This document shows positions 1 to 64,000 of a DNA stretch of 64,000 bases, one piece after another (the stretch's first letter is position 1; each line of letters starts with the position of its first letter). The stretch comes from Oleomonas cavernae (GTDB lineage: Bacteria > Pseudomonadota > Alphaproteobacteria > Zavarziniales > Zavarziniaceae). The DNA lies in contig NZ_QYUK01000008.1 of NCBI RefSeq assembly GCF_003590945.1, positions 310,001 through 374,000 of the forward strand. The letters are read 5' to 3'. A program made the translations under genes and the position numbers. The notes beneath the pieces were generated by a model. It saw only the letters and a program-made list of their open reading frames with translations. It made no database searches and had not been told where the DNA came from.

Positions 1-690
1 CGAAGGCCGCATTCTCGGCCCGGCCCATCTTCTCGGCGACCTTCTGGGCCAGATAGGCTTCGACATCGAAGCCGGCATCGTCGAGCAGCTTCTGCGACAC
101 CCGCGGCTCGGCATAGAGTTCGTGGACAGGAATGCGCCACATCCCGATCTGCGGCGTCGCCGTCTCGGGCCGGGCCTCCAACTCCGCCGCCCAGCCGGTC
201 GCCGGCTCACCCAGGTCCAGCATGCCCTCGACCGCATCGGCGGTGATGGTCAGGGTCGAGGCGATGCGGCGGATCGGGCTGGTCTCATAGAGCCGTGTGA
301 CGATGCGCTCGGCCACCTCGGCCGCGACCAGATAGCCGCCGTCGGGATCGCTGGCGACACTCATGGCCTTGCGCTCCAGGCCCGGCAATTCGTGATCGAT
401 GCCCTTGCGCAGGAAGGTGGCGAAGGCCGTGGCATGAGCGGCCTGCGCGGCATTGCGGGCCTTGGTGCCCGGGCGGCGCCCGGCCGGGCCAGGGTGGTTT
501 CGATCGCCTGCACCGTCTCGTTCAGGCGCCCGACCTCGGTATTGAGGCGCTCCACCTTGTCCTGGGTCAGCGGATCGAGCCGGCCCTTGGTCTCGATCTC
601 GGCCAGGCGGCGGTCGTTTTCCAGGCGGAAGGCGGCCATGGCCTGGGCCAGTTCCTGGGTGGCGGCGTGCAGGGCGGCAAGGTCAGTCAT
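1..690 (-). CDS. HK97-type major capsid protein, 3' end off the left edge, one frameshift
   Basis: This is the major head protein of a GTA or prophage. The N-terminal part (690 down to about 480) starts MTDLAALHAATQELAQAM and is a helical, coiled-coil-like segment, as in the delta/scaffold region of HK97 capsids. From about 480 to 1 the HK97 fold continues in another frame. Recognisable stretches there are RKGIDHELPGLERKAM, SDPDGGYLVAAEVAERI and LYAEPRVSQKLLDDAGFD. Adding one base near 475-490, in a GC-rich stretch, joins the two halves. The gene lies directly after the prohead protease, which is the normal order. Because several other genes in the window are broken the same way, I read this as a base-call error, not a decayed gene. 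The C-terminus is outside the window. Confidence 0.85.
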
Positions 691-702
691 GTGATGGTCC
701 TT

Positions 703-1248
703 TCAGGGGCGAAGGGCCGCCGTGGCGCGGCGGAGGTTGGCGGCGATGGCGGCCGTGGCAGTGTCGAATCCCGGGGCGGCCTTCACCCAGGCGATGCGCG
801 CGGCCTCGTTGGCCGGCAGGGTGACGAGGCTGATTTCATGGAGGTCCAGCACCTTGAGCAGGCGCACGCCCTGCCCGTCGACCCCGGTGGTGACGGCGCT
901 GTAGCCGATCGACAGGCCGTCGAGCGCGCCCAGGCGCAGCAGCGACTGCGCCTCGCGCCCGCGCCGGGTGTCGAGCGCCAGGCGCCCCTCGACCCGCAGG
1001 CCCTGCCTGTCCTCGGCCACCAGGTCGAAGCGGCCGATCGGCTCGGCCATGTCGTGCTGCCACAGGAAGGGCGGCAGTTGCCCGCCGCTGCGCCAGCGCG
1101 CCAGGCTGGCGGCGAAGGCACCGGGCAGCACCCGGTCGCCCTGCACGTCGACGACATCGAACACGCTGGCGTAGCCGGCAAAGGAGCCGTCGGCCGCCAG
1201 GCGCTTCACCTGCCAGCTTAAAGGTGCGCTGACCTCGTAGGGTTTCAT
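703..1248 (-). CDS. Prohead protease (HK97 family, GTA gp4-like)
   Basis: This protein of about 181 residues is predicted to be the head maturation protease that trims the capsid delta domain. It begins MKPYEVSAPLSWQVKRL, then has GSFAGYASVFDVVDVQGDRV, the typical start of the caudoviral prohead protease fold, followed by LPPFLWQHDMAEPIG with the His of the active site and DGLSIGYSAV with the serine region. I chose the ATG at 1248 because GGAGG lies 7-8 bases upstream. The open frame extends to 1302, but that extension runs into an inverted repeat. The gene sits between portal and capsid. Known GTA and HK97 clusters have the same order. Confidence 0.87.
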   Translation of the reverse strand: MKPYEVSAPLSWQVKRLAADGSFAGYASVFDVVDVQGDRVLPGAFAASLARWRSGGQLPPFLWQHDMAEPIGRFDLVAEDRQGLRVEGRLALDTRRGREAQSLLRLGALDGLSIGYSAVTTGVDGQGVRLLKVLDLHEISLVTLPANEAARIAWVKAAPGFDTATAAIAANLRRATAALRP

Positions 1249-1274
1249 CCGGTTACACCTCCGTTGTTTTAATT

Positions 1275-1390
1275 CGTCATCCCGGCGAAGGCCGGGATCC
1301 ATGGTGGGGACGCTCGCGGTCCAACCGGGCCTGCAGGCTCCCCGATCTCGATCTACATCGGCATGGATCCCGGCCTTCGCCGGGATGACG
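1275..1390. repeat. Perfect 29-bp inverted repeat between portal and protease genes
   Basis: Arms at 1275-1303 and 1362-1390 are exact reverse complements, separated by 58 bases. Each arm contains a smaller palindrome of the type CCCGGCGAAGGCCGGG. The same core (CGTCATCCCGGC...) recurs at 20482-20570 and 25284-25311, so this is a dispersed REP/BIME-like element. It interrupts an otherwise tightly packed head-gene operon. Confidence 0.85.
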
Positions 1391-1398
1391 CAAGGGGG

Positions 1399-2574
1399 TC
1401 AGGGGGTTAGCGGACCGTAACCAAGGGCGGCGCGGCGTTCGTCGCGGGTGAGATCGGCGGCGGCGGCGACCTTGGCCCAGCGTTCGGCGCGGCGGGGTTC
1501 CAGGGCCGGGATTTCGTCGAGGTCGGGTTCGAGGCTGGCGAAGCCGAACTGCGGGCCGAACTGGCGGGCGAAGGCCTTGGCGAGGCCCTGGGCCAGCGGC
1601 ACCACCGTATCCTCGTAGAGGGCGAGCCTGGCTTGCGCATAATTGGCATAGGTCTGGGCATCGGGCACGCCGACCAGTTGCGGCGGGACACCGAAGGCGA
1701 GCGCGATCTCGCGCGCCGCCGCGTTGCGCCCCTCGATCCAATCCATTTCGGCCGGCGTCAGGCTCAAGGGCTTCCAGTCCAGCCCGCCGTCGAGCAGCAG
1801 GGGCCGCCCGGCATTGCGCGCCCCTTCGAACTGCGCCGCGATTTCCGCCTTCAGCCGGTCGAACTGATCGTCGCCCAGGGCCGCCGGGCCTTCCTTGGGT
1901 TGATAGACCAGGGCGCCGGAGGGGCGGGCGGCATTGTCGAGCAGGGCCTTGTTCCAGGCACCGGCGGCATTGTGCTGGTCGATCGCCTGGGCCGCCGCCT
2001 CGAGCGAGGGCAGGCCGTGCCAATCGTCCAGCGGGTGAAAGGTCTTGAGATGCAGGATAGCCGAGCGGCCGGTCACCGGGTCGACCGGGATCTGCCGCGT
2101 CTCCTGGCCGTCGCGGTGCTCGTAGCCGGCGGGCACGCCGCCAGGCCCCGGCACCACGCGCACCCGGTCGGGCCGCAGCAGGTGAAGCTCGCGCGGCCGC
2201 CCCTGGCGCCCGGGGCCGATCGCCTCGACATAGGCGTTGCCGGCAATCAACAGGTGCGAGATCAGCGCTTCGCGGAAAGCGGTCCCCTCGTCGCGCGGGT
2301 TGGGCTTGGCCAGCAACTGGTGAAAGACCGGCACCTCCAGCTCGTTACCGGCGCCGTCGCGGGCAATCCAGGGGATCGCCGCGGCACTGCGCGCCACCAG
2401 CCCTACCGCCCGGTGCACCACCACGTTGCGGACATAGCCCTCGTCCGCCAGGGTCTCGTAACGGCGGGCGGTCCAGCGGGCACCGGCCGGCGCGGTCCAG
2501 GCGACCAGCGCGTGCTTAGGGCTTGGCGCCGGCGCGCGTACCAGGCGGCGCAGGCGTCCCATCAAGGTGGCCAT
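1399..2574 (-). CDS. Phage/GTA portal protein (HK97 family, gp3-like)
   Basis: This is a 391-residue portal protein, the dodecameric ring through which DNA is packaged. Family signatures include RNVVVHRAVGLVARSAAAIPW near residue 50, LLAKPNPRDEGTAFREALISHLLIAGNAY near 85-115 (the classic HK97 portal stretch) and the C-terminal REIALAFGVPPQLVG, TYANYAQARLALYEDTVVPL. The length matches the family. It starts 3 bases after the terminase stop, so the two are translationally linked. It is followed by the inverted repeat and the protease gene. No gp3.5-like small gene is visible between portal and protease. Confidence 0.92.
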   Translation of the reverse strand: MATLMGRLRRLVRAPAPSPKHALVAWTAPAGARWTARRYETLADEGYVRNVVVHRAVGLVARSAAAIPWIARDGAGNELEVPVFHQLLAKPNPRDEGTAFREALISHLLIAGNAYVEAIGPGRQGRPRELHLLRPDRVRVVPGPGGVPAGYEHRDGQETRQIPVDPVTGRSAILHLKTFHPLDDWHGLPSLEAAAQAIDQHNAAGAWNKALLDNAARPSGALVYQPKEGPAALGDDQFDRLKAEIAAQFEGARNAGRPLLLDGGLDWKPLSLTPAEMDWIEGRNAAAREIALAFGVPPQLVGVPDAQTYANYAQARLALYEDTVVPLAQGLAKAFARQFGPQFGFASLEPDLDEIPALEPRRAERWAKVAAAADLTRDERRAALGYGPLTP

Positions 2575-2577
2575 GGC

Positions 2578-3909
2578 TTACAATCTCCTCAGGCGCGGCG
2601 CCGGCGGCACCGGGCCTAGCATCAGGTCGGTCAAGGCCCAGACCAGCGCATCGACCCGGTCGCTGGGGCCATCCGGCCCGTGGCTCGTGAAGCGGCACAT
2701 CTGGTCTTCCAGCGTCTCCAGGCCGGGCACATGCACCACCCGCCCCTGCTCGTAGAGGGCGGCGATCGGCTCGGCCCGCACCGCCTTGCCGCGCGCCGCG
2801 CGCACGGCGCGGTAGGGCACCTCGGGCGCCAGGGTCCGCACCAGGCTTTCCACCAGGTCGCCGCCCTGGTTGACCTCGGCCACCAGCCGGTCGCCCTCGA
2901 AGCGGCGCAGGGCATCGATCGCGCGCCTTGCCCAGGCGGTGGGGGCCATGCGGCACGACAGGTCGGCCAGCACCACGGCCCGGCCGTCGATGCCGCGCCC
3001 GGCGACGATGATGCCAGTCTCCGCCCCCTCGCCTTCGCCGGCCGCGCCCACAGCCGGGTCGACGCCGACGACGACGCGGGCGAGTTCGCCAGCCCGCGCC
3101 ACCCGCCCGGCCTCGATCAGGGCCCGCGTCCACAGGGCGCCGGGCACGTCGTCGACCAGCTCTGCATGCAGCTCCTGCCGCCCGAGCCGGGTGCCCTGGT
3201 AGCGGCGCACCACCTCGGCCAGGAAGGTCGGCGCCAGGTGCGCCCAATTGTCGAAGGTGGAACCGCGGGTGACGTGCACCTTGGGATCGGCCAGCAGGCC
3301 CCTGATCAGGCGGCTGGGCCGGGGCGTGGTGGTCGCCAGCCAGCGCGGGTGCGCGCCCAGGCGCAGGCCCAGCAGCATCTGCTCCCAGGCGTCCTCGTGG
3401 CGCCACTTGCACAATTCGTCGGCCCAGGCCAGGTCGTGCTGCGGCCCGCGCAGTTGCCCCGGCCGCTCGGCCGAGAAGGCGGTGGCGACGGCACCGTTGG
3501 GCCAGGTCAGCAGGCGCTTCGACGGTTCCCACAGCGGCCGCATCCAGGGTGGCGAAATCGCCAGCAGGCCGGATTCGCCCTCGATCATCACCTGGCGGGC
3601 GTCGGCCGCGGTCGCCCCCACCAGGGCGATGCGCCGCGCCCGGCCGGCCTCGACCGCAGCCCGCACCCATTCGGCGCCGGCCCGGGTCTTGCCGAAACCC
3701 CGCCCGGCCAGGACCAGCCAGCCGGTCCACTCGTCACCGGGCGGCGATTGCTGATTGGGCCGCGACCAGAACGACCAGTCGTGGAACAGGCAGCGCGCTT
3801 CAGCCGGGCTCAACCCGTGCAGGAAGGCCGCCCGATCCGCCGGCGAGGCCGAGGCGAGCCAGCCGGCCTTCGAGCCGTCGCCGGATGCCGTCGGGATCGC
3901 CGTCGTCAT
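2578..3909 (-). CDS. Terminase large subunit (GTA gp2-like packaging ATPase/nuclease)
   Basis: This is a 443-residue motor that cuts and packages DNA into heads. The Walker A motif is AGRGFGKTRAG at residues 68-78. The ATPase acidic region is WADELCKWRHED. The nuclease domain begins around VVGVDPAVG, with an acidic residue at its first metal position. The segment SPAERAAFL-like to LFHDWSFWSRPNQ before Walker A matches GTA and GTA-related terminases. The start at 3909 makes it overlap the upstream small gene by about 110 bases. A start further downstream is possible, but every visible motif is retained with either choice. It is co-directional with portal, 3 bases apart. Confidence 0.92.
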   Translation of the reverse strand: MTTAIPTASGDGSKAGWLASASPADRAAFLHGLSPAEARCLFHDWSFWSRPNQQSPPGDEWTGWLVLAGRGFGKTRAGAEWVRAAVEAGRARRIALVGATAADARQVMIEGESGLLAISPPWMRPLWEPSKRLLTWPNGAVATAFSAERPGQLRGPQHDLAWADELCKWRHEDAWEQMLLGLRLGAHPRWLATTTPRPSRLIRGLLADPKVHVTRGSTFDNWAHLAPTFLAEVVRRYQGTRLGRQELHAELVDDVPGALWTRALIEAGRVARAGELARVVVGVDPAVGAAGEGEGAETGIIVAGRGIDGRAVVLADLSCRMAPTAWARRAIDALRRFEGDRLVAEVNQGGDLVESLVRTLAPEVPYRAVRAARGKAVRAEPIAALYEQGRVVHVPGLETLEDQMCRFTSHGPDGPSDRVDALVWALTDLMLGPVPPAPRLRRL

Positions 3910-4198
3910 CGCCTGGCCTATCCTGCTTGTGGTCCAACCCGAAGGCTTGGCGCTCCAGGCGAATCAGCCGCTCGGCCGTGGTGCCCAGCGCGCTGACCAG
4001 GCCGGCGACGGTTTCCGCCTTGGCCCCCAGGGGGCCGCCCTCATCCGCCGGCAGGGTCAAATGGTCGCGCAGCGATTGCTGGACCGCGCCCAGCGTCTCG
4101 CGCAGTTCGGCCAGCAGGTGGCGATGCTCCCGCGCCACGTCGGCGCCACCGCCCGGCGATTCGGCCGGCCGGCGCGGTTCGCGATCGCTCATCGCCAT
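3800..4198 (-). CDS. Small helical protein, GTA gp1-like (possible small terminase)
   Basis: This 132-residue, mostly helical protein is the first gene after the head-cluster promoter. The central part HRHLLAELRETLGAVQQSL...ETVAGLVSALGTTAERLIRLERQAFGLD is predicted to form long helices. It resembles the proteins found just before the terminase in alphaproteobacterial GTA clusters. Family membership rests on position and the ERLIRLERQAFGLD segment only. The C-terminal third overlaps the terminase start in another frame. Small-terminase function is inference. Confidence 0.6.
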   Translation of the reverse strand: MAMSDREPRRPAESPGGGADVAREHRHLLAELRETLGAVQQSLRDHLTLPADEGGPLGAKAETVAGLVSALGTTAERLIRLERQAFGLDHKQDRPGDDDGDPDGIRRRLEGRLARLGLAGGSGGLPARVEPG

Positions 4199-4229
4199 GC
4201 CTTTGCGGGAACGTGTCTAGAATGTACCC

Positions 4230-4258
4230 ATAATGTGCACAATGCGCACAGATGTCAA
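4230..4258 (-). promoter_or_regulatory. Sigma70-type promoter of the head-gene operon with a palindromic operator in the spacer
   Basis: On the minus strand, a perfect -35 TTGACA (4258-4253) and a -10 CATTAT (4235-4230) are separated by 17 bases. The spacer is almost filled by TGTGCACAATGCGCACA (4234-4250), two 7-bp arms with one mismatch around AAT. The first gene starts about 32 bases after the -10. The palindrome lies where a repressor would block polymerase. The promoter overlaps the 3' end of the neighbouring hydrolase gene. Confidence 0.65.
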
Positions 4259-5157
4259 GCAGCTTTTTGCCCGCGCGCCCGCGCGGCCAAGGCGTCGATC
4301 GCCGCAATCACCAGGTCCGGGCTTTCCATCGGGATGAAATGGCTGCTGCCCGCCACCTTCTCGACCGTCGCCGCCGGCTGGAGCTTGCGGAAGGTACGGG
4401 CGCCCTCGTCGCGCAGGGTCGAGTGGTGCTCGGCATAGAGCACCGAGACCGGGCAGCGCAGGCGCGGCATGCGCCGCCAGAACATCAGGCTGATGGTCGA
4501 GAAGGTCTTGGCCTCCCAGGCGGGCGCGCAGGTCAACGCCACCGCGCCGTCGGCCGTGGGCCTTGTGCCGCCGTCGATATAGGCTTCCAGGAAGCCGGCC
4601 CCCCAGGTCTTGAAGGCGCCGCGGCCGCGATAGCCAGCCACCAGCATCTCCCGGCTGGGCCATACCGCCCGGCGCTTGGCCGCCTGCTCGGCAATGGGAA
4701 AGCGGCGGTTGAGGCCGGTCGCCCGAGCAACCGCCATGGCCGGCACCGCCGCCCGGGGCAGCACCGCCGGATCGATCATCAGCAGGCCGGCGGCGAGCGT
4801 CGGATGGACGGCGGCGAGTTCGCCGCTGACCGCCCCGCCCATGGAATGACCGACCAGGATTGCCGGCTGCCCCCATTGTTCCAGAATGGGTACAAGGTCA
4901 TGGACGTAACGCTCCCACGAGCGCAGGCGCGACGGTTCGGCCGGCACCGTGGTCAGGCCATGGCCGCGCAGGTCGACCGCCCGCACGGTATAGCGCGCGG
5001 CCAGGCGTTCCAGCAGCGGCGCATAGGTCTGCGCATTCATGCCGGTGGCGTGGGCCAGGTGGATCAGCGGCGCCTGGCCCAGGGGCGGGCCGCCGGCCAG
5101 GCAGGAGAAAACGCCCTTGCTGGCAGGGATTTCGATCCGGGAAAGCTTTGACGACAC
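4255..5157 (-). CDS. Alpha/beta-hydrolase
   Basis: This is a serine hydrolase of about 300 residues with unknown substrate. It has the oxyanion-region motif LIHLAHATGMNAQ, the nucleophile elbow GHSMGG with the catalytic Ser, and a C-terminal GSSHFIPME with the likely catalytic His. I place the start at GTG 5157, in frame with an AAGGA about 8 bases upstream. The open frame extends much further, to 5436, but that part is low-complexity and overlaps the divergent gene at 5285. It is convergent with nothing and lies directly upstream of the GTA promoter, so the two cannot be read as one operon without passing that promoter. Confidence 0.85.
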   Translation of the reverse strand: MSSKLSRIEIPASKGVFSCLAGGPPLGQAPLIHLAHATGMNAQTYAPLLERLAARYTVRAVDLRGHGLTTVPAEPSRLRSWERYVHDLVPILEQWGQPAILVGHSMGGAVSGELAAVHPTLAAGLLMIDPAVLPRAAVPAMAVARATGLNRRFPIAEQAAKRRAVWPSREMLVAGYRGRGAFKTWGAGFLEAYIDGGTRPTADGAVALTCAPAWEAKTFSTISLMFWRRMPRLRCPVSVLYAEHHSTLRDEGARTFRKLQPAATVEKVAGSSHFIPMESPDLVIAAIDALAARARGQKAA

Positions 5158-5284
5158 GACATATCCTTCAGGCTGGCCCCGCATCCTGGCGCAAGCCATG
5201 CACGCCCGTCCATCGACAGCATGTGCTGCATTGCGATATGATTCGGCCATACTGACGCCACAAAATCCTGTTTCGGTGCCTCCC

Positions 5285-5776
5285 ATGGTTCGACGCTTGA
5301 CTGATGATCCGCCCCTGATGCGCGGCGATGCCGCTGCCGCGCGCCACCCTGGCGCGCTGGGCGGGGTCGAGCCTCTCACCCCGCGCCCGCCGCGCCGCCG
5401 CCGCGGCCCCGACTGGGGCCTGCTGATCATCACCATCGCCTTCCTGGGCGGCGCCGGCGGCCTGTTCTATTTCGGCTATATGCGCCACGACACCGGCCTG
5501 CTGGGCGAGGGCGAGAGCCGCACCATCGCCGCCCGCCCCGACACGGTGATTCCCGACGGTGGCCCAGCACCCGCCGCCACCGCCGGGGGCGGCACGGCCC
5601 CCGCCCCGGCCGCCGGCGGCGGCTACGACATGTCGGTGCCGGCCCAGGGCGGCGACGTTTCGACACGGCCCGGCGCCCGCACCGCGCCGGAACCGGGCGG
5701 CGGCTCCAAGCCGCGGCCCACGTCCACGGCGCCGGGCGTGCTGATCGCACCGCCGGGCGTGAAGCCCGTGAAGTGA
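5285..5776 (+). CDS. Hypothetical single-pass membrane protein with a Pro/Gly/Ala-rich tail
   Basis: This is a 163-residue protein I do not recognise. A basic stretch PRPPRRRRGPDWG precedes one hydrophobic segment, LLIITIAFLGGAGGLFYFGY, at about residues 45-65. The remainder is low-complexity Pro, Gly, Ala and Thr, ending GVLIAPPGVKPVK. It probably sits in the inner membrane with the tail in the periplasm. It is divergent from the hydrolase and followed by a tRNA gene. Codon bias looks like the rest of the window. Confidence 0.6.
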   Translation: MVRRLTDDPPLMRGDAAAARHPGALGGVEPLTPRPPRRRRGPDWGLLIITIAFLGGAGGLFYFGYMRHDTGLLGEGESRTIAARPDTVIPDGGPAPAATAGGGTAPAPAAGGGYDMSVPAQGGDVSTRPGARTAPEPGGGSKPRPTSTAPGVLIAPPGVKPVK

Positions 5777-5852
5777 GGGCCTGGGCCTTTCCCAGATTGA
5801 CGGCTTGCGTATCGCTGCGCCCTGTGGCAGTTTCCGCGCCCTGACAGGCGGC

Positions 5853-5927
<75 letters not shown>

Positions 5928-5961
5928 GTCAGTAGCGCAAGCCACGCGCATTCACATCACA

Positions 5962-8900
5962 TCACCCGATCGTCATCAGGCTGGCATTGCCGCCGGCCGC
6001 GGCGGTGTTGGTGCTGATGGCGCGCTCCGACAATAGCCATTCCAGCGGATAGTCTTCGCTACCCGCGGCCAGGGCGTCGGCCGCCACGCCGAACACCGGC
6101 ACGATGGCGCCGGGCCGCGCCGCCATCTCCTGGTTCAAGGCCTGGAGATCGTCGCTGTCGCCCTCGAACAGCACCACGTCGAAGCTGGCCGTGGTGCGAT
6201 CCTCGACCACGACGACGGCACCCGACAAGGCCGCCGGCAGGCCGGCAAGCTCGGCGGTGACGACCGCCTTGTTGCCTGTCGCCAGTGCCGCGCCGATCTG
6301 CGCCGCCAGGCCGAATGCCGTCTGCGCCACGCACAGCACGGCGCCGCGCGGCGCCAGGGAATAGACATTGCGCTCGCCCACCGGCCCCGGCAGTTCCAGC
6401 GCCACACCGCTGCAAGTGCGCGCGAGATAGGCATCGAAGCGCGCTGCCGCCTGTGCCTTGCCGCCGGCGGCGGCGAGCCAGGCCCGCCAGGCCAGGGCGG
6501 CCGCGCCCGGCGGCACCGTTCCCAGGGCCGGGCCATTGTCCCGGCATTGCGCCAGCAGGCGGCGCAGATAGAGCGGGCCGCCAGCCTTGGGGCCGGTTCC
6601 CGACAGGCCGTGGCCGCCGAAGGGCTGCACGCCCACCACCGCCCCGATCAGGTTGCGGTTGATATAGAGATTGCCGGCCGCCAGCCGGTCCTTCAGATGC
6701 GCGATGGTCTCGTCGATGCGGGTATGCACGGCCGCGGTCAGGGCGTAACCGGTCGCGTTGATCCGGTCGACCAGGGCGTCCAGGTCGTCGCGCCGGTAGC
6801 GCAGCACGTGCAGGACCGGGCCGAACACTTCGCGTTCCAGGAGGTCCAGGCCGGCGATCTCGATCAGGGTCGGCGCCACGAAGATGCCCGCCCTGGTCGA
6901 CGCCGGCAGGGGCAATTCCTCGACCACGCAACCCTTCTCGCGCATGGCGGCGACGTGGGCCAGCAGGTTGCGCTGGGCATCCAGGCTGATCACCGGCCCC
7001 ACGTCGGTCGACAGCCGGTCGGGATTGCCGACCGACAATTCCGCCACGGCGCCTTTCAGCATGTCCAGCACCCGGTCGGCGACATCCTCCTGCAGGCACA
7101 AGACCCGCAGGGCCGAGCAGCGCTGCCCTGCGGAATCGAAGGCCGACAGCAGCACGTCGGCCACCACCTGCTCGGCCAGGGCGGACGAGTCCACGATCAG
7201 GGCATTCTGCCCGCCGGTCTCGGCGATCAGCGGAATCGGCCGGCCGTCACGATTGAGCCGGCCCGCCAGCACCTTCTGGATGATCCGCGCCACCGCGGTC
7301 GAGCCGGTGAACATGACCCCGGCGACACGCGCATCGGCGACCAGGCGGGCGCCGACCTCGCCGGCCCCGGTGAGAAGCTGGAGCGCCCCGGCCGGCACGC
7401 CGGCCTCGCGCAGGATCGCCACCGCCTGGGCTGCCACCAGCGGTGTCTCCTCCGCCGGCTTGGCCAGCACAGTGTTACCAGCAGCCAGCGCCGCCGCCAC
7501 CTGGCCAGTGAAGATTGCCACCGGGAAATTCCACGGGCTGATGCATACCACCGGGCCCAGCGGGCGATGGCTGTCGTTGGAGAATTTCGTGCGCGCCTCG
7601 ACGGCATAGTAACGCAGGAAGTCGACCGCCTCGCGCACCTCGGCGACAGCGTTGGCCAGGGATTTCCCGGCCTCGCGCACGATCAGGCCCATGAGGCCGG
7701 TCATCCGCGCTTCCATCAGGTCGGCCGCGCGCAGCAGGATGGCCGCCCGCTCGGCCGGCGGGGTCGACTGCCACACCGGGGCGGCCGCCACGGCATGGGC
7801 CACCGCCTCGTCGACCACCTCCGGGCCGGCATCGATCACGGTGCCGACGATGTCGCGCAGGTCGGCCGGGTTGGCGACCGCACGCCCCTCGCCCGCCGCC
7901 ACCCGGTCGGCCAGCATCGGGGCGGCCTGCCATTTGCCCTCGCGTCCCGAGAGCAAGGCGGCCGACAGCGAGGCCAGGCGCTGCTCGTTGGTCAGGTCGA
8001 TGCCTTCGGCATTGGGCCGGGCGTCGCCGAACAGGTCGCGCGGGGCGGCGATCCTGGGATGCGGCGCGCCCAGCGGGACAATCGCCTGGGCCAGTTCCAC
8101 CGGATCGGCGATCAGGTCGTCGATCGAGACATCGGCGTCGCCGATGCGGTTCACGAACGAGGTATTGGCGCCGTTTTCCAGCAGGCGGCGCACCAGATAG
8201 GCGAGCAAGGTCTCGTGGGTGCCGACCGGCGCATAGATGCGACACGGCCGGTTCAGCCTGTCCCGGCCCACCACCTCTTCGTACAAGGGCTCGCCCATGC
8301 CGTGCAGGCACTGGAACTCGTACTGGCCGGCGTAATAATTCTCGCCCGCCATGGCATGGACCGTCGCCAGCGTATGGGCATTGTGGGTGGCGAATTGCGG
8401 GAACACGGCCTCGGGCGCTGCCAGCAGCTTGGCCGCGCAGGCAAGGTAGGAGACATCGGTGTAGAGCTTGCGGGTATAGACCGGGAAGCCTTCCAGGCCG
8501 TCGACCTGGGCGCGCTTGATCTCGCTGTCCCAATAGGCGCCCTTGACCAGGCGGATCATCAGGCGATGGTCGCTGCGCCTGCCTAAATCGATCACATAGT
8601 CGATGACGAAGGGCGCCCGTTTCTGATAGGCCTGGATGACGAAACCGATACCGTTCCAGCCGGCCAGGGCCGGGTCGAAGCACAGGGCCTCGAGCAGGTC
8701 GAGCGACAGTTCGAGGCGGTCGGCCTCCTCGGCATCGAGGTTCAGGCCGATGTCATAGTGCCGGGCCAGGGCCGCCAGGGCTTTCAGGCGCGGCAGCAGT
8801 TCGGCCATCACCCGTTCGCGCTGGGCCCGGGAATAGCGCGGGTGCAGGGCCGACAGCTTGATCGAGATGCCGGGCCCCTCGTAGATGCCGCGCCGGTCCG

Positions 8901-9786
8901 CCGCCTTGCCGATGGCGTGGATCGCCTGCTCGTAGGAGTCGTAGTAACGCTGGGCGTCCGCCGCGGTGGTGGCCGCCTCGCCCAGCATGTCGTAGGAATA
9001 GCGGAAGCCCGCGGCCTCGTTGGCCCGGCTGTTGGCCAGGGCCTCGGAAATGGTCTGGCCGGTGACGAACTGCTCGCCCATCATGCGCATGGCGATGTCG
9101 ACACCCTTGCGGATCACCGGCTCGCCGCCCTTGGCGATCAGCCGGCGCAGGGCCGAGGACAGGCCGGCCTCGCTGGTGGTGGTGGTCAGCTTGCCCGAGA
9201 CCACCAGGCCCCAGGTCGCGGCATTGACGAACAGCGACGGGCTGTGGCCCAGGTGCGCCTCCCAGTCCCCGCCGCTGATCTTGTCGCGGATCAGGGCATC
9301 GCGGGTGGCCCGGTCGGGAATGCGCAGCAGGGCCTCGGCCAGGCACATCAGCGCGACGCCCTCCTGGGTCGAGAGCGAATACTCATGAACCAGGCCATCG
9401 ACCACGCCGCGCCGCCGCTTGGCCCGCAAGGCTTCGACCAGCGTGCGCGCCAGATCGCGCGCCTGGGCCTTCACCGGGGCCGGCAAGGTCGCCTCGCCGA
9501 TCAGTAGCGGCAGGCACTCGGGCTCGGGCCGGCGATAAGCCGCCGTGATCTTGGCCCGCAGCACGGATTGGGGTTGCACCGACTGGGCGAAATCGAGAAA
9601 GGCGCCGGCCTCTTCCGGTGCCCCCTCCTCGATTTCCAGGGAGCCGCCGCGATCCAGCCGATCGAGCGCCGTCAGGATCGACTGCTTGATCAGCCAGTGG
9701 GGTGTCCGCCCGACCTTGTCCGCCGCCTCCTTCAGGCGCGCCCGCAGGTCGTCGTCGATCTTAACCCCGATCGTGGTCATGGCCAT
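5962..9786 (-). CDS. putA: PutA: proline dehydrogenase / L-glutamate gamma-semialdehyde dehydrogenase with DNA-binding domain
   Basis: This protein of about 1274 residues oxidises proline to glutamate in two steps. The first 45 residues (TTIGVKIDDDLRARLKEAADKVGR) are a ribbon-helix-helix domain, as in PutA proteins that repress their own operon. The FAD-dependent proline dehydrogenase barrel follows, with MIRLVKGAYWDSEIKRAQ. The aldehyde dehydrogenase half has SPWNFPVAIFTGQ, FTGSTAVA and the catalytic Cys in AGQRCSALR near residue 889. The start at 9786 (MAMTTIG) follows GGAAGGGG; ATG 9780 is an alternative. The frame extends to 10005 but without domain support. No putP or separate regulator is adjacent, so self-repression is plausible. 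Confidence 0.97.
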   Translation of the reverse strand: MAMTTIGVKIDDDLRARLKEAADKVGRTPHWLIKQSILTALDRLDRGGSLEIEEGAPEEAGAFLDFAQSVQPQSVLRAKITAAYRRPEPECLPLLIGEATLPAPVKAQARDLARTLVEALRAKRRRGVVDGLVHEYSLSTQEGVALMCLAEALLRIPDRATRDALIRDKISGGDWEAHLGHSPSLFVNAATWGLVVSGKLTTTTSEAGLSSALRRLIAKGGEPVIRKGVDIAMRMMGEQFVTGQTISEALANSRANEAAGFRYSYDMLGEAATTAADAQRYYDSYEQAIHAIGKAADRRGIYEGPGISIKLSALHPRYSRAQRERVMAELLPRLKALAALARHYDIGLNLDAEEADRLELSLDLLEALCFDPALAGWNGIGFVIQAYQKRAPFVIDYVIDLGRRSDHRLMIRLVKGAYWDSEIKRAQVDGLEGFPVYTRKLYTDVSYLACAAKLLAAPEAVFPQFATHNAHTLATVHAMAGENYYAGQYEFQCLHGMGEPLYEEVVGRDRLNRPCRIYAPVGTHETLLAYLVRRLLENGANTSFVNRIGDADVSIDDLIADPVELAQAIVPLGAPHPRIAAPRDLFGDARPNAEGIDLTNEQRLASLSAALLSGREGKWQAAPMLADRVAAGEGRAVANPADLRDIVGTVIDAGPEVVDEAVAHAVAAAPVWQSTPPAERAAILLRAADLMEARMTGLMGLIVREAGKSLANAVAEVREAVDFLRYYAVEARTKFSNDSHRPLGPVVCISPWNFPVAIFTGQVAAALAAGNTVLAKPAEETPLVAAQAVAILREAGVPAGALQLLTGAGEVGARLVADARVAGVMFTGSTAVARIIQKVLAGRLNRDGRPIPLIAETGGQNALIVDSSALAEQVVADVLLSAFDSAGQRCSALRVLCLQEDVADRVLDMLKGAVAELSVGNPDRLSTDVGPVISLDAQRNLLAHVAAMREKGCVVEELPLPASTRAGIFVAPTLIEIAGLDLLEREVFGPVLHVLRYRRDDLDALVDRINATGYALTAAVHTRIDETIAHLKDRLAAGNLYINRNLIGAVVGVQPFGGHGLSGTGPKAGGPLYLRRLLAQCRDNGPALGTVPPGAAALAWRAWLAAAGGKAQAAARFDAYLARTCSGVALELPGPVGERNVYSLAPRGAVLCVAQTAFGLAAQIGAALATGNKAVVTAELAGLPAALSGAVVVVEDRTTASFDVVLFEGDSDDLQALNQEMAARPGAIVPVFGVAADALAAGSEDYPLEWLLSERAISTNTAAAGGNASLMTIG

Positions 9787-9900
9787 GGCAGCGCCCCTTC
9801 CAGAATGGGCGCAGGTTGCTCCTATTTTCCAAAAGGTGCAACCCAGGAAAATGCCAGTCGCAACCCACCTTAATCGAGACGCTGGGATTTCCATAAAACT

Positions 9901-10009
9901 CGTCATGGCCGGGCGAAGTCCCGGCCATCCACGTCGCCAAGCTGCCAAGTCCGTCAACGGCCTTGGCTCGTCCCGACGTGGATGCCCGGCACAAAGGCTG
10001 GGCATGACG
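9901..10009. repeat. Dispersed inverted-repeat element, copy 1, in the putA upstream gap
   Basis: Imperfect inverted arms of 36 bases lie at 9901-9936 and 9974-10009. The 37-base centre is, in reverse complement, nearly the same as the centre of the element at 31249-31355. So these are two copies of one element of about 108 bases in opposite orientation. The element occupies the middle of the 381-base gene-free gap 9787-10167. The rest of the gap should hold the putA promoter (minus) and that of the next gene (plus), but I see no convincing -35/-10 pair. Confidence 0.8.
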
Positions 10010-10167
10010 ATTTAAAAATGGTGCGTATTAAGAACCAGCGCTGAGCGGGCCTCGGTAACCTGCCTGTTGGTGAGCAGGTGGTCCGACATGGATTTATTCT
10101 AACCGATAATGGGAAATATCGAAGCCCTGTGATCTTCTCAGGAAGGGATCAAGGCGGGGGCCGTTTG

Positions 10168-10815
10168 ATGGAAATCCTGGTCGCGCTGAAATACACCTCC
10201 GCGGTGGTGCTGGGCCTCTTGCCGATCATCAACCCGCTCAGCACCGTGCCGATCTTCCTGGCGCTGACATCGAACATGCCGGCCGACATGCGCCAGCAGC
10301 AGGCGCGCAAGGCCTGCATCTATGCCTTCGCGATCCTCATCGCCTTCCTCTATGCCAGCAACGCCATCATCGCCCTGTTCGGCATCTCGCTGGCCGGCAT
10401 CCGTGTCGCCGGCGGGCTGATCATCCTGGTGTTGAGCTTCCGCATGCTGTTCTCGGGCGAGGACGATGCCTCGCGCGTCGCCGACGATGTCGAGGAGGTG
10501 CGCCGGGCTCATGTCGACATCTCGTTCACGCCCCTGGCCATGCCGGCGATCAGCGGCCCGGGCTCGATCGCCGTGATCATCAGCTATGCCTCCCAGATCC
10601 CCGACGACCAGCAGGTCGCCGGCTACCTGGTGATCACCCTGGCCACCTTGATCACCGTGGCCATCACCTATGTCGTGCTCTACTTCTCCAGCCGCATCGC
10701 CCGCTTCCTGGGCGAGCAGGGCATCCATGCCCTGACCAAGATCATGGGCTTCCTGATCGCCTGCATCGCGATCCAGTTCATCGCCTCAGGCATCAAGGAA
10801 TTCGCGACGACGTGA
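10168..10815 (+). CDS. MarC/SnatA-family integral membrane protein
   Basis: This is a 215-residue protein with about six hydrophobic segments. It has the family signature LLPIINPLSTVPIFLAL in the first helix pair and TPLAMPAISGPGSIAVII in the fourth, the two internally repeated NP/GPG motifs of the MarC family. The family was once linked to multidrug resistance but its transport substrate is unsettled; one member has been described as an amino-acid transporter. ATG 10168 follows a purine-rich AAGGCGGGGG. It is a stand-alone gene, convergent with a TetR gene 4 bases away. Confidence 0.88.
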   Translation: MEILVALKYTSAVVLGLLPIINPLSTVPIFLALTSNMPADMRQQQARKACIYAFAILIAFLYASNAIIALFGISLAGIRVAGGLIILVLSFRMLFSGEDDASRVADDVEEVRRAHVDISFTPLAMPAISGPGSIAVIISYASQIPDDQQVAGYLVITLATLITVAITYVVLYFSSRIARFLGEQGIHALTKIMGFLIACIAIQFIASGIKEFATT

Positions 10816-10819
10816 GGCC

Positions 10820-11494
10820 TTACGGCTTGCGCCGCGTGCCCGCCGGCTTGAGCACGATGGTCGCCAGGAAGTTCAGCAGGTAGCGCTCGAGCTGCGGCCG
10901 CACGATGTCGGGGGCCGCGGGCACGGTCGGCAGCACGAAATATTCCATGCGGATGAAGGTGAGGCCGGCCATGAACAGACGCGCCGTCTCCCGGGGGTCC
11001 GGCGCCTTGATCAGGCTCTTGGCCGCGAAACCGCGGAAATAGGCTTCCATGGCGCCTACCTCGTCCTGGAACCAGGACTTGGCGAAGAGGCCGCGTTCGT
11101 TCTCCAGGCGCTGGCGCTCGGCAAACAGCAGATGCTGGAATTTCTGCTCCTGCGGATCGGCCCACTGTTCGAGCACATCGGCGGCATGGGTCCGGCAGAA
11201 GGCTTCGGGATCGTCGGCCAGCGCCTTGTAGCGGGCGCTGGTGAGGCGCTGGGCCGAGCGGGCCGGCCCGTTGAGGTTGACGAGCGCGGTGAGGATCGCC
11301 TCCTTGCCCTCGAAATGATTGTAAAGGCTGCTCTCGCGCAGGCCGATGGCCCGGGTCAGGGCACGGACGGACGTCGCGGCATAGCCCTGCGTCGCGAACA
11401 TGTCCAGTGCAACCTCAAGGATCGCATCCCGGGTGCTGAGGTCGGCGGTCTTGGGGGAAGCGGCGCGGCGCCCCGCGCGTGGATGCCCAGTCAT
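10820..11494 (-). CDS. TetR-family transcriptional regulator
   Basis: This is a 224-residue regulator. The N-terminal HTH is clear: STRDAILEVALDMFATQGY, then TSVRALTRAIGLRESSLYNHFEGKEAIL at about residues 22-70. The C-terminal half is the variable ligand-binding domain. The start ATG 11494 has GGAGAG upstream. It is divergent from a VOC-family gene, with a palindrome AACGATCGTT in the shared gap at 11571. An extended 18-bp version of the palindrome occurs again at 14537. This suggests the regulator controls itself, the VOC-QOR-MBL genes and the SnoaL-like gene. The ligand is unknown; an acyl-CoA-type molecule would fit the neighbours, but this is inference. Confidence 0.9.
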   Translation of the reverse strand: MTGHPRAGRRAASPKTADLSTRDAILEVALDMFATQGYAATSVRALTRAIGLRESSLYNHFEGKEAILTALVNLNGPARSAQRLTSARYKALADDPEAFCRTHAADVLEQWADPQEQKFQHLLFAERQRLENERGLFAKSWFQDEVGAMEAYFRGFAAKSLIKAPDPRETARLFMAGLTFIRMEYFVLPTVPAAPDIVRPQLERYLLNFLATIVLKPAGTRRKP

Positions 11495-11566
11495 GGTCTC
11501 TCCAGTCGACGGCGCAGGCTAGCAGTTCGACCCTTCAATTGCACCAGGACCAAAAGCCCGTGGACA

Positions 11567-11584
11567 CATGAACGATCGTTCGTT
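11567..11584. promoter_or_regulatory. Candidate TetR operator, site 1
   Basis: The palindrome AACGATCGTT (11571-11580), followed by CGTT, lies between the divergent TetR gene (start 11494) and VOC gene (start 11617). The right half matches the perfect 18-bp palindrome at 14537-14554; the left flank is CATG instead of AACG. Position and recurrence point to the adjacent TetR protein. Confidence 0.65.
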
Positions 11585-11616
11585 ATTGTGCGGCCGACAG
11601 TACCTGGGAGGATCGG

Positions 11617-12147
11617 ATGAGCAGGATATTCGGCGCGGTGCGCCAGAACGGCTATGTGGTGCGGGATATCCGCGGTGCCATGGATCACTGGGTGAATGTG
11701 ATGGGCATCGGTCCCTGGTTCTATGTCGACCGGGTCCAGACCGACTTCTTCCGTCACCGGGGCGTGGCCTCCGACCTGCACATGAGCGTGGCGCTCGCCA
11801 ATACCGGCGACCTCCAGATCGAACTGATCCAGCAGCGCAACGAGGCACCTTCCATGTACCGCGAATTCCTCGATGCCGGTCGCGAAGGCCTTCAGCACAT
11901 GGCCTATTGGAGCACGGACTACCAGGGCCTCTACGACAAGGCGCTGTCGCTCGGCTACCGGGTGGGGCAGGAAGGGCAGATCGGCGGCGAGCAGGGCCGC
12001 TTCGCCTATTTCGATGCCGAAGGCCATCCCGGCACGGTGATCGAGATCTCCGACATCAGCGGCGCCAAGGGCTTCTTCTTCGAGCATGTCCGCCAGGCCG
12101 CGATCGGCTGGGATGGCACCGATCCCATCCGCGAGCTGGGCCGCTGA
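11617..12147 (+). CDS. VOC-family protein (glyoxalase/epimerase fold)
   Basis: This is a 176-residue protein of the vicinal-oxygen-chelate superfamily. It opens FGAVRQNGYVVRDIRGAMDHWVNVMGIGPWF, the typical first beta-alpha-beta unit. It continues with IELIQQRN and GLQHMAYWS, which supply the likely metal-binding Glu and His, and GTVIEISD near the end. This pattern resembles glyoxalase/methylmalonyl-CoA-epimerase-like proteins found beside lipid-degradation genes. ATG 11617 follows GGGAGGA. It is first gene of a three-gene plus-strand operon behind the palindrome at 11571. Substrate unknown. Confidence 0.83.
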   Translation: MSRIFGAVRQNGYVVRDIRGAMDHWVNVMGIGPWFYVDRVQTDFFRHRGVASDLHMSVALANTGDLQIELIQQRNEAPSMYREFLDAGREGLQHMAYWSTDYQGLYDKALSLGYRVGQEGQIGGEQGRFAYFDAEGHPGTVIEISDISGAKGFFFEHVRQAAIGWDGTDPIRELGR

Positions 12148-12170
12148 CGTTCCACCGAGAGGCCCTACCC

Positions 12171-13159
12171 ATGCGCACCGTCGTCTCCAGCCCTACCGGC
12201 CCCCTCCTCCAAGACTTCCCCGAGCCGTCGCCCGGATCGGATGATGTGCTGGTGCGGGTCAGGGCGGGTGCGCTGAACCGCGCCGACCTGTTGATGCTGA
12301 CCGGTGGCGCCCACGGCCCCTTCGGCGGGGTTGGCATGCCACTGGGTCTGGAATGGGCGGGCGAGGTCGTCGAGATCGGCGCGGCGGTCAAGAAATGGCG
12401 CGTGGGCGACCGGGTCATGGGCGCCGGCTTCGGCGCCTTCTCCGACTATGTGATCAGCGACTGGCAGCGCATCTATGCCATGCCGGTGGGCCTGTCCTTC
12501 GAACAGGCCGCCACCTTGCCGGTCGCCCTCCAGACCATGCACGACGCGCTGGTGACCAATGGCCTGCTGCAGCCCGGCCAGTCGGTCCTGATCCAGGGGG
12601 CGAGTTCGGGCGTGGGCCTCATGGGCCTGCAGATGGCCAAGTTCCTGGGGCCGGGCTGGTCGTCGGGACCTCCACCTCGGCGGAGCGGCGCGTGCGCCTG
12701 GCAGATTTCGGCGCCGACGTGGCCATCGACTCCAGCGCCCCCGACTGGGTGGAACAGGTCTACAAGGCCACGGGTGGCGAAGGCGTGGACCTGCTCATCG
12801 ACCTCGTCGCCGGCCCCGTGATGATCGGCAACCTCGAGGCAACGAAGATCGGCGGCCGCATGGTCAACGTCGGCCGCCTGGGCGGCAGCCGCGGCGAGTT
12901 TGATTCCGACATCCATTCCCTGCGCCGCATCACCTTCGTCGGTGTGACCTTCCGCACGCGCACGACGCAGGAGGTGGCACAGGTCGTGGAACGGGCGACG
13001 CTCGCTCTCGGCCCGGCCTTGAACCAAGGCCTGCTGCGCCAGCCGGTCGACATGGTGTTCCCCCGCGACCAGGTGGCGGAAGCGTTCGAGCGCATGGCCC
13101 GAAACCAGCACTTCGGCAAGATCGTCCTGTCGCTGGGCGAGGCGCGGGGAACCCCATGA
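12171..13159 (+). CDS. NADPH:quinone oxidoreductase-type zinc-free MDR enzyme, split by a frameshift
   Basis: This is a medium-chain dehydrogenase/reductase. The N-terminal GroES-like part reads PSPGSDDVLVRVRAGALNRADLL and GLEWAGEVVEIG. The nucleotide-binding loop is LIQGASSGVGLMGLQMAKFLG. The frame then breaks at about 12648-12660 and resumes in the next frame with VVGTSTSAERRVRLADFGAD, through GEGVDLLIDLV, to a C-terminal HFGKIVLSL. Adding one G to GGGG at about 12650 restores KFLGAGLVVG. No zinc-ligand pattern is visible, as expected for the quinone oxidoreductase group. It is 23 bases after VOC and overlaps the MBL gene by ATGA. Substrate unknown. Confidence 0.82.
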
Positions 13160-13986
13160 GCATCCGCATCCATCATCTCAACTGCGGCACCATGTGCCCG
13201 CTGTGCGAACGGCTGATCAACGGCCAGGGCAGTTGGCGCAAACCCGGCAGGCTGATCTGTCATTGTCTGCTGATCGAGACGCCACAAGCCCTGGTGATGG
13301 TGGATACCGGCATCGGCCAGCACGACATCCGCGAACCCGCGCGCCGGCTGGGCGCCGGGTTTCTGCCGCTGTTGCGGCCGCAACTCCGCCTGGCGGAAAC
13401 CGCGCACGCGCAGATCACGTCCCTGGGCTATGACCCCCGCGATGTCCGCCACATCATCCCGACCCATCTAGACATGGATCACGCGGGGGGCTTGAGCGAT
13501 TTTCCCGACGCGCAGGTGCATGTGTTCAAGCCCGAGATGCGGGCCGTCCTGCACCCGCGCCGGCTAGACCTGGTGCGTTTCCGCCAGCCGCAATTCGAGC
13601 ACAAGCCGCACTGGGTCGTCCATGATACCATGACCGAGCGCTGGTTCGACTTCGACGCCATCCGGCCGATTCAGGAAATGGCGGCCGATATCCTGATCGT
13701 TCCGCTGATCGGCCACACCGAAGGTCATGTCGGCGTGGCCGTGAAACAGGGCGAGCGCTGGCTGCTTCACTGCGGCGATGCCTACTATCACCACAGCCAG
13801 GTGACGGCGACGCCGCAAGCGCCGCTCGGCCTCAAGATCTTCGAGGCGGCCGTGCAGACGCTGCGCCAGCCGCGTCTGCAAAACCAGGCCCGGCTGCGCC
13901 GACTGGCGGCCGATCACGGCGACGAGGTGGAACTTTTCTGTGCCCACGATCCAGTGGAATTGGACCGCTACACGAACGCCACCTAG
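13156..13986 (+). CDS. MBL-fold metallo-hydrolase
   Basis: This is a 276-residue metallo-beta-lactamase-fold hydrolase. The metal motif reads THLDMDHAGG near residue 105, that is His-x-Asp-x-Asp-His in place of the usual His-x-His-x-Asp-His. The second cluster is PLIGHTEGHVGV, then LLHCGDAYYH supplies the bridging Asp, and CAHDPVEL the final His. The LDMDH variant occurs in a recognised MBL subfamily, so activity should not be excluded. N-terminal Cys residues (CGTMCPLCERL) are unusual. The gene overlaps the quinone oxidoreductase stop by 4 bases, so it belongs to the operon behind the 11571 operator. Substrate unknown. Confidence 0.87.
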   Translation: MSIRIHHLNCGTMCPLCERLINGQGSWRKPGRLICHCLLIETPQALVMVDTGIGQHDIREPARRLGAGFLPLLRPQLRLAETAHAQITSLGYDPRDVRHIIPTHLDMDHAGGLSDFPDAQVHVFKPEMRAVLHPRRLDLVRFRQPQFEHKPHWVVHDTMTERWFDFDAIRPIQEMAADILIVPLIGHTEGHVGVAVKQGERWLLHCGDAYYHHSQVTATPQAPLGLKIFEAAVQTLRQPRLQNQARLRRLAADHGDEVELFCAHDPVELDRYTNAT

Positions 13987-13987
13987 G

Positions 13988-14017
13988 CCGTCGTCCCGGC
14001 GAAAATCGGAACGACGG
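13988..14017. repeat. Intergenic hairpin after the MBL gene
   Basis: CCGTCGTCCCG and CGGAACGACGG form an inverted pair with an 8-base loop containing GCGAAAAT. It lies between the convergent ends of the MBL gene and the SnoaL-like gene and may act as a bidirectional transcript end. No T tract follows, so a classical terminator is not certain. Confidence 0.5.
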
Positions 14018-14039
14018 CAGGGACCGTTTGGCTTATCCC

Positions 14040-14498
14040 CTAGGCGGCAATGCCAAGCTGCCGCAGGATCGCCCGGGGATCGGTGTAGGGGCGTTCGCTG
14101 ACGATCTTGTCGGAGCCGGGCTTGAACTCGAAGGTGGCGGCCATGCGCACCTTGATCCGCTTGCCGGTGGGCGGGAGATCGCCGAACGGGGTTTTCAACG
14201 GATTGAGGTGGGTGCCGACCAGGTAGAATTCGACCATGGCGATGTCGCCATCGCCGACCACGACGTGAATCACTTCATTGCCCAGGTCTGGAAATGCCGC
14301 GCGAGAGCCGCTGAAATAAGCCATCACCTGCTCGCGCCCGTCGAACACGCTGGTGGCGCCGTCCGTGCCCGGAAACGGCACCTGGAACTCGTAGCGGGGA
14401 CGCTCGAAGGTAGCCAGCACGGCCTCCCAGTCGGCCTCGTTCTCGAGTTGCATATGGGCGCGGATGGTGCGTTCGCGCGCCGCCTTCAGGTCTTCCAT
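14040..14498 (-). CDS. SnoaL/NTF2-like protein
   Basis: This 152-residue protein has the cone-shaped NTF2/SnoaL fold. Its pattern is ERTIRAHMQLENEADWEAVLATFE, then FDGREQVMAYFSGSRAAFPDL, then KTPFGDLPPTGKRIKVRMAATFEF, which is the usual polyketide-cyclase-like layout. ATG 14498 follows AGGA; the open frame to 14573 passes through the palindrome and has no ribosome site. The gene is transcribed directly from the region holding the perfect 18-bp palindrome at 14537, so it probably belongs to the same TetR regulon as the genes at 11617-13986. Function unknown. Confidence 0.8.
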   Translation of the reverse strand: MEDLKAARERTIRAHMQLENEADWEAVLATFERPRYEFQVPFPGTDGATSVFDGREQVMAYFSGSRAAFPDLGNEVIHVVVGDGDIAMVEFYLVGTHLNPLKTPFGDLPPTGKRIKVRMAATFEFKPGSDKIVSERPYTDPRAILRQLGIAA

Positions 14499-14536
14499 CT
14501 TTGCTTTCCTCCGAATTATGATTTCGACAGCAAGGT

Positions 14537-14554
14537 AACGAACGATCGTTCGTT
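14537..14554. promoter_or_regulatory. Candidate TetR operator, site 2 (perfect 18-bp palindrome)
   Basis: AACGAACGATCGTTCGTT reads the same on both strands. It lies 39 bases upstream of the SnoaL-like gene start and 35 bases after the enoyl-CoA hydratase stop. The 14-base right part equals site 1 at 11571-11584. Confidence 0.75.
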
Positions 14555-14588
14555 CCGCAAGTCGAATGATCATATTCCCTGTTCGGGC

Positions 14589-15466
14589 CTACCCCTTCCA
14601 CCACGGATAGAACGGCGGCATCTGCGAGGCCTTGCCGGCAAATTGCGCGTCGCGCTTCTCGAGGAAGGCCGCCACCCCCTCCTTGCCGTCGGCGATCGAG
14701 GTGTAGAACATGGCCAAGCTGTCCACCCGGTGGGCTTCGATCGGGTGGGGCTGCGCGCTGTTGCGGTAGAGCATCTGGCGCGTCAGGGCGACTGCCACGG
14801 GCGAGCGGTTGTGGGTGAACTTGCGCGCCAGGGCATAGGCCTCCTCCAGCAGGTGCTCGGGGCAAGGACCGATTTTACCAGGCCGCCGCGCCGGGCCTCG
14901 TCGGCATCGAAAATATCGGCGCTGTAGGTCCATTCCAGGGCCTGCTGCAGGCCCACCACGCGGGGCAGGAACCAGCTCGAACAGGCTTCCATGACCACGC
15001 CCAAGCGCCCGAAGACGAAGCCGATGCGCGCCTTCTCCGATGCCAGGCGGAAATCCATGGCCAGGGTCATGGTGGCACCGATGCCGACCGCCGCGCCATT
15101 GATGGCGGCGATCACCGGTTTCTTGCAGTCATAGATCGCCAGGGTCACCCGGCCGCCGGTGTCCCGCACGCCTTCGATCATCACCGGATCGTCCAGGCGG
15201 TCCTGCATGTCCTGGACGGTCGGCTCCTGGGCCTCGTCCAGGCCGAAGACATTGCCGCCGGTACCAAGATCCATGCCGGCACAGAAGGCCCGCCCCGCCC
15301 CGGTGACGACGATGGCGCGAACGGCATCGTCGTCGCTCGCCCGGTTGAAGGCATGAACCAGCTCGTTGGCCATCTCGACCGTGAAGGCGTTCAGCTTGTC
15401 GGGCCGGTTCAAGGTCAGGGTCAGGATGCCGTCATCCACGGCATAAATGAGGGTCGCGTAGGTCAA
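14589..15466 (-). CDS. Enoyl-CoA hydratase/isomerase (crotonase family), split by a frameshift
   Basis: This is a crotonase-fold enzyme of about 292 residues acting on an acyl-CoA double bond. It has LTLTLNRPDKLNAFTVEMANEL, GAGRAFCAGMDLGTGG (oxyanion-hole region), INGAAVGIGATMTLAMDFRLA and LGVVMEACSSWFLPRVVG with the catalytic-region Glu. The frame breaks near 14865 (LVKSVLAP) and resumes with EHLLEEAYALARKFTHN. Adding one C to the CCCC run in the coding strand restores it. The start is TTG 15466, since GGAGAG lies 8 bases upstream and no ATG is suitably placed. It is co-directional with the hydrolase, thiolase and multifunctional enzyme upstream. Confidence 0.85.
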
Positions 15467-15507
15467 GGCGCCGTCTCTCCCGTTCGAATCGGGGCGAGAA
15501 TAGCGCT

Positions 15508-16689
15508 TCAGGCGGTGCAACGGTCCATGAACCGACGCATATGCTCCTGATATTTGGCCCGCTCGAAATGCATCAGATGGTTGCCGGGGAACCAGTACAT
15601 CTCGCTGCCCGGCCAATGATCGCGCAGCAGGGCGACCTGGCGCGGCGTGGTCAGGCGGTCGCCCGACGCGCTCATGATCAGGCGCCGGCCGGCGGGCAGC
15701 GCGGGGGCATAGGTCAGCGGCGAATGCACCGCCGTCGCCTGGCGCAGGTCGGGCAGGTCGAGGCCGGTCAGGCGCAGAAACTGGCCAAACAGCAGCCGGG
15801 TGCTGGGCCAGTCCATCGCCGCGTCGACGACGGAGACCACCGGGCACATGGGAATGGCGAAGGACAGGCGCGGCTCCACCGCCGCCATGATCGCCGACAT
15901 ATAGCCGCCCAGGCTGTAGCCGGCGATGCCGACATGCGGCGCGCCGCGTTTCAGCAGGTAATCGACGAAGATGCGCAGGTCGAGCACGGCCTGCAGCATC
16001 GCCTCGTTGATATGGCCCATGCCCCGGCTGAAATAGCCAAAGCCGCTGAACGGCTCGAACCAGGCCTTGCGATAGCCGTGGAACGGCAGGGTAACCAGCA
16101 GGATGTCGTAGCCGGCCTGGTAGAGCTTGCGCAGCCCGAACATGCGGGCATTGAACCAATAGGGATCGGCGATGAAGCCATGGACGAAGATCAGCGTCTT
16201 GCGGGCGCCGCCGCGGTGCGACCAGTACTGGGCATAGGCCCGCCCGCCCCCGCCCATACGGGCGTAGGGGCCGCGAATGGCCTTGTCGACCGGCTCATAG
16301 GGACTGTCGAAGGACAGCAGGCTGGTGCGGATGCTGAACGGCTGGAAGCCGAAGAACACGGTCGAGGTTTCGATCACCGGCACCTGGGCCGGCGGCGCCT
16401 GGAAGCTGGCGGCGGCGGCGCCGTTGGCGGCCAAGGTGGCGTAGATGTCCAGCCTGGCGATCTCGCGGGCGAAATTCTGCCCCGGCATCATCATGTTGGC
16501 GGCCAGCAGGCTGCCCACGGTCGCGCCCAGGCCGGTGCAGGTCAGCATGTCCAGGCCGGCCGAGATCGCCGTCGTCAACGGGTAACGACGGTCGATCTCG
16601 GTGCCGACCGGGCGGCGATGATAGTCCTTGGGCACCCGCTCCCACCAGGGAGCGGGCGGCTCGGCAAGCGCTGCTTTACGGACCCCCAT
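15508..16689 (-). CDS. Alpha/beta-hydrolase, ABHD18-like
   Basis: This 393-residue serine hydrolase has FVHGFIADPYWFNARMFG, the nucleophile elbow GYSLGGYMSAIMAA, MSASGDRLTTPRQ with a likely catalytic Asp, and GNHLMHFERA with a likely catalytic His. The long N-terminal 130 residues precede the core and are poorly conserved. The start codon shares one base with the stop of the upstream thiolase gene, so the two are translationally coupled. In this setting it may release or transfer an acyl or ester group during lipid breakdown, but the substrate is unknown. Confidence 0.8.
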   Translation of the reverse strand: MGVRKAALAEPPAPWWERVPKDYHRRPVGTEIDRRYPLTTAISAGLDMLTCTGLGATVGSLLAANMMMPGQNFAREIARLDIYATLAANGAAAASFQAPPAQVPVIETSTVFFGFQPFSIRTSLLSFDSPYEPVDKAIRGPYARMGGGGRAYAQYWSHRGGARKTLIFVHGFIADPYWFNARMFGLRKLYQAGYDILLVTLPFHGYRKAWFEPFSGFGYFSRGMGHINEAMLQAVLDLRIFVDYLLKRGAPHVGIAGYSLGGYMSAIMAAVEPRLSFAIPMCPVVSVVDAAMDWPSTRLLFGQFLRLTGLDLPDLRQATAVHSPLTYAPALPAGRRLIMSASGDRLTTPRQVALLRDHWPGSEMYWFPGNHLMHFERAKYQEHMRRFMDRCTA

Positions 16690-17870
16690 CAATCGCGGCG
16701 GTACAGGGTGACGACGCAGGCGCCGCCCAGGCCCAGATTGTGCTGGAGGGCGATGCGGGCACCGGCGACCTGGCGCTGATCCGCCGTGCCGCGCAACTGC
16801 CAGACCAGCTCGGTGCACTGGGCCAGGCCGGTGGCACCCAGGGGGTGGCCCTTGGACAGCAGGCCGCCGGAAGGATTCACCACGAATTTGCCGCCGTAGG
16901 TATTGTCGCCGTCCCAGATGAACTTCTCGGCCTGGCCGTCGCCGCACAGGCCGAGACCCTCATAGGTCAGCAGTTCATTGGCCGTGAAGCAATCGTGCAA
17001 TTCCACCACATCGACGTCATCGGGCCCGATTCCGGTCTTCTCATAGACCTGCCTGGCCGCGCTGGCGGTCATGTCGAAGCCGATCATCTTGATCATGCTC
17101 TTCTCCTCGATCGAGGAGGGATAGTCGGTGGTCATGGCCTGGCCGGCGATATAGACCGCATCGGTGATGCCATGCCTGGCCGCGAAGTCGTCCGAGCACA
17201 GCACCGCCGCCCCCGCCCCGCAGGTGGGCGGGCAGCACTGGAAGCGGGTCAGGGGGTCGAACACCTCCTCCGACGCCATGATCTCGTCCAGGCTCAGCAC
17301 CTGATTGAACAGGGCGTAGGGGTTGCGCGAGGCGTGCAGGCGCGCCTTCTCGGCGATCTTGCCGAAGGTCTCGCGCTTGGTGCCGTGCTTCCAGCGGTAT
17401 TCGCGGCCGGCGCCGCCGAACATCTGGGCGGCCCCCGGCGCCCGGCTCAGGCCCTGGACCTCGACCATCATCTCGGCCTGGGGCTGCATCGGGCTTTCGC
17501 GGTCGTTGAAGGCCGCGGCCAGGGCGCCGCGCGCCATCTTCTCGAAGCCCAGCGCCAGGGCGCATTCGACCATGCCGCTCTCCACCGCCTGGCGGGCGAG
17601 GTAGAGCGCGCTCGACCCCGTGGAGCAGTTGGAGTTGACGTTGAACACCGGGATGCCGGTCATGCCCAGCGTATAGGCCGCGCGCTGGCCGCAGGTGCTG
17701 TCGCCGTAGACATAGCCGGCATAGACCTGCTCGATCTCGTCGTAGCTGATGCCGGCATCGGCCAGGGCGAGACGCCCCGCATCCCGCGCCATGATGTGAT
17801 ATTCGTCCGAGGCGCCCGGCTTGGCGAACTTGGTCATGCCGACCCCGATGACGTTTACGCGACGGCCCAT
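16689..17870 (-). CDS. Thiolase, SCP2/lipid-transfer type
   Basis: This 393-residue thiolase-fold protein carries the nucleophilic Cys in NVNSNCSTGSSALYLARQ (residue about 80), VELHDCFTANELLTYEGLG, the His motif GGLLSKGHPLGATGLAQ and a C-terminal GGACVVTLYRR. The NCSTG and HDCFTANE signatures are typical of SCP-x-like thiolases, which act on branched or long acyl-CoA and often pair with SCP2 or MaoC proteins. It lies 20 bases after the multifunctional enzyme gene, which supplies the hydratase and dehydrogenase steps. Together they would complete a beta-oxidation round after the acyl-CoA dehydrogenase at 20576. Confidence 0.9.
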   Translation of the reverse strand: MGRRVNVIGVGMTKFAKPGASDEYHIMARDAGRLALADAGISYDEIEQVYAGYVYGDSTCGQRAAYTLGMTGIPVFNVNSNCSTGSSALYLARQAVESGMVECALALGFEKMARGALAAAFNDRESPMQPQAEMMVEVQGLSRAPGAAQMFGGAGREYRWKHGTKRETFGKIAEKARLHASRNPYALFNQVLSLDEIMASEEVFDPLTRFQCCPPTCGAGAAVLCSDDFAARHGITDAVYIAGQAMTTDYPSSIEEKSMIKMIGFDMTASAARQVYEKTGIGPDDVDVVELHDCFTANELLTYEGLGLCGDGQAEKFIWDGDNTYGGKFVVNPSGGLLSKGHPLGATGLAQCTELVWQLRGTADQRQVAGARIALQHNLGLGGACVVTLYRRD

Positions 17871-17890
17871 GGCTATCTCCTTCCGGTGGT

Positions 17891-20449
17891 TCAGTTCAGG
17901 CGGGTCAGGGCATCGAGCCGGTGGGCAACGCGGATATCCCCGTCGACCTTCAGCTTGCCCTTCTGGAACAGGTCCCTGGCGGCGACGGCGCCTTGCGCGA
18001 GCGCCAGCAGGTCCTCGTCGTCGATGCCGATGGTGGCGGCGGGCGCATCGGCCCGGCCCTCGCTGACCGTGCCCTTCCCGGGGTCGATCACCCAGGCGGC
18101 GTCGGGGGCATGCACATTGAACTGCAACACCCCGCCCACCTCGGCGCCGGCCTTCAGCCGCGCCGCGATGGCGGCAAAGACGGGACCCGTGCGCGGCTGC
18201 ACCGGCGCCGCTTCCGCCTCAGCCGGCGCCGCCGCGGCGGGCGCCGTGCCGGCAGCCCCCGCCTCGATCCGGACATCCTTGAGGAAGCCCAGCTTCTGCG
18301 AGGCCATGATATTGCCGGTGATCTTCAGCTTGCCGCCGAAGTACAGCTTCTGCGCATCCGCCTTGCCCGAGCACAGGTCGATGAAATCGCTTTCGGCGAC
18401 CGCGATGGTGCAGTCCGGCTTCTCGGCCACGCCCGGCTTGCAGGAACCAGCACCGTTCTTCAGGTCCAGCACCCAATTGCTGTTGGGCCCGGTGATGTTC
18501 CACTGGTAGACCGTGCCCACCTTGGCCGCGAGGCCCGGCGTCTTCTCGACATAGGCGCCGATCGCCGCGAAGACATCGGCGGTCGACGGCCCGGCGACCG
18601 GTGCCGCGGCAACCGCCGACGGTGCCGCCGTCTTGGCCTTCGCCTTGGGGATCTCGCTATAGAGTTCGACGGCGGCGTTGCTCAAGACCACCTTGTCGCG
18701 CTCCTTCACCTTCATGCGGAAGACGATGCGGTTGTCGCTTTCCTTCCACATCTCGGTGACCAGGGTCTCGCCCGGGAAGACGCTGTCGGCGAAGCGCACC
18801 TTGATGTTCTTGAAGCGGCGCGGGTCGTTGCCGCAGAACGCCTTCACCACATGGCGCCCGGCGTAACCAAAGAAGCACAACCCGTGCAGGATCGGCTTGT
18901 CGAAGCCGAAGGCGCGGGCGAAGGCCGGATCGGCGTGCAGCGGGTTCCAGTCGCCCGAGAGGCGGTAGAGCAGGGTCTGGTTCTCGTCGGTCTTCTCCTC
19001 GATCACCGCGTCGGGCGCGCGATCGGGCGGCACGTTCACCTCGACCGAGGGGCCGCGATCGCCGCCCCAGCCGCCGGCCCCGCGCACCACCGCCGTCATC
19101 TCGTTATAGGCGAGCAGATCGCCCGCCTCGTCGAAAGTCTCGGTCGCATAGGTGATCAGGGCATTCTTGCCCTTATCGAAGACATCCTTCACCCGGGTCT
19201 TGTGGCTCAGCTTGGCCCTGGGCGGCATCGGCCGGACAATTTCGGTGAACTGTTCGCCATGCAGGATGCGGTCGAAGCCGAAGTTGCAGCCGGGGAACTT
19301 GTGGCCCTGTTGCGCCAATTTGAGGAACGCGTTGGACGAGGGCATCACGCCATAGGTGGGCAGGACGTGGAACCCGTCGTTGTTCAGCTCGTAGACCAGG
19401 CCCAGCTCGCTCTCCTCGGCCGGATTGCGGGCGGCGCCGATGCCCAGGGCATAGAGCGAGACGTCGCGCTCGTCATAGCTCGAGGTCATCTCGATGGGGG
19501 CGGCACTGGTCGCCTCATCGGCATCGATGAATTCGTTGCCGCCTTTGCCGGGCTTGCCCATCTCGGCCATGATCGGGCCGAAGCTCTCGTTCACATTGGC
19601 CGGGTGGTTGGCCTCGGCAAAATCAGTGATCTTCTCCCACTTCGCGGCGACATCCTCGGGGCTAAAGCTGCGGCCGCGGAAATTGTGGCCCAGGGTGCGT
19701 TCCCAGCGCAGCTTGCCCATGAAGCCAGCACCCACCTCGAACAGGCCGCCGGTCTCGCTGCAATCCTCGTGGGCCAGCCAGGCGACCAGGGGGCTGACGA
19801 ATTCGGGCTTCAGGGCCGCGACCACGTCGGCCGGCATTACCGTCTCGGTCAGGCGCGAGCCGGCGATGGGCGCGATCGTGTTCACATTGACGTTCTTGGC
19901 CCGGCCCTCGTGGGACAGGGTATTGCCCAGGCCCAGCAGGGCCAGCTTCATCGCGCTGTAGTTGGCCTGGCCGAAGTTGCCGTAAATCCCAGCGCTGGAC
20001 GTGGTCATGATGATGCGGCCGTAACCCGCCGCGCGCATGTGCGGCCAGGCGGCGTGGCTGACCTTGTAGCTGCCGCGCAGGTGTACGCGGTAGATCAGGT
20101 CCCAGTCCTCGTCGGTCATCTTGGCGAAGCTCGCGTCGCGCAGGATGCCGGCATTGTTGATCAGCACGTCGATGCGGCCGAAATGATCCAGCGCCGTCTG
20201 TACGATCTTGTCGCCATCCTCGACCGAGTCGTAATTCGCGACCGCCTCGCCGCCTGCGCTACGGATCTCGTCGACCACCTTGTCCGCCGCGGCCGACGAC
20301 TTGCCGCCGCCATGGGCGCCTCCCCCTAAGTCGTTGACCACCACCTTGGCGCCGCGGGCACCAAACAGCAGGGCATGAGAACGGCCCAGGCCGTTGCCGG
20401 CCCCGGTGATGACGACAACCCGGCCGTCGTAACGCAAGTCATTGCTCAT
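17891..20449 (-). CDS. Multifunctional enzyme type 2: SDR dehydrogenase + MaoC hydratase + two SCP2 domains
   Basis: This is an 852-residue beta-oxidation enzyme. Residues 1-300 are a (3R)-hydroxyacyl-CoA dehydrogenase of the SDR type, with VVVITGAGNGLGRSHAL, VNDLGGG, NNAGILRDASFAKM and GIYGNFGQANYSAMK (YxxxK). About residues 310-600 form a MaoC-type enoyl-CoA hydratase 2, with LSGDWNPLHADPAFA as active-site motif and FDKPILHGLC. Two SCP2 sterol-carrier domains follow, from about 622 (STADVFAAIGAYV) and 753 (TGPVFAAIAARL). The order matches the eukaryotic peroxisomal MFE-2 (HSD17B4), with one extra SCP2. ATG 20449 follows AAGGAGAG. It heads the thiolase-hydrolase-hydratase run. Confidence 0.93.
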   Translation of the reverse strand: MSNDLRYDGRVVVITGAGNGLGRSHALLFGARGAKVVVNDLGGGAHGGGKSSAAADKVVDEIRSAGGEAVANYDSVEDGDKIVQTALDHFGRIDVLINNAGILRDASFAKMTDEDWDLIYRVHLRGSYKVSHAAWPHMRAAGYGRIIMTTSSAGIYGNFGQANYSAMKLALLGLGNTLSHEGRAKNVNVNTIAPIAGSRLTETVMPADVVAALKPEFVSPLVAWLAHEDCSETGGLFEVGAGFMGKLRWERTLGHNFRGRSFSPEDVAAKWEKITDFAEANHPANVNESFGPIMAEMGKPGKGGNEFIDADEATSAAPIEMTSSYDERDVSLYALGIGAARNPAEESELGLVYELNNDGFHVLPTYGVMPSSNAFLKLAQQGHKFPGCNFGFDRILHGEQFTEIVRPMPPRAKLSHKTRVKDVFDKGKNALITYATETFDEAGDLLAYNEMTAVVRGAGGWGGDRGPSVEVNVPPDRAPDAVIEEKTDENQTLLYRLSGDWNPLHADPAFARAFGFDKPILHGLCFFGYAGRHVVKAFCGNDPRRFKNIKVRFADSVFPGETLVTEMWKESDNRIVFRMKVKERDKVVLSNAAVELYSEIPKAKAKTAAPSAVAAAPVAGPSTADVFAAIGAYVEKTPGLAAKVGTVYQWNITGPNSNWVLDLKNGAGSCKPGVAEKPDCTIAVAESDFIDLCSGKADAQKLYFGGKLKITGNIMASQKLGFLKDVRIEAGAAGTAPAAAAPAEAEAAPVQPRTGPVFAAIAARLKAGAEVGGVLQFNVHAPDAAWVIDPGKGTVSEGRADAPAATIGIDDEDLLALAQGAVAARDLFQKGKLKVDGDIRVAHRLDALTRLN

Positions 20450-20481
20450 GGTGTCTCTCTCCTTGCAGCCCCTCCCCCTCT

Positions 20482-20570
20482 CGTCATCCCGGCCTTGAGC
20501 CGGGATCTTGGGCAGGATGGGGCGTGGTTGCGTAACCTCGATGAGATCCCGGCTCAAGGCCGGGATGACG
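20482..20570. repeat. Perfect 26-bp inverted repeat, CGTCATCCCGG family
   Basis: Arms at 20482-20507 and 20545-20570 are exact reverse complements with a 37-base loop. It lies between the acyl-CoA dehydrogenase stop and the multifunctional enzyme start and so could attenuate transcription between them. Same family as 1275-1390 and 25284-25311. Confidence 0.85.
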
Positions 20571-20575
20571 AACTC

Positions 20576-21751
20576 CTAGAGTGTCCGGCCGATGATCATC
20601 TTCATGATCTCGTTGGTGCCGGCGAAGATCTTCTGCACGCGCGTGTCGGTCCACATGCGGGCAATGGGATATTCCATCATGTAACCATAGCCGCCATGGA
20701 GCTGCAGGCACTCGTCGACGACCTTGGAGTTCTGCTCGGTACACCACCACTTGACCATGGCCGAGGTGATGGGATCGAGCGTGCCGTCCAGTTGCCGCAC
20801 CATCACATTGTCGATGAAGATGCGCGCCGCCACCGCCGCGGTCTTGCATTCGGCCAGCTTGAACTGGGTGTTCTGGAAATGGATGATCGGCTTGCCGAAG
20901 GCCTTGCGCTCCTTCGTGTACTTGACCGTCTCCTTGACCGCCATTTCCATGCACACGACCGCGCCCAGGGCGCAGGAGACGCGCTCCCAGCCCAGTTGCT
21001 GCATCAATTGCATGAAGCCCTGGCCCTCGGCCCCGCCCAGGACGTTTTGCGCCGGCACGCGGACATCGTCGAAGAACAGTTCCGACGTGTCCTGGTCGGC
21101 CATGCCGATCTTTTCCAGGTTGCGGCCGCGGCGAAAGCCCGGCGCGTCGTTGACCTCGACCACGATCAGCGAAATGCCGTGGGCCGCCGCTTCCCTATCG
21201 GTCTTGGCCACGACGATGACCAGATCGGCATTCTGGCCGTTGGTGATGAAGGTCTTTTGCCCCGAGATCAGGTAGTCGTCGCCCTCGCGCCTGGCGATCG
21301 TGCGCACCGCCTGCAGGTCCGACCCCGTGCCCGGCTCGGTCATCGCCACGGCGCAGATCATCTCGCCCGACGCCATCTTCGGGAGCCAGCGCTGCTTCTG
21401 TTCCTCGGTACCATAGGCCAGGATGTAGTGGGCGCAGATCGCCGAATGCACGCCGTTGCCGGCGCCAAAACCGCTGCCCACGCCGGTGCGGGCCGCTTCC
21501 TCGGCGATCACCGCCTCATAGGCCAACGTCCCGCCGGCACCGCCGTACTCCTCGGGGATGGAGGCGCACAGGATGCCGGCCTCGCCCGCCTTCAACCAGG
21601 CTTCGCGGTCGACCCGGTGCTGCTTCCGCCATTTCTCGACATGGGGGACCATTTCGCGCTCGAAGAAACGCCGCACCTGGTCGCGGAAGATCGCCAGATC
21701 CTCGTTCATCCAGGGCGAGACATAGCCCTCCATCAAGACGCTGCCATCCAT
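20576..21751 (-). CDS. Acyl-CoA dehydrogenase, LCAD-like
   Basis: This FAD enzyme of about 391 residues introduces the alpha-beta double bond in an acyl-CoA. Signatures are GILCASIPEEYGGAGG, VAMTEPGTGSDLQAVRT, FITNGQNADLVIVVAKTD, RKAFGKPIIHFQNTQFKLAE and LHGGYGYMMEYPIARMW. At the end, FAGTNEIMKMIIGR has Ala where medium-chain enzymes have the catalytic Glu. The Glu in FKLAE is then the likely base, as in LCAD and isovaleryl-CoA types. ATG 21751 has GGGAG six bases upstream; for the ATG at 21757 that site would be adjacent, so I prefer 21751. It is divergent from a TetR gene. Confidence 0.93.
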   Translation of the reverse strand: MDGSVLMEGYVSPWMNEDLAIFRDQVRRFFEREMVPHVEKWRKQHRVDREAWLKAGEAGILCASIPEEYGGAGGTLAYEAVIAEEAARTGVGSGFGAGNGVHSAICAHYILAYGTEEQKQRWLPKMASGEMICAVAMTEPGTGSDLQAVRTIARREGDDYLISGQKTFITNGQNADLVIVVAKTDREAAAHGISLIVVEVNDAPGFRRGRNLEKIGMADQDTSELFFDDVRVPAQNVLGGAEGQGFMQLMQQLGWERVSCALGAVVCMEMAVKETVKYTKERKAFGKPIIHFQNTQFKLAECKTAAVAARIFIDNVMVRQLDGTLDPITSAMVKWWCTEQNSKVVDECLQLHGGYGYMMEYPIARMWTDTRVQKIFAGTNEIMKMIIGRTL

Positions 21752-21776
21752 GACCATCTCCCGCCTATTTATTTAA

Positions 21777-21803
21777 ACTTACTAGTCGGTATATCATATT
21801 ATA
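21777..21803 (-). promoter_or_regulatory. Promoter and possible operator of the acyl-CoA dehydrogenase gene
   Basis: On the minus strand a perfect TATAAT (21803-21798) is followed within a few bases by ACTTACTAGTCGGTAT on the plus strand (21777-21792), centred on ACTAGT with GGTA/TACC-like ends. No good -35 is seen. The site lies where transcription would start and between two divergent genes, one a TetR regulator, so repression by that protein is plausible. Confidence 0.5.
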
Positions 21804-21893
21804 AAGGGCGGGCAAGATGGATTTCGCGAAGATCGCGATGGTGGCAGACAAGCGCCGTCACGGGCTGTAAAACCAAGACCAGGAGGCCGCGGA

Positions 21894-22547
21894 ATGGTGG
21901 TGCAGAATCAAGGCGGTAGCGCGAGCGCCAAGCCCAAGCGCTCGCCCGGGCGGCCGCCCGGCGGCACCGAGGAGGCATTCCGCGCCCGGCGCCACGAGAT
22001 CCTGCGGGCGGCGGCGCAGATGTTCAACGAGCGCGGCTTCCACGAAACCTCGCTCAGCGACCTGGCCGACCGGCTGAATGTCACCAAGCCCTCGATCTAT
22101 TATTATGTCGAGAGCAAGGATGCCCTGCTGTTCGAGTGCAGCGGCGTGGCCCTGGCCCAGATGCAGCTTGCCGCGGCCGAAATCCTGACCTGCCACACCG
22201 GGCTGGAGCGCCTGGAGACCTTCTTCCGCCATTACACGCGGCTGCTGTGCGACGATTTCGGCCGCTGCCTGGCCCTGACCGATCCGCGCTGGCTGGAGCC
22301 TGACTCACGCAAATCGAACCTGGCCGGCCGCCGCGCCCTGACCAACAAGGTCGAGGAATTCCTCGTCGAGGGCATGGCCGACGGCTCGATCGGCCCCTGC
22401 GACACCCGCCTGACCACCTACACCCTGTTCTCGGCCTTCAACGGCATCGCCCGTTGGTGGAAGGCCGGGCGCGACCCCGCGCCCGACGACATGGCCGCCC
22501 TGACCCTGGGCACCTTCACCGCCGGCCTCAAGCCGCGGCAAACGTAA
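21894..22547 (+). CDS. TetR-family transcriptional regulator
   Basis: This 217-residue regulator has a clear HTH: ARRHEILRAAAQMFNERGFHETSLSDLADRLNVTKPSIYYYVESKDALL at about residues 30-80. The N-terminal 25 residues are basic and low-complexity (AKPKRSPGRPPGG). The C-terminal domain (ALTDPRWLEPDSR...) is of the type seen near acyl-CoA metabolism. ATG 21894 follows AGGAGG at 21881. It is divergent from the acyl-CoA dehydrogenase and upstream of the fatty acyl-CoA reductase, so either or both may be its targets. Confidence 0.92.
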   Translation: MVVQNQGGSASAKPKRSPGRPPGGTEEAFRARRHEILRAAAQMFNERGFHETSLSDLADRLNVTKPSIYYYVESKDALLFECSGVALAQMQLAAAEILTCHTGLERLETFFRHYTRLLCDDFGRCLALTDPRWLEPDSRKSNLAGRRALTNKVEEFLVEGMADGSIGPCDTRLTTYTLFSAFNGIARWWKAGRDPAPDDMAALTLGTFTAGLKPRQT

Positions 22548-22662
22548 CGGTTGACGCCAGACGGCGGGCCGGCCACAGATCAGGCGTTCCAGTACCGGTA
22601 TCTTGCGTGTCAGCGCCCCACGCGGGCATTCCCGATCCAAAAATGACAAGGGCCAGCGCGTC

Positions 22663-24648
22663 ATGAACTATTTTCTCACCGGGGCCACCGGCTTCATCGG
22701 CAAGTTCCTGCTGGAACGCCTGCTCGCCCGGCCGAAGGCGCAGATCTACGTGCTGGTCCGCCCCTCGTCCCGCGAGAAGTACGACGCCCTGCTGGAGCGT
22801 TTCGGCGACGCGGCCGAGGGCCGGCTGCACATGGTCGAGGGCGACGTCACCCAGGACGGCCTGGTGGCCATCGCCGACCTGAAGAAGCTCGAAGGCAAGA
22901 TCGACCACATCTTCCACTTGGCCGCCGTCTACGACATGAACATGGACGATGCGACGGGCGACAAGATCAATAATGAGGGCACCCGCAACGTCGTCGACTT
23001 CGCCAACAGCCTGGGCGGCAAGGTGACCCTGCACCATGTCTCCAGCATCGCGGTGGCGGGCGACGGTTTCGCCGGCGTCTTCAGCGAAGACATGTTCGAC
23101 GAGGGCCAGGACGTCAGCCACCCCTATTACCGCACCAAGTTCCAATCCGAGAAGATCGTCCGCGAGGCGAGCAAGGTGCCCTTCCGCATCTATCGTCCCG
23201 GCGCGGTGGTGGGCGACAGCCGCACCGGCGAGATGGACAAGGTCGACGGCCCCTACTACTTCTTCAAGACCATCCAGAAACTCTCCCACGCCATCCCCAA
23301 GTGGCTGCCGCTGCTGGGCATCGAAGGCGGCCGGGTGGCGCTCGTCCCCGTCGACTACGTTGCCGCCGCCATGGACGTGATCGCCCACAAGCCGGGCCTG
23401 GACGGCAAGGCCTTCTTCCTGATCCAGTCGCCCTCGCCCACCGTGGGGCAGTTGCTCCAGACCATCATGAGCGCCGCCCACGGCCCCGAATTCGCCAAGC
23501 GCTTCGAACTGCCCCTGGTTTCCCGCGTGGCGGGCGAATTCACCAAGCGCATGGGCAAGCTGGTGCCCGACGCCGTGAAGCGCCAGGTGTCGAAGACCCT
23601 GGGCCTGCCGGTGTCGGTGCTGGGCCAGGCCTTCAACCGCACCATCTTCGACGACAAGCAGGCGCGCGCGGCGCTGGAAGGCAGCGGCGTGCGCTGCCCG
23701 GACCTCCATGATTACGCCGACAAGCTGTGGCAGTACTGGGAACAGCACCTGGATTTCGAGACCGACGTCCCGCCCCGCCTGCTGCGCAAGCTCCAAGGCA
23801 AGGTGGTGGTGGTCACCGGCGCCTCGTCCGGCATCGGCCTCGTCACCGCCAAGAAGCTGGCGGCGGCCGGCGCCAAGGTGGTCCTGGTCGCCCGCGGCCT
23901 GGAGAAGCTGGAATCGGCGCAGAAGATCATCCAGAAGGCCGGCGGCGAGGCCTATGTCTACTCCTGCGACCTGAGCGATCTCAATGCGATCGACGCCATG
24001 GCCGAGGCGATCCTGCGCGACTTCGGCCATGTCGACGTGCTGATCAACAATGCCGGCCGCTCCATCCGCCGCGCCGTGTTCGAAAGCCTGGACCGCTTCC
24101 ACGACTATGAACGCACCATGCAGCTCAACTATTTCGGGCCGGTGCGCCTGATCATGAAGCTGCTGCCGTCGATGGCCGAGCGCAAGAGCGGCCACATCAT
24201 CAACATCAGCTCGATCGGCGTGCTGGCCAATGCACCGCGCTTCTCGGCCTATGTCGCCAGCAAGGCGGCGCTCGACGCCTTCAGCCGCTGCCTCTCGGCC
24301 GAGGTGAAGGCCCGCGATATCGAAATCACCGCGATCTACATGCCGCTGGTGCGCACCCCCATGATCGCGCCCACCAAGCTCTACGACTATGTCCCGACCT
24401 GGAGCCCGGAGCGCGCGGGCAACACGGTGATCAAGGCGATCGTCGAACGGCCCAAGAGCATCGCCACCGGTGTCGGCACCGCCGCGGCCCTGTCCTATGC
24501 CGTGTGGCCCAAGCTGAACGACTACATCCTCTCCCAGGGCTTCCGCCTGTTCCCCTCCTCCTCCGCGGCCAAGAGTGTCAAGGAAGGCGGCAAGCCGTCG
24601 GTCGAGCAGGTCATCTTCTCCAACGTGTTCAAGGGCGAGCACTGGTAA
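22663..24648 (+). CDS. Fatty acyl-CoA reductase (two-domain SDR, Maqu_2507-like)
   Basis: This 661-residue protein reduces fatty acyl-CoA to a fatty alcohol if it follows its family. The N-terminal domain (Rossmann loop FLTGATGFIGKFLLERLL at residues 4-21; active YRTKFQSEK near 165; RIYRPGAVVGDSRTGEMDKV) is the acyl-CoA reductase half. From about residue 380 a second SDR begins, with VVVTGASSGIGL, NNAGRSIRRAVFESLDRFHDYE, NISSIGVL and FSAYVASKAALDAF (YxxxK). Length and order match the Marinobacter two-step alcohol-forming FAR as I remember it. Both active sites look intact. It is followed directly (TAATG) by an NAD-binding protein gene. Confidence 0.88.
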   Translation: MNYFLTGATGFIGKFLLERLLARPKAQIYVLVRPSSREKYDALLERFGDAAEGRLHMVEGDVTQDGLVAIADLKKLEGKIDHIFHLAAVYDMNMDDATGDKINNEGTRNVVDFANSLGGKVTLHHVSSIAVAGDGFAGVFSEDMFDEGQDVSHPYYRTKFQSEKIVREASKVPFRIYRPGAVVGDSRTGEMDKVDGPYYFFKTIQKLSHAIPKWLPLLGIEGGRVALVPVDYVAAAMDVIAHKPGLDGKAFFLIQSPSPTVGQLLQTIMSAAHGPEFAKRFELPLVSRVAGEFTKRMGKLVPDAVKRQVSKTLGLPVSVLGQAFNRTIFDDKQARAALEGSGVRCPDLHDYADKLWQYWEQHLDFETDVPPRLLRKLQGKVVVVTGASSGIGLVTAKKLAAAGAKVVLVARGLEKLESAQKIIQKAGGEAYVYSCDLSDLNAIDAMAEAILRDFGHVDVLINNAGRSIRRAVFESLDRFHDYERTMQLNYFGPVRLIMKLLPSMAERKSGHIINISSIGVLANAPRFSAYVASKAALDAFSRCLSAEVKARDIEITAIYMPLVRTPMIAPTKLYDYVPTWSPERAGNTVIKAIVERPKSIATGVGTAAALSYAVWPKLNDYILSQGFRLFPSSSAAKSVKEGGKPSVEQVIFSNVFKGEHW

Positions 24649-25276
24649 TGACAACCCTGCTGCTGGTCGGCGCCACGGGCCTGGTCGGGCAGCACACGCT
24701 TGCCCTGGCCCTGGCCGACCCGCGGGTAACCAAGGTGGTCGCCCCGACCCGGCGGCCCCTGCCGGCTGGCCCCAAGCTCGAAAACCCGGTGGTGGATTTC
24801 GATGCCCTGCCGGAGGATGCCCCTTGGTGGCAGGCGGGTGCGGTCATCTGCACCCTGGGCACCACCCAGAAGATCGCCGGCTCGCAAGCCGCCTTCCGCA
24901 AGGTCGACTACGACTATCCGCTGGCCGTCGCCCGGCTCGCCCGCCGGCACAGCACCCCGGCCTATGCCCTGACCTCCTCGGTTGGGGCATCCGCCCGCTC
25001 GCCCTCCTTCTACCTGCGCACCAAGGGGAGTTGGAGAAGGAACTGGCCGGCGTCGGCTTTGCCTCGCTGACCATCGTGCGGCCGTCCGGCATCGATGGCG
25101 AGCGCAACCCGCCGCGCGCGATGGAGTCGCTGGGCATGAGCATCGTGCGGCACCTGGCCCCCATCATCCCGCGCCGCTACCGCGTGGTGACCCCCACCCA
25201 GATCGCCAAGGCCCTGATCCAGGGCGCCCTGGCCACCCCGCCGGGCGTGAATATCGTCGAGTCCGAAGCACTATAG
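24648..25276 (+). CDS. NAD(P)H-binding protein (atypical SDR, HTATIP2-like), split by a frameshift
   Basis: This is a Rossmann-fold protein of about 209 residues. It opens TTLLLVGATGLVGQHTLALALADPR and includes VVAPTRRPLPAGPKL and AGAVICTLGTTQKIAGSQAAFRKVDYDY, the usual layout of the NmrA/HTATIP2-like group. The frame breaks at about 25025 and continues ELEKELAGVGFASLTIVRPSGIDGERN. One more G in the GGGG run restores TKGELEKEL. The ATG overlaps the reductase stop (TAATG), so it is co-translated with it. Its substrate is unknown; a helper role for the reductase is only inferred from coupling. Confidence 0.8.
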
Positions 25277-25283
25277 CCCCGCC

Positions 25284-25311
25284 CGTCATCCCGGCCTTCG
25301 CCGGAATGACG
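25284..25311. repeat. Compact hairpin of the CGTCATCCCGG family
   Basis: CGTCATCCCGGC and GCCGGAATGACG pair over 12 bases with one mismatch around a short loop. It sits between the convergent ends of the NAD-binding gene (25276) and a small membrane protein gene (25327), a typical place for such repeats, and may act as a transcript end. Confidence 0.75.
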
Positions 25312-25326
25312 ATCATGGGGTCGTGC

Positions 25327-25614
25327 CTAGAAGCCGACGAACAACACCATGATCGCCAGCACCGGCATCAGCGACAGGACGAAGCCCAGCAACAGCAATT
25401 GGCCGCGGATCACCAGGATCAGGGCCGGCAAGGTGAAGACCGCCAGCAGAAAGCCGAAGATCACGGCGAAGGCCTGCGCCAGGCCCTCGCCGGCAGGATC
25501 CGAGTTCGCGGTCAACCCGCTGATCACCATGATCCCGCCCAGCATGGTTTCCAGGCACACCAGCACGAGCGTGATCACCCGCAGCGGCGGCCAAGGTTTA
25601 AGCGGCTCGATCAT
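25327..25614 (-). CDS. Small membrane protein, unknown function
   Basis: This is a 95-residue protein with about three hydrophobic segments: VITLVLVCLETMLGGIMVISG, AFAVIFGFLLAVFTLPALILVI and LLLLGFVLSLMPVLAIMVLFVGF. The first residues MIEPLKPWPPLR are polar. I do not recognise the family. It is convergent with the reductase pair and divergent from the GGDEF gene. GC and codon use are like the surroundings. Confidence 0.6.
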   Translation of the reverse strand: MIEPLKPWPPLRVITLVLVCLETMLGGIMVISGLTANSDPAGEGLAQAFAVIFGFLLAVFTLPALILVIRGQLLLLGFVLSLMPVLAIMVLFVGF

Positions 25615-25756
25615 TGCGCTCCCCTCGTTCAGTATGCCGGCCCCTTGACCCCGGCCCCACAGTAGATGCCGGCGGCGGGCATCGCGGCAAGGGCACCGCC
25701 CTTAGGCAATCCGTTAACGATTGTGGCGGAGGATGGGGACAGGGAGGAGCGCTCAC

Positions 25757-26956
25757 GTGGCTGCCTCGGTCATACATGTTCCGACTTTTGCCATCGCCCT
25801 GACCATCCTCATCACAGTGGTCACCGTGGCTTATGGCGCGCTTTATCTGGCTGGGCTGCGCTATCGGTCGAGCCAGACCTTTTTCCTGGCTTACGGCGCC
25901 TGCACCGTCGGTGTCGCCGGCGCCTTCGCCCGCCCCTTCATGCCCGAGGCGCTGTCGGTCGGCCTGTGCAACCTGGGCGTCGGCCTGTTTCTGGTCCTGC
26001 TGCATCGCGGCCTCGCCCATCTGACCGACCAGCCGCGCCGCCCGATCCGTATCGATGCCGCCCTGGTCGCCGGCCTGGTCCTCGTGCAACTGGCGCTGAC
26101 GTTCGTCTGGCCCTCGCTCGGCCTGCGCATCGTCGTGTTTTCGGCCGCCGGCATCATCGAGCCCCTGCTGATCATCCGCATGCTGGCGGCGGTGCGCGAG
26201 CCTGCCCTACGGCCCGTGATCCGCTTTCAGGTGGCCGGCATCGCCCTCCTCGTCCTGATCAATGTCGCCCGGGTTCCCCTGACTCTCGGCGACGGGCTGA
26301 CCTCGCTGATGAGTCCCAGCGTTTCGCTCGTGCTCTCCTTCGCCGGCTTCTTCCTGTTCATCATTACCAATGCCGTGGGCAACTTCGCCTTCATGGCTGC
26401 GCGCAACCAACTGGCGCTGCAACGGGCGGCGACCGAAGATCCGCTGACCAATGCCCTCAACCGGCGGGCCCTGGATTTCATCATCGAGCGGGAGTTGAGC
26501 CGGCGCCTGCGCAGCCGTGGCGACCTGGCCGTGCTGGTGCTCGATCTCGACGATTTCAAGGGCATCAACGATCGCCACGGTCACAAGATCGGCGACGACG
26601 TCCTGCGCTCGGTGGCCGACCGCGTGCGCGGCTGCATCGGCGGCTTCGACACGCTGGCCCGCATCGGCGGCGAGGAGTTCGTCGTCCTGCTGCCGGAATG
26701 CAACACGCACGGTGCCGGCCAGGTCGCCGACAGGATCTTGCGCGCGATCCGCCAGTCGCCGGCCGCCCATCTCGATGGCGAGGCGATCTCGATCACCATC
26801 TCGATCGGCGGTGCCTTGCTGTCGGGAAACACGCAGGAGGATTGGCCCAGCCTGTTCGACCGCGCCGACCGCGCCCTTTACCAGGCCAAGCTTACCGGCC
26901 GCGACCGGGCGGTCTTCCACAACGAACCGCGCCTCAGGCTTTCCGCATCGCTTTGA
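25757..26956 (+). CDS. Membrane-bound diguanylate cyclase (GGDEF)
   Basis: This 399-residue protein would make cyclic di-GMP. About six hydrophobic helices fill residues 1-215 (for example FAIALTILITVVTVAYGALYLAGL). The GGDEF domain follows from TEDPLTNALNRRALDFIIERE, with FKGINDRHGHKIGDDVL and the active-site loop RIGGEEFVVLLPE. The primary inhibitory RxxD site is absent: the position before GGEEF reads GGFDTLA. Start GTG 25757 has GGAGG eight bases upstream, which decides against the longer frame from 25721. It stands alone, upstream of the flagellar region, so a role in the motile-to-sessile switch is plausible but inferred. Confidence 0.9.
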   Translation: MAASVIHVPTFAIALTILITVVTVAYGALYLAGLRYRSSQTFFLAYGACTVGVAGAFARPFMPEALSVGLCNLGVGLFLVLLHRGLAHLTDQPRRPIRIDAALVAGLVLVQLALTFVWPSLGLRIVVFSAAGIIEPLLIIRMLAAVREPALRPVIRFQVAGIALLVLINVARVPLTLGDGLTSLMSPSVSLVLSFAGFFLFIITNAVGNFAFMAARNQLALQRAATEDPLTNALNRRALDFIIERELSRRLRSRGDLAVLVLDLDDFKGINDRHGHKIGDDVLRSVADRVRGCIGGFDTLARIGGEEFVVLLPECNTHGAGQVADRILRAIRQSPAAHLDGEAISITISIGGALLSGNTQEDWPSLFDRADRALYQAKLTGRDRAVFHNEPRLRLSASL

Positions 26957-26980
26957 GATCGCGGGCACTTGCCCGCAGCC

Positions 26981-27430
26981 CTATTTCACGAAGGTGCTTC
27001 TGACGCTCGTCGAACTATTGGCATAGGAAACCCCCGCCACGCAGATGACGGCGCCCACGATGACTTGCCAGATCCACCGATTGTCCAACGGTATGTCGAA
27101 AATCAGCTTGAGCGCCAATCCATCGACGATGATGACGGCAAGCCACAAGCAGAGCCAAATCGAAAACAATTCGGGCAGTCGCCGATCCCTGCGAAGCACT
27201 AAATAAAGACAACGAAGACCAACGAGAAACAATATCAACTTAGCAAACCGCTCTATTTGCCAAGCCTGCATGACATCCTGTTGCAGGGGCATCACTCCGA
27301 TGAACAGAGCAGGATTGTCATTGGCCAGCACGATTCCCTGCAATGCAACACCCAGGGCGACAACGACTAGGAGCACCAGGAAGCTTACTCCTGAGCCGGA
27401 TGGGTCATTTGCCGGTTTTTTTTGTGTCAC
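26981..27430 (-). CDS. Small membrane protein, DUF2569-like, AT-richer than its surroundings
   Basis: This 149-residue protein has about four hydrophobic segments: VSFLVLLVVVALGVALQGIVLA, FAKLILFLVGLRCLYLVL, LFSIWLCLWLAVIIVDGLAL and IWQVIVGAVICVAGVSYA. The C-terminal SSTSVRSTFVK resembles the SxRVxxTFV end of DUF2569 proteins, and the layout fits; this is a tentative family call. Codon use is far less GC-biased than neighbouring genes, and the flanking 27431-27592 is also AT-rich. The gene lies next to a tRNA gene, so acquisition by transfer is possible. Confidence 0.6.
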   Translation of the reverse strand: MTQKKPANDPSGSGVSFLVLLVVVALGVALQGIVLANDNPALFIGVMPLQQDVMQAWQIERFAKLILFLVGLRCLYLVLRRDRRLPELFSIWLCLWLAVIIVDGLALKLIFDIPLDNRWIWQVIVGAVICVAGVSYANSSTSVRSTFVK

Positions 27431-27480
27431 AACCTGACCGCCCCGTAGGTTGACCCTCTTTTTTTAGCACAAGACAGTAG

Positions 27481-27520
27481 CGGAGCGGCAATTTGGCCTG
27501 GAAAAATTATTGCCGTTCCG
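27481..27520. repeat. Long-stem hairpin in an AT-rich gap
   Basis: CGGAGCGGCAAT (27481-27492) and ATTGCCGTTCCG (27509-27520) pair over 12 bases, with one G-U, around a 16-base loop. It lies between the DUF2569-like gene start and tRNA-Met. No T tract follows on either strand. It could be a folded leader or a remnant of a mobile element; no function can be assigned. Confidence 0.55.
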
Positions 27521-27592
27521 GTGCGACTTTCCCGGACCTATTCTGTCGAGAAGTTTCCGCCGGGACCGTTACGACAACGAAGGGGGGATCGG

Positions 27593-27669
27593 TGGTAGTG
27601 GAGGAGGGATTTGAACCCCCGACCTACGGATTATGATTCCGCCGCTCTAACCAACTGAGCTACTCCACC
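27593..27669 (-). tRNA. tRNA-Met (CAT anticodon, probably elongator)
   Basis: On the minus strand: acceptor GGTGGAG with CTCCACT, D arm GCTCAGTTGGTTAGAGC, anticodon stem GCGGA/TCCGT with loop ATCATAA (anticodon CAT), T arm with TTCAAAT, and an encoded ACCA end. The first acceptor pair is G-U rather than the mismatch of an initiator tRNA, which argues for the elongator form; a CAT tRNA-Ile2 cannot be fully excluded. Confidence 0.93.
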
Positions 27670-27734
27670 CCGATCAGGTGCGCAGACGCCTTGCGCCGCG
27701 AGGCCGCTGATATAGGCGGGGGATGCCGTCCCTG

Positions 27735-28916
27735 TCAAGCCGCGGGGCGCGCCGCGGCTGTTTCCTTGACGATCCAGCCGCCGCCCAGCACCCGCTGCGG
27801 CGCTGCGGCGTCGTAAAGCACGCAGGCCTGGCCCGGCGCCACGCCATATTCCGGCGTCTCCAGCATCACGGCGGCCCGGCGCGGGTGCTGCGGGTCGCGC
27901 CGGAACAGGCCCGGCACCGGCTCGCGCGCCGAGCGGATGCGGGCCAGCACGGGCACGGCCGCGTCCGGCGCCGGCGCCAGCCAGTTCAGGTCGCTGAGCG
28001 CGATATGGGCGCGCGCCAGGGCTTCGCGCGGGCCGACCACCACGCGCCGGCTCTCGGGCTCCAGGCGCACGACATAGAGCGGGGCATTGTCCTGCGTCAC
28101 GCCGCCGCCGATGCGCAGGCCCTTGCGCTGGCCCACGGTAAAGCCGATCACGCCATCGTGCGTGCCAAGGACCCGGCCCTCGATATCGACGATCTCGCCG
28201 GGGTCCATGGCGCCGGGGCGCAGCTTCTCCACCACCGCGGCATAGCCGCCGCTGGGCACGAAGCAGATGTCCTGGCTGTCGGGCTTTTCGGCCACGGCCA
28301 GCCCTAAGCGCGCGGCCAGGGCGCGCACCATCGGCTTTTCGATCCCGCCCAGCGGAAAGCGCAGGAAATCGAGCTCTGCCTGGGTGGTCGCGAACAGGAA
28401 ATAGCTCTGGTCGCGGGCCGGATCGTGGCCGCGGTAGAGGTGCGGGCCGTCGGGACCGCTTATCCGGCGCACATAGTGGCCGGTCGCCATGGCCATCGCG
28501 CCCAGGTCGCGGGCAGCGCCCAACAGGTCGCGGAATTTGACCGTCTGGTTGCAGCGGACGCAGGGCACCGGCGTCTCGCCCGCCAGATAAGAGTCGACGA
28601 AGGGCTCGATCACATTGGCGCGGAAGGCCTGCTCGTAATCGAGCACGAAGTGGGGAATGCCCACCTGCTCGGCCACCCGGCGGGCATCGCGGATGTCGAG
28701 GCCGGCGCAGCAGGCGCCCTTGCGGCCCGCGGCGGCGCCCTGGTCGTAAAGCTGCAGGGTGATACCCACGACATCATAGCCGCGCGCCTTCATCAGCGCG
28801 GCGGTAACAGATGAATCCACCCCGCCGGACATGGCCACGACAATGCGCGCGCCGGCGGGCAGGTCGTCCGCGGCGGTCGGCAACAGCAAGGCGTCGAGGT
28901 CGGCCGGCTCAATCAT
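27735..28916 (-). CDS. mnmA: tRNA-uridine 2-sulfurtransferase MnmA
   Basis: This enzyme of about 393 residues adds sulfur to C2 of the wobble uridine in Glu, Gln and Lys tRNAs. It has the PP-loop [17 protein letters not shown], the catalytic Cys in [22 protein letters not shown], and the second catalytic Cys in [13 protein letters not shown], followed by the C-terminal beta-barrel ([12 protein letters not shown]). The start is uncertain: ATG 28916 and ATG 28928 are both in frame, and neither has a strong ribosome site. The longer frame to 28952 is less likely. It follows tRNA-Met on the same strand but is an independent housekeeping gene. Confidence 0.96.
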
Positions 28917-29086
28917 GGGCGGGACCATAAGCCGCCCGGCAAGGATGGACAAGCGGACGGAAGGAATTGCCGGGCTGTGCCAGCCGCAACACGCAGCGCC
29001 CCGGCCGCAACCCCGCGCCGCGCCAGGGTTTCCGCCCTTGGCCCGATCCCTGCAGCGACTTGCGCGGTACAGGCATCGGAAGCCCC

Positions 29087-30198
29087 ATGGATATCGCCCC
29101 TCTCCCCGCCCCCGTCAGCAACCCGGCCCCCTCGGCCAGCGCCGAGCCGCCGCGCGAGCGGGACGGCGCGCCGAGCTTTGCCGAGCGGCTGGACGAGCAG
29201 TCGGGGGCCCGGCACGCCAAACAGGCGGCCCGGTTGGAGAAGAAGACAGCGGCGACCGATCAGGCGCCTGCCCCCGCCACGGCGCAGGCCCCCGTCGACG
29301 ACGCGACCATGACGGTGGAGAGCAGCGGCAAGGGCGCCAATCCCGGCACCCGCCTGGAAGACAGCGCCGCCGCCCTGGCGAGCGAGAAGGTGGCGGACGA
29401 CGCCGCGACCGATCCAGCGGCTGTCATGACCCAGATGCTGCAAGGCCTGACCGCCCCGGCCCAAGCCGCCCCGAACGCACCAAAGGCACCGGCCGGCGGC
29501 GTCGAGGCAACGGCCAAGCCCGACCCGCGCGAGGCGCTGGCGACCGCCGCCAAGGCAGGTGCGGAAGCTGCCGAAGCCGCCGCGAAGACCGATGGCGACG
29601 ACACCGCGTCGGCCCCGGCCGATGATGCCGCGGCGACCGCCGACATGCCCCCGGCGCCCGCGCCAACCGCCGACAACAGCCAGGTCGCGACCGCGGGGAC
29701 CGGCACGCCGGTGGTGACGCCGCCGCCTTCGCCCCATGGCCACGAGGCCGCGGCCCCCGCGCGGCACCCGTGCCCCTTACCCCCGAGGCCTTGGGCCTGA
29801 GCATCGCGAAGCACGCGGCGGCAGGCGAGAAGGTCTTCGAGATCAGCCTGACGCCCGACGATCTGGGCCGCATCGATGTCCGCCTCGAATTCGCCGACGA
29901 CGGCCGCCTCACCGCCCATGTCTTCGCCGACCGGCCCGAGACCCTTCACCTGCTGGAACGCGACCGGGGCGAATTGGCCCGGGCCCTGGGCGGCCAGGGC
30001 CTGCCCGGTGACGGCAGCAGCCTGAACTTCGCCCTGCGCGATGACCGCACCGGCGGCAATACCGGCGGCGACGGTGGCGGCCGGCGCAACCGCAGCCGCG
30101 CCGGCGCGACCGCCCAAACCGAATCGACGGCCAAGCTGGCCGCCGCCGGCCGCCGCCGTGACACCACCACCACCAGCGCCGTCGACCTCGAAGTCTGA
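29087..30198 (+). CDS. fliK: Flagellar hook-length control protein FliK, split by a frameshift
   Basis: This is a FliK-type molecular ruler of about 370 residues. The N-terminal 225 residues are low-complexity Ala, Pro, Asp and Thr, normal for FliK. The frame breaks at about 29755, and the conserved C-terminal domain resumes as [63 protein letters not shown]. Adding one C to the CCCCC run before 29760 joins the parts. ATG 29087 follows GGAAG. It is 16 bases upstream of flgD, whose cap protein acts with FliK in hook assembly, which supports the call. Confidence 0.82.
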
Positions 30199-30214
30199 CC
30201 GGAAGGAGAACCCC

Positions 30215-30880
30215 ATGACCAGCGCCGTCCAGGGCACCACCAGCACGCCGACCCAGGCCGCCACCAGTTCGGTGAACCTGGCCAAGAACTTCTCCTCGTT
30301 CCTGACCCTGCTGACCACCCAGTTGCAGAACCAGGATCCGCTCAAGCCGCTCGACTCCAACGAGTTCACCAGCCAGTTGGTGCAGTTCAGCCAGGTCGAG
30401 CAATCGATCAACACCAACAAGACGCTGGAAAGCATGCTGGCCATGCTCCAGGGCAAGACGACCACCGACTCGATCGGCTACATCGGCAAGCAGATCGAGG
30501 TCGACAGCGCCACCAACGCCTATTCGGGCGATCCGCTCACCTGGCGCTATTCGCTCGACGGGTCGGCGTCGGCGGCCCAGGTCGCCGTGGTCGACGCCAA
30601 GGGCCATGTCGTGCGCACGCTTGCCGCCAGCACGGCCGCCGGCGCGCACGAATTGACCTGGGACGGCAAGGATGCGAGCGGCAATGCCGTGGCCGCGGGC
30701 AACTACACCCTGAAGGTCACCGCGGTCGACGGCAGCGGCAAGGCGGTCACCAGCACGATCGGCAGCATCGCCACCGTCACCGGCGTCGAAGCTTCGGGCA
30801 GTGCGCTCTCGCTGGTCACCAAATCGGGCACCGTCGCGATCGACAAGGTGAAGGGCATTTACGCCCCCGCGGCGTCTTAG
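30215..30880 (+). CDS. flgD: Flagellar hook capping protein FlgD
   Basis: This 221-residue scaffold caps the growing hook and is later discarded. The conserved N-terminal segment reads NFSSFLTLLTTQLQNQDPLKP, LDSNEFTSQLVQFSQVEQSINTNK, which is diagnostic. The middle carries a FlgD Ig-like fold (AHELTWDGKDASGNAVAAGNYTLKV). ATG 30215 has GGAGAA upstream at the usual distance. It is part of the plus-strand block with fliK before and sciP after. Confidence 0.96.
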   Translation: MTSAVQGTTSTPTQAATSSVNLAKNFSSFLTLLTTQLQNQDPLKPLDSNEFTSQLVQFSQVEQSINTNKTLESMLAMLQGKTTTDSIGYIGKQIEVDSATNAYSGDPLTWRYSLDGSASAAQVAVVDAKGHVVRTLAASTAAGAHELTWDGKDASGNAVAAGNYTLKVTAVDGSGKAVTSTIGSIATVTGVEASGSALSLVTKSGTVAIDKVKGIYAPAAS

Positions 30881-30887
30881 GCGGCTG

Positions 30888-30893
30888 TTAACC
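30888..30893. promoter_or_regulatory. TTAACC half-site upstream of sciP
   Basis: GTTAACCC lies 22 bases before the sciP start. TTAACC is a half of the CtrA consensus TTAA-N7-TTAAC. A single half-site is weak evidence alone; its recurrence upstream of ctrA and chpT gives it some weight. Confidence 0.35.
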
Positions 30894-30914
30894 CGCGGCT
30901 TTTACCCTGTGGGC

Positions 30915-31199
30915 ATGACGCGGCGCAGCTACATGCAGGAAATGCTCGACGGGGTCCCCGGCCCCGACGGCCGCCCCTTGCGCATCGAAGACCTGCCGCC
31001 GCCCGAGACCAAGCGCTGGGTGATCCGGCGCAAGGCCCTGGTCGTGGCGGCCGTGCGCGGCGGCCTGATCAGCCTCGAGGACGCCTGCGCCCGCTATACC
31101 CTCTCGATCGAGGAATTCCTGTCCTGGCAGCGGGCGATCGACGCCTTCGGCCTGCCGGGCCTGCGCGCAACCCGTCTCCAGGACTACCGCGAGTTCTGA
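30915..31199 (+). CDS. sciP: SciP-like CtrA inhibitory protein (DUF1153)
   Basis: This 94-residue DNA-binding protein matches the DUF1153 family. The core reads VPGPDGRPLRIEDLPPPETKRWV, RRKALVVAAVRGGLISLEDACARYTLSIEEFLSWQRAIDAFG and GLRATRLQDYREF, a winged-HTH-like helical domain. In Caulobacter, SciP binds CtrA on promoters and blocks polymerase recruitment. ATG 30915 is used; an in-frame GTG at 30909 is possible. The gene sits between flgD and fliF, and a TTAACC half-site precedes it, as expected for a CtrA target. Confidence 0.9.
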   Translation: MTRRSYMQEMLDGVPGPDGRPLRIEDLPPPETKRWVIRRKALVVAAVRGGLISLEDACARYTLSIEEFLSWQRAIDAFGLPGLRATRLQDYREF

Positions 31200-31248
31200 T
31201 TTCAAAAGCCGCCAGACCACGCACCAACCGGTGCGCACAACTCTCTAT

Positions 31249-31355
31249 CGTCATGCCCGGCCTTGTGCCGGGCATCCACGTCGGGACGAGCCACATTCGT
31301 TGACGCAAGAGGCAGCTTGCCGACGTGGATGGCCGGCACAAGGCCGGCCATGACG
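31249..31355. repeat. Dispersed inverted-repeat element, copy 2
   Basis: Arms at 31249-31283 and 31321-31355, 35 bases each, are imperfect reverse complements. The centre (31284-31320) matches, in opposite orientation, the centre of the element at 9901-10009. It occupies the gap between sciP and fliF, upstream of the fliF regulatory region. The remaining gap to 31496 holds the CtrA-like site listed separately. Confidence 0.8.
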
Positions 31356-31410
31356 AGTTTGGGTGGTGTGGGCGGAGGGAAACCACCCGAGAGAAGCAGT
31401 TTTCCGCGCG

Positions 31411-31425
31411 TTAATCACTTATTCA
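31411..31425 (+). promoter_or_regulatory. CtrA-like site upstream of fliF
   Basis: TTAATCACTTATTCAACC begins at 31411: TTAA, 7 bases, then TTCAACC. It differs from the consensus TTAA-N7-TTAACC by the third base of the second half. It lies about 70 bases before the fliF start, a usual distance for a CtrA-activated flagellar promoter. No clear sigma54 element was seen here. Confidence 0.5.
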
Positions 31426-31496
31426 ACCAAGCCTGGGAAATTATTGCCTAGGGCGGTGGCGACACTGCTCCAGGGCTGGAACTTCCCGGGGGCGCG

Positions 31497-33179
31497 ATGA
31501 ACGCGATTATCGACAGACTGCGGCAACTGGGCGTCAGGCGCCTGGTGTCGATTGCCGGCATCGTCGTGGCACTGGCCGCCTTCCTGATCTTTGCCGCCAA
31601 CCGCATGATGGCACCGCCCATGGCGCTGCTCTATGGCGACCTGGCGCTGGCGGACTCGGGCCGCATCGTCGAACAGCTCGAAACCATGAAGGTACCCTAT
31701 ACTCTGTCGGCCGACGGCACCCGCATCATGGTGCCGGCCGACCAGGTCGCCCGCCTGCGCATGGCGATGGCCGAAAGCGGCATGCCCGCGGGCGGTTCGA
31801 TGGGCTACGAGCTGTTCGACCGTTCGGACTCGATCGGCACCACCAGCTTCGTCCAGAACATCAATCATCTGCGCGCGCTCGAAGGCGAGATCGCCCGCTC
31901 GATCGGCGCCATCGACCGCATCGCCTCCGCCCGCGTACACCTGGTACTGCCGCAGCGGCAGCTTTTCAACCGCGAGACCGAGGCGCCCTCGGCCTCCATC
32001 GTCCTCAAGCTCAAGTCCGGCAGCCTCGACAGCTCGCAGGTGCGCGCCATCCAGCAACTGACCGCAGCGGCCGTGCCGGGCCTCAAACCCGATCGCGTCT
32101 CGATCGTCGACGACCACGGCAATCTGCTGGCCTCGGGCGTCGCCAACGAAGGCGCCGACAGCGCGGCGGAAGCCGTTGCCAGCAAGACCCGCGACTACGA
32201 AACCCGCATGCGCCGGGCCCTGGAGCAACTGGTCGGATCCTCCGTCGGCTTCGACAAGGTGCGCGCCGAGGTGGCCGCCGAGCTCGACTACGACCGGGTC
32301 ACGACCCAGACCCAGACCTACGATCCCGACGGCCAGGTGGTGCGCTCGACCCAGACCGTCACCGACCGCGGCCGCAACACAGAGGCCAGCACCCCGCCGG
32401 TCAGCGTGCAGAGCAACCTGCCCGGCAGCCAGCCGGCCGGCGCCGGCAACGGCACCCAGTCCCAGACCGACCGCAACGAAGAGACCATCAACTACGAAAT
32501 CTCCCGCACCGAGAAGACCATCGTGCAGGAGGGCGGCCGGGTGAAGCGCCTGTCGGTCGCGATCCTGGTCGACGGGACCTTCGTGACCCAGGCCGACGGC
32601 ACCCGCACCTATCAGCCGCGCCCGCAGCAGGAACTCGACCAACTCGAAACCCTGGTCAAATCGGCCATCGGCTTTGACGAGAAGCGCGGCGACCAGGTAC
32701 GCGTGGTCAACCTGCCCTTCGTCGATGCCAATGCCGGGGACGCCGGCGGCGCCCCGGCCGCGGAAGGCTTCCTGGGCCTGACCAAGGCGGACTATTTCCA
32801 GATCGGCGAGATCGCGATCTTAGGGTTGGTCGCCATCCTGCTGACCTTGTTCGTGGTCCGCCCGATGGTCGGCCGCCTGCTGGCGCCGCTGGCGGGGACG
32901 CAGTTTGCCGGCGCCGTGGCCGGCGGCGGCTCGATGGGGCACCCCGGTGCGGCACAACTGGGCGGCCCCGCAGCGCAACTCGCCATCGCCGGCCCGGACG
33001 GCCGAATCATGCCGGCCCCGTCCAGCGGCATCGCCGGCGAGATCGACCAGATGGTGGACATCGCCAACGTCGAAGGCCGGGTGAAAGCCTCGAGCCTGAA
33101 GAAAGTGGGCGAAATCGTCGAGAAGCACCCTGAGGAGGCGATCGCGATCATGCGCAACTGGATGTATCGCGAGGCATAA
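31497..33179 (+). CDS. fliF: Flagellar MS-ring protein FliF
   Basis: This 560-residue inner-membrane ring protein has a first TM segment [21 protein letters not shown] near residue 20. YscJ/FliF ring-building motifs follow ([42 protein letters not shown]), then a periplasmic low-complexity stretch. A second TM is [21 protein letters not shown] near 440. The C-terminal tail ([16 protein letters not shown]) binds FliG. The start ATG 31497 is just after GGGGGCG. fliG follows after one base, so the two are tightly coupled. Confidence 0.97.
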
Positions 33180-33180
33180 C

Positions 33181-34206
33181 ATGGCGACCGCAACCCAGAA
33201 AGACGACAACCGCAACCTGACCGGCCCCGAAAAGGCAGCCGTGCTGATGCTCGCCCTGGGCGAGGATCACGGCGCGCCCTTGTGGCGCCTGATGGACGAT
33301 GACGAGATCAAGGAGATTTCCTCGGCCATGGCCACCCTGGGCCGGGTGAACTCCGGCCTGGTCGAGCGCGTCTTCGTCGAGTTCGCCTCCAACATGACGG
33401 CGTCGGGCTCGCTGATCGGCTCGTTCGAGTCGACCGAGCGGCTGCTGTCCAAGTCGCTGCCGACCGACCGCGTCGTCCAGATCATGGAAGAGATCCGCGG
33501 CCCCGCGGGCCGTACCATGTGGGACAAGCTGGGTAACGTGAACGAGCAGGTTCTGGCCGCCTACCTGAAGAACGAATACCCGCAAACCGTCGCCGTGGTG
33601 CTGTCCAAGATCAAGTCGGAGCATGCCGCCCGCGTGCTGGCCAACCTGCCGGAGGATTTCGCGCTGGAAGTGGTCAACCGGATGCTGAAGATGGAATCGG
33701 TGCAGAAGGAAGTGCTCGACAAGGTCGAGCAGACCCTACGCAACGAATTCATGTCCAACCTCGCCCGGACCGCCCGGCGCGACGCCCACGAGCTGATCGC
33801 CGAGATCTTCAACAACCTGGACCGTGCCACCGAGGCCAAGTTCATCACCGCCCTGGAAGAGCGCAACCGCGACTCGGCCGAGCGGATCAAGGCCCTGATG
33901 TTCACCTTCGAGGATCTCCAGAAGCTCGACCCCAGCGGCATCCAGGTGCTGATGCGCGCGATCGAGAAGAGCCGCCTGGCCCTGGCGCTGAAGGGCGCCT
34001 CGGACACGCTGCGCGACATGTTCTTCTCCAACATGTCGGAACGCGCCGCCAAGCTGCTGAAGGAAGAGATGGAGCAGATGGGCCCGGTGCGCCTGCGCGA
34101 TGTCGACGAGGCGCAGATGCAGATGGTGCAGAGCGCCAAGGACCTTTCTGCCCAGGGCCAGATCGTTCTCGCCGACGCCAAGGGCGACGACGAGCTGGTT
34201 TATTGA
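33181..34206 (+). CDS. fliG: Flagellar motor switch protein FliG
   Basis: This 341-residue rotor protein has the N-terminal domain ([23 protein letters not shown]), the middle domain with [30 protein letters not shown] (the EHPQ-type motif), and a C-terminal torque helix region ([31 protein letters not shown]) with the conserved charged residues. The length is normal for the family. It is one base after the fliF stop and 14 bases upstream of fliH. Confidence 0.97.
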
Positions 34207-34220
34207 CGGCGGGATGACCC

Positions 34221-34850
34221 ATGATGGCCCATGAACCCGTGAAATTCACCTTCGACACCAGCTTCGAAGCCCCCGGCAGCCGTCGCAAGCAGCAGGCCCC
34301 GCCCGAGCCGACCTTCACGGCGGCTGAGCTCGACGCCGTTCGGCAGCAGGCCTTTGCGCAAGGCGAGGCGGCCGGGCGCGCCGAGCAGGCACGGGCCAAC
34401 GCCGCCGCCCTGGCCCAGGCGAGCACCGCCCTGGCGCAGGAAATTTCTGCCGTTACACAGTCCCTGGCCGGCCGGCAGGCCGCCCTGACCGCCGATGCCG
34501 CAACCCTGGGCCATACGGTGGCCCGGCGCCTGTGCGAGACCCTGACCGCGGCACTGCCGCTGGCCGAAATGACGGCGATGGTCACGGCCTGCATCCAGGA
34601 TCTCAAGGACGAACCACGCATCGTCGTCTATGCCCATCCGGATCTGCTGGACGAGGCCCGCCCGCTGTTCGAGGCGACCGCGGCGGCGCAGGCCTTCCCG
34701 GGCCGGCTGATCGTGCTGGCGGACCAGGCCCTGGCCCGCAGCGATGTCCGCATCGAATGGGCCCACGGCGGCATCCTGCGCGACATGGGCGCCTTGATGC
34801 GGACGGTCGATGCCACGGTCGGCCGCTATGTCGCGGCACGGCGCGCGTGA
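34221..34850 (+). CDS. fliH: Flagellar export protein FliH
   Basis: This 209-residue protein would regulate the export ATPase FliI. It begins MMAHEPVKFTFDTSFEAP. A long helix with Ala/Gln-rich repeats follows (QQAFAQGEAAGRAEQARANAAALAQAS), then the C-terminal FliH-like domain (GHTVARRLCETLTAALPLAEM, HPDLLDEARPLFE, DVRIEWAHGGILRD). The position between fliG and fliN, and the helix with GxxxG-like pattern, support FliH. fliI itself is about 11 kb away, at 46013. Confidence 0.87.
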   Translation: MMAHEPVKFTFDTSFEAPGSRRKQQAPPEPTFTAAELDAVRQQAFAQGEAAGRAEQARANAAALAQASTALAQEISAVTQSLAGRQAALTADAATLGHTVARRLCETLTAALPLAEMTAMVTACIQDLKDEPRIVVYAHPDLLDEARPLFEATAAAQAFPGRLIVLADQALARSDVRIEWAHGGILRDMGALMRTVDATVGRYVAARRA

Positions 34851-34874
34851 AACGCAAGACAGGAGTGAACCGCA

Positions 34875-35204
34875 ATGGCCGGTGAGCAGGATATGACGCT
34901 CGAAGAACTCGAGGACGGCTACAGCGTCGCCCAGGACGACAGCGATGTCACGCGGAACGCCCAGGAACTGGAGGCGGTCTTCGACATTCCCGTCGCGGTT
35001 TCGGCCGTGCTGGGCAAGGCCCGGCTGCAGGTCAGCCAGTTGCTGCGGGTCGGGCGCGGCGCCGTGATCGAACTCGACCGCAAGGTCGGCGAAGCGATCG
35101 ACATCTACGTGAACAACCGGCTGGTGGCCCGCGGCGAAGTGGTGGTCGTCGAAGATCGCTTAGGGATCACCATGACCGAAATCATCAAGGGCGACCGTCG
35201 CTAG
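34875..35204 (+). CDS. fliN: Flagellar motor switch protein FliN
   Basis: This 109-residue protein of the SpoA/FliN family forms the C-ring base. The whole C-terminal domain is recognisable: VFDIPVAVSAVLGKARLQVSQLLRV, GRGAVIELDRKVGEAIDIYVNNRLVARGEVVV and DRLGITMTEI. It follows fliH by 24 bases and precedes flbD by 24. No fliM is in the window, although fliN and fliM are usually present together. Confidence 0.97.
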   Translation: MAGEQDMTLEELEDGYSVAQDDSDVTRNAQELEAVFDIPVAVSAVLGKARLQVSQLLRVGRGAVIELDRKVGEAIDIYVNNRLVARGEVVVVEDRLGITMTEIIKGDRR

Positions 35205-35228
35205 CGCGACGGGGCGGGAGTACGAAAG

Positions 35229-36619
<1,391 letters not shown>

Positions 36620-36647
36620 CCATGGCCGAGAAAATGCCCCGGCATCC

Positions 36648-36761
36648 TGCGTCCTTCGAGACGCCGCCTTCGGCGGCTCCTCAGGATGAGGAGAATCTTG
36701 GTGGCATAATGACTTACCTCATCCTGAGGAGCCCCGCGCAGCGGGGCGTCTCGAAGGACGC
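36648..36761. repeat. Dispersed inverted repeat (TCCTCAGGATGAGG family), copy 1
   Basis: Arms TGCGTCCTTCGAGACGCC...CTCCTCAGGATGAG (36648-36690) and CTCATCCTGAGGAGCC...CGTCTCGAAGGACGC (36718-36761) face each other. It fills the gap between flbD and flhA. The second copy at 42851 shares the centre and orientation. Similar repeats with GAGACG and CGTCTCGAAGGA arms are common in alphaproteobacterial genomes. Confidence 0.85.
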
Positions 36762-36797
36762 GCAACGCGGCCCCGGGGCCTCGACAAGGATCGCCCG

Positions 36798-38891
36798 ATG
36801 AGTGACGTGCAGGTAGCGGGTCCCACGGTGCTGGGCAGGATCAACACCGCCCTGCGGCGCGGCGATATCCTGATGGCGGTCGGCGTCATCGTCATCCTGA
36901 CCGTGCTGATCTTCCCGATGCCGAGCTGGCTGCTCGACATTTCGCTCGCCCTCTCGGTGACGCTCAGCGTGCTGATCCTGATGACCTCGCTGTTCATCGA
37001 AAAGCCGCTGGATTTCAACTCGTTCCCGACGGTGCTGCTGATCGCCACCATGCTGCGGCTGGCGCTGAACCTGGCCTCGACCCGGCTGATCCTGGAAGCC
37101 GGCCACGAGGGCACCCATGCGGCGGGCGACGTCATCGCCGCCTTCGGCGCCCTGGTCATGGGCGGCAATTTCCTGATCGGCGTGATCGTCTTCGCGATCC
37201 TGGTGATCGTGAACTTCGTCGTCATCACCAAGGGCTCGGGCCGCATCGCCGAGGTCGCAGCGCGTTTCACCCTGGATGCCATGCCCGGCAAGCAGATGGC
37301 GATCGACGCCGACCTGTCGTCGGGCCTGATCGACGAGGCCGAGGCGCGCCGGCGCCGCACCGAGCTGGAACAGGAATCGACCTTCTTCGGCGCCATGGAC
37401 GGTGCCGCCAAGTTCGTCCGCGGCGATGCCGTCGCCGGCCTGCTGATCACTGCCATCAACCTGATCGGCGGCGTCATCATCGGCACGATGCAGAACGGCA
37501 TGTCGGCGGGCGACGCCATGCACACCTATTCGACCCTGACGGTCGGCGACGGCCTGGTCACCCAGTTCCCGGCGCTGATCGTCTCGACCGCGGCCGGCCT
37601 GATGGTGACCAAGGGCGGCACCCGCGGCACCGCCGACAAGGCGGTGTTCGGGCAACTGGGCGGCTCGCCCCGGGCCATGGGCATGGCCGCCGCCCTGGCG
37701 CTGACCCTGGCCCTGCTGCCGGGCATGCCGGCCCTGCCCTTCCTGGTGTTGGCCGGGGGCGCCGGCTATTTCGCCTATCGCATCAACCGCCGCCAGGAAG
37801 CCGAGGCCCGGGCCGCCGACAAGGCGCAGGCGGATGCCAGCCGCGCCGTGCCGGTCGAAGAGCCGATCTCGACCGCGCTGGCGATCGACAGCCTGCGCCT
37901 GGAACTGGGCTATGGCCTGATCCCGCTGATCAACGACGGCACCGGCGTGCGCCTGACCGAGCAGATCAAGGCCCTGCGCCGCCAGATCGCGGCCGAGATG
38001 GGCTTCGTCATGCCCGCGGTGCGCATCCTCGACAATGTCCAGCTCACCTCCAACACCTATGTCCTGCGGGTGAAGGAAATGGAGGCCGGGCGCGGCGACA
38101 TTCGCCCCCACATGCTGCTCGTCATGGATCCCCGCGGCGAGCCCGTGGGCCTGCCCGGCGAGCCGACGGTGGAGCCGACCTTCGGTCTCACGGCGGCCTG
38201 GATCGATCCCTCCCTGCGCGAGGAGGCCTCGTTCCGCGGCCTCACCGTGGTCGACCCGGCGACCGTGATCAGCACCCACCTGACCGAGGTGATCAAGGAC
38301 AACATGGCCGAGCTGCTGTCCTACACCGAGACGCAGAAACTGCTCGACGAACTGGCCAAGCCGCAGCAGAAACTGATCGCCGACCTGATCCCCGGCCGCT
38401 TCACCATCGCCGGCGTGCAGCGGGTGCTGCAGCAGCTCCTGGCCGAACGCATCTCGATCCGCGACCTGCCGACCATCCTGGAAGGCATCGGCGAGGCGGT
38501 CGGCTACAGCCAGAACATCATGGTGATCACCGAGCATGTGCGCAGCCGCCTGGCCCGCCAGATCTCCTTCGCCAACATGAATGCCGGCGGTTACATCCCG
38601 CTGCTGCCCCTGTCGCCCGACTGGGAACAGGCCTTTGCCGAGGCGCTGATCGGCCCCGGCGAGGAGAAGCAGTTGACCCTGGCCCCCAGCCGCCTGCAGC
38701 AGTTCATCCAGTCGGTCAAGGCCGCCTTCGACCGCATCGCGGCCGACGGTGAGCTGCCGGTGCTGCTGACCAGCCCGGCCATCCGCCCCTATGTCCGCTC
38801 GATCGTCGAACGCTTCCGGCCCCAGACGGTGGTGATGTCGCAGAACGAAATCCATCCCCGCGCGCGTATCCGCACGCTGGGCCAGGTCTGA
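36798..38891 (+). CDS. flhA: Flagellar type III export protein FlhA
   Basis: This is a 697-residue export-gate protein. Eight TM helices fill the N-terminal half (for example VGVIVILTVLIFPMPSWLLDISLAL). FHIPEP-family motifs include FPTVLLIATMLRLALNLASTRLIL and AEVAARFTLDAMPGKQMAIDADL. The cytoplasmic half carries LIPLINDGTGVRLTEQIKALR, HLTEVIKDNMAELL and SLRDLPTILEG-like ISIRDLPTILEGIGEA. The length is normal. It starts downstream of the inverted repeat, so it may have its own promoter. It precedes flhF by 15 bases. Confidence 0.97.
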   Translation: MSDVQVAGPTVLGRINTALRRGDILMAVGVIVILTVLIFPMPSWLLDISLALSVTLSVLILMTSLFIEKPLDFNSFPTVLLIATMLRLALNLASTRLILEAGHEGTHAAGDVIAAFGALVMGGNFLIGVIVFAILVIVNFVVITKGSGRIAEVAARFTLDAMPGKQMAIDADLSSGLIDEAEARRRRTELEQESTFFGAMDGAAKFVRGDAVAGLLITAINLIGGVIIGTMQNGMSAGDAMHTYSTLTVGDGLVTQFPALIVSTAAGLMVTKGGTRGTADKAVFGQLGGSPRAMGMAAALALTLALLPGMPALPFLVLAGGAGYFAYRINRRQEAEARAADKAQADASRAVPVEEPISTALAIDSLRLELGYGLIPLINDGTGVRLTEQIKALRRQIAAEMGFVMPAVRILDNVQLTSNTYVLRVKEMEAGRGDIRPHMLLVMDPRGEPVGLPGEPTVEPTFGLTAAWIDPSLREEASFRGLTVVDPATVISTHLTEVIKDNMAELLSYTETQKLLDELAKPQQKLIADLIPGRFTIAGVQRVLQQLLAERISIRDLPTILEGIGEAVGYSQNIMVITEHVRSRLARQISFANMNAGGYIPLLPLSPDWEQAFAEALIGPGEEKQLTLAPSRLQQFIQSVKAAFDRIAADGELPVLLTSPAIRPYVRSIVERFRPQTVVMSQNEIHPRARIRTLGQV

Positions 38892-38906
38892 GGGGGATAG
38901 CGGCTC

Positions 38907-39956
38907 ATGCGCCTGCGCACCTTCCACGCCCCCAACATGGCGACCGCGATGGACGACATCCGCAGGGCGCTGGGCACCGAGGCAATCATCGTCTCGACCA
39001 GGCGCGCCGCGCGCGGCACGGTCGAAGTCGTCGCCGCGGTCGAGGATACGACCCTGGCTGCCGTCACCCCGGCCCCGCGCCCGGCCGAGGCGAAGGCCGA
39101 AGCCGCGCTGGATCGCCGCCTGGAACGACTGCTGGGCCAGGATCCGGCCGAGGAGCGGCAGAACGAACTCTTCACCCGGCAGATTGCCCGGGCCCTGGAT
39201 CATCATCGCACGCCGCGGCGCCAGATCACCCGCCTCACCCGCGCGGCCGGCGCCTTCGTCGGCGCGGCCCCCAGCGATGCCCTGGCCCATGCCCTGTCGG
39301 GCCTGCTGCGCTTCTCGCCCCTGAGCACGCCGCTGGCCCGCTCGATCATGCTGGTCGGCCCGCCCGGCGTGGGCAAGACCGTGGTAACCGCCAAGATTGC
39401 AGCGCGCGCGGCCCTGGACGGCGCGCCCCTGCGGGTGATCAGCACCGATACGCTGAAGGCCGGCGCCACGGCGCAGTTGGAGGCCTATCTGCGGGCCTTG
39501 GAACAGCCGCTGGGCCTGGCCGCCTCGCCGGCCGAACTGGCCAAGCTCGAACACGCGGGCGGGCGCAGCCGGCGCGCGGTGATCGATACCGCGGGCGTCA
39601 ATCCCTTCGCCGAGGGCGACATGACCCAATTGACCCGCCTGCTGGCCGCCGCCGACGTCGAGCCGGTGCTGGTGCTGGCCGCCGGGACCGACTCCCACGA
39701 CGCCATGGATATCGCCCGGGTGTTCTCGCGCCTGGGCGTGCGCCGCATGATCGCGACACGGCTGGACGCCACGCGGCGCATCGGCAGCCTGATCGCCGCG
39801 GCCGAGGCCGGGCACATGGCCCTGGCGGAAGTCAGCGCCAGCCCGTTCGTGGCGCAGGGGCTGCGCCCGCTCGATGCGGTCGAACTGGCCCAGCGCCTGA
39901 TGCAGGATTACGACGAACCCCAAGCCGACAGTGACTTCGAGGAGGCCGCCCAATGA
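38907..39956 (+). CDS. flhF: Flagellar SRP-like GTPase FlhF
   Basis: This 349-residue protein fixes flagellar position with FlhG. It has an N-terminal FlhF helix (MRLRTFHAPNMATAMDDIRRALGTEAIIVST), a charged linker, and an SRP-type GTPase: G1 IMLVGPPGVGKTVVTAKIAARA, RVISTDTLKAGATAQLEAY, G3 AVIDTAGVNPF, and LVLAAGTDSHDAMDI. The C-terminus LRPLDAVELAQRLM is family-like. It overlaps flhG by ATGA. Polar flagellation is suggested by the FlhF/FlhG pair. Confidence 0.93.
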   Translation: MRLRTFHAPNMATAMDDIRRALGTEAIIVSTRRAARGTVEVVAAVEDTTLAAVTPAPRPAEAKAEAALDRRLERLLGQDPAEERQNELFTRQIARALDHHRTPRRQITRLTRAAGAFVGAAPSDALAHALSGLLRFSPLSTPLARSIMLVGPPGVGKTVVTAKIAARAALDGAPLRVISTDTLKAGATAQLEAYLRALEQPLGLAASPAELAKLEHAGGRSRRAVIDTAGVNPFAEGDMTQLTRLLAAADVEPVLVLAAGTDSHDAMDIARVFSRLGVRRMIATRLDATRRIGSLIAAAEAGHMALAEVSASPFVAQGLRPLDAVELAQRLMQDYDEPQADSDFEEAAQ

Positions 39957-40756
39957 CCATTGAGACCACGATGGCCCGGGCACCCGCCAGCCTGAACGCC
40001 AGGCGTAACGAGGCGCGACGCATCGTCGCCGTCGCTTCCGGCAAGGGCGGGGTGGGCAAGACCTGGCTGGCGATCACCCTGTCCCATGCCCTGGCCCGCC
40101 AGGGCAAGCGGGTGCTGCTGTTCGACGGCGACTTGGGCCTGGCCAATGTCGACATTCAATTGGGCCTGATGCCCGAACACGACCTGGGCGCGGTCATCGC
40201 CCATGGCACTGATCTCGACGTCGCGGTCACCCCGGTCGCCGCCACCGGCTTCGACGTCGTGGCCGGCAAGTCGGGCTCGGGCCAATTGTCGTCCCTGTCG
40301 CGCCAGGAAGTCACCGGCCTGCGCCAGGGCATCATCGACCTCGCGCCACGCTACGATCATGTCGTCGTCGATATCGGCGCCGGCATCGACGCAACCCAGT
40401 TGATCCTCGCCTCGGCCGGCGGCCCGGCCCTGGTGGTGGTGACCGACGAGCCGACCTCGCTGACCGACGCCTATGCCTTCATCAAGGTGGCCAGCCGCCT
40501 GTCGCCCCGGCCCGACTTGAAGGTCGTGGTCAACATGGCCACGACCCGGGCCGAGGGCGAGCGGACCTATGCCACCCTGCGGCGCGCCTGCGAAAGCTTC
40601 CTCAAATTCAGCCCGCCGCTGGCCGGCATCGTGCGCCGGGACGCCAAGGTGAAGGACGCCATCCGTCACCAGGTGCCCCTCCTGACCCGCCACCCCAATG
40701 CCGACGCCGCCCGCGATGTCGAGGCGCTGGCAGCCGGGCTGGCCCCGCCGCCATGA
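39953..40756 (+). CDS. flhG: MinD/ParA-type ATPase FlhG
   Basis: This 267-residue ATPase limits the number of flagella in FlhF/FlhG systems. It shows the deviant Walker A KGGVGKTWLAITLSHALA, LLFDGDLGLANVDIQLGLMP, and DHVVVDIGAGIDATQ followed by VVTDEPTSLTDAYAFIKV, all typical of FlhG/MinD-2. The first ATG (39953) lies within the flhF stop. The next gene starts in the stop of this one, so flhF, flhG and the FliK-like gene are one translational unit. Confidence 0.94.
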   Translation: MTIETTMARAPASLNARRNEARRIVAVASGKGGVGKTWLAITLSHALARQGKRVLLFDGDLGLANVDIQLGLMPEHDLGAVIAHGTDLDVAVTPVAATGFDVVAGKSGSGQLSSLSRQEVTGLRQGIIDLAPRYDHVVVDIGAGIDATQLILASAGGPALVVVTDEPTSLTDAYAFIKVASRLSPRPDLKVVVNMATTRAEGERTYATLRRACESFLKFSPPLAGIVRRDAKVKDAIRHQVPLLTRHPNADAARDVEALAAGLAPPP

Positions 40757-42210
40757 CCGATCCCGTCGCCGGCCCGAGCAACGCAACGGCTGTGGGCCTG
40801 ACGCCCGACAGCATGCGTCAGCCGCGCGACCAGGGTTCGCCGCGATCCCGCGCCGGTACAGGCGGCGAAGCCGCGGCGGTGCCGCCGCCGACAGCCGCCG
40901 CCTCGGTCGTGCTCGCGGCCGAACTCCTGCGCCTGCGCATCGGCAGCCTGTTGACCGGCCTGATCGGCAAGGCCGATGCGCAAGGTCGCCCGACACTGAC
41001 CACCGCGGCCGGCCAGTTCGCCCTGCTGGCCTCGCCCGCCGCGGCGGGCCTGGTGCCGGGAACCCCCGTATCCATGGTGGTGCAGGGCGCCGCCGATACC
41101 TTGTCGGTCCTGTTGCTGGGGCCGGCAGGATCGCCGCCGCGGCCGCTGGAACTGCTGTTCCTGGGCGCCAATGCGGCACCGGTGCCCAACGCCCCGACGC
41201 GGCAGCTCTTCGCCGGCACGCTGCTGCCCGCCGGCGGCGGCCCGCCCCAGGCCATCGCCCTTCACCTCGATACCGAGGCGCCGGTCCTCAACGCCAGCGT
41301 GACCAGCCGCAGGCCCCAGGCCGACGGCACGATACAGTTGCGGCTGGCAACCCCCGAAGGGGTTGTAACCCTGAACGATGCCCCCGCCGAGCTGGATCCC
41401 GGCACGCGGATCGCGCTCGACATCGTTGCCCGCAACGGCGCCCGGTCGCCGGCCTCGCCGTTGCCGTCGGCGACGACGCTGCCCAGCCTGGCCGGAGCAT
41501 CGCCGGCCGTTCTGCAATTCGCCGCGGGGCGGACCGTTCTGTCCGATATCGAGCGGCTGCTGGCCGCGGCGCAACCAGACGGCGGGCTCAGCCTGGCGCG
41601 GATCCTCCCGGGGCTGGCGCAGAAGGACGGCCAGACCGCGGCGGTCGCCCTGCTGGGCGCCGCCCTCAAGTTCCGCGATTTCAAGCGCCTGGTGGGCGAC
41701 CAGCGCCGCCTGGCGCTCGAGCACGACGCCGGCCCGGCACCGATGCTGCGGGCCGGGGCCGAGTTCGGCGAGATCGCCCGGGCAGCGACCGAGCCAGCGC
41801 CCCAGGGCTGGCGGCCGCTGGTCATGCCCTTCTTCGACGGCCGCCAGATCGTGCCGGTGATGATCTTCGTCCGCCCGCAGGAGGAGCCCGCCGGCGATCC
41901 CGACGAGGCCGAAGCGCACGTGCACAAGGGCCGGCGCGGCACGCGCTTCATGGTCGACCTGTCGCTGAGCGAGCTGGGCCTCCTGCAGGTCGACGGCTTC
42001 ATGCAGGACAAGCGCATCGACACCATCCTGCGCAGCCGGCGCCCGCTCGATCCCGATCTGCGCTCGGGCGTCGAGGCTCGCTATCTTACAGTGCTGGAAA
42101 CGGCGGGTTTTGCCGGCAGCCTGCTGTTCCAGGTGCAGGACGGCCCGCCCGGCCTGGTCATCGGCCCGCCCGCCGCCCAGCCCGCCGGGCACATTTCACT
42201 GACCGCCTGA
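40753..42210 (+). CDS. FliK-like protein at the end of the flhA-flhF-flhG unit
   Basis: This is a 485-residue protein without a firm family. The N-terminal half is Ala/Pro/Gly-rich with PVSMVVQGAADTLSVLLLGPAG and ASVTSRRPQADGTIQLRLATPEG, beta-strand-like. The middle is RILPGLAQKDGQTAAVALLGAALK, VGDQRRLALEHDAG. The end carries RFMVDLSLSELGLLQVDGFMQDKRIDTIL, which resembles the FliK C-terminal fold (LSLSELGxVxVD-type). It starts in the flhG stop (ATGA). A second, more typical FliK exists at 29087. Function is inferred from position; proteins like this occur in alphaproteobacterial flagellar loci but are uncharacterised to my knowledge. Confidence 0.65.
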   Translation: MTDPVAGPSNATAVGLTPDSMRQPRDQGSPRSRAGTGGEAAAVPPPTAAASVVLAAELLRLRIGSLLTGLIGKADAQGRPTLTTAAGQFALLASPAAAGLVPGTPVSMVVQGAADTLSVLLLGPAGSPPRPLELLFLGANAAPVPNAPTRQLFAGTLLPAGGGPPQAIALHLDTEAPVLNASVTSRRPQADGTIQLRLATPEGVVTLNDAPAELDPGTRIALDIVARNGARSPASPLPSATTLPSLAGASPAVLQFAAGRTVLSDIERLLAAAQPDGGLSLARILPGLAQKDGQTAAVALLGAALKFRDFKRLVGDQRRLALEHDAGPAPMLRAGAEFGEIARAATEPAPQGWRPLVMPFFDGRQIVPVMIFVRPQEEPAGDPDEAEAHVHKGRRGTRFMVDLSLSELGLLQVDGFMQDKRIDTILRSRRPLDPDLRSGVEARYLTVLETAGFAGSLLFQVQDGPPGLVIGPPAAQPAGHISLTA

Positions 42211-42285
42211 GGCGGGCGACACCCGGCCTGCGATCTGCGCTAGCATGATTCCTGGATCGAGAATCGCCGCCCGCGGAAGCCTTGA

Positions 42286-42822
42286 ATGTCCCTGCCCCAT
42301 GCGCTGCTGACTGCCCTCCTGGAACACCCCTGCTCCGGCTCCGAACTGGCCAGCCGCTTCGACCGGTCGATCGGCTATTTCTGGCAGTCCACGCACCAGC
42401 AGATCTACCGCGAACTGGGCAGGCTCGAGGCGGCGGGGTGGATCGAATCCCTTGCCCCCGAAGGCGGCCGCGGCCGCAAGCGGGCCTATCGCGTGCTGCC
42501 GGCGGGGCGCCAGGAACTCAAGCGCTGGGTCGGCGAGTCGAACGATCCCAAGCCGCTGCGCAACGAGCTGATGGTCCGCCTGCGCGCCGAAGCCGTGGTC
42601 GGCCCGACCGGCATCGCCCGCGACATCGAGCGGCAGATGGCCCTGCACCTCGCCCAGCTCGCCCTCTACCGCGAGATCGAGACCCGCGACTTCTCGAGGG
42701 TGGATCCCACCAAGGCCGATGCGTTGCGGCACCTGGTGCTCACCGCCGGCATCATGACCGAGACCCTGTGGGTCGAATTCTGCCGCCAGGCGCTCGCCGT
42801 CCTGGCAGCGCCCGGCGACTGA
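42286..42822 (+). CDS. PadR-family transcriptional regulator
   Basis: This 178-residue regulator has a winged HTH: ALLTALLEHPCSGSELASRFDRSIGYFWQSTHQQIYRELGRLEAAGW at about residues 5-50. A wing with GGRGRKRAYRVLPAGRQEL and a C-terminal Vir_act_alpha_C-type helical domain (RNELMVRLRAEAVVG, EIETRDFS) follow. It starts ATG 42286 and stands alone after the flagellar genes. Divergent or operon partners are not obvious; the SnoaL-like gene at 42996 on the other strand converges with it across an inverted repeat. Confidence 0.88.
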   Translation: MSLPHALLTALLEHPCSGSELASRFDRSIGYFWQSTHQQIYRELGRLEAAGWIESLAPEGGRGRKRAYRVLPAGRQELKRWVGESNDPKPLRNELMVRLRAEAVVGPTGIARDIERQMALHLAQLALYREIETRDFSRVDPTKADALRHLVLTAGIMTETLWVEFCRQALAVLAAPGD

Positions 42823-42850
42823 AGGCTTGGCTGAAGCCTTGCACGAACGT

Positions 42851-42967
42851 TGTGCGTCCTTCGAGACGGCCCTTCGGGCCTCCTCAGGATGAGGAGAATC
42901 TTTGTGGCAAAAAGACTTTCCTCATCCTGAGGAGCCATGCGAAGCGTGGCGTCTCGAAGGACGCACA
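42851..42967. repeat. Dispersed inverted repeat (TCCTCAGGATGAGG family), copy 2
   Basis: Inverted arms begin TGTGCGTCCTTCGAGACG and end CGTCTCGAAGGACGCACA. The centre matches that of copy 1 at 36648 (AGGATGAGGAGAATCTT...CTCATCCTGAGGAGCC). It sits between the convergent 3' ends of the PadR and SnoaL-like genes. Confidence 0.85.
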
Positions 42968-42995
42968 ATGCCACAAAGGTACCCTTCGAGTCCCG

Positions 42996-43436
42996 TTACA
43001 CAGCCGTCTTGAACGCCGGCAGCAGGTGGCCCAGGCGGGCGCCCATTTCCTTGCCCAACGCTTGCAGCCCGGTGAACGGCCGGACCATGACCTCGAACTC
43101 GACGATCTTGCCCTGCTCGTCGAAGCGGATGAGGTCGATCCCCTTGAGCTGGCGGTCGCCCACGTTGGCGCTGAATTCCAGCACCACGTTGAGGCCGTCC
43201 TCGCTCGCCAGCTCGCGGTGATAGGTGAAATTCTCGAAGACCTGGATGACGGTGCTCACCGCCAGAGTCAGCGCCGCCGCCGAATGATAGGCAGTGATCG
43301 CCATGGGCGAGCGGAACACCGCATCGGGATGGACGATCGCGGCGAGATCATCCAGGTTCCGGCTGGCCACCAGCCCGTGCCAGGCGGCAAGCGAGGCGGC
43401 GGCAGCCGGGTGCAGATGGGACAATGTCGAGGTCAT
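42996..43436 (-). CDS. SnoaL/NTF2-like protein
   Basis: This is a 146-residue protein of the NTF2-like group. AAWHGLVASRNLDDLAAIVHPDAVFRSPM is the entry of the cone fold, and LKGIDLIRFDEQGKIVEFEVMVRPFTG the conserved strand pair. The start ATG 43436 is clear. It lies 17 bases downstream of the dienoyl-CoA reductase-type gene, same strand, so likely co-transcribed from the palindrome-bearing promoter at 45488-45543. Substrate unknown. Confidence 0.82.
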   Translation of the reverse strand: MTSTLSHLHPAAAASLAAWHGLVASRNLDDLAAIVHPDAVFRSPMAITAYHSAAALTLAVSTVIQVFENFTYHRELASEDGLNVVLEFSANVGDRQLKGIDLIRFDEQGKIVEFEVMVRPFTGLQALGKEMGARLGHLLPAFKTAV

Positions 43437-43453
43437 GGTGTGTCTCCTCTCTC

Positions 43454-45543
<2,090 letters not shown>

Positions 45544-45570
45544 TAGACGGCCGCTCGAAGGCCGGGCGGG

Positions 45571-46008
45571 TCAGCTCCCCAACCGCCGCCCACGCCGGCG
45601 GTGCTGAACCAGGGCAATTTCGTCGAGTTCGCCCTGTTCGGCCTGGGCCACGGCCTGGCGGCGCTGCCGTTCTTTCAGATCGACCGCGATTTCATAGCGC
45701 TTCACTTCCTGGAAGGCGGCGGCGACGGTGTTGGCCGCAAGCTCGATCTGTTCGACCAGTTCGTCGATCGACCGCACCAGGGTCTCGCGTCGCAACCGGG
45801 CGCCGCTCAGATAGGCGGCGAACTGCCGCGCGCCCTCGGTCAGATTGTCGGCAACCAGGCGTTCGCGGGCAACCTCGGCGTCGAGCGCCGCCACCTTGTG
45901 ATCCAGCTCGGCGCGCAACTGTTCGAGCTCGGCCAGGACGCGGCGCTTTTCGTCGAGCTGGCGTTGATGAAGCTGGATCAGGGTTCGCAAGCCTCGAACG
46001 TTACGCAT
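45571..46008 (-). CDS. fliJ: Flagellar export chaperone FliJ
   Basis: This 145-residue, highly charged helical protein is a coiled coil throughout: LRTLIQLHQRQLDEKRRVLAELEQLRAELDHKV, with heptad spacing. It follows fliI by four bases on the same strand. A central or general coiled-coil protein directly after fliI is usually FliJ, which binds the ATPase ring. Sequence similarity in FliJ is weak in general, so the call depends on position and shape. Confidence 0.85.
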   Translation of the reverse strand: MRNVRGLRTLIQLHQRQLDEKRRVLAELEQLRAELDHKVAALDAEVARERLVADNLTEGARQFAAYLSGARLRRETLVRSIDELVEQIELAANTVAAAFQEVKRYEIAVDLKERQRRQAVAQAEQGELDEIALVQHRRRGRRLGS

Positions 46009-46012
46009 GAGA

Positions 46013-47332
46013 TTACTCCATCACCGGTGCAAGGATCTGGCCGAGCCGGGCATAGCCCTGGTCGAGGCTGGATTGTTCGGTCTTGCCCTGGCCCAGGAAC
46101 GCCTCGAGCCCGGGATTGAGCTCGATCGCCTTGTCGATTTCGTCGCTGGCGCCGCGGCGGTAGGCGCCCAGCCGGATCATCTCGGCCATGTCGTCATAGG
46201 CGGCCATGTAGCGTCGCGCCGTCTTGACCAGGCGGGTTTCGTCCTCGCTGTTGCAGCCGGGCATGGTGCGGCTGACCGAGCGCAGGATGTTGATGGCGGG
46301 AAACCGCCCGCGTTCGGCGATCGCGCGTTCGAGCACGATGTGACCGTCAAGGATACCGCGTACCGCGTCCGCCACCGGCTCGTTGTGATCGTCGCCTTCC
46401 ACCAGCACGGTGAACAGGCCGGTGATCGTGCCTTTCCCGGTGCCCGGGCCGGCGCGTTCCAGCAGCTTGGGCAGTTCGGCGAAGACGGTCGGGGTATAGC
46501 CCTTGCTGGTCGGCGGCTCGCCGCCCGAAAGGCCGATCTCACGCTGGGCCATGGCAAAGCGCGTCACCGAATCCATCAGGCACAGCACATCCTTGCCCTG
46601 GTCGCGGAAATACTCGGCCACGGTCAGGGTCATGTGGGCCGCCTGGCGGCGCATCAGGGCGCTTTCGTCCGAGGTTGCGACCACCACCACCGAACGGGCC
46701 AGGCCGTCGGGGCCCAGGTCGTCCTCGATGAATTCCTGCACCTCGCGCCCGCGTTCGCCGACCAGGCCGATGACGATGACATCGGCGCTGGAATAGCGCG
46801 CCAGCATCGCCAGCAGCGACGACTTGCCCACGCCCGAGCCGGCGAAAATGCCCATGCGCTGGCCGCGACAGCAGGTCAGGAAGGTGTTCATGGCGCGCAC
46901 GCCCAGGTCGATCTTGCCGCCCACGCGCTTGCGCTTGTGTGCCGGCGGCGGCTGGCAGCGGATGGGATAGGCCTGCGCGCCGCGCGGCAGCGCGCCCAGC
47001 CCGTCGACCGGCCGCCCCAGGGCGTCCACCACCCGCCCCAGCCATTGGTCGCAAGGGTGCACCGCCGGGGCGGTATCCTCGATGATGACCTTCGAGCCCA
47101 TGCCGACGCCGTCGACCGGCCCGAACGGCATGGCCAGTGCCCGCGTTTCCGAGAAACCGACGACTTCGGCCAGGGTTTCGCCGCCATCGCGCCCGACCAG
47201 GCGCAGGCGCGAGCCGACCCCGATCGCGCCCTTGGCCCCGGCGACTTCGACCAGCAGCCCCTGCACCGCCACGACCCGGGCGAAGCGGGTGGCGGTGGGG
47301 GTCACGGCGATTTCGGCGATCAATGCTTGCAC
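46013..47332 (-). CDS. fliI: Flagellum-specific ATPase FliI
   Basis: This 439-residue ATPase powers flagellar export. It has the Walker A motif [58 protein letters not shown] and [23 protein letters not shown], then [18 protein letters not shown]. The start GTG 47332 (encoding MQALIAEI) has GGGAGG upstream. It is divergent from ctrA, sharing a 181-base region with TTAACC sites, and co-directional with fliJ. Confidence 0.96.
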
Positions 47333-47373
47333 GCATGCCTCCCTGAAGGAGCATGATCATGACCCGCGGTCGA

Positions 47374-47472
47374 TTAACCGAGCGTAAAAGCAAACGTCCA
47401 CGAATTGTTAAGCATAAGGGTTGTATGCAGGTTGCAATCGTTGTCCCTGAGGGGCACATTAACCTTCGTTAA
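47374..47472. promoter_or_regulatory. Shared ctrA/fliI regulatory region with TTAACC sites
   Basis: TTAACC occurs at 47374-47379 and again at 47459-47464, the second followed by TTAA at 47469 (TTAA-N6-TTAA, one base short of the CtrA consensus spacing). The region serves ctrA (start 47514) and fliI (start 47332). Autoregulation of CtrA is well known. No GANTC methylation site is visible in the region. Confidence 0.5.
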
Positions 47473-47513
47473 TTCCCTGATCGACAACAGAGCGATCGGG
47501 AGGGGGGTGGCCG

Positions 47514-48221
47514 ATGCGAGTGCTGCTGATCGAAGACGACGCGCAGGTGTCGAAGAGTATCGAGCTGATCCTCAATACCGAGGGCTTCAACGTCTATGCG
47601 ACGGACCTCGGCGAAGAGGGGCTCGATCTCGGCAAGCTCTATGACTACGACATCATCCTGCTCGACTTGAACCTGCCGGACATGAACGGCTTCGACGTGC
47701 TCAAGAAGCTCCGGGCTTCGAAGATCAACACGCCGATCCTGATCCTAACCGGCGTCGCTGGCCTCGATTCCAAGGTCAAGGGCCTGGGCTTTGGTGCCGA
47801 CGACTACCTGACCAAGCCCTTCCACCGCGAAGAGCTGGTGGCGCGCATCCACGCCATCGTCCGCCGCTCCAAGGGGCATTCCCAGTCGCAGATCAGGACC
47901 GGCCGCATGACCGTCAACCTGGACGCCAAGACGGTCGACGTCGAGGGCACGCCGGTGCATCTGACCGGCAAGGAATACGCCATGCTGGAACTGCTCTCCC
48001 TGCGCAAGGGCACGACCCTGACCAAGGAGATGTTCCTCAACCACCTCTATGGCGGCATGGACGAGCCGGAGCTGAAGATCATCGACGTCTTCATCTGCAA
48101 GCTGCGCAAGAAACTGGCCCAGGCAACCAACGGCGACAATTACATCGAGACGGTCTGGGGCCGCGGCTATGTCCTGCGCGACCAGACCGATGCCATCGGG
48201 GCCAAATCACGCACGGCCTGA
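47514..48221 (+). CDS. ctrA: Cell-cycle response regulator CtrA
   Basis: This 235-residue OmpR/PhoB-type regulator has a receiver domain, [18 protein letters not shown], with phosphoacceptor Asp51 in [15 protein letters not shown] and [21 protein letters not shown]. The winged-helix effector half is [53 protein letters not shown] and [12 protein letters not shown], which is near-identical to known CtrA sequence. It ends AIGAKSRTA, without the Ala-Ala end that ClpXP uses in Caulobacter. ATG 47514 follows GGGAGGGGGG. It is divergent from fliI. Confidence 0.97.
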
Positions 48222-48223
48222 CC

Positions 48224-49132
48224 TTAAGCTGCTGCGCCGCGGGCGCGGCGCAGATGGTTCACGATCAGTTCGTTGACCAGTAGCGGCTGTTCGCGATGGA
48301 GGAAATGGCCGGCCTCATCGATGATTTCCAGGCGCACGCCGGCGGGATAGTCCGCCTCGTTCATGGCACGCTCGAAGGCGACGGCCGGGAAGCAGCCGTC
48401 GCGCCGCCCGGCCAGGATCAGGCTGGGCACCGGCACCGGTTGCGCTGCCCGGCGCTGGCCTTCGCGAAAGCGCGGGCTCAGGAAATCGAACATCGCCCGA
48501 TAGTAGCCCAGCGCCGCCCGCCGCACCCCCGGCGCGCCCAAGGTCGCCTTCACCTGCGCCAGCGCCCCTGCCGGCGGCGTCCAGCCCGGTGACCAGCGGC
48601 GCCACAGCAAATCGATGAACTGCCAGTCCTGACGCGAGACCAGCCAGTCGGCCAGGCCGCGGGCCTGAAACAACGCGATATACCAGAAGGGCAGCAGGAT
48701 CGACGGCTTGGCCCCCATCACGGCCAGGATGCGGCCAGCCGGCGGGATCGCGATGTCGGTCCAGCTTTTGAGGCCCGGCGGATTGCCCGCGGCGATCAGG
48801 TGCCCGACCATGGCGCCCCAATCGTGCCCGATCAAGTGCAGTTCCGCAGCATTCAGGCCGTCGATCGCAAGGCGCAGATGATCGGCCAGGGCCGGCACCG
48901 AATAGTCGCGGTCACGCGGCTGGGACGAGGGTTCGTAGCCCGGCATCATGGGGGCGATCACCCGAAAGCCCGCGGCCGCGAGTACCGGTGTCAGTTCATC
49001 GAAACTGTGAAAATCGTCGGGGAAGCCATGCAGGCACAGGGCCACCGGCGCGTCGGCCCGGCCATCGGCGGCGGGCGTTTCGAGTGCGCTGAGGCGCAGC
49101 GTGCCCGCCTGAAGGCTGATGATGCCGGCCAT
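48224..49132 (-). CDS. Alpha/beta-hydrolase, epoxide-hydrolase-like
   Basis: This 302-residue hydrolase has VALCLHGFPDDFHSFDEL (oxyanion region), the nucleophile elbow GHDWGAMVGHL with Asp, as in epoxide hydrolases and haloalkane dehalogenases, and IDEAGHFLHREQP with the catalytic His. The Asp nucleophile separates it from the Ser hydrolases elsewhere in the window. Start ATG 49132. It is convergent with ctrA 3 bases away, and stands alone before an inverted-repeat region. Substrate unknown. Confidence 0.85.
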   Translation of the reverse strand: MAGIISLQAGTLRLSALETPAADGRADAPVALCLHGFPDDFHSFDELTPVLAAAGFRVIAPMMPGYEPSSQPRDRDYSVPALADHLRLAIDGLNAAELHLIGHDWGAMVGHLIAAGNPPGLKSWTDIAIPPAGRILAVMGAKPSILLPFWYIALFQARGLADWLVSRQDWQFIDLLWRRWSPGWTPPAGALAQVKATLGAPGVRRAALGYYRAMFDFLSPRFREGQRRAAQPVPVPSLILAGRRDGCFPAVAFERAMNEADYPAGVRLEIIDEAGHFLHREQPLLVNELIVNHLRRARGAAA

Positions 49133-49223
49133 GTATCCTCCCGCCGCCCGTTTGCGGGGAGTCTGACCGCACGACCGCGCTCAGGCAAGCCAAAGATGAC
49201 AAAGTGTCAGACGCGCGGGCAAA

Positions 49224-49341
49224 GCCCTCTCCTCCAAGGGAGGAGAGGGTTGGGTGAGGAGGTCGTGGAGGCAAAACACCAGTATCTCGAGGCGTCCCGA
49301 CCCACCTCCCCAGCCCCTCCCCCGCAAGCGGGCGGAGGGGA
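49224..49341. repeat. Intergenic GC-rich inverted repeats
   Basis: CCCTCTCCTCC-AAGG-GAGGAGAGGG forms one hairpin at 49224-49250, followed by GGTGAGGAGG. CCCCTCCCCCGC-AAGC-GGGCGGAGGGG forms a second at about 49315-49340. This double-hairpin pattern lies between the hydrolase and cheR genes. Such TCTCCCC-hairpins are common dispersed elements. It may end the cheR transcript. Confidence 0.75.
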
Positions 49342-49362
49342 GAAAAAGGCGCGGCCCGTAGC

Positions 49363-50193
49363 TTAAGCCAGCATCGCCTGGGCGACAGGCACGGGCTCGT
49401 AAAGCCCCCGGCGATCCTTGACCGGGCGCAGGCGGTTGGTCAGGCCCAGGACGGTTTCGGCGGCGCCCAGGAACAGGCTGCCGTCCTCGGGCATGATCTT
49501 CACCAGGCGCTCCAACACCGCAGCCTTGGTGGTCTGGTCGAAATAGATCAGCACGTTGCGGCAGAAGACGATGTCGAAGCGGCCGAGGCCCGAGAAATTG
49601 TCGAGCAGGTTGAACTCGCGAAACTGCACCACGTCGCGCAGTTCCGGCGAGATACGCCACTGGTCACCTTCCTTCTTGAAGTGCTTGACCAGCATCTGAA
49701 TGGGCAGGCCGCGCTGCACCTCGAACTGGGTGTAGAGGCCGGCCCGGGCACGGGCCAGGACATCGGCCGACAGGTCGGTGCCCACGATCTCGATCCGCCA
49801 GCCGGCCAGCGCCGCCTTCTGTTCGGCCAGCAGCATGGCCAGGGAGTAGGCCTCCTGCCCGGTCGAGGCCGCCGCCGACCAGATGCGGATGCGTTTGCTC
49901 GCCGCGCGCGCCGCCAGCAGGTGCGGCAGGACATGGGACTTGAAGATGTCGAACGGCGTGTTGTCGCGGAAAAAGAACGATTCATTGGTGGTCATCGCCT
50001 CGACCACCTCGCGCACCGCGGCCTCGTCCTTGCGACGCAGCACCGCGACCAGCGCATCCAAGGTATTGAGCCCCCGCTTGCGCGCGATCGGCAGCAGGCG
50101 CGATTCGACCAGATAGCCCTTGTCGGCGCTCAGGATCAGGCCTGAACGGGTCTTCAGCAGATCGGCCAGGAACTGGAAATCGGACGGGCTCAT
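49363..50193 (-). CDS. cheR: Chemotaxis methyltransferase CheR
   Basis: This 276-residue SAM-dependent methyltransferase modifies receptor glutamates. It begins SPSDFQFLADLLKTRSGL, with the SAM motif RIWSAAASTGQEAYSLAML, NESFFFRDNTPFDIFKSHVLP and VFCRNVLIYFDQTTK, all diagnostic. ATG 50193 overlaps the cheB stop (ATGA), so the two are translated together; the longer frame to 50736 is only a shadow of cheB. It is the last gene of the chpT-cheA-cheY-cheB-cheR run. Confidence 0.97.
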   Translation of the reverse strand: MSPSDFQFLADLLKTRSGLILSADKGYLVESRLLPIARKRGLNTLDALVAVLRRKDEAAVREVVEAMTTNESFFFRDNTPFDIFKSHVLPHLLAARAASKRIRIWSAAASTGQEAYSLAMLLAEQKAALAGWRIEIVGTDLSADVLARARAGLYTQFEVQRGLPIQMLVKHFKKEGDQWRISPELRDVVQFREFNLLDNFSGLGRFDIVFCRNVLIYFDQTTKAAVLERLVKIMPEDGSLFLGAAETVLGLTNRLRPVKDRRGLYEPVPVAQAMLA

Positions 50194-51347
50194 GCGCTTT
50201 CTCCGGCCTTGAAGGAACCGCCGGACAATCGCTCGATTGCGCCCCCCATCTCGCCCAAGGGCAGCACGGCACTGCACAGGCCCGCCGTCGCCACGGCGCC
50301 CGGCATGCCCCAGACCACGGACGATGCTTCGTCCTGCGCGATCAGGGTGCCGCCCGCCTCGACGATCGCCTGGGCGCCCTTCAACCCGTCCTGGCCCATG
50401 CCGGTCAGCATGACCGCCAGGACCGCGCCGCCATAGGCCGCAACGATCGAGCGCATCATGGGATCGACCGAGGGGCGGCAGAAATTCTCCGGCGGCTCCT
50501 GCGTCAGGCGAATGACGCGCTGCGCACCCTGGCGTTCCACCACCATGTGGTGATTGCCCGGCGCCACATAGATGCGCTGCCCCTGGATCGCTTCGCCGTC
50601 CCGGCCCTCGGCCGCGGCGACGCCGGTCGCCTTTTCCAGGTGCTGCGCCAGGATGGCCGTGAAGGTCGCGGGCATGTGCTGGGTGATCAGGATCGGCTGC
50701 TGAAGCCGGCGGGCGAGCGGCCCCAGCAGGCTGCACAGGGCCTGCGGCCCGCCGGTCGAACTGCCGATGGCGATGACCTGGGGGCGCTGCGTGCCGGCGG
50801 CCCGGCAGGCGATGCGCGGCGTATCGCGGGTCAAGGGCGAAGTGGCCGGGCGCAGCGCGGTCACCGCGGACGCCGCCGGCGCCCGCCGCCGCCGCCGGCC
50901 CGCCTGGCCCAGGGCGCGGATCTTGGTGATCAGTTCATGGCGGAAGGCTTCGACCGTTCCCGCCTCGCGCGTGGAGCTGGGCTTGGTCAGATAGTCGGCG
51001 GCGCCCAGGGTCAGGGCCTTCAACGTCACCTCGGCGCCGGCCTGGGTCAGCGTCGAGGACATCAAGACCCGCACCTGGCGCACCTGGCGCAGAATTTCCG
51101 GCAGGGCGGCGAGGCCGTCCATTTCCGGCATCTCGATGTCCAGCACCACGACTTCCGGGTTGGCACGCGCCACATCCCGCACGGCGATGGCGCCGTTGCC
51201 GGCGACCGCCACCACCTGGATATCGGCCTCCGCCGCCAGCCAGCGCCCGACCAGGCCGCGGATCACCACTGAATCATCGACGACCATGACCCGTAGCGGT
51301 CCACCGTCCGGCATGGCAGCGGCTGCGGGCCTAGGCTCGATCGCCAT
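50190..51347 (-). CDS. cheB: Chemotaxis methylesterase/response regulator CheB
   Basis: This 385-residue protein has a receiver domain (VMVVDDSVVIRGLVGRWL, with phosphoacceptor in VVVLDIEMPEMDGLAALPEIL) and a C-terminal esterase. Catalytic residues are visible: Ser in AIGSSTGGPQAL, His in ITQHMPATF, Asp in GMGQDGLKGAQAI. The Pro/Ala-rich linker contains a basic run. Start ATG 51347 is one base after the cheY stop. It counteracts CheR in adaptation and is regulated by CheA phosphorylation. Confidence 0.97.
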   Translation of the reverse strand: MAIEPRPAAAAMPDGGPLRVMVVDDSVVIRGLVGRWLAAEADIQVVAVAGNGAIAVRDVARANPEVVVLDIEMPEMDGLAALPEILRQVRQVRVLMSSTLTQAGAEVTLKALTLGAADYLTKPSSTREAGTVEAFRHELITKIRALGQAGRRRRRAPAASAVTALRPATSPLTRDTPRIACRAAGTQRPQVIAIGSSTGGPQALCSLLGPLARRLQQPILITQHMPATFTAILAQHLEKATGVAAAEGRDGEAIQGQRIYVAPGNHHMVVERQGAQRVIRLTQEPPENFCRPSVDPMMRSIVAAYGGAVLAVMLTGMGQDGLKGAQAIVEAGGTLIAQDEASSVVWGMPGAVATAGLCSAVLPLGEMGGAIERLSGGSFKAGESA

Positions 51348-51348
51348 C

Positions 51349-51714
51349 TCAGATGGCACCAACCGAGACGAGCTTGGCCTCAAGGATCTCGCGATCGAAA
51401 GGCTTCATGATATATTCGCTGGCACCGGCTTCGAGCGCCGCCTGGATGTGCTCGATATCGTTCTCCGTGGTGCAGAACACCACGATGGGGCCGCCGCCGT
51501 CCGGCGCCGCGCGCAGGGCCTTGAGAAACTCCAGCCCGTTCATCACCGGCATGTTCCAGTCCAGCAGGATGAAATCCGGCAGGTGGGCGGCGCAACGGTC
51601 CAGCGCCTCCTTGCCGTCCCCCGCCTCGTCGACGGCAAAGCCGATCTCCTCCAGCATCCGGCGGGCAACCTTGCGGATGACGCGTGAGTCATCGACGACG
51701 AGGCATGATTTCAT
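51349..51714 (-). CDS. cheY: CheY-type response regulator
   Basis: This is a 121-residue single receiver domain: SCLVVDDSRVIRKVARRML, phosphoacceptor Asp52 in FILLDWNMPVMNGLEFL, VVFCTTENDIEHIQAAL and EYIMKPFDREIL (Lys). Start ATG 51714. It is 25 bases downstream of the cheA stop and one base upstream of cheB. Its partner is the flagellar switch; FliN and FliG are in the same window. The longer frame to 51840 has no domain support. Confidence 0.95.
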   Translation of the reverse strand: MKSCLVVDDSRVIRKVARRMLEEIGFAVDEAGDGKEALDRCAAHLPDFILLDWNMPVMNGLEFLKALRAAPDGGGPIVVFCTTENDIEHIQAALEAGASEYIMKPFDREILEAKLVSVGAI

Positions 51715-51739
51715 CACGGCAACTCCGGACTTGACCAAC

Positions 51740-54436
51740 TCAAGCGGCACGGCGGCCATCCAGGGTATGGCGCAGGGATTCAAGCAGGCCGTCGCGATCG
51801 CCCTTGGCGATATAGTCGACGAAGCCGACCTTGCGGCCACGCTCGAAGTCGGCCGGGGCGGTACGCGACGACAAAGCGATGATCGGCGTATCGCGCCAGC
51901 GCCCCTCGCGGCGGATGGTGGCGGCGAATTCGAAACCGTCCATGCCCGGCATCTCGATATCGGACACGATCAGGTCGAACTCGGCGCCCTGGTCGCGCAG
52001 CTTCAGGGCGGCATCGGCATCGACGCTGGTGGTCACGTCATAGCCGGCAACGGACAGCACCGGCACGATCATGTTGCGGAAGAACGGGCTGTCGTCGACC
52101 AGCAGGACCGAGCGGTGGCGCAGCGCCGCACCGGCATCGTCGGCGGCCGAGCGATGGAACCAGTCGTCATAGGCGAGCGTCAGGTAGTGCGCGACATCGA
52201 TCATGCCGGTCGCCTGGCCTGCAACCACCGCCGTGCCGATCAGGCCGGGACGGGAAGCCTTCAGTTCGACATCGAGGCGATCATCGACGATGTCGATGAT
52301 CTCGTCGACGGCCAGGCCCATCGCCCGGTCGCCGTCGGCGAACACGATCACCGGCTGGCCGCCCTGCTGGCGCAGGCGATAGTCGGGATCGGCACCGACG
52401 ATCGGCATCAGCTTGCCGCGATACTGCACCATCGGCCGGCCGTTCGAGTGCTCGATCCGCGCCACCTCGATTTCTTCCAGGCGCGCGACCAGCGCCAGGG
52501 GCACCGCCTTGCGCTCGGCGCCGCCCGCCCGGAACACCAGCAGCGAGGTGGTATTGCCTTCACGCTGGCCGACCGCTTCCGCCGCCGCCGTCTCATGGGG
52601 ATCGCGCAGGGCCTCGCCGGTGCGCTGGGCCAGGCCGTTGGGATCCAGGATCATGATGACGCTGCCGTCGCCCAGGATGGTGTTGCCCGAGAACAGGGCA
52701 TTGTCGCGCAGGATCGAGGCGACCGGCTTGACCACGATTTCTTCCGTATCGAAAACCCGGTCGACGGCGATGCCGAAGGTCTGCGTGCCGACCTGGGCGA
52801 CGATGATGAAGGCGCTGGTCGGCCGGGGCGCGTTCTCGGGCACCAGGCGCATCGCCTCGGCCAGGAAGATCAGGGGCAGCAGGCGGTTGCGCAGGCGCAC
52901 CACCGGCGTGCGGTTGATCACCTCGACCTTGTGCTCGGACTCAGGGCTGGTGTGGACCAGTTCGACGACGCCGATCTGCGGCACCGCGAATTTCTCGCCC
53001 GCGCATTCGACGATCAGGGCCGAGACGATGGCCAGGGTCAGCGGGATCTTGATCTGGAAGCTGGTGCCCTTGCCCGGCGCGGTCTTCAGGTCGACGGTGC
53101 CGCCGATCTTCTCGATATTGGTCTTGACCACATCCATGCCGACGCCGCGGCCCGAGACGTTGGTGACCTTGTCGGCGGTGGAAATGCCGGGATGGAAGAT
53201 ATAGCGGCCCAACTGGGCGTCGGTCATGGCATTGAGCTCGGCCTCGGTCGCCAGCCCGGCCGCCGCCACCTTCGCCTTGATCCGCGCCAGGTCCAGCCCG
53301 CGCCCGTCGTCGGCGATCTGGATGATGATATGGCCGCCTTCGTGATAGGCGTTCAAGGTAATGCGGCCCGTCTCGGGCTTGCCGGCGGCACGGCGCTGCT
53401 CGGGCCGTTCCAGGCCGTGATCGGCCGAGTTCCGCACCATATGGGTGAGCGGATCCTTGATCAGCTCCAGCACCTGGCGATCCAGCTCCGTCTCGGCGCC
53501 GATCATCTGCAGGTCGATCTTCTTCTTCAACTCGTGGCTCAGGTCGCGGATGACGCGCGGCAGCTTGGCCCAGGCATTGCCGATGGGCTGCATGCGCGTC
53601 TTCATGACGCCTTCCTGCAACTCGCTGGTGCATAGGGACAGGCGCTGCAAGGGGCCGGCAAATTCGGTGTCGCCGGCCTGGCGCACCATCTGCAGGAGCT
53701 GGTTGCGGGTCAGCACCAGTTCCGAAACCATGGTCATCAGGTTTTCAAGCAGGTCGACCGAGACCCGCAGGGTCTGGTTGCCGACGTTGCCGTCGCCCCG
53801 CGCCTCGGCGGCGTCCGGGGCGATTTCCGCCATTTTGGCCGCCGGGGCCTCGGGCACTACCGCGGCGGTTGCCGCGGCCTCGGCCTCGGACAGGATCGGA
53901 TCGATGCCGGCCGCGATCTGTTCGGGGCTGGGCGCCATCTGGAAGGCGGCTTCCAGCTCTTCGAGCGAGACCTCGCCCGGCTTCAGAACACGCGGCAGGT
54001 CGACCACCGGTGCCGGCAGCGGCACCACCACGGCGACCGGCGCCGGTGCCTTGGCGGCCCGTCCTTCGGCCAGATCGTCGAGGCGGGCGATCAGTTCCGC
54101 GTCGTCGCCCTCGGGCTCACGCTCGGTGGCCCCCAGCGCGGCGAGGATTTCCTTGATGCGATCCAGCGAGGCCAGGATCAGGGTCACCGCCTCGGGGCTG
54201 ACGACCATCTCGCCGGCGCGGAACTTGCCCAGCACGTTTTCCGCCGCATGGGCAATCGTCTCGAGCCGCGGCAACCCCAGGAAGCCGCAGGTGCCCTTGA
54301 TGGTGTGAACCAGGCGGAAAATATTGGAAAGAACCGGGCCGTTGTTGGGGTCCTGTTCCAGCTTGACGATTTCGACATCGACGACGTCGAGGTTTTCCGC
54401 GGTTTCGGTAAGGAATTCGCTGAGCAGGTCGTCCAC
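51740..54436 (-). CDS. cheA: Hybrid chemotaxis histidine kinase CheA with duplicated CheW-like domain and receiver
   Basis: This kinase has about 898 residues. The HPt domain has phosphoacceptor His44 in LVHTIKGTCGFLGL. A low-complexity linker replaces an obvious P2 domain. The dimerisation/ATPase core has NSADHGLERPEQRRA, IIQIADDGRGLDLARIK and GRGVGMDVVKTN. A CheW-like regulatory domain, a second CheW-like domain (VPLALVARLEEIEVARIE, MGLAVDEIIDIVDD), and a C-terminal receiver with Asp in DLIVSDIEMPGMDGFEF complete it. I place the start at GTG 54436 (VDDLLSEF) with GGGGGTG upstream. cheW as a separate gene is not in the window. It follows chpT. Confidence 0.94.
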   Translation of the reverse strand: MDDLLSEFLTETAENLDVVDVEIVKLEQDPNNGPVLSNIFRLVHTIKGTCGFLGLPRLETIAHAAENVLGKFRAGEMVVSPEAVTLILASLDRIKEILAALGATEREPEGDDAELIARLDDLAEGRAAKAPAPVAVVVPLPAPVVDLPRVLKPGEVSLEELEAAFQMAPSPEQIAAGIDPILSEAEAAATAAVVPEAPAAKMAEIAPDAAEARGDGNVGNQTLRVSVDLLENLMTMVSELVLTRNQLLQMVRQAGDTEFAGPLQRLSLCTSELQEGVMKTRMQPIGNAWAKLPRVIRDLSHELKKKIDLQMIGAETELDRQVLELIKDPLTHMVRNSADHGLERPEQRRAAGKPETGRITLNAYHEGGHIIIQIADDGRGLDLARIKAKVAAAGLATEAELNAMTDAQLGRYIFHPGISTADKVTNVSGRGVGMDVVKTNIEKIGGTVDLKTAPGKGTSFQIKIPLTLAIVSALIVECAGEKFAVPQIGVVELVHTSPESEHKVEVINRTPVVRLRNRLLPLIFLAEAMRLVPENAPRPTSAFIIVAQVGTQTFGIAVDRVFDTEEIVVKPVASILRDNALFSGNTILGDGSVIMILDPNGLAQRTGEALRDPHETAAAEAVGQREGNTTSLLVFRAGGAERKAVPLALVARLEEIEVARIEHSNGRPMVQYRGKLMPIVGADPDYRLRQQGGQPVIVFADGDRAMGLAVDEIIDIVDDRLDVELKASRPGLIGTAVVAGQATGMIDVAHYLTLAYDDWFHRSAADDAGAALRHRSVLLVDDSPFFRNMIVPVLSVAGYDVTTSVDADAALKLRDQGAEFDLIVSDIEMPGMDGFEFAATIRREGRWRDTPIIALSSRTAPADFERGRKVGFVDYIAKGDRDGLLESLRHTLDGRRAA

Positions 54437-54550
54437 GGGCACCCCCGGCCAAGGCGCGGCCGCCACGGGCGGCGGGCGCACAATTCTCTGTCTTGGCAAC
54501 AGGGTCGGTCAGGGCCAGTAAAGATTCGATGAACAGGCGGGCCTGAGCGC

Positions 54551-55162
54551 TCAGGAAGCCTGCGCGCTCAGGCCGATGGTCACGGCCCCGTCGGCAGCGG
54601 CGGCGGTAACGACCAGCCCCTCGGCACCGGCCAGTTGGCGGGCCAGCGCCCCCGGGGCACTGCGCGGGTCCAGTTCGGCCTCGGCCCCGGCCAGGGCCGC
54701 CGCCAGGCCGGCCGGCAGGGCGCAGCGGTCGCCCTGGGCGACGAAGGTGGTGGTTTCGAGGTCGAGCGTCAGCCGCCCGCCCCGCGGCAGGCAATCCGCC
54801 GCGATCAGCGCCAGGGTGAACAGCAGGCGCAGTTGCTCCCGCGGGACGCCGTCGCGCGCGCCCTCGACGCCAAGGCTGATGCGCCGCCCCTGGAGCACCG
54901 GGGCAACGATGGAAACCAGTTCGTCGCGTGCCATGGGCACGTCGCCGCCGGCGGCACCGAAAGCGATGCGGAAGAAGCGCAGGCGCGCCGAAAGCTCGTT
55001 GGCGCTGTCGCCGATCAGGGCGATCGACTGATCGCGCAGATCGTCGTCGTCGGCCGCGTCGGTCAGCAGTTCGACCCCGTTCACCACGGCCCCTACGGGA
55101 CCGACCAGATCATGGCAGAGACGCGAGCAGAGCAGACCGACGAGGCGCAGCGGATCGTTCAT
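54551..55162 (-). CDS. chpT: ChpT-like histidine phosphotransferase
   Basis: This 203-residue protein relays phosphate from the CckA kinase to CtrA in Caulobacter and relatives. The phosphoacceptor His17 lies in LLCSRLCHDLVGPVGAVVNGVELL, the diagnostic stretch. A degenerate ATPase-like domain follows (LRLLFTLALIAADCLPRGGRLTLDL) without ATP-binding motifs, as in other ChpT proteins. The start ATG 55162 is divergent from a DUF3553 gene, and a TTAACC and GAATC site lie in the 114-base gap. It is the first gene of the chemotaxis run, upstream of cheA. Confidence 0.92.
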   Translation of the reverse strand: MNDPLRLVGLLCSRLCHDLVGPVGAVVNGVELLTDAADDDDLRDQSIALIGDSANELSARLRFFRIAFGAAGGDVPMARDELVSIVAPVLQGRRISLGVEGARDGVPREQLRLLFTLALIAADCLPRGGRLTLDLETTTFVAQGDRCALPAGLAAALAGAEAELDPRSAPGALARQLAGAEGLVVTAAAADGAVTIGLSAQAS

Positions 55163-55220
55163 GGAGCGCGCTCAAACCCAATGAGTTGCCCCGGCAGGAC
55201 GGCCGGGCGACAGTACGGAC

Positions 55221-55235
55221 GAATCGAGATTAACC
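55221..55235. promoter_or_regulatory. TTAACC and GANTC sites between chpT and DUF3553
   Basis: GAATC (55221-55225), a CcrM-type methylation site, and TTAACC (55230-55235), a CtrA half-site, lie close together in the divergent gap 55163-55276. The two motifs together suggest cell-cycle control of chpT. Each is short enough to arise by chance. Confidence 0.4.
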
Positions 55236-55276
55236 GAGCAACCCCATGAGCGCCACACCATGACGCGCCCCATCCC

Positions 55277-55480
55277 ATGACCAGGCATATCGCCGCCAGC
55301 CTGTTCGCCCCCGGGGTGCGGGTTCGCCATCCCGGCCAGCCGGATTGGGGGATCGGCCAGGTGCAAAGCGTGGTCGGCGCACGGGTCACGGTGAATTTCG
55401 AACATGCGGGCAAGCGCCTGATCAATGTCGAGGTCGTCGACCTCCAAGTGGTCGATGACGGAAGCCGCGACCGCCACTAG
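55277..55480 (+). CDS. DUF3553 small protein
   Basis: This is a 67-residue protein. FAPGVRVRHPGQPDWGIGQVQSVVGARVTVNFEHAGKRLINVE is a short beta-rich domain of DUF3553, related to CarD/Tudor-like domains. The ATG at 55277 is divergent from chpT and 46 bases before cysQ. In other alphaproteobacteria this gene is often near chpT. Its role is unknown. Confidence 0.85.
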   Translation: MTRHIAASLFAPGVRVRHPGQPDWGIGQVQSVVGARVTVNFEHAGKRLINVEVVDLQVVDDGSRDRH

Positions 55481-55525
55481 AGTGCGCTTCGCCTATATCG
55501 TTCCCCTGAACCAACCGGAAGTGCC

Positions 55526-56314
55526 ATGTCGCGTTTGGATGCCCCTGCCCGCGCCGAATTGATCGTCGCCCTCGCCGATCTTGCCCGCGAGGCCGGCATC
55601 GCGATCATGAAGATCTATGAAAGCGACTTCGACGTCCGCTCGAAGGGTGTGAACGATCCGGTCACCGACGCGGACCTGGCCGGCGAAGCCGTGATCCTGG
55701 CCGGTCTTGCCAGGCTGACCCCCGACATCCCGGTGGTCGCCGAAGAGATGGCCTCGGCGGGCAAGCTGCCGGCGGGCGATCCGGCGTCCTGGCGACACTT
55801 CTGGCTGGTCGACCCGCTGGACGGCACCAAGGAGTTCGTCAAGCGCAACGGCGAATTCACCGTGAACATCGCCCTGGTCGAAGACGGCGTGCCCGTGATA
55901 GGCGTGGTGCACACGCCCGCCAAGGGCTGGACCCATACCGGCCACGGCGCCGGCACGGCAATGGTCTACAAGGCGGGCCTGCCGCCCCAGGAAATCACCG
56001 TCCGCCCCGTCCCGCCCGAAGGCCTGACCGTGGTCGCCAGCCGCAGCCACCGCGACCACGAGACCGATGATTTCCTGGCCGGCTATTCGGTTGCTTCCAT
56101 GGTCGCCGCCGGCTCGAGCCTGAAATTCTGCCTGGTCGCGGAAGGCCTGGCCGATCTCTACCCCCGCATGGGGCCGACCATGGAATGGGATACCGCCGCC
56201 GGCCATGCCGTCGTGCTCGCCGCGGGCGGCACGGTCAGCACGCTGGAAGGCGCCGCGCTGTCCTATGCCAAGCCCGGCTTCCGCAACCCGAAGTTCATCG
56301 TCAAGGGCGGGTGA
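55526..56314 (+). CDS. cysQ: 3'(2'),5'-bisphosphate nucleotidase CysQ
   Basis: This 262-residue phosphatase of the inositol-monophosphatase superfamily has GVNDPVTDADLAGEAVI, VVAEE, and VDPLDGTKEFVKRNGEFTVNIALV (metal-binding DPLDGT), then WDTAAGHAVVLAAGG. The pattern DGTKEF is typical for CysQ, which removes the 3'-phosphate from PAP in sulfur assimilation. ATG 55526 is clear. It stands between DUF3553 and a LysE-family gene on the opposite strand. Confidence 0.92.
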   Translation: MSRLDAPARAELIVALADLAREAGIAIMKIYESDFDVRSKGVNDPVTDADLAGEAVILAGLARLTPDIPVVAEEMASAGKLPAGDPASWRHFWLVDPLDGTKEFVKRNGEFTVNIALVEDGVPVIGVVHTPAKGWTHTGHGAGTAMVYKAGLPPQEITVRPVPPEGLTVVASRSHRDHETDDFLAGYSVASMVAAGSSLKFCLVAEGLADLYPRMGPTMEWDTAAGHAVVLAAGGTVSTLEGAALSYAKPGFRNPKFIVKGG

Positions 56315-56320
56315 GGCGTC

Positions 56321-56953
56321 TCAGCCGGCCAACAGCGGATGATCGATCAGGCTGGCCAAGGCCCATATGCCGAAGCCGACGATGGCGACGCCCGATATCT
56401 GGTTGATCAGCTTCAGGCCCCTGGTTTCCAGCTTGCCGCGCAGCAGGCCGACCAGCAGGGACAGGGTCAGCCACCAGGCGACCGAGCCGCCGAAGACCCC
56501 GGCGACGGTGATCGCGGCGTTGGAGTAGCTGCCGTCGCTGGCAAGGCCCGTGGAGGCGAAGACGGTGGCGAAGCCCAGGATCGTGATGGGATTGGTCACG
56601 GTCAGCAGGAAGGTACCGGCCATGGCGTGCGGGACCGAGCCCTCGTCGGCCTTCATGCTGCGGTCATGGGGTTCGGTGAAGAAGGTCCGCAGCCCCAGGA
56701 TGACCAGGAAGATCCCGCCGAACAACCGCATCCAGCCGTCATGAGACAGCATCCAGTTGGACACCGCCGTCAGGCCGAAGGCGGCGACGACGGCGAACAG
56801 GCCATCGGCAAGGGCGCCCCCCACCCCGGCCATGAAGCCGTTCATGCGCCCCATGTGCAGGGTGCGGTGAATGCAGACGAGATTGACCGGTCCGACCGGC
56901 GCCGCAACGACGTAACCGACGACTAGGGCGCGGACGAACAGTTCTAAATCCAT
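56321..56953 (-). CDS. LysE/RhtB-family exporter
   Basis: This 210-residue protein has about six hydrophobic segments. It has the family N-terminal pattern VRALVVGYVVAAPVGPVNLVCIHRTL (GPVNL), GFMAGVGGALADGLFAVVAAFGL and LLTVTNPITILGFATVF (TNPK-like). The substrate may be an amino acid or related small molecule. The start ATG 56953 lies 26 bases after the feruloyl-CoA synthetase stop, so they may be co-transcribed. Confidence 0.9.
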   Translation of the reverse strand: MDLELFVRALVVGYVVAAPVGPVNLVCIHRTLHMGRMNGFMAGVGGALADGLFAVVAAFGLTAVSNWMLSHDGWMRLFGGIFLVILGLRTFFTEPHDRSMKADEGSVPHAMAGTFLLTVTNPITILGFATVFASTGLASDGSYSNAAITVAGVFGGSVAWWLTLSLLVGLLRGKLETRGLKLINQISGVAIVGFGIWALASLIDHPLLAG

Positions 56954-56978
56954 AATTCCCCGAACTCAGGACCGACGA

Positions 56979-58835
56979 TCAAATCACGATCACGTCGTTG
57001 CCCGGCGGATCTGCATAAAGCTTTTCGACGAGATGTGCCCGGCGGGTCAAGGCCGCTTTCTGGTTGATGTAGCCCTTGTCGGTCATCTCGCCGCCATCGA
57101 GGCTGGCCGGCTCGGCCATGAACAGGACCCGTTTGATCGCGGTCGACGATCCCGGATTGGCCCGATTGTGGGCGCGCAGACCCTGGCGGACATGCTCGAC
57201 CAGCTGGTTGGCGTTCAGCATGGTCTCCAGCGAGCCCAGCGCCGCCTCGTCGGTCACGATCTTGGGCAGGCCGACATAGTTGGGCCAGGCCAGCACGGCG
57301 ACGTACTTGCGGTCATGACCGCAGACAACGGCATCCTGGATCGCCGGGGCGGCGGCGGTGACCACGTCGACCCGCAGCTTGCCCGCCTGCACCCAGGTGC
57401 CGGTGTCGAGCTTGAAGTCCTCGGCCACGCGGCCGTCGAACACCAGCCCCAGTTCGGGATGCGCCGGATCCTCGAACTTCGCCGCGTCGCCGATGCAGTA
57501 GAAGCCTTCCTCGTCGAACGACTCGGCGGTCTTCTTGGGTTCCTTGAAATAGCCGGGCGTCACCAGCGGCCCGCGGACGCGCACCTCGTAGGTGGGGCCG
57601 GAGGGCACCAGCTTCAGTTCGACGCCGGGCAGCGGCAGGCCGATCATGCCCACCCGCTCGCTCTCGCGGAACACGCTGGTCGCGGTCGGCGCGGTTTCGG
57701 TCGAGCCCCAGCCGGTGGTGAAGATCACCCGCTCGCCCGTGGTCTTGACCGCCAGCGCCTGGAAACGTTCCCACAGGTCCTGGCTCAGCGCCGCGCCGCC
57801 ATAGGCGCAGAAGCGCAGCTTCTTGAAGAAGGTCTTGGCCATCGCCTCGTCCTTCTCCATGGCCGACAGCAGCATGGAATAGGCCACCGGCACGTTGAGG
57901 TAGGTGGTGGGCGAAATCTCGCGCAGGTTGGCGATGGTCTCGTCGAACAGGCCGGGCAGCGGCCGGCCGTCATCGATATAAAGGCTGCCGCCGGCGGCCA
58001 GGAGGCCGTGCAGGTTGGCATTGCCGCCGAAGGTATGGCTCCAGGGCAGCCAGTCGACCGCGACCGGCGGGCCGTCCTCGGCAAACCACTTGTCATGGTC
58101 GAGCACCAGCGACCGCGACATGGCAGCATTGGCGCACAGCATGCGGTGGGTGTTGATCACCGCCTTGGGCATGCCCGTCGAGCCCGAGGTGAACAGGTAC
58201 TTGCAGACGGTGTCGGGACCCAGGCGCTGATAGGCGGCCTCGACCTCGGGGCCCACGGGGGTCTTCAACAAATCGTGGAAATCGGTCGCGGGGATGGCAC
58301 TGGGCGCATCCGCGACATAGACGACTTCGACCCCGTCGAGGTTCAGCTTCGAGATCGCCGCCTCGAAGAAGCGGCCGTTCTGGACGAACAGGATCTTGGG
58401 CTTGATCAGGTCGAAGACGTAGACCAGCTTGGCATGGTCGTTCGACATCAGCGAATAGGCTTGGCTGATCGAGCTGACCGGCACCCCGGCGGCGATCGCG
58501 CCGTACATGATCAGGGCGTGCTCGATCGAATTGCCCGACAGGACCATGACCGGGTCCTCCTCGGTCAGGCCGCGCGCCAGCAGCGCCGCCGCGATCGCGT
58601 CGACATAGCCCAGGCCCGCCGCATAGCTGATCTTGCGCCAGCTCCGGTCGGCCCCGCGCTGGGCCAGCCAGGTCACATCCGGCCGCGCCGCCGCCCATTT
58701 GCGCAAGGGCACCAGCATGTTGCGGTCGTAATCGCCCAGGGGGTGGGCCAGCCGCAGGATCATCTCGCCATTGGGTCGACGCTCGACCTCGAGATCGTTC
58801 GACAGGTAGCGGATCTTGCGAAACGGCGGCTTCAT
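56979..58835 (-). CDS. fcs: Feruloyl-CoA synthetase
   Basis: This 618-residue adenylate-forming ligase has the P-loop YLFTSGSTGMPKAVINTHRML, TTGWGSTETAPTATSVF and the hinge VFDGRVAEDFKLDTGTWV. The start region PFRKIRYLSNDLEVERRPNGE is typical of feruloyl-CoA synthases, which activate ferulic or related hydroxycinnamic acids. ATG 58835 follows GGGAGAGGGAG, 8-9 bases away; the longer frame to 59612 is not coding. Neither a feruloyl-CoA hydratase-lyase nor vanillin dehydrogenase gene is in the window. It is 116 bases after a quinone-oxidoreductase-like gene. Confidence 0.9.
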   Translation of the reverse strand: MKPPFRKIRYLSNDLEVERRPNGEMILRLAHPLGDYDRNMLVPLRKWAAARPDVTWLAQRGADRSWRKISYAAGLGYVDAIAAALLARGLTEEDPVMVLSGNSIEHALIMYGAIAAGVPVSSISQAYSLMSNDHAKLVYVFDLIKPKILFVQNGRFFEAAISKLNLDGVEVVYVADAPSAIPATDFHDLLKTPVGPEVEAAYQRLGPDTVCKYLFTSGSTGMPKAVINTHRMLCANAAMSRSLVLDHDKWFAEDGPPVAVDWLPWSHTFGGNANLHGLLAAGGSLYIDDGRPLPGLFDETIANLREISPTTYLNVPVAYSMLLSAMEKDEAMAKTFFKKLRFCAYGGAALSQDLWERFQALAVKTTGERVIFTTGWGSTETAPTATSVFRESERVGMIGLPLPGVELKLVPSGPTYEVRVRGPLVTPGYFKEPKKTAESFDEEGFYCIGDAAKFEDPAHPELGLVFDGRVAEDFKLDTGTWVQAGKLRVDVVTAAAPAIQDAVVCGHDRKYVAVLAWPNYVGLPKIVTDEAALGSLETMLNANQLVEHVRQGLRAHNRANPGSSTAIKRVLFMAEPASLDGGEMTDKGYINQKAALTRRAHLVEKLYADPPGNDVIVI

Positions 58836-58951
58836 GGTGCTCCCTCTCCCTTTTTTTGCCGCCGGACAGAGCAGACCGGCGGCGTCTGGGCCGCGAGTGT
58901 GCAAACCTGGGGCCACTTTGCAACCAACAAAGTCGTCGGTATGGCGGCGCC

Positions 58952-59943
58952 TCAGCCGTTGACGTCGATCACCACCCGCCCGCGCACCTTGCCGTCGAGG
59001 ATGGCATGGGCCAGGGCCGGAACGTCGTCCAGCCCCTTGGTCTGCGTGATGGCCTGCAGCTTGGCCCTGTCGAGATCCGTGGCCAGGCGTGCCCAGGCCT
59101 CCTCGCGGCGGGCGCGGGGCGCCATCACCGAATCGATGCCGTAGAGGGTGACGCCACGCAGAATGAAGGGGAAGACGCTGCCCGGCAGGTCGGCCCCCTG
59201 GGCCAGGCCGCAGGCGGCGACGGCACCGTTGTAGCGAAGCTGGGACAGGGCATTGGCCAGCGTGGAACTGCCCACGGTGTCGATCACCCCGGCCCAGCGT
59301 TCCTTGGCCAGCGGCTTGGCCGGGCCGGACAGTTCCGCCCGCTCGACGATCGTCGACGCCCCCAACGCCTTCAGCCAATCCGCCTCGGCCGGCCGGCCGG
59401 TGGCGGCGGCGACGGTGAAGCCCTTCCCGGCGAGCAGCGCGATCGCCACCGAGCCGACGCCGCCGGCCGCCCCGGTCACCAGAACCTCGCCCCGGTCGGG
59501 GGTCAGCCCGTGTTTTTCCAGCGCCAGGACCGAGAGCATGGCGGTATAGCCGGCGGTGCCGATGGCCATGGTTTCCGCTGCAGTGAAGGCGGCGGGGCGG
59601 CGAATCAGCCAATCGCCCTTCACCCGGGCGCGGGTGCCAAGCCCGCCCCAGTGGCCTTCACCCACCCCCAGCCGTTCAGGACGACCGCATCGCCCGGCCG
59701 CCAATCGGGATTGTCCGAGGCTTCGACCGTCCCGGCGAAATCGATGCCGGGAACAAAGGGGAACTTGCGCACGATCTTGCCGCGCCCGGTGATCGCCAGG
59801 CCGTCCTTGTAGTTGATGGTCGAATGGCTGACCGCCACGGTGACGTCGCCGACAGGCAGATCCGCCAGCGGCACGGCCTTGATCTCGCTGTGTGTCTTGC
59901 CGTCGATATCGGTCAGATAGACGGCGCGGAACGTGTCGGCCAT
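58952..59943 (-). CDS. YhdH/AcuI-type acrylyl-CoA reductase-like MDR, split by a frameshift
   Basis: This is a protein of about 330 residues. The N-terminal part reads [36 protein letters not shown] and breaks after LNGWG near 59655. It resumes with [21 protein letters not shown] and [22 protein letters not shown]. The nucleotide-binding stretch [17 protein letters not shown] and the end [18 protein letters not shown] agree with the YhdH/AcuI group, which includes acrylyl-CoA reductase. One more G in the GGGGG run restores the join. ATG 59943. Substrate not certain. Confidence 0.85.
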
Positions 59944-60090
59944 GGTGGCGTTCTCCCGGTGTGTTGCGCGCAGTCTAGTGTCTGCACGGGCGCCGGCAAT
60001 CGCGCCGGGGGTTGGGGCCCATGCACAGGCTTCATTGATCGGCGGCGGTCTTGTAGGTTGGGCTCCCTTGCTTTCATCGAGGATGTAGCG

Positions 60091-61113
60091 ATGCTGCGAC
60101 GCCTGCTGACCATCGGATTCCTGGCCGCCGCGCCGGCCTTGGGCCTCGCGACAGCCGCGACGGCAGCCGAGCGCCCGGCGGTGATCGCGCGGGACGGCAG
60201 CGCCGTCACCTTCCCCGAAGCCACCCTTGCAGCACTCGATCTGGCGATCCTGCAAGGCGCCGACAGCCTGCGGCTGGATGTCTATCAGACCCTGGACGGT
60301 GTCCTCGTCATACGCACCGCCCGCGATCTCGCCGCCACCACCAATGCCGCCTCGGTGCTGGCCCGCCCGGTGGGGGTGAAGGGCGAGCCGCCGGTGGCGG
60401 GTTTCCCGGTCGATCTGGTGCCCTACAGCAGCTATGCCCAGTTGACCGCGCGCCAGATCGTCGCCGGCCGCGATCTGCGCTTCGACGACATGTTCCCGGC
60501 GCCGATCCTGGAGGACGCCTTCGCCCTGATCGCCAGGCGGCAGATCGACAGCCGCCGCACCATCGGCCTGCTGATCGTGCTGCACGACACCCAGGTCCAC
60601 GCCGCGCGCGGCCGCCCGATGGAGCCGCGGCTGATCGCCTCGATGCAGAGATACGGCCTGGCCGGGGCGCCGCAGATCATGATCGGTGCCAGCGAACCCA
60701 CGAGCCTTCAGCAACTGGCCGGTCCGGGCAACCCGCGCGTCTTCGTGCTGGGTCCGTCGACCGCGCGCCCGGCCGATTCAGCGGTGACCAGGAACAGCGC
60801 GACCTTCGGCGACTATCAGGCGCCTGCAGGCTTGCGCGCCATCCGCGGCTTTGCCGATGCCGTGCTGGTCGATTTCCCGGATGTCCAGGGTTACTACGCC
60901 GACGGCGCCGCGATGCCGCCCTCGACCATCGTCGCCGATGCCAGGGCCGCCGGCCTCGGCCTTTATGTCGGCGGCTTCGCCGACGCCGACGACCCGCTGA
61001 AGCCCCGGCGCGAGGCGATCGATTCTTATGCGCGGGTCTTTGCCCTGGGCGTCGACGGCATCGTCACCGACGAACCGGCTCGCGCCGTCGCCGCCAGGCG
61101 CCACGGCCGCTAG
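60091..61113 (+). CDS. Secreted GDPD-fold protein lacking catalytic residues
   Basis: This is a 340-residue protein with a signal peptide (MLRRLLTIGFLAAAPALG...ATAAE). Its backbone follows glycerophosphodiester phosphodiesterases: VIARDGSAVTFPEATLAALD against the family HRG...PENTLAA, GADSLRLDVYQTLDG against GADxIExDV, and GVLVIRTARDLAATTN against HDxxLxRTT. The catalytic His of HRG is Arg. The metal-binding Glu of ExD is Arg. The second His-Asp pair is Thr-Ala. The Glu in the middle sheet is also absent (IGLLIVL). It is therefore probably a non-catalytic member with a binding role. It is followed by a toxin-antitoxin pair, unrelated. Confidence 0.8.
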   Translation: MLRRLLTIGFLAAAPALGLATAATAAERPAVIARDGSAVTFPEATLAALDLAILQGADSLRLDVYQTLDGVLVIRTARDLAATTNAASVLARPVGVKGEPPVAGFPVDLVPYSSYAQLTARQIVAGRDLRFDDMFPAPILEDAFALIARRQIDSRRTIGLLIVLHDTQVHAARGRPMEPRLIASMQRYGLAGAPQIMIGASEPTSLQQLAGPGNPRVFVLGPSTARPADSAVTRNSATFGDYQAPAGLRAIRGFADAVLVDFPDVQGYYADGAAMPPSTIVADARAAGLGLYVGGFADADDPLKPRREAIDSYARVFALGVDGIVTDEPARAVAARRHGR

Positions 61114-61213
61114 GGAGCTTGTTCGGCAAACAGAGATAAGTCATCGCCGGGCCTTTCAGTTATTGCAGTTAGATATCCCTTGCGGTATTTTTCCTGGGCA
61201 AGGAGCAACCACC

Positions 61214-61660
61214 ATGACCACCCAGATCGTTCGGTTCGCCGGATTGTCGGAGCAGGATCGCCGGACCACCGCGCCGTTGCCGAAGCTCGGGCACGGCGAT
61301 CGGGTGGAACTGCGTGTCCGCCGCGAGGGTGGCCAGAATCAGACGTTTTTCCTGCCGCCGTCCGCACTCGCGGCCGTCGAGACCCTGTTGGCCCATTTGC
61401 TGAGCGGCGAGCGCGTCGCGATGCTCACAGAAGATCAGGAAGTAAGCCCGAATGACGCGGCAAGCGTCCTCGGCATATCGCGCCCCCTCGTGGTCCACCG
61501 CATGGATATCGGCGATCTGCCCTTCCGCTACGTGGGGAAGCACCGCCGGGCCAAGCTGAAAGACGTGCTGGCGCTGAAGCTGCGAATCGACACTCAGCGC
61601 GCCGCGATGGAAGCCCTTGCCGACGATGCCGAGGATCTCAATCGGCGCCATGGCGTTTGA
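61214..61660 (+). CDS. Antitoxin with excisionase-like HTH
   Basis: This is a 148-residue protein. The C-terminal half EVSPNDAASVLGISRPLVVHRMDIGDLPFRYVGKHRRAKLKDVLALK is a MerR/excisionase-like DNA-binding helix pair with a wing. The N-terminal part carries EQDRRTTAPLPKLGHGDRVEL. ATG 61214 follows AGGAG. It overlaps the PIN gene by 11 bases, a normal toxin-antitoxin arrangement. The antitoxin would neutralise the PIN nuclease and repress the operon. Confidence 0.8.
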   Translation: MTTQIVRFAGLSEQDRRTTAPLPKLGHGDRVELRVRREGGQNQTFFLPPSALAAVETLLAHLLSGERVAMLTEDQEVSPNDAASVLGISRPLVVHRMDIGDLPFRYVGKHRRAKLKDVLALKLRIDTQRAAMEALADDAEDLNRRHGV

Positions 61661-62225
61661 GCCTTCCGTCGCGGTTTGCGATGCCTGCGTCCTCTACCCG
61701 TTCCACCTGAGGAACATCATCGTCCAGGCCGCGGTCGATCACCTCGTCGACCTGCGCTGGACAGCCGAGATTCACGACGAATGGATCCGCAATCTGATTG
61801 CCAAGACACCAGCCATATTGGTTGAGCGCTTGCAGATTACACGGCAACTGATGGAACGCGCGTTGCCGACGGCCACGGTTGTCAACTACGAGAAGCATAT
61901 TCCGGCGGTAGTCTTGCCTGATCCCAACGATCGCCATGTCGTCGCCGCGGCGATAGCGGCCAAGGCCTCGCTGATCATCACCTGGAATTTGCGCGACTTC
62001 CCTATAGCCACGCTTGAGAAACACGGGCTACGCAGACTATCGCCGGACACTTTCCTGGCCGATCTCTACGACAAGGTGCCACAGTTGGTTGTCGGTTCCT
62101 TGGCGAATGCCCGGCGCAATCTGCGCAAGACCGATACGTCGGTTGCCGGCTTCATCGACATCCTGACCCACCACAAACTCGCCCGGCTCGCAAACCGCGT
62201 CGAGAAGCATCTGGCTGATCTCTGA
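61650..62225 (+). CDS. PIN-domain toxin (VapC-like ribonuclease)
   Basis: This is a 191-residue PIN-fold protein. The first acidic residue lies in AVCDACVLYPFHLRNI. A second set is EIHDEWIRNLI, and a third DPNDRHVVAAAIAAKASLIITWNLRDFP. The family degrades RNA, often tRNA. ATG 61650 lies inside the antitoxin gene. It is longer than classic VapC (about 130 residues), with a C-terminal helical extension (VGSLANARRNLRKTDTSV). GC is lower than neighbours, compatible with acquisition. Confidence 0.83.
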   Translation: MAFEPSVAVCDACVLYPFHLRNIIVQAAVDHLVDLRWTAEIHDEWIRNLIAKTPAILVERLQITRQLMERALPTATVVNYEKHIPAVVLPDPNDRHVVAAAIAAKASLIITWNLRDFPIATLEKHGLRRLSPDTFLADLYDKVPQLVVGSLANARRNLRKTDTSVAGFIDILTHHKLARLANRVEKHLADL

Positions 62226-62262
62226 CTGATCAGTGCCGGCGACCGCCGTCGCCCTCGCCGGC

Positions 62263-63464
62263 TCAAGCGCGCACCACACCGTCCAGCGGGCGCAGGCCGC
62301 CGCCGTCGGGGAAGACCCGGGCCGCCACGTCCGCCGCCGGCAGTCCCAGGTGGTTGATCAGCGTCGCCAGGTAGAGGCGGCGCAGGTCGGTAGTCGGCGC
62401 CAGGTCGCGGCCGTCGAGCAACTGCGCCTTGTCGAGGCCCGGCCATTGCCCGTGGACCGTGGCACCGTCCAGGTTGCCGCCGAAGATGAAGGCGGCCGAG
62501 GCGGTGCCGTGGTCGGTTCCGCCGGTGCCGTTGGGCGCCGCGGTACGGCCGAATTCGGTGACGGCGATGACCAGCGTGTCGCGCCAGACCGCAGGCCCCA
62601 GTTCGTTCTTCAACAGCACGGCCCCATCGGCCACCGGCCGCAGCGCCGCCGCCAGCCGGCCGTCGGTGACACCCTGATTGGCATGGGTATCCCAGCCCAG
62701 CAGGTCGATGGTGGCGACCCGCGGCCCTTCGCGGTCGCGCAGCAGGCGCGCCAGGCCGACGATCAGCGGTTCCATCTGCTTGGGGCCGGCGGCCATGCTT
62801 CCCGGGGTGGCCAGGTCCATCCCGGCCCCTGCCGCCATCGCGCTGGTCTCGCGCGCTTCGGCCAGCATGGCGTGAAACAGTTCGTCCTTGGCATAGAACC
62901 GGTCGAGCGTGTCGAGCAGCACGCCATCGGGCGCCGGCAGGATCTGCGGCGACCAGGTCGTGACCGAGGCCGGGCCGGTGAGGAGCAACGGCACCGCCAG
63001 GCCGACCGCCAGCCCCGTCCCCCGGCCACGGCGACCGCCCGGTTGAGCCAGCCGGTGGCACTGCCCGACGGCCCCGTGCCGCCGTTCTCCAGGACATTCT
63101 GGGCATCGAAATGCGAGCGTTCGCGATAGGGCGTGGCGGTGGCGTGCAGCACCTGCATCTCGCCACCGCGCCACAGCGGCATGGCCGATTGCAGCGCCGG
63201 ATGCAGGCCGAAGCGGCCGTCGAGATCGATCATGCCGCCGCTCTTGCCCGGTACGGCCAGGGCCAAGGCCCCCCGGGTCGCCCCATAGGCGGGATCGGCA
63301 TAGGGCGGCACCGCCGCCAGGCCGTCCATGCCACCGCGCAGCACCAGGACGATCAGGCGCTTGTTGCCCGGTATGCGGGCCAGCGCGAAGCGTGGCCCCA
63401 GGGCCAGGCCCAGCCCGCCCAGGCCGGCCGAAATCAGGAAGCGACGGCGATCGAGACGAACCAT
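62263..63464 (-). CDS. DUF1501 protein with Tat signal, split by a frameshift
   Basis: This is a protein of about 400 residues. It starts with a twin-arginine-type signal, RLDRRRFLISAGLGGLGLALG. The DUF1501 (sulfatase/phosphatase-like fold) core has VLVLRGGMDGLAAVPPYAD and FGLHPALQSAMPLW. The frame breaks at about 63020, then TGLAVGLAVPLLLTGPA resumes. FGRTAAPNGTGGTDHGTASAAFIFGG ends the domain. One more G in the GGGGG run restores it. ATG 63464 follows GGAGG. It is 4 bases after the DUF1800 gene; these two families commonly occur together as exported proteins of unknown role. Confidence 0.85.
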
Positions 63465-63468
63465 GGCC

Positions 63469-64000
63469 CTACCTCCGCAGGAATTGAGGGCTGGCCAGCA
63501 CCAGGGCAATCGCACTGGCCCTGTCGCCCGCCCGGCGCACCGAATCGGCCACGTCGGCCGGCGCCGCCGCGCCCAGGGCCTGCACGAGCAGGGCATTGCC
63601 GTCGCCGACGGGCGCCAGGCGCGCGCCCACCTTCTGGGCCAGTTCGATCCGCCGCATCAGCGAATCGGGGCTCAACCACTCCCGCCCCGTGTCGGGCCAG
63701 CCCTTGGGCGAAGGGGCGGTGAAGGGTTGCTGCCCCAGCAGCTTCATGGCGCCGACCGCGACCTCCGGCTCGGGCACCAGGCCGATCAGGCGATAGATCG
63801 AGATGACGAGATCGGTGGGCGACTTCACCTTGGTCAGGGGCGCCTGCCAGGGCTGGGCCAGGTCGACCAGGGCCAGCGACATCGCCTTGAGATCGCCGCC
63901 GCTGTCGCGGAACACCTTGGCGATGCCGGCCACCGCCTCGGCAGGGGGATCGTCGGCCACGAAATGGCGCACCAGCTTGGTCGCCAGGTGGCTGGCGGTG
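63469..64000 (-). CDS. DUF1800 protein, N-terminal part outside the window
   Basis: This is the C-terminal 177 residues of a DUF1800 protein, with its start beyond the right edge. The sequence TASHLATKLVRHFVADDPPAEAV followed by AKVFRDSGGDLKAMSLALVDL and ALGAAAPADVADSVRRAGDRASAIALVLASPQFLRR is characteristic. It is co-directional with the DUF1501 gene, 4 bases apart. Function unknown. Confidence 0.88.
   Translation of the reverse strand, partial: TASHLATKLVRHFVADDPPAEAVAGIAKVFRDSGGDLKAMSLALVDLAQPWQAPLTKVKSPTDLVISIYRLIGLVPEPEVAVGAMKLLGQQPFTAPSPKGWPDTGREWLSPDSLMRRIELAQKVGARLAPVGDGNALLVQALGAAAPADVADSVRRAGDRASAIALVLASPQFLRR

Follow-up and report, generated by a model that had tools for sequence, protein, structure and literature searches.

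The window analysed here, a 64,000-nucleotide stretch of the Oleomonas cavernae genome (G000, 5.64 Mb; contig C8), contains a gene whose product, P0001, belongs to the glycerophosphodiester phosphodiesterase (GDPD) superfamily by descent and has lost most of the residues on which that enzyme family relies (Table 1). The reading frame consists of 340 codons and a stop with no internal stop, and the corresponding Met is the start in most of the orthologues aligned with it; the first-pass annotation had given the coordinates, frame and start correctly and had rightly described the gene as intact. At the N terminus we recognised by eye an RR pair, a hydrophobic stretch and an A-x-A end, in a region that has low confidence in the structure model. 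A scan of the locus for promoters and terminators returned 0 and 0, and a role as a defence gene was rejected as PADLOC gave no match for the gene.

Table 1. Features at the pseudo-GDPD locus, with coordinates in the window
Feature	Coordinates	Strand	Basis
Pseudo-GDPD coding sequence, 340 aa (P0001)	60091..61113	+	Translation, Pfam PF03009, orthologues in 6 further genomes
Probable Sec signal peptide, residues 1-26, lipobox Cys absent	60091..60168	+	By eye
R34-D35-G36 in place of His-Arg-Gly; catalytic His lost	60190..60198	+	Alignments; R34 in 7/7 of the clade
R61-L62-D63 in place of E-x-D; first metal Glu lost, Asp kept	60271..60279	+	Alignments
T76-A77 in place of His-Asp/Glu; second catalytic His lost	60316..60321	+	Alignments
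V163-L164-H165-D166 in place of Glu-x-Lys-x; third metal Glu lost	60577..60588	+	Alignments
G294-G295-F296-A297 at the end of strand 290-296, in place of GlpQ (W/Y)-T-F-R; clade signature	60970..60981	+	7/7 invariant
Zinc-type dehydrogenase/oxidoreductase, divergent neighbour, in two frames	58952..59943	-	Pieces 59620-59943 and 58952-59704; PF00107 on the second
AMP-binding ligase, divergent neighbour in the other genomes of the genus	56979..58835	-	Translation, Pfam PF00501, synteny

The two pieces of the divergent oxidoreductase match consecutive segments of a 330-aa protein with 62% and 70% identity; this homologue, beside the sister-genus gene, is a single open frame, and the split in the window reflects either a genuine lesion of the strain's gene or a mistake in the assembly. 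Pfam assignments of the neighbouring genes indicated no pathway for the pseudo-GDPD.

P0001 passes the curated cut-off of the Pfam GDPD family PF03009 (49.1 bits against a cut-off of 23.6, residues 36-330) and has the GDPD TIM-barrel fold in the predicted model, and PF03009 matches all seven members of its clade (E up to 0.001). Against the NCBIfam GlpQ equivalog NF008354, which requires 254 bits, it scored 29.3. According to the available text of PMC4926365, the GDPD family motif is HR..EN..ExD..HD, two histidines act as base and acid, a Glu-Asp-Glu site holds the metal, and Ala at any of the three metal ligands inactivates the Thermoanaerobacter tengcongensis enzyme; the available part of PMC10404611 describes mutants of Staphylococcus aureus LpgD that back the roles of both histidines and of the Mn site.

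Four of these five catalytic and metal positions are replaced in P0001 (Arg34, Arg61, Thr76 and Val163), the last of them being the third metal Glu, which in GDPDs is the Glu of a PE(I/T/L)K strand. Residue placement agrees in three alignments, made with the GlpQ paralogue of the window's genome, with E. coli GlpQ and with 61 other GDPDs, and the idea that catalytic residues had merely been misplaced was rejected on this agreement. The replacements listed in the first-pass annotation were thus confirmed in the His-Arg-Gly motif, at the Glu of ExD, in the His-Asp/His-Glu motif and at the third Glu, but its wording that all catalytic positions had been replaced overstated the loss, which is four of five because the six genus proteins all retain Asp63, the Asp of ExD. 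Both catalytic histidines of GlpQ are absent from P0001, and neither the Glu-x-Asp nor the ExK-Glu part of the metal site is intact. P0001 has the sequence hallmark of a pseudoenzyme, as a homologue lacking catalytic residues whose loss is conserved in seven of seven orthologues.

We read the catalytic state on 68 distinct sequences, which remained from 108 open-frame matches (E up to 1e-10) after identical or contained sequences had been removed. The five positions are R, R, D, T and V in each of the six genus proteins, that is, one catalytic residue out of five, and because this set is identical in 6/6 orthologues, chance or a reading error is ruled out; a wrong frame was also rejected, since the orthologues align over the whole chain. 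In the sister-genus protein the positions read R, L, Q, P and V, with Leu at 61, Gln at 63 and Pro at 76, so that none of the five catalytic residues is left. Among the 61 other GDPDs, which were picked by similarity to the clade and are not a random sample of the family, 57 keep all five residues and 4 keep four, two of these having Asp for the third Glu and two an alignment gap there. Val163 is found in all seven clade members and His165 and Asp166 in six, position 77 varies across the clade (A, R, S or G), and position 294 is W, Y, F, T or a gap in other GDPDs.

Orthologues were found in all six genomes of the genus (the window's included) and in the one genome of the sister genus (G006), and the catalytic loss is conserved in each of the seven. 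When 60 genomes, including that of the window, were searched, identity to P0001 was 63-69% in the five other genus genomes and 44% in the sister genus, and the next matches were other GDPDs at 111 bits or less. Profile searches of 385 genomes of the class and 398 of the phylum, two overlapping sets, added no further clade member: the known members scored 481-642 bits and everything else at most 164.4, these other matches being known by score alone except for 30 that were given loci and some more that were read. A pattern-based scan of an 84,980-species collection yielded 20 loci, of which 5 were already known clade members, and HRG was present in all 13 that were read of the 15 others (L036 and L040 were left out). 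Spread on plasmids was rejected, as the 41 records returned by tblastn from a plasmid collection were all below 60% identity; the 10 listed of these 41 had 26.5-30.6% identity, five being annotated as GDPD and five unannotated.

In a tree of 50 of the 68 sequences (score over 85 and length over 250; midpoint root for drawing only), one branch, with support 100/100 and a long stem, separates the seven clade members from the rest. Their frames are open in all seven genomes at pairwise identities of 40-89%, on which ground a recent pseudogene was rejected. The locus is syntenic, the pseudo-GDPD facing the AMP-binding ligase or, in the window's genome and the sister genus, the oxidoreductase, and usg is present in six of the seven stretches examined and absent from that of G005; genes were called for this comparison with a crude GC-at-third-position heuristic that over-extends some starts and missed the pseudo-GDPD itself in G001 and G003, where its position was taken from other searches. 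As judged from the tree and the shared locus, the clade is the product of an old single loss and has been inherited vertically.

The GDPD fold proposed in the first-pass annotation is kept in the predicted structure. An AlphaFold2 model from a 48-sequence alignment had a mean pLDDT of 91.5 and matched E. coli GlpQ (1t8q) with Z 35.5, rmsd 2.5 and 17% identity over 302 residues, and Haemophilus influenzae protein D (8cwp) with Z 33.9; the alignment comprised 48 of the 50 tree rows, with P0001 standing for L003 and the near-copies L110 and L111 left out, and 41 of its sequences are GDPDs with catalytic residues, which may pull the model towards GlpQ. Modelling from the seven clade members only, and so without such rows, gave a mean pLDDT of 72 for the best of five models (38-62 for the others) and a match to 1t8q with Z 28.8. 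P0001 thus resembles the periplasmic GlpQ proteins (E. coli 1t8q/1ydy and protein D) in fold across the whole mature chain, in its signal peptide as recognised by eye, in the P-E-x-T-L and G-A-D motifs and in a full-length profile alignment to E. coli GlpQ, and it differs from them in that the two catalytic histidines and all but one of the three metal ligands have been replaced and that G-G-F-A stands where they have W/Y-T-F-R.

Of the 314 positions of the mature chain, the six genus members agree at 159, and all seven proteins at 95. Within the genus there is no variation in nine of ten canonical active-site columns (p 0.011), nor in six of the seven replaced columns (p 0.065 against the background of 159/314), both sets of columns having been chosen after the alignment had been seen. 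Arg34, Val163 and the G294-G295-F296-A297 signature are kept in 7/7, while Arg61, Asp63, Tyr65, Thr76, His165 and Asp166 differ in the sister genus; no His at all is invariant across the seven, and the only invariant Glu residues are Glu43, Glu178 and Glu328. Because the replacements at the catalytic site mostly differ in the sister genus, a ligand site conserved across the clade cannot be named from sequence. For the same reason a family-wide new active site on R61, D63, T76, H165 and D166 is unsupported; a site of this kind at the level of the genus is possible.

This bears on the idea that P0001 is a repurposed enzyme with a new, genus-specific and perhaps metal-free active site made of Arg34, Arg61, Asp63, Tyr65, His165 and Asp166, to which we give a small but real chance. 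TIM barrels often change chemistry, the six residues are invariant in all six genus members, and one fold match of the model, 7wwc (Z 25.0, 230 residues), is part of a multidomain beta-1,3(4)-glucanase entry. However, all of these residues except Arg34 differ in the sister-genus protein, and the neighbouring genes suggest no substrate. The pocket is fixed in the genus and altered in the sister genus, and binding or scaffolding is therefore favoured over a conserved new chemistry.

Pairwise NG86 counts, which ignore the codon bias of the GC-rich genome, gave dN/dS values of 0.13-0.41 for the pseudo-GDPD within the genus (15 pairs), indicating purifying selection, with the lowest value in the pair G004-G005. 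By the same measure three neighbouring genes in five of these genomes gave 0.07-0.31 (30 pairs), and in the pair G000-G002 the pseudo-GDPD, at 0.38, has evolved faster than its neighbours, at 0.19-0.27. Between the genus and the sister genus dN/dS rose to 0.57-0.75 (6 pairs) at a dS of 0.8-1.0. The pseudo-GDPD is constrained, though less tightly than the neighbouring genes. We consider it very unlikely that the gene is decaying and has no present function. Its faster evolution, the high dN/dS against the sister genus, the drift of the pocket and the presence next to it of an oxidoreductase gene that is itself split over two frames would all fit decay, but the frame has stayed open in seven of seven genomes down to 40% identity, dN/dS is as low as 0.13, the barrel core is kept and the gene has remained at the same locus.

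The genomes differ in the other GDPDs that accompany the pseudo-GDPD. The window's genome encodes on another contig a GlpQ with full catalytic residues (L001, G000:C16:352432-353346), which is 29% identical to P0001, and no GlpQ match was found in the genomes G002 to G005. Since G003 and G005 are only 74-75% complete, the absence of GlpQ is firm for G002 (100% complete) and G004 (99%) only. The GlpQ of the window's genome may reflect either a gain in that strain or losses in G002 to G005. A short UgpQ-type GDPD is present in all six genus genomes and in G002 and G004 is the sole GDPD match besides the pseudo-GDPD. One genome, G001, has in addition a different GDPD of 425 aa (L100, G001:C17:4632-5459), which looks exported and has an intact HRG; the PF03009 search, which did not take in the sister genome G006, showed this type in no other genus genome.

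Some pseudoenzymes act on an active paralogue in the same cell, and the active-looking GlpQ of the window's genome would be a candidate for P0001 to regulate or partner. We hold this to be highly improbable, as the pseudo-GDPD is present in the two nearly complete genomes in which only the short UgpQ-type enzyme accompanies it; because G002 and G004 have no GlpQ match, the pseudo-GDPD is not tied to an active GlpQ. Least plausible of all is that P0001 still works as a GDPD with catalytic residues supplied from other positions, for which one could point to the retained Glu43, Arg75, Asp327 and, in the genus, Asp63, and to the new His165-Asp166 pair of the genus two residues past the lost Glu, because both histidines and two of the three metal carboxylates are gone with no invariant His to stand in for them, the sister-genus protein retains none of the five residues, and single changes of a metal ligand inactivate another GDPD according to the available text of PMC4926365.

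Conservation of the loss in seven of seven orthologues, purifying selection on the gene within the genus and retention of the predicted fold together indicate that P0001 is being maintained and that, almost certainly, it does not work as a GDPD. To this extent the reading of the first-pass annotation is supported; its further step to a non-enzymatic role is no more than probable, and neither a lipid head group nor a protein can be named as the ligand from sequence. We hypothesize that the clade goes back to a GlpQ-type gene whose product, in the ancestor of the Zavarzinia family, was stripped of its two catalytic histidines and of all but one of its three metal ligands, yet retained a signal peptide and a complete (beta/alpha)8 barrel. 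Metal-dependent hydrolysis of glycerophosphodiesters would have disappeared with these residues, and the product may, less securely, have become a periplasmic protein that acts by binding, as a carrier, sensor or scaffold. Binding could take place on a conserved outer face or at the remodelled mouth of the barrel, there through Arg34 and Arg61 and perhaps also Arg75 and Arg78. The partner could be another protein or an anionic ligand, for instance a polymer, a lipid head group or a glycerophosphodiester.

A non-catalytic binding or scaffold role is probable in our judgement. What counts against it is that R61, D63, T76, H165 and D166 are not kept in the sister genus, that the fixation of the replaced columns stands out only weakly from the background (p 0.065), that the gene evolves faster than its neighbours, and that dN/dS is high between genus and sister. 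The genus arginines near the barrel mouth (R34, R61, R75 and R78) would suit an anionic ligand, and we regard this version of the binding role as tentative and somewhat unlikely. Its narrower form is more doubtful still: Arg34, which replaces the catalytic His in 7/7, would capture a phosphodiester without cutting it, and the protein would be a dedicated periplasmic binding or sensing protein, kept even in cells without an active GlpQ.

Parallels to P0001 are known in eukaryotes. The plant SHV3/SVL proteins, which differ from P0001 in being GPI-anchored and eukaryotic and in having two tandem GDPD domains, are not known to have GDPD activity. These extracellular GDPD-like proteins have roles in cell-wall organisation, as indicated by the title of a study cited in PMC10756762. 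Fungal Pho81 is a CDK inhibitor in which SPX and ankyrin domains accompany the GDE/GDPD domain, whereas P0001 is a single-domain, exported, bacterial protein. According to the available text of PMC7587432, this domain of Pho81 is without critical catalytic residues and most likely inactive. Pseudoenzymes in general and an inactive fungal GDPD domain are thus already known; our searches of open-licence literature for an inactive bacterial GDPD found no described case.

Because P0001 passes the GDPD cut-off, Pfam-based annotation would label it a glycerophosphodiester phosphodiesterase, a label that is in all likelihood wrong. The clade offers a clear example of a barrel enzyme that lost catalysis once and has been kept by descent across a genus, and it allows two states to be compared, one stripped in part, with Asp63 retained, and one stripped completely, in the sister genus. 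Discovery of a ligand would place P0001, with its unusual ancestry, among the periplasmic binding proteins.

Farther downstream of the pseudo-GDPD, genes at 62263-63972 resemble DUF1501 proteins by eye, and a DUF1800 gene (Pfam; L073:11472-12788) lies beside them just outside the window; DUF1501 and DUF1800 proteins form an exported pair. Directly downstream, at 61214-62225, the gene for a 148-aa protein with no Pfam match overlaps that for a PIN_3-domain protein, and the two look like a toxin-antitoxin pair; G002 has other small genes at the corresponding spot.
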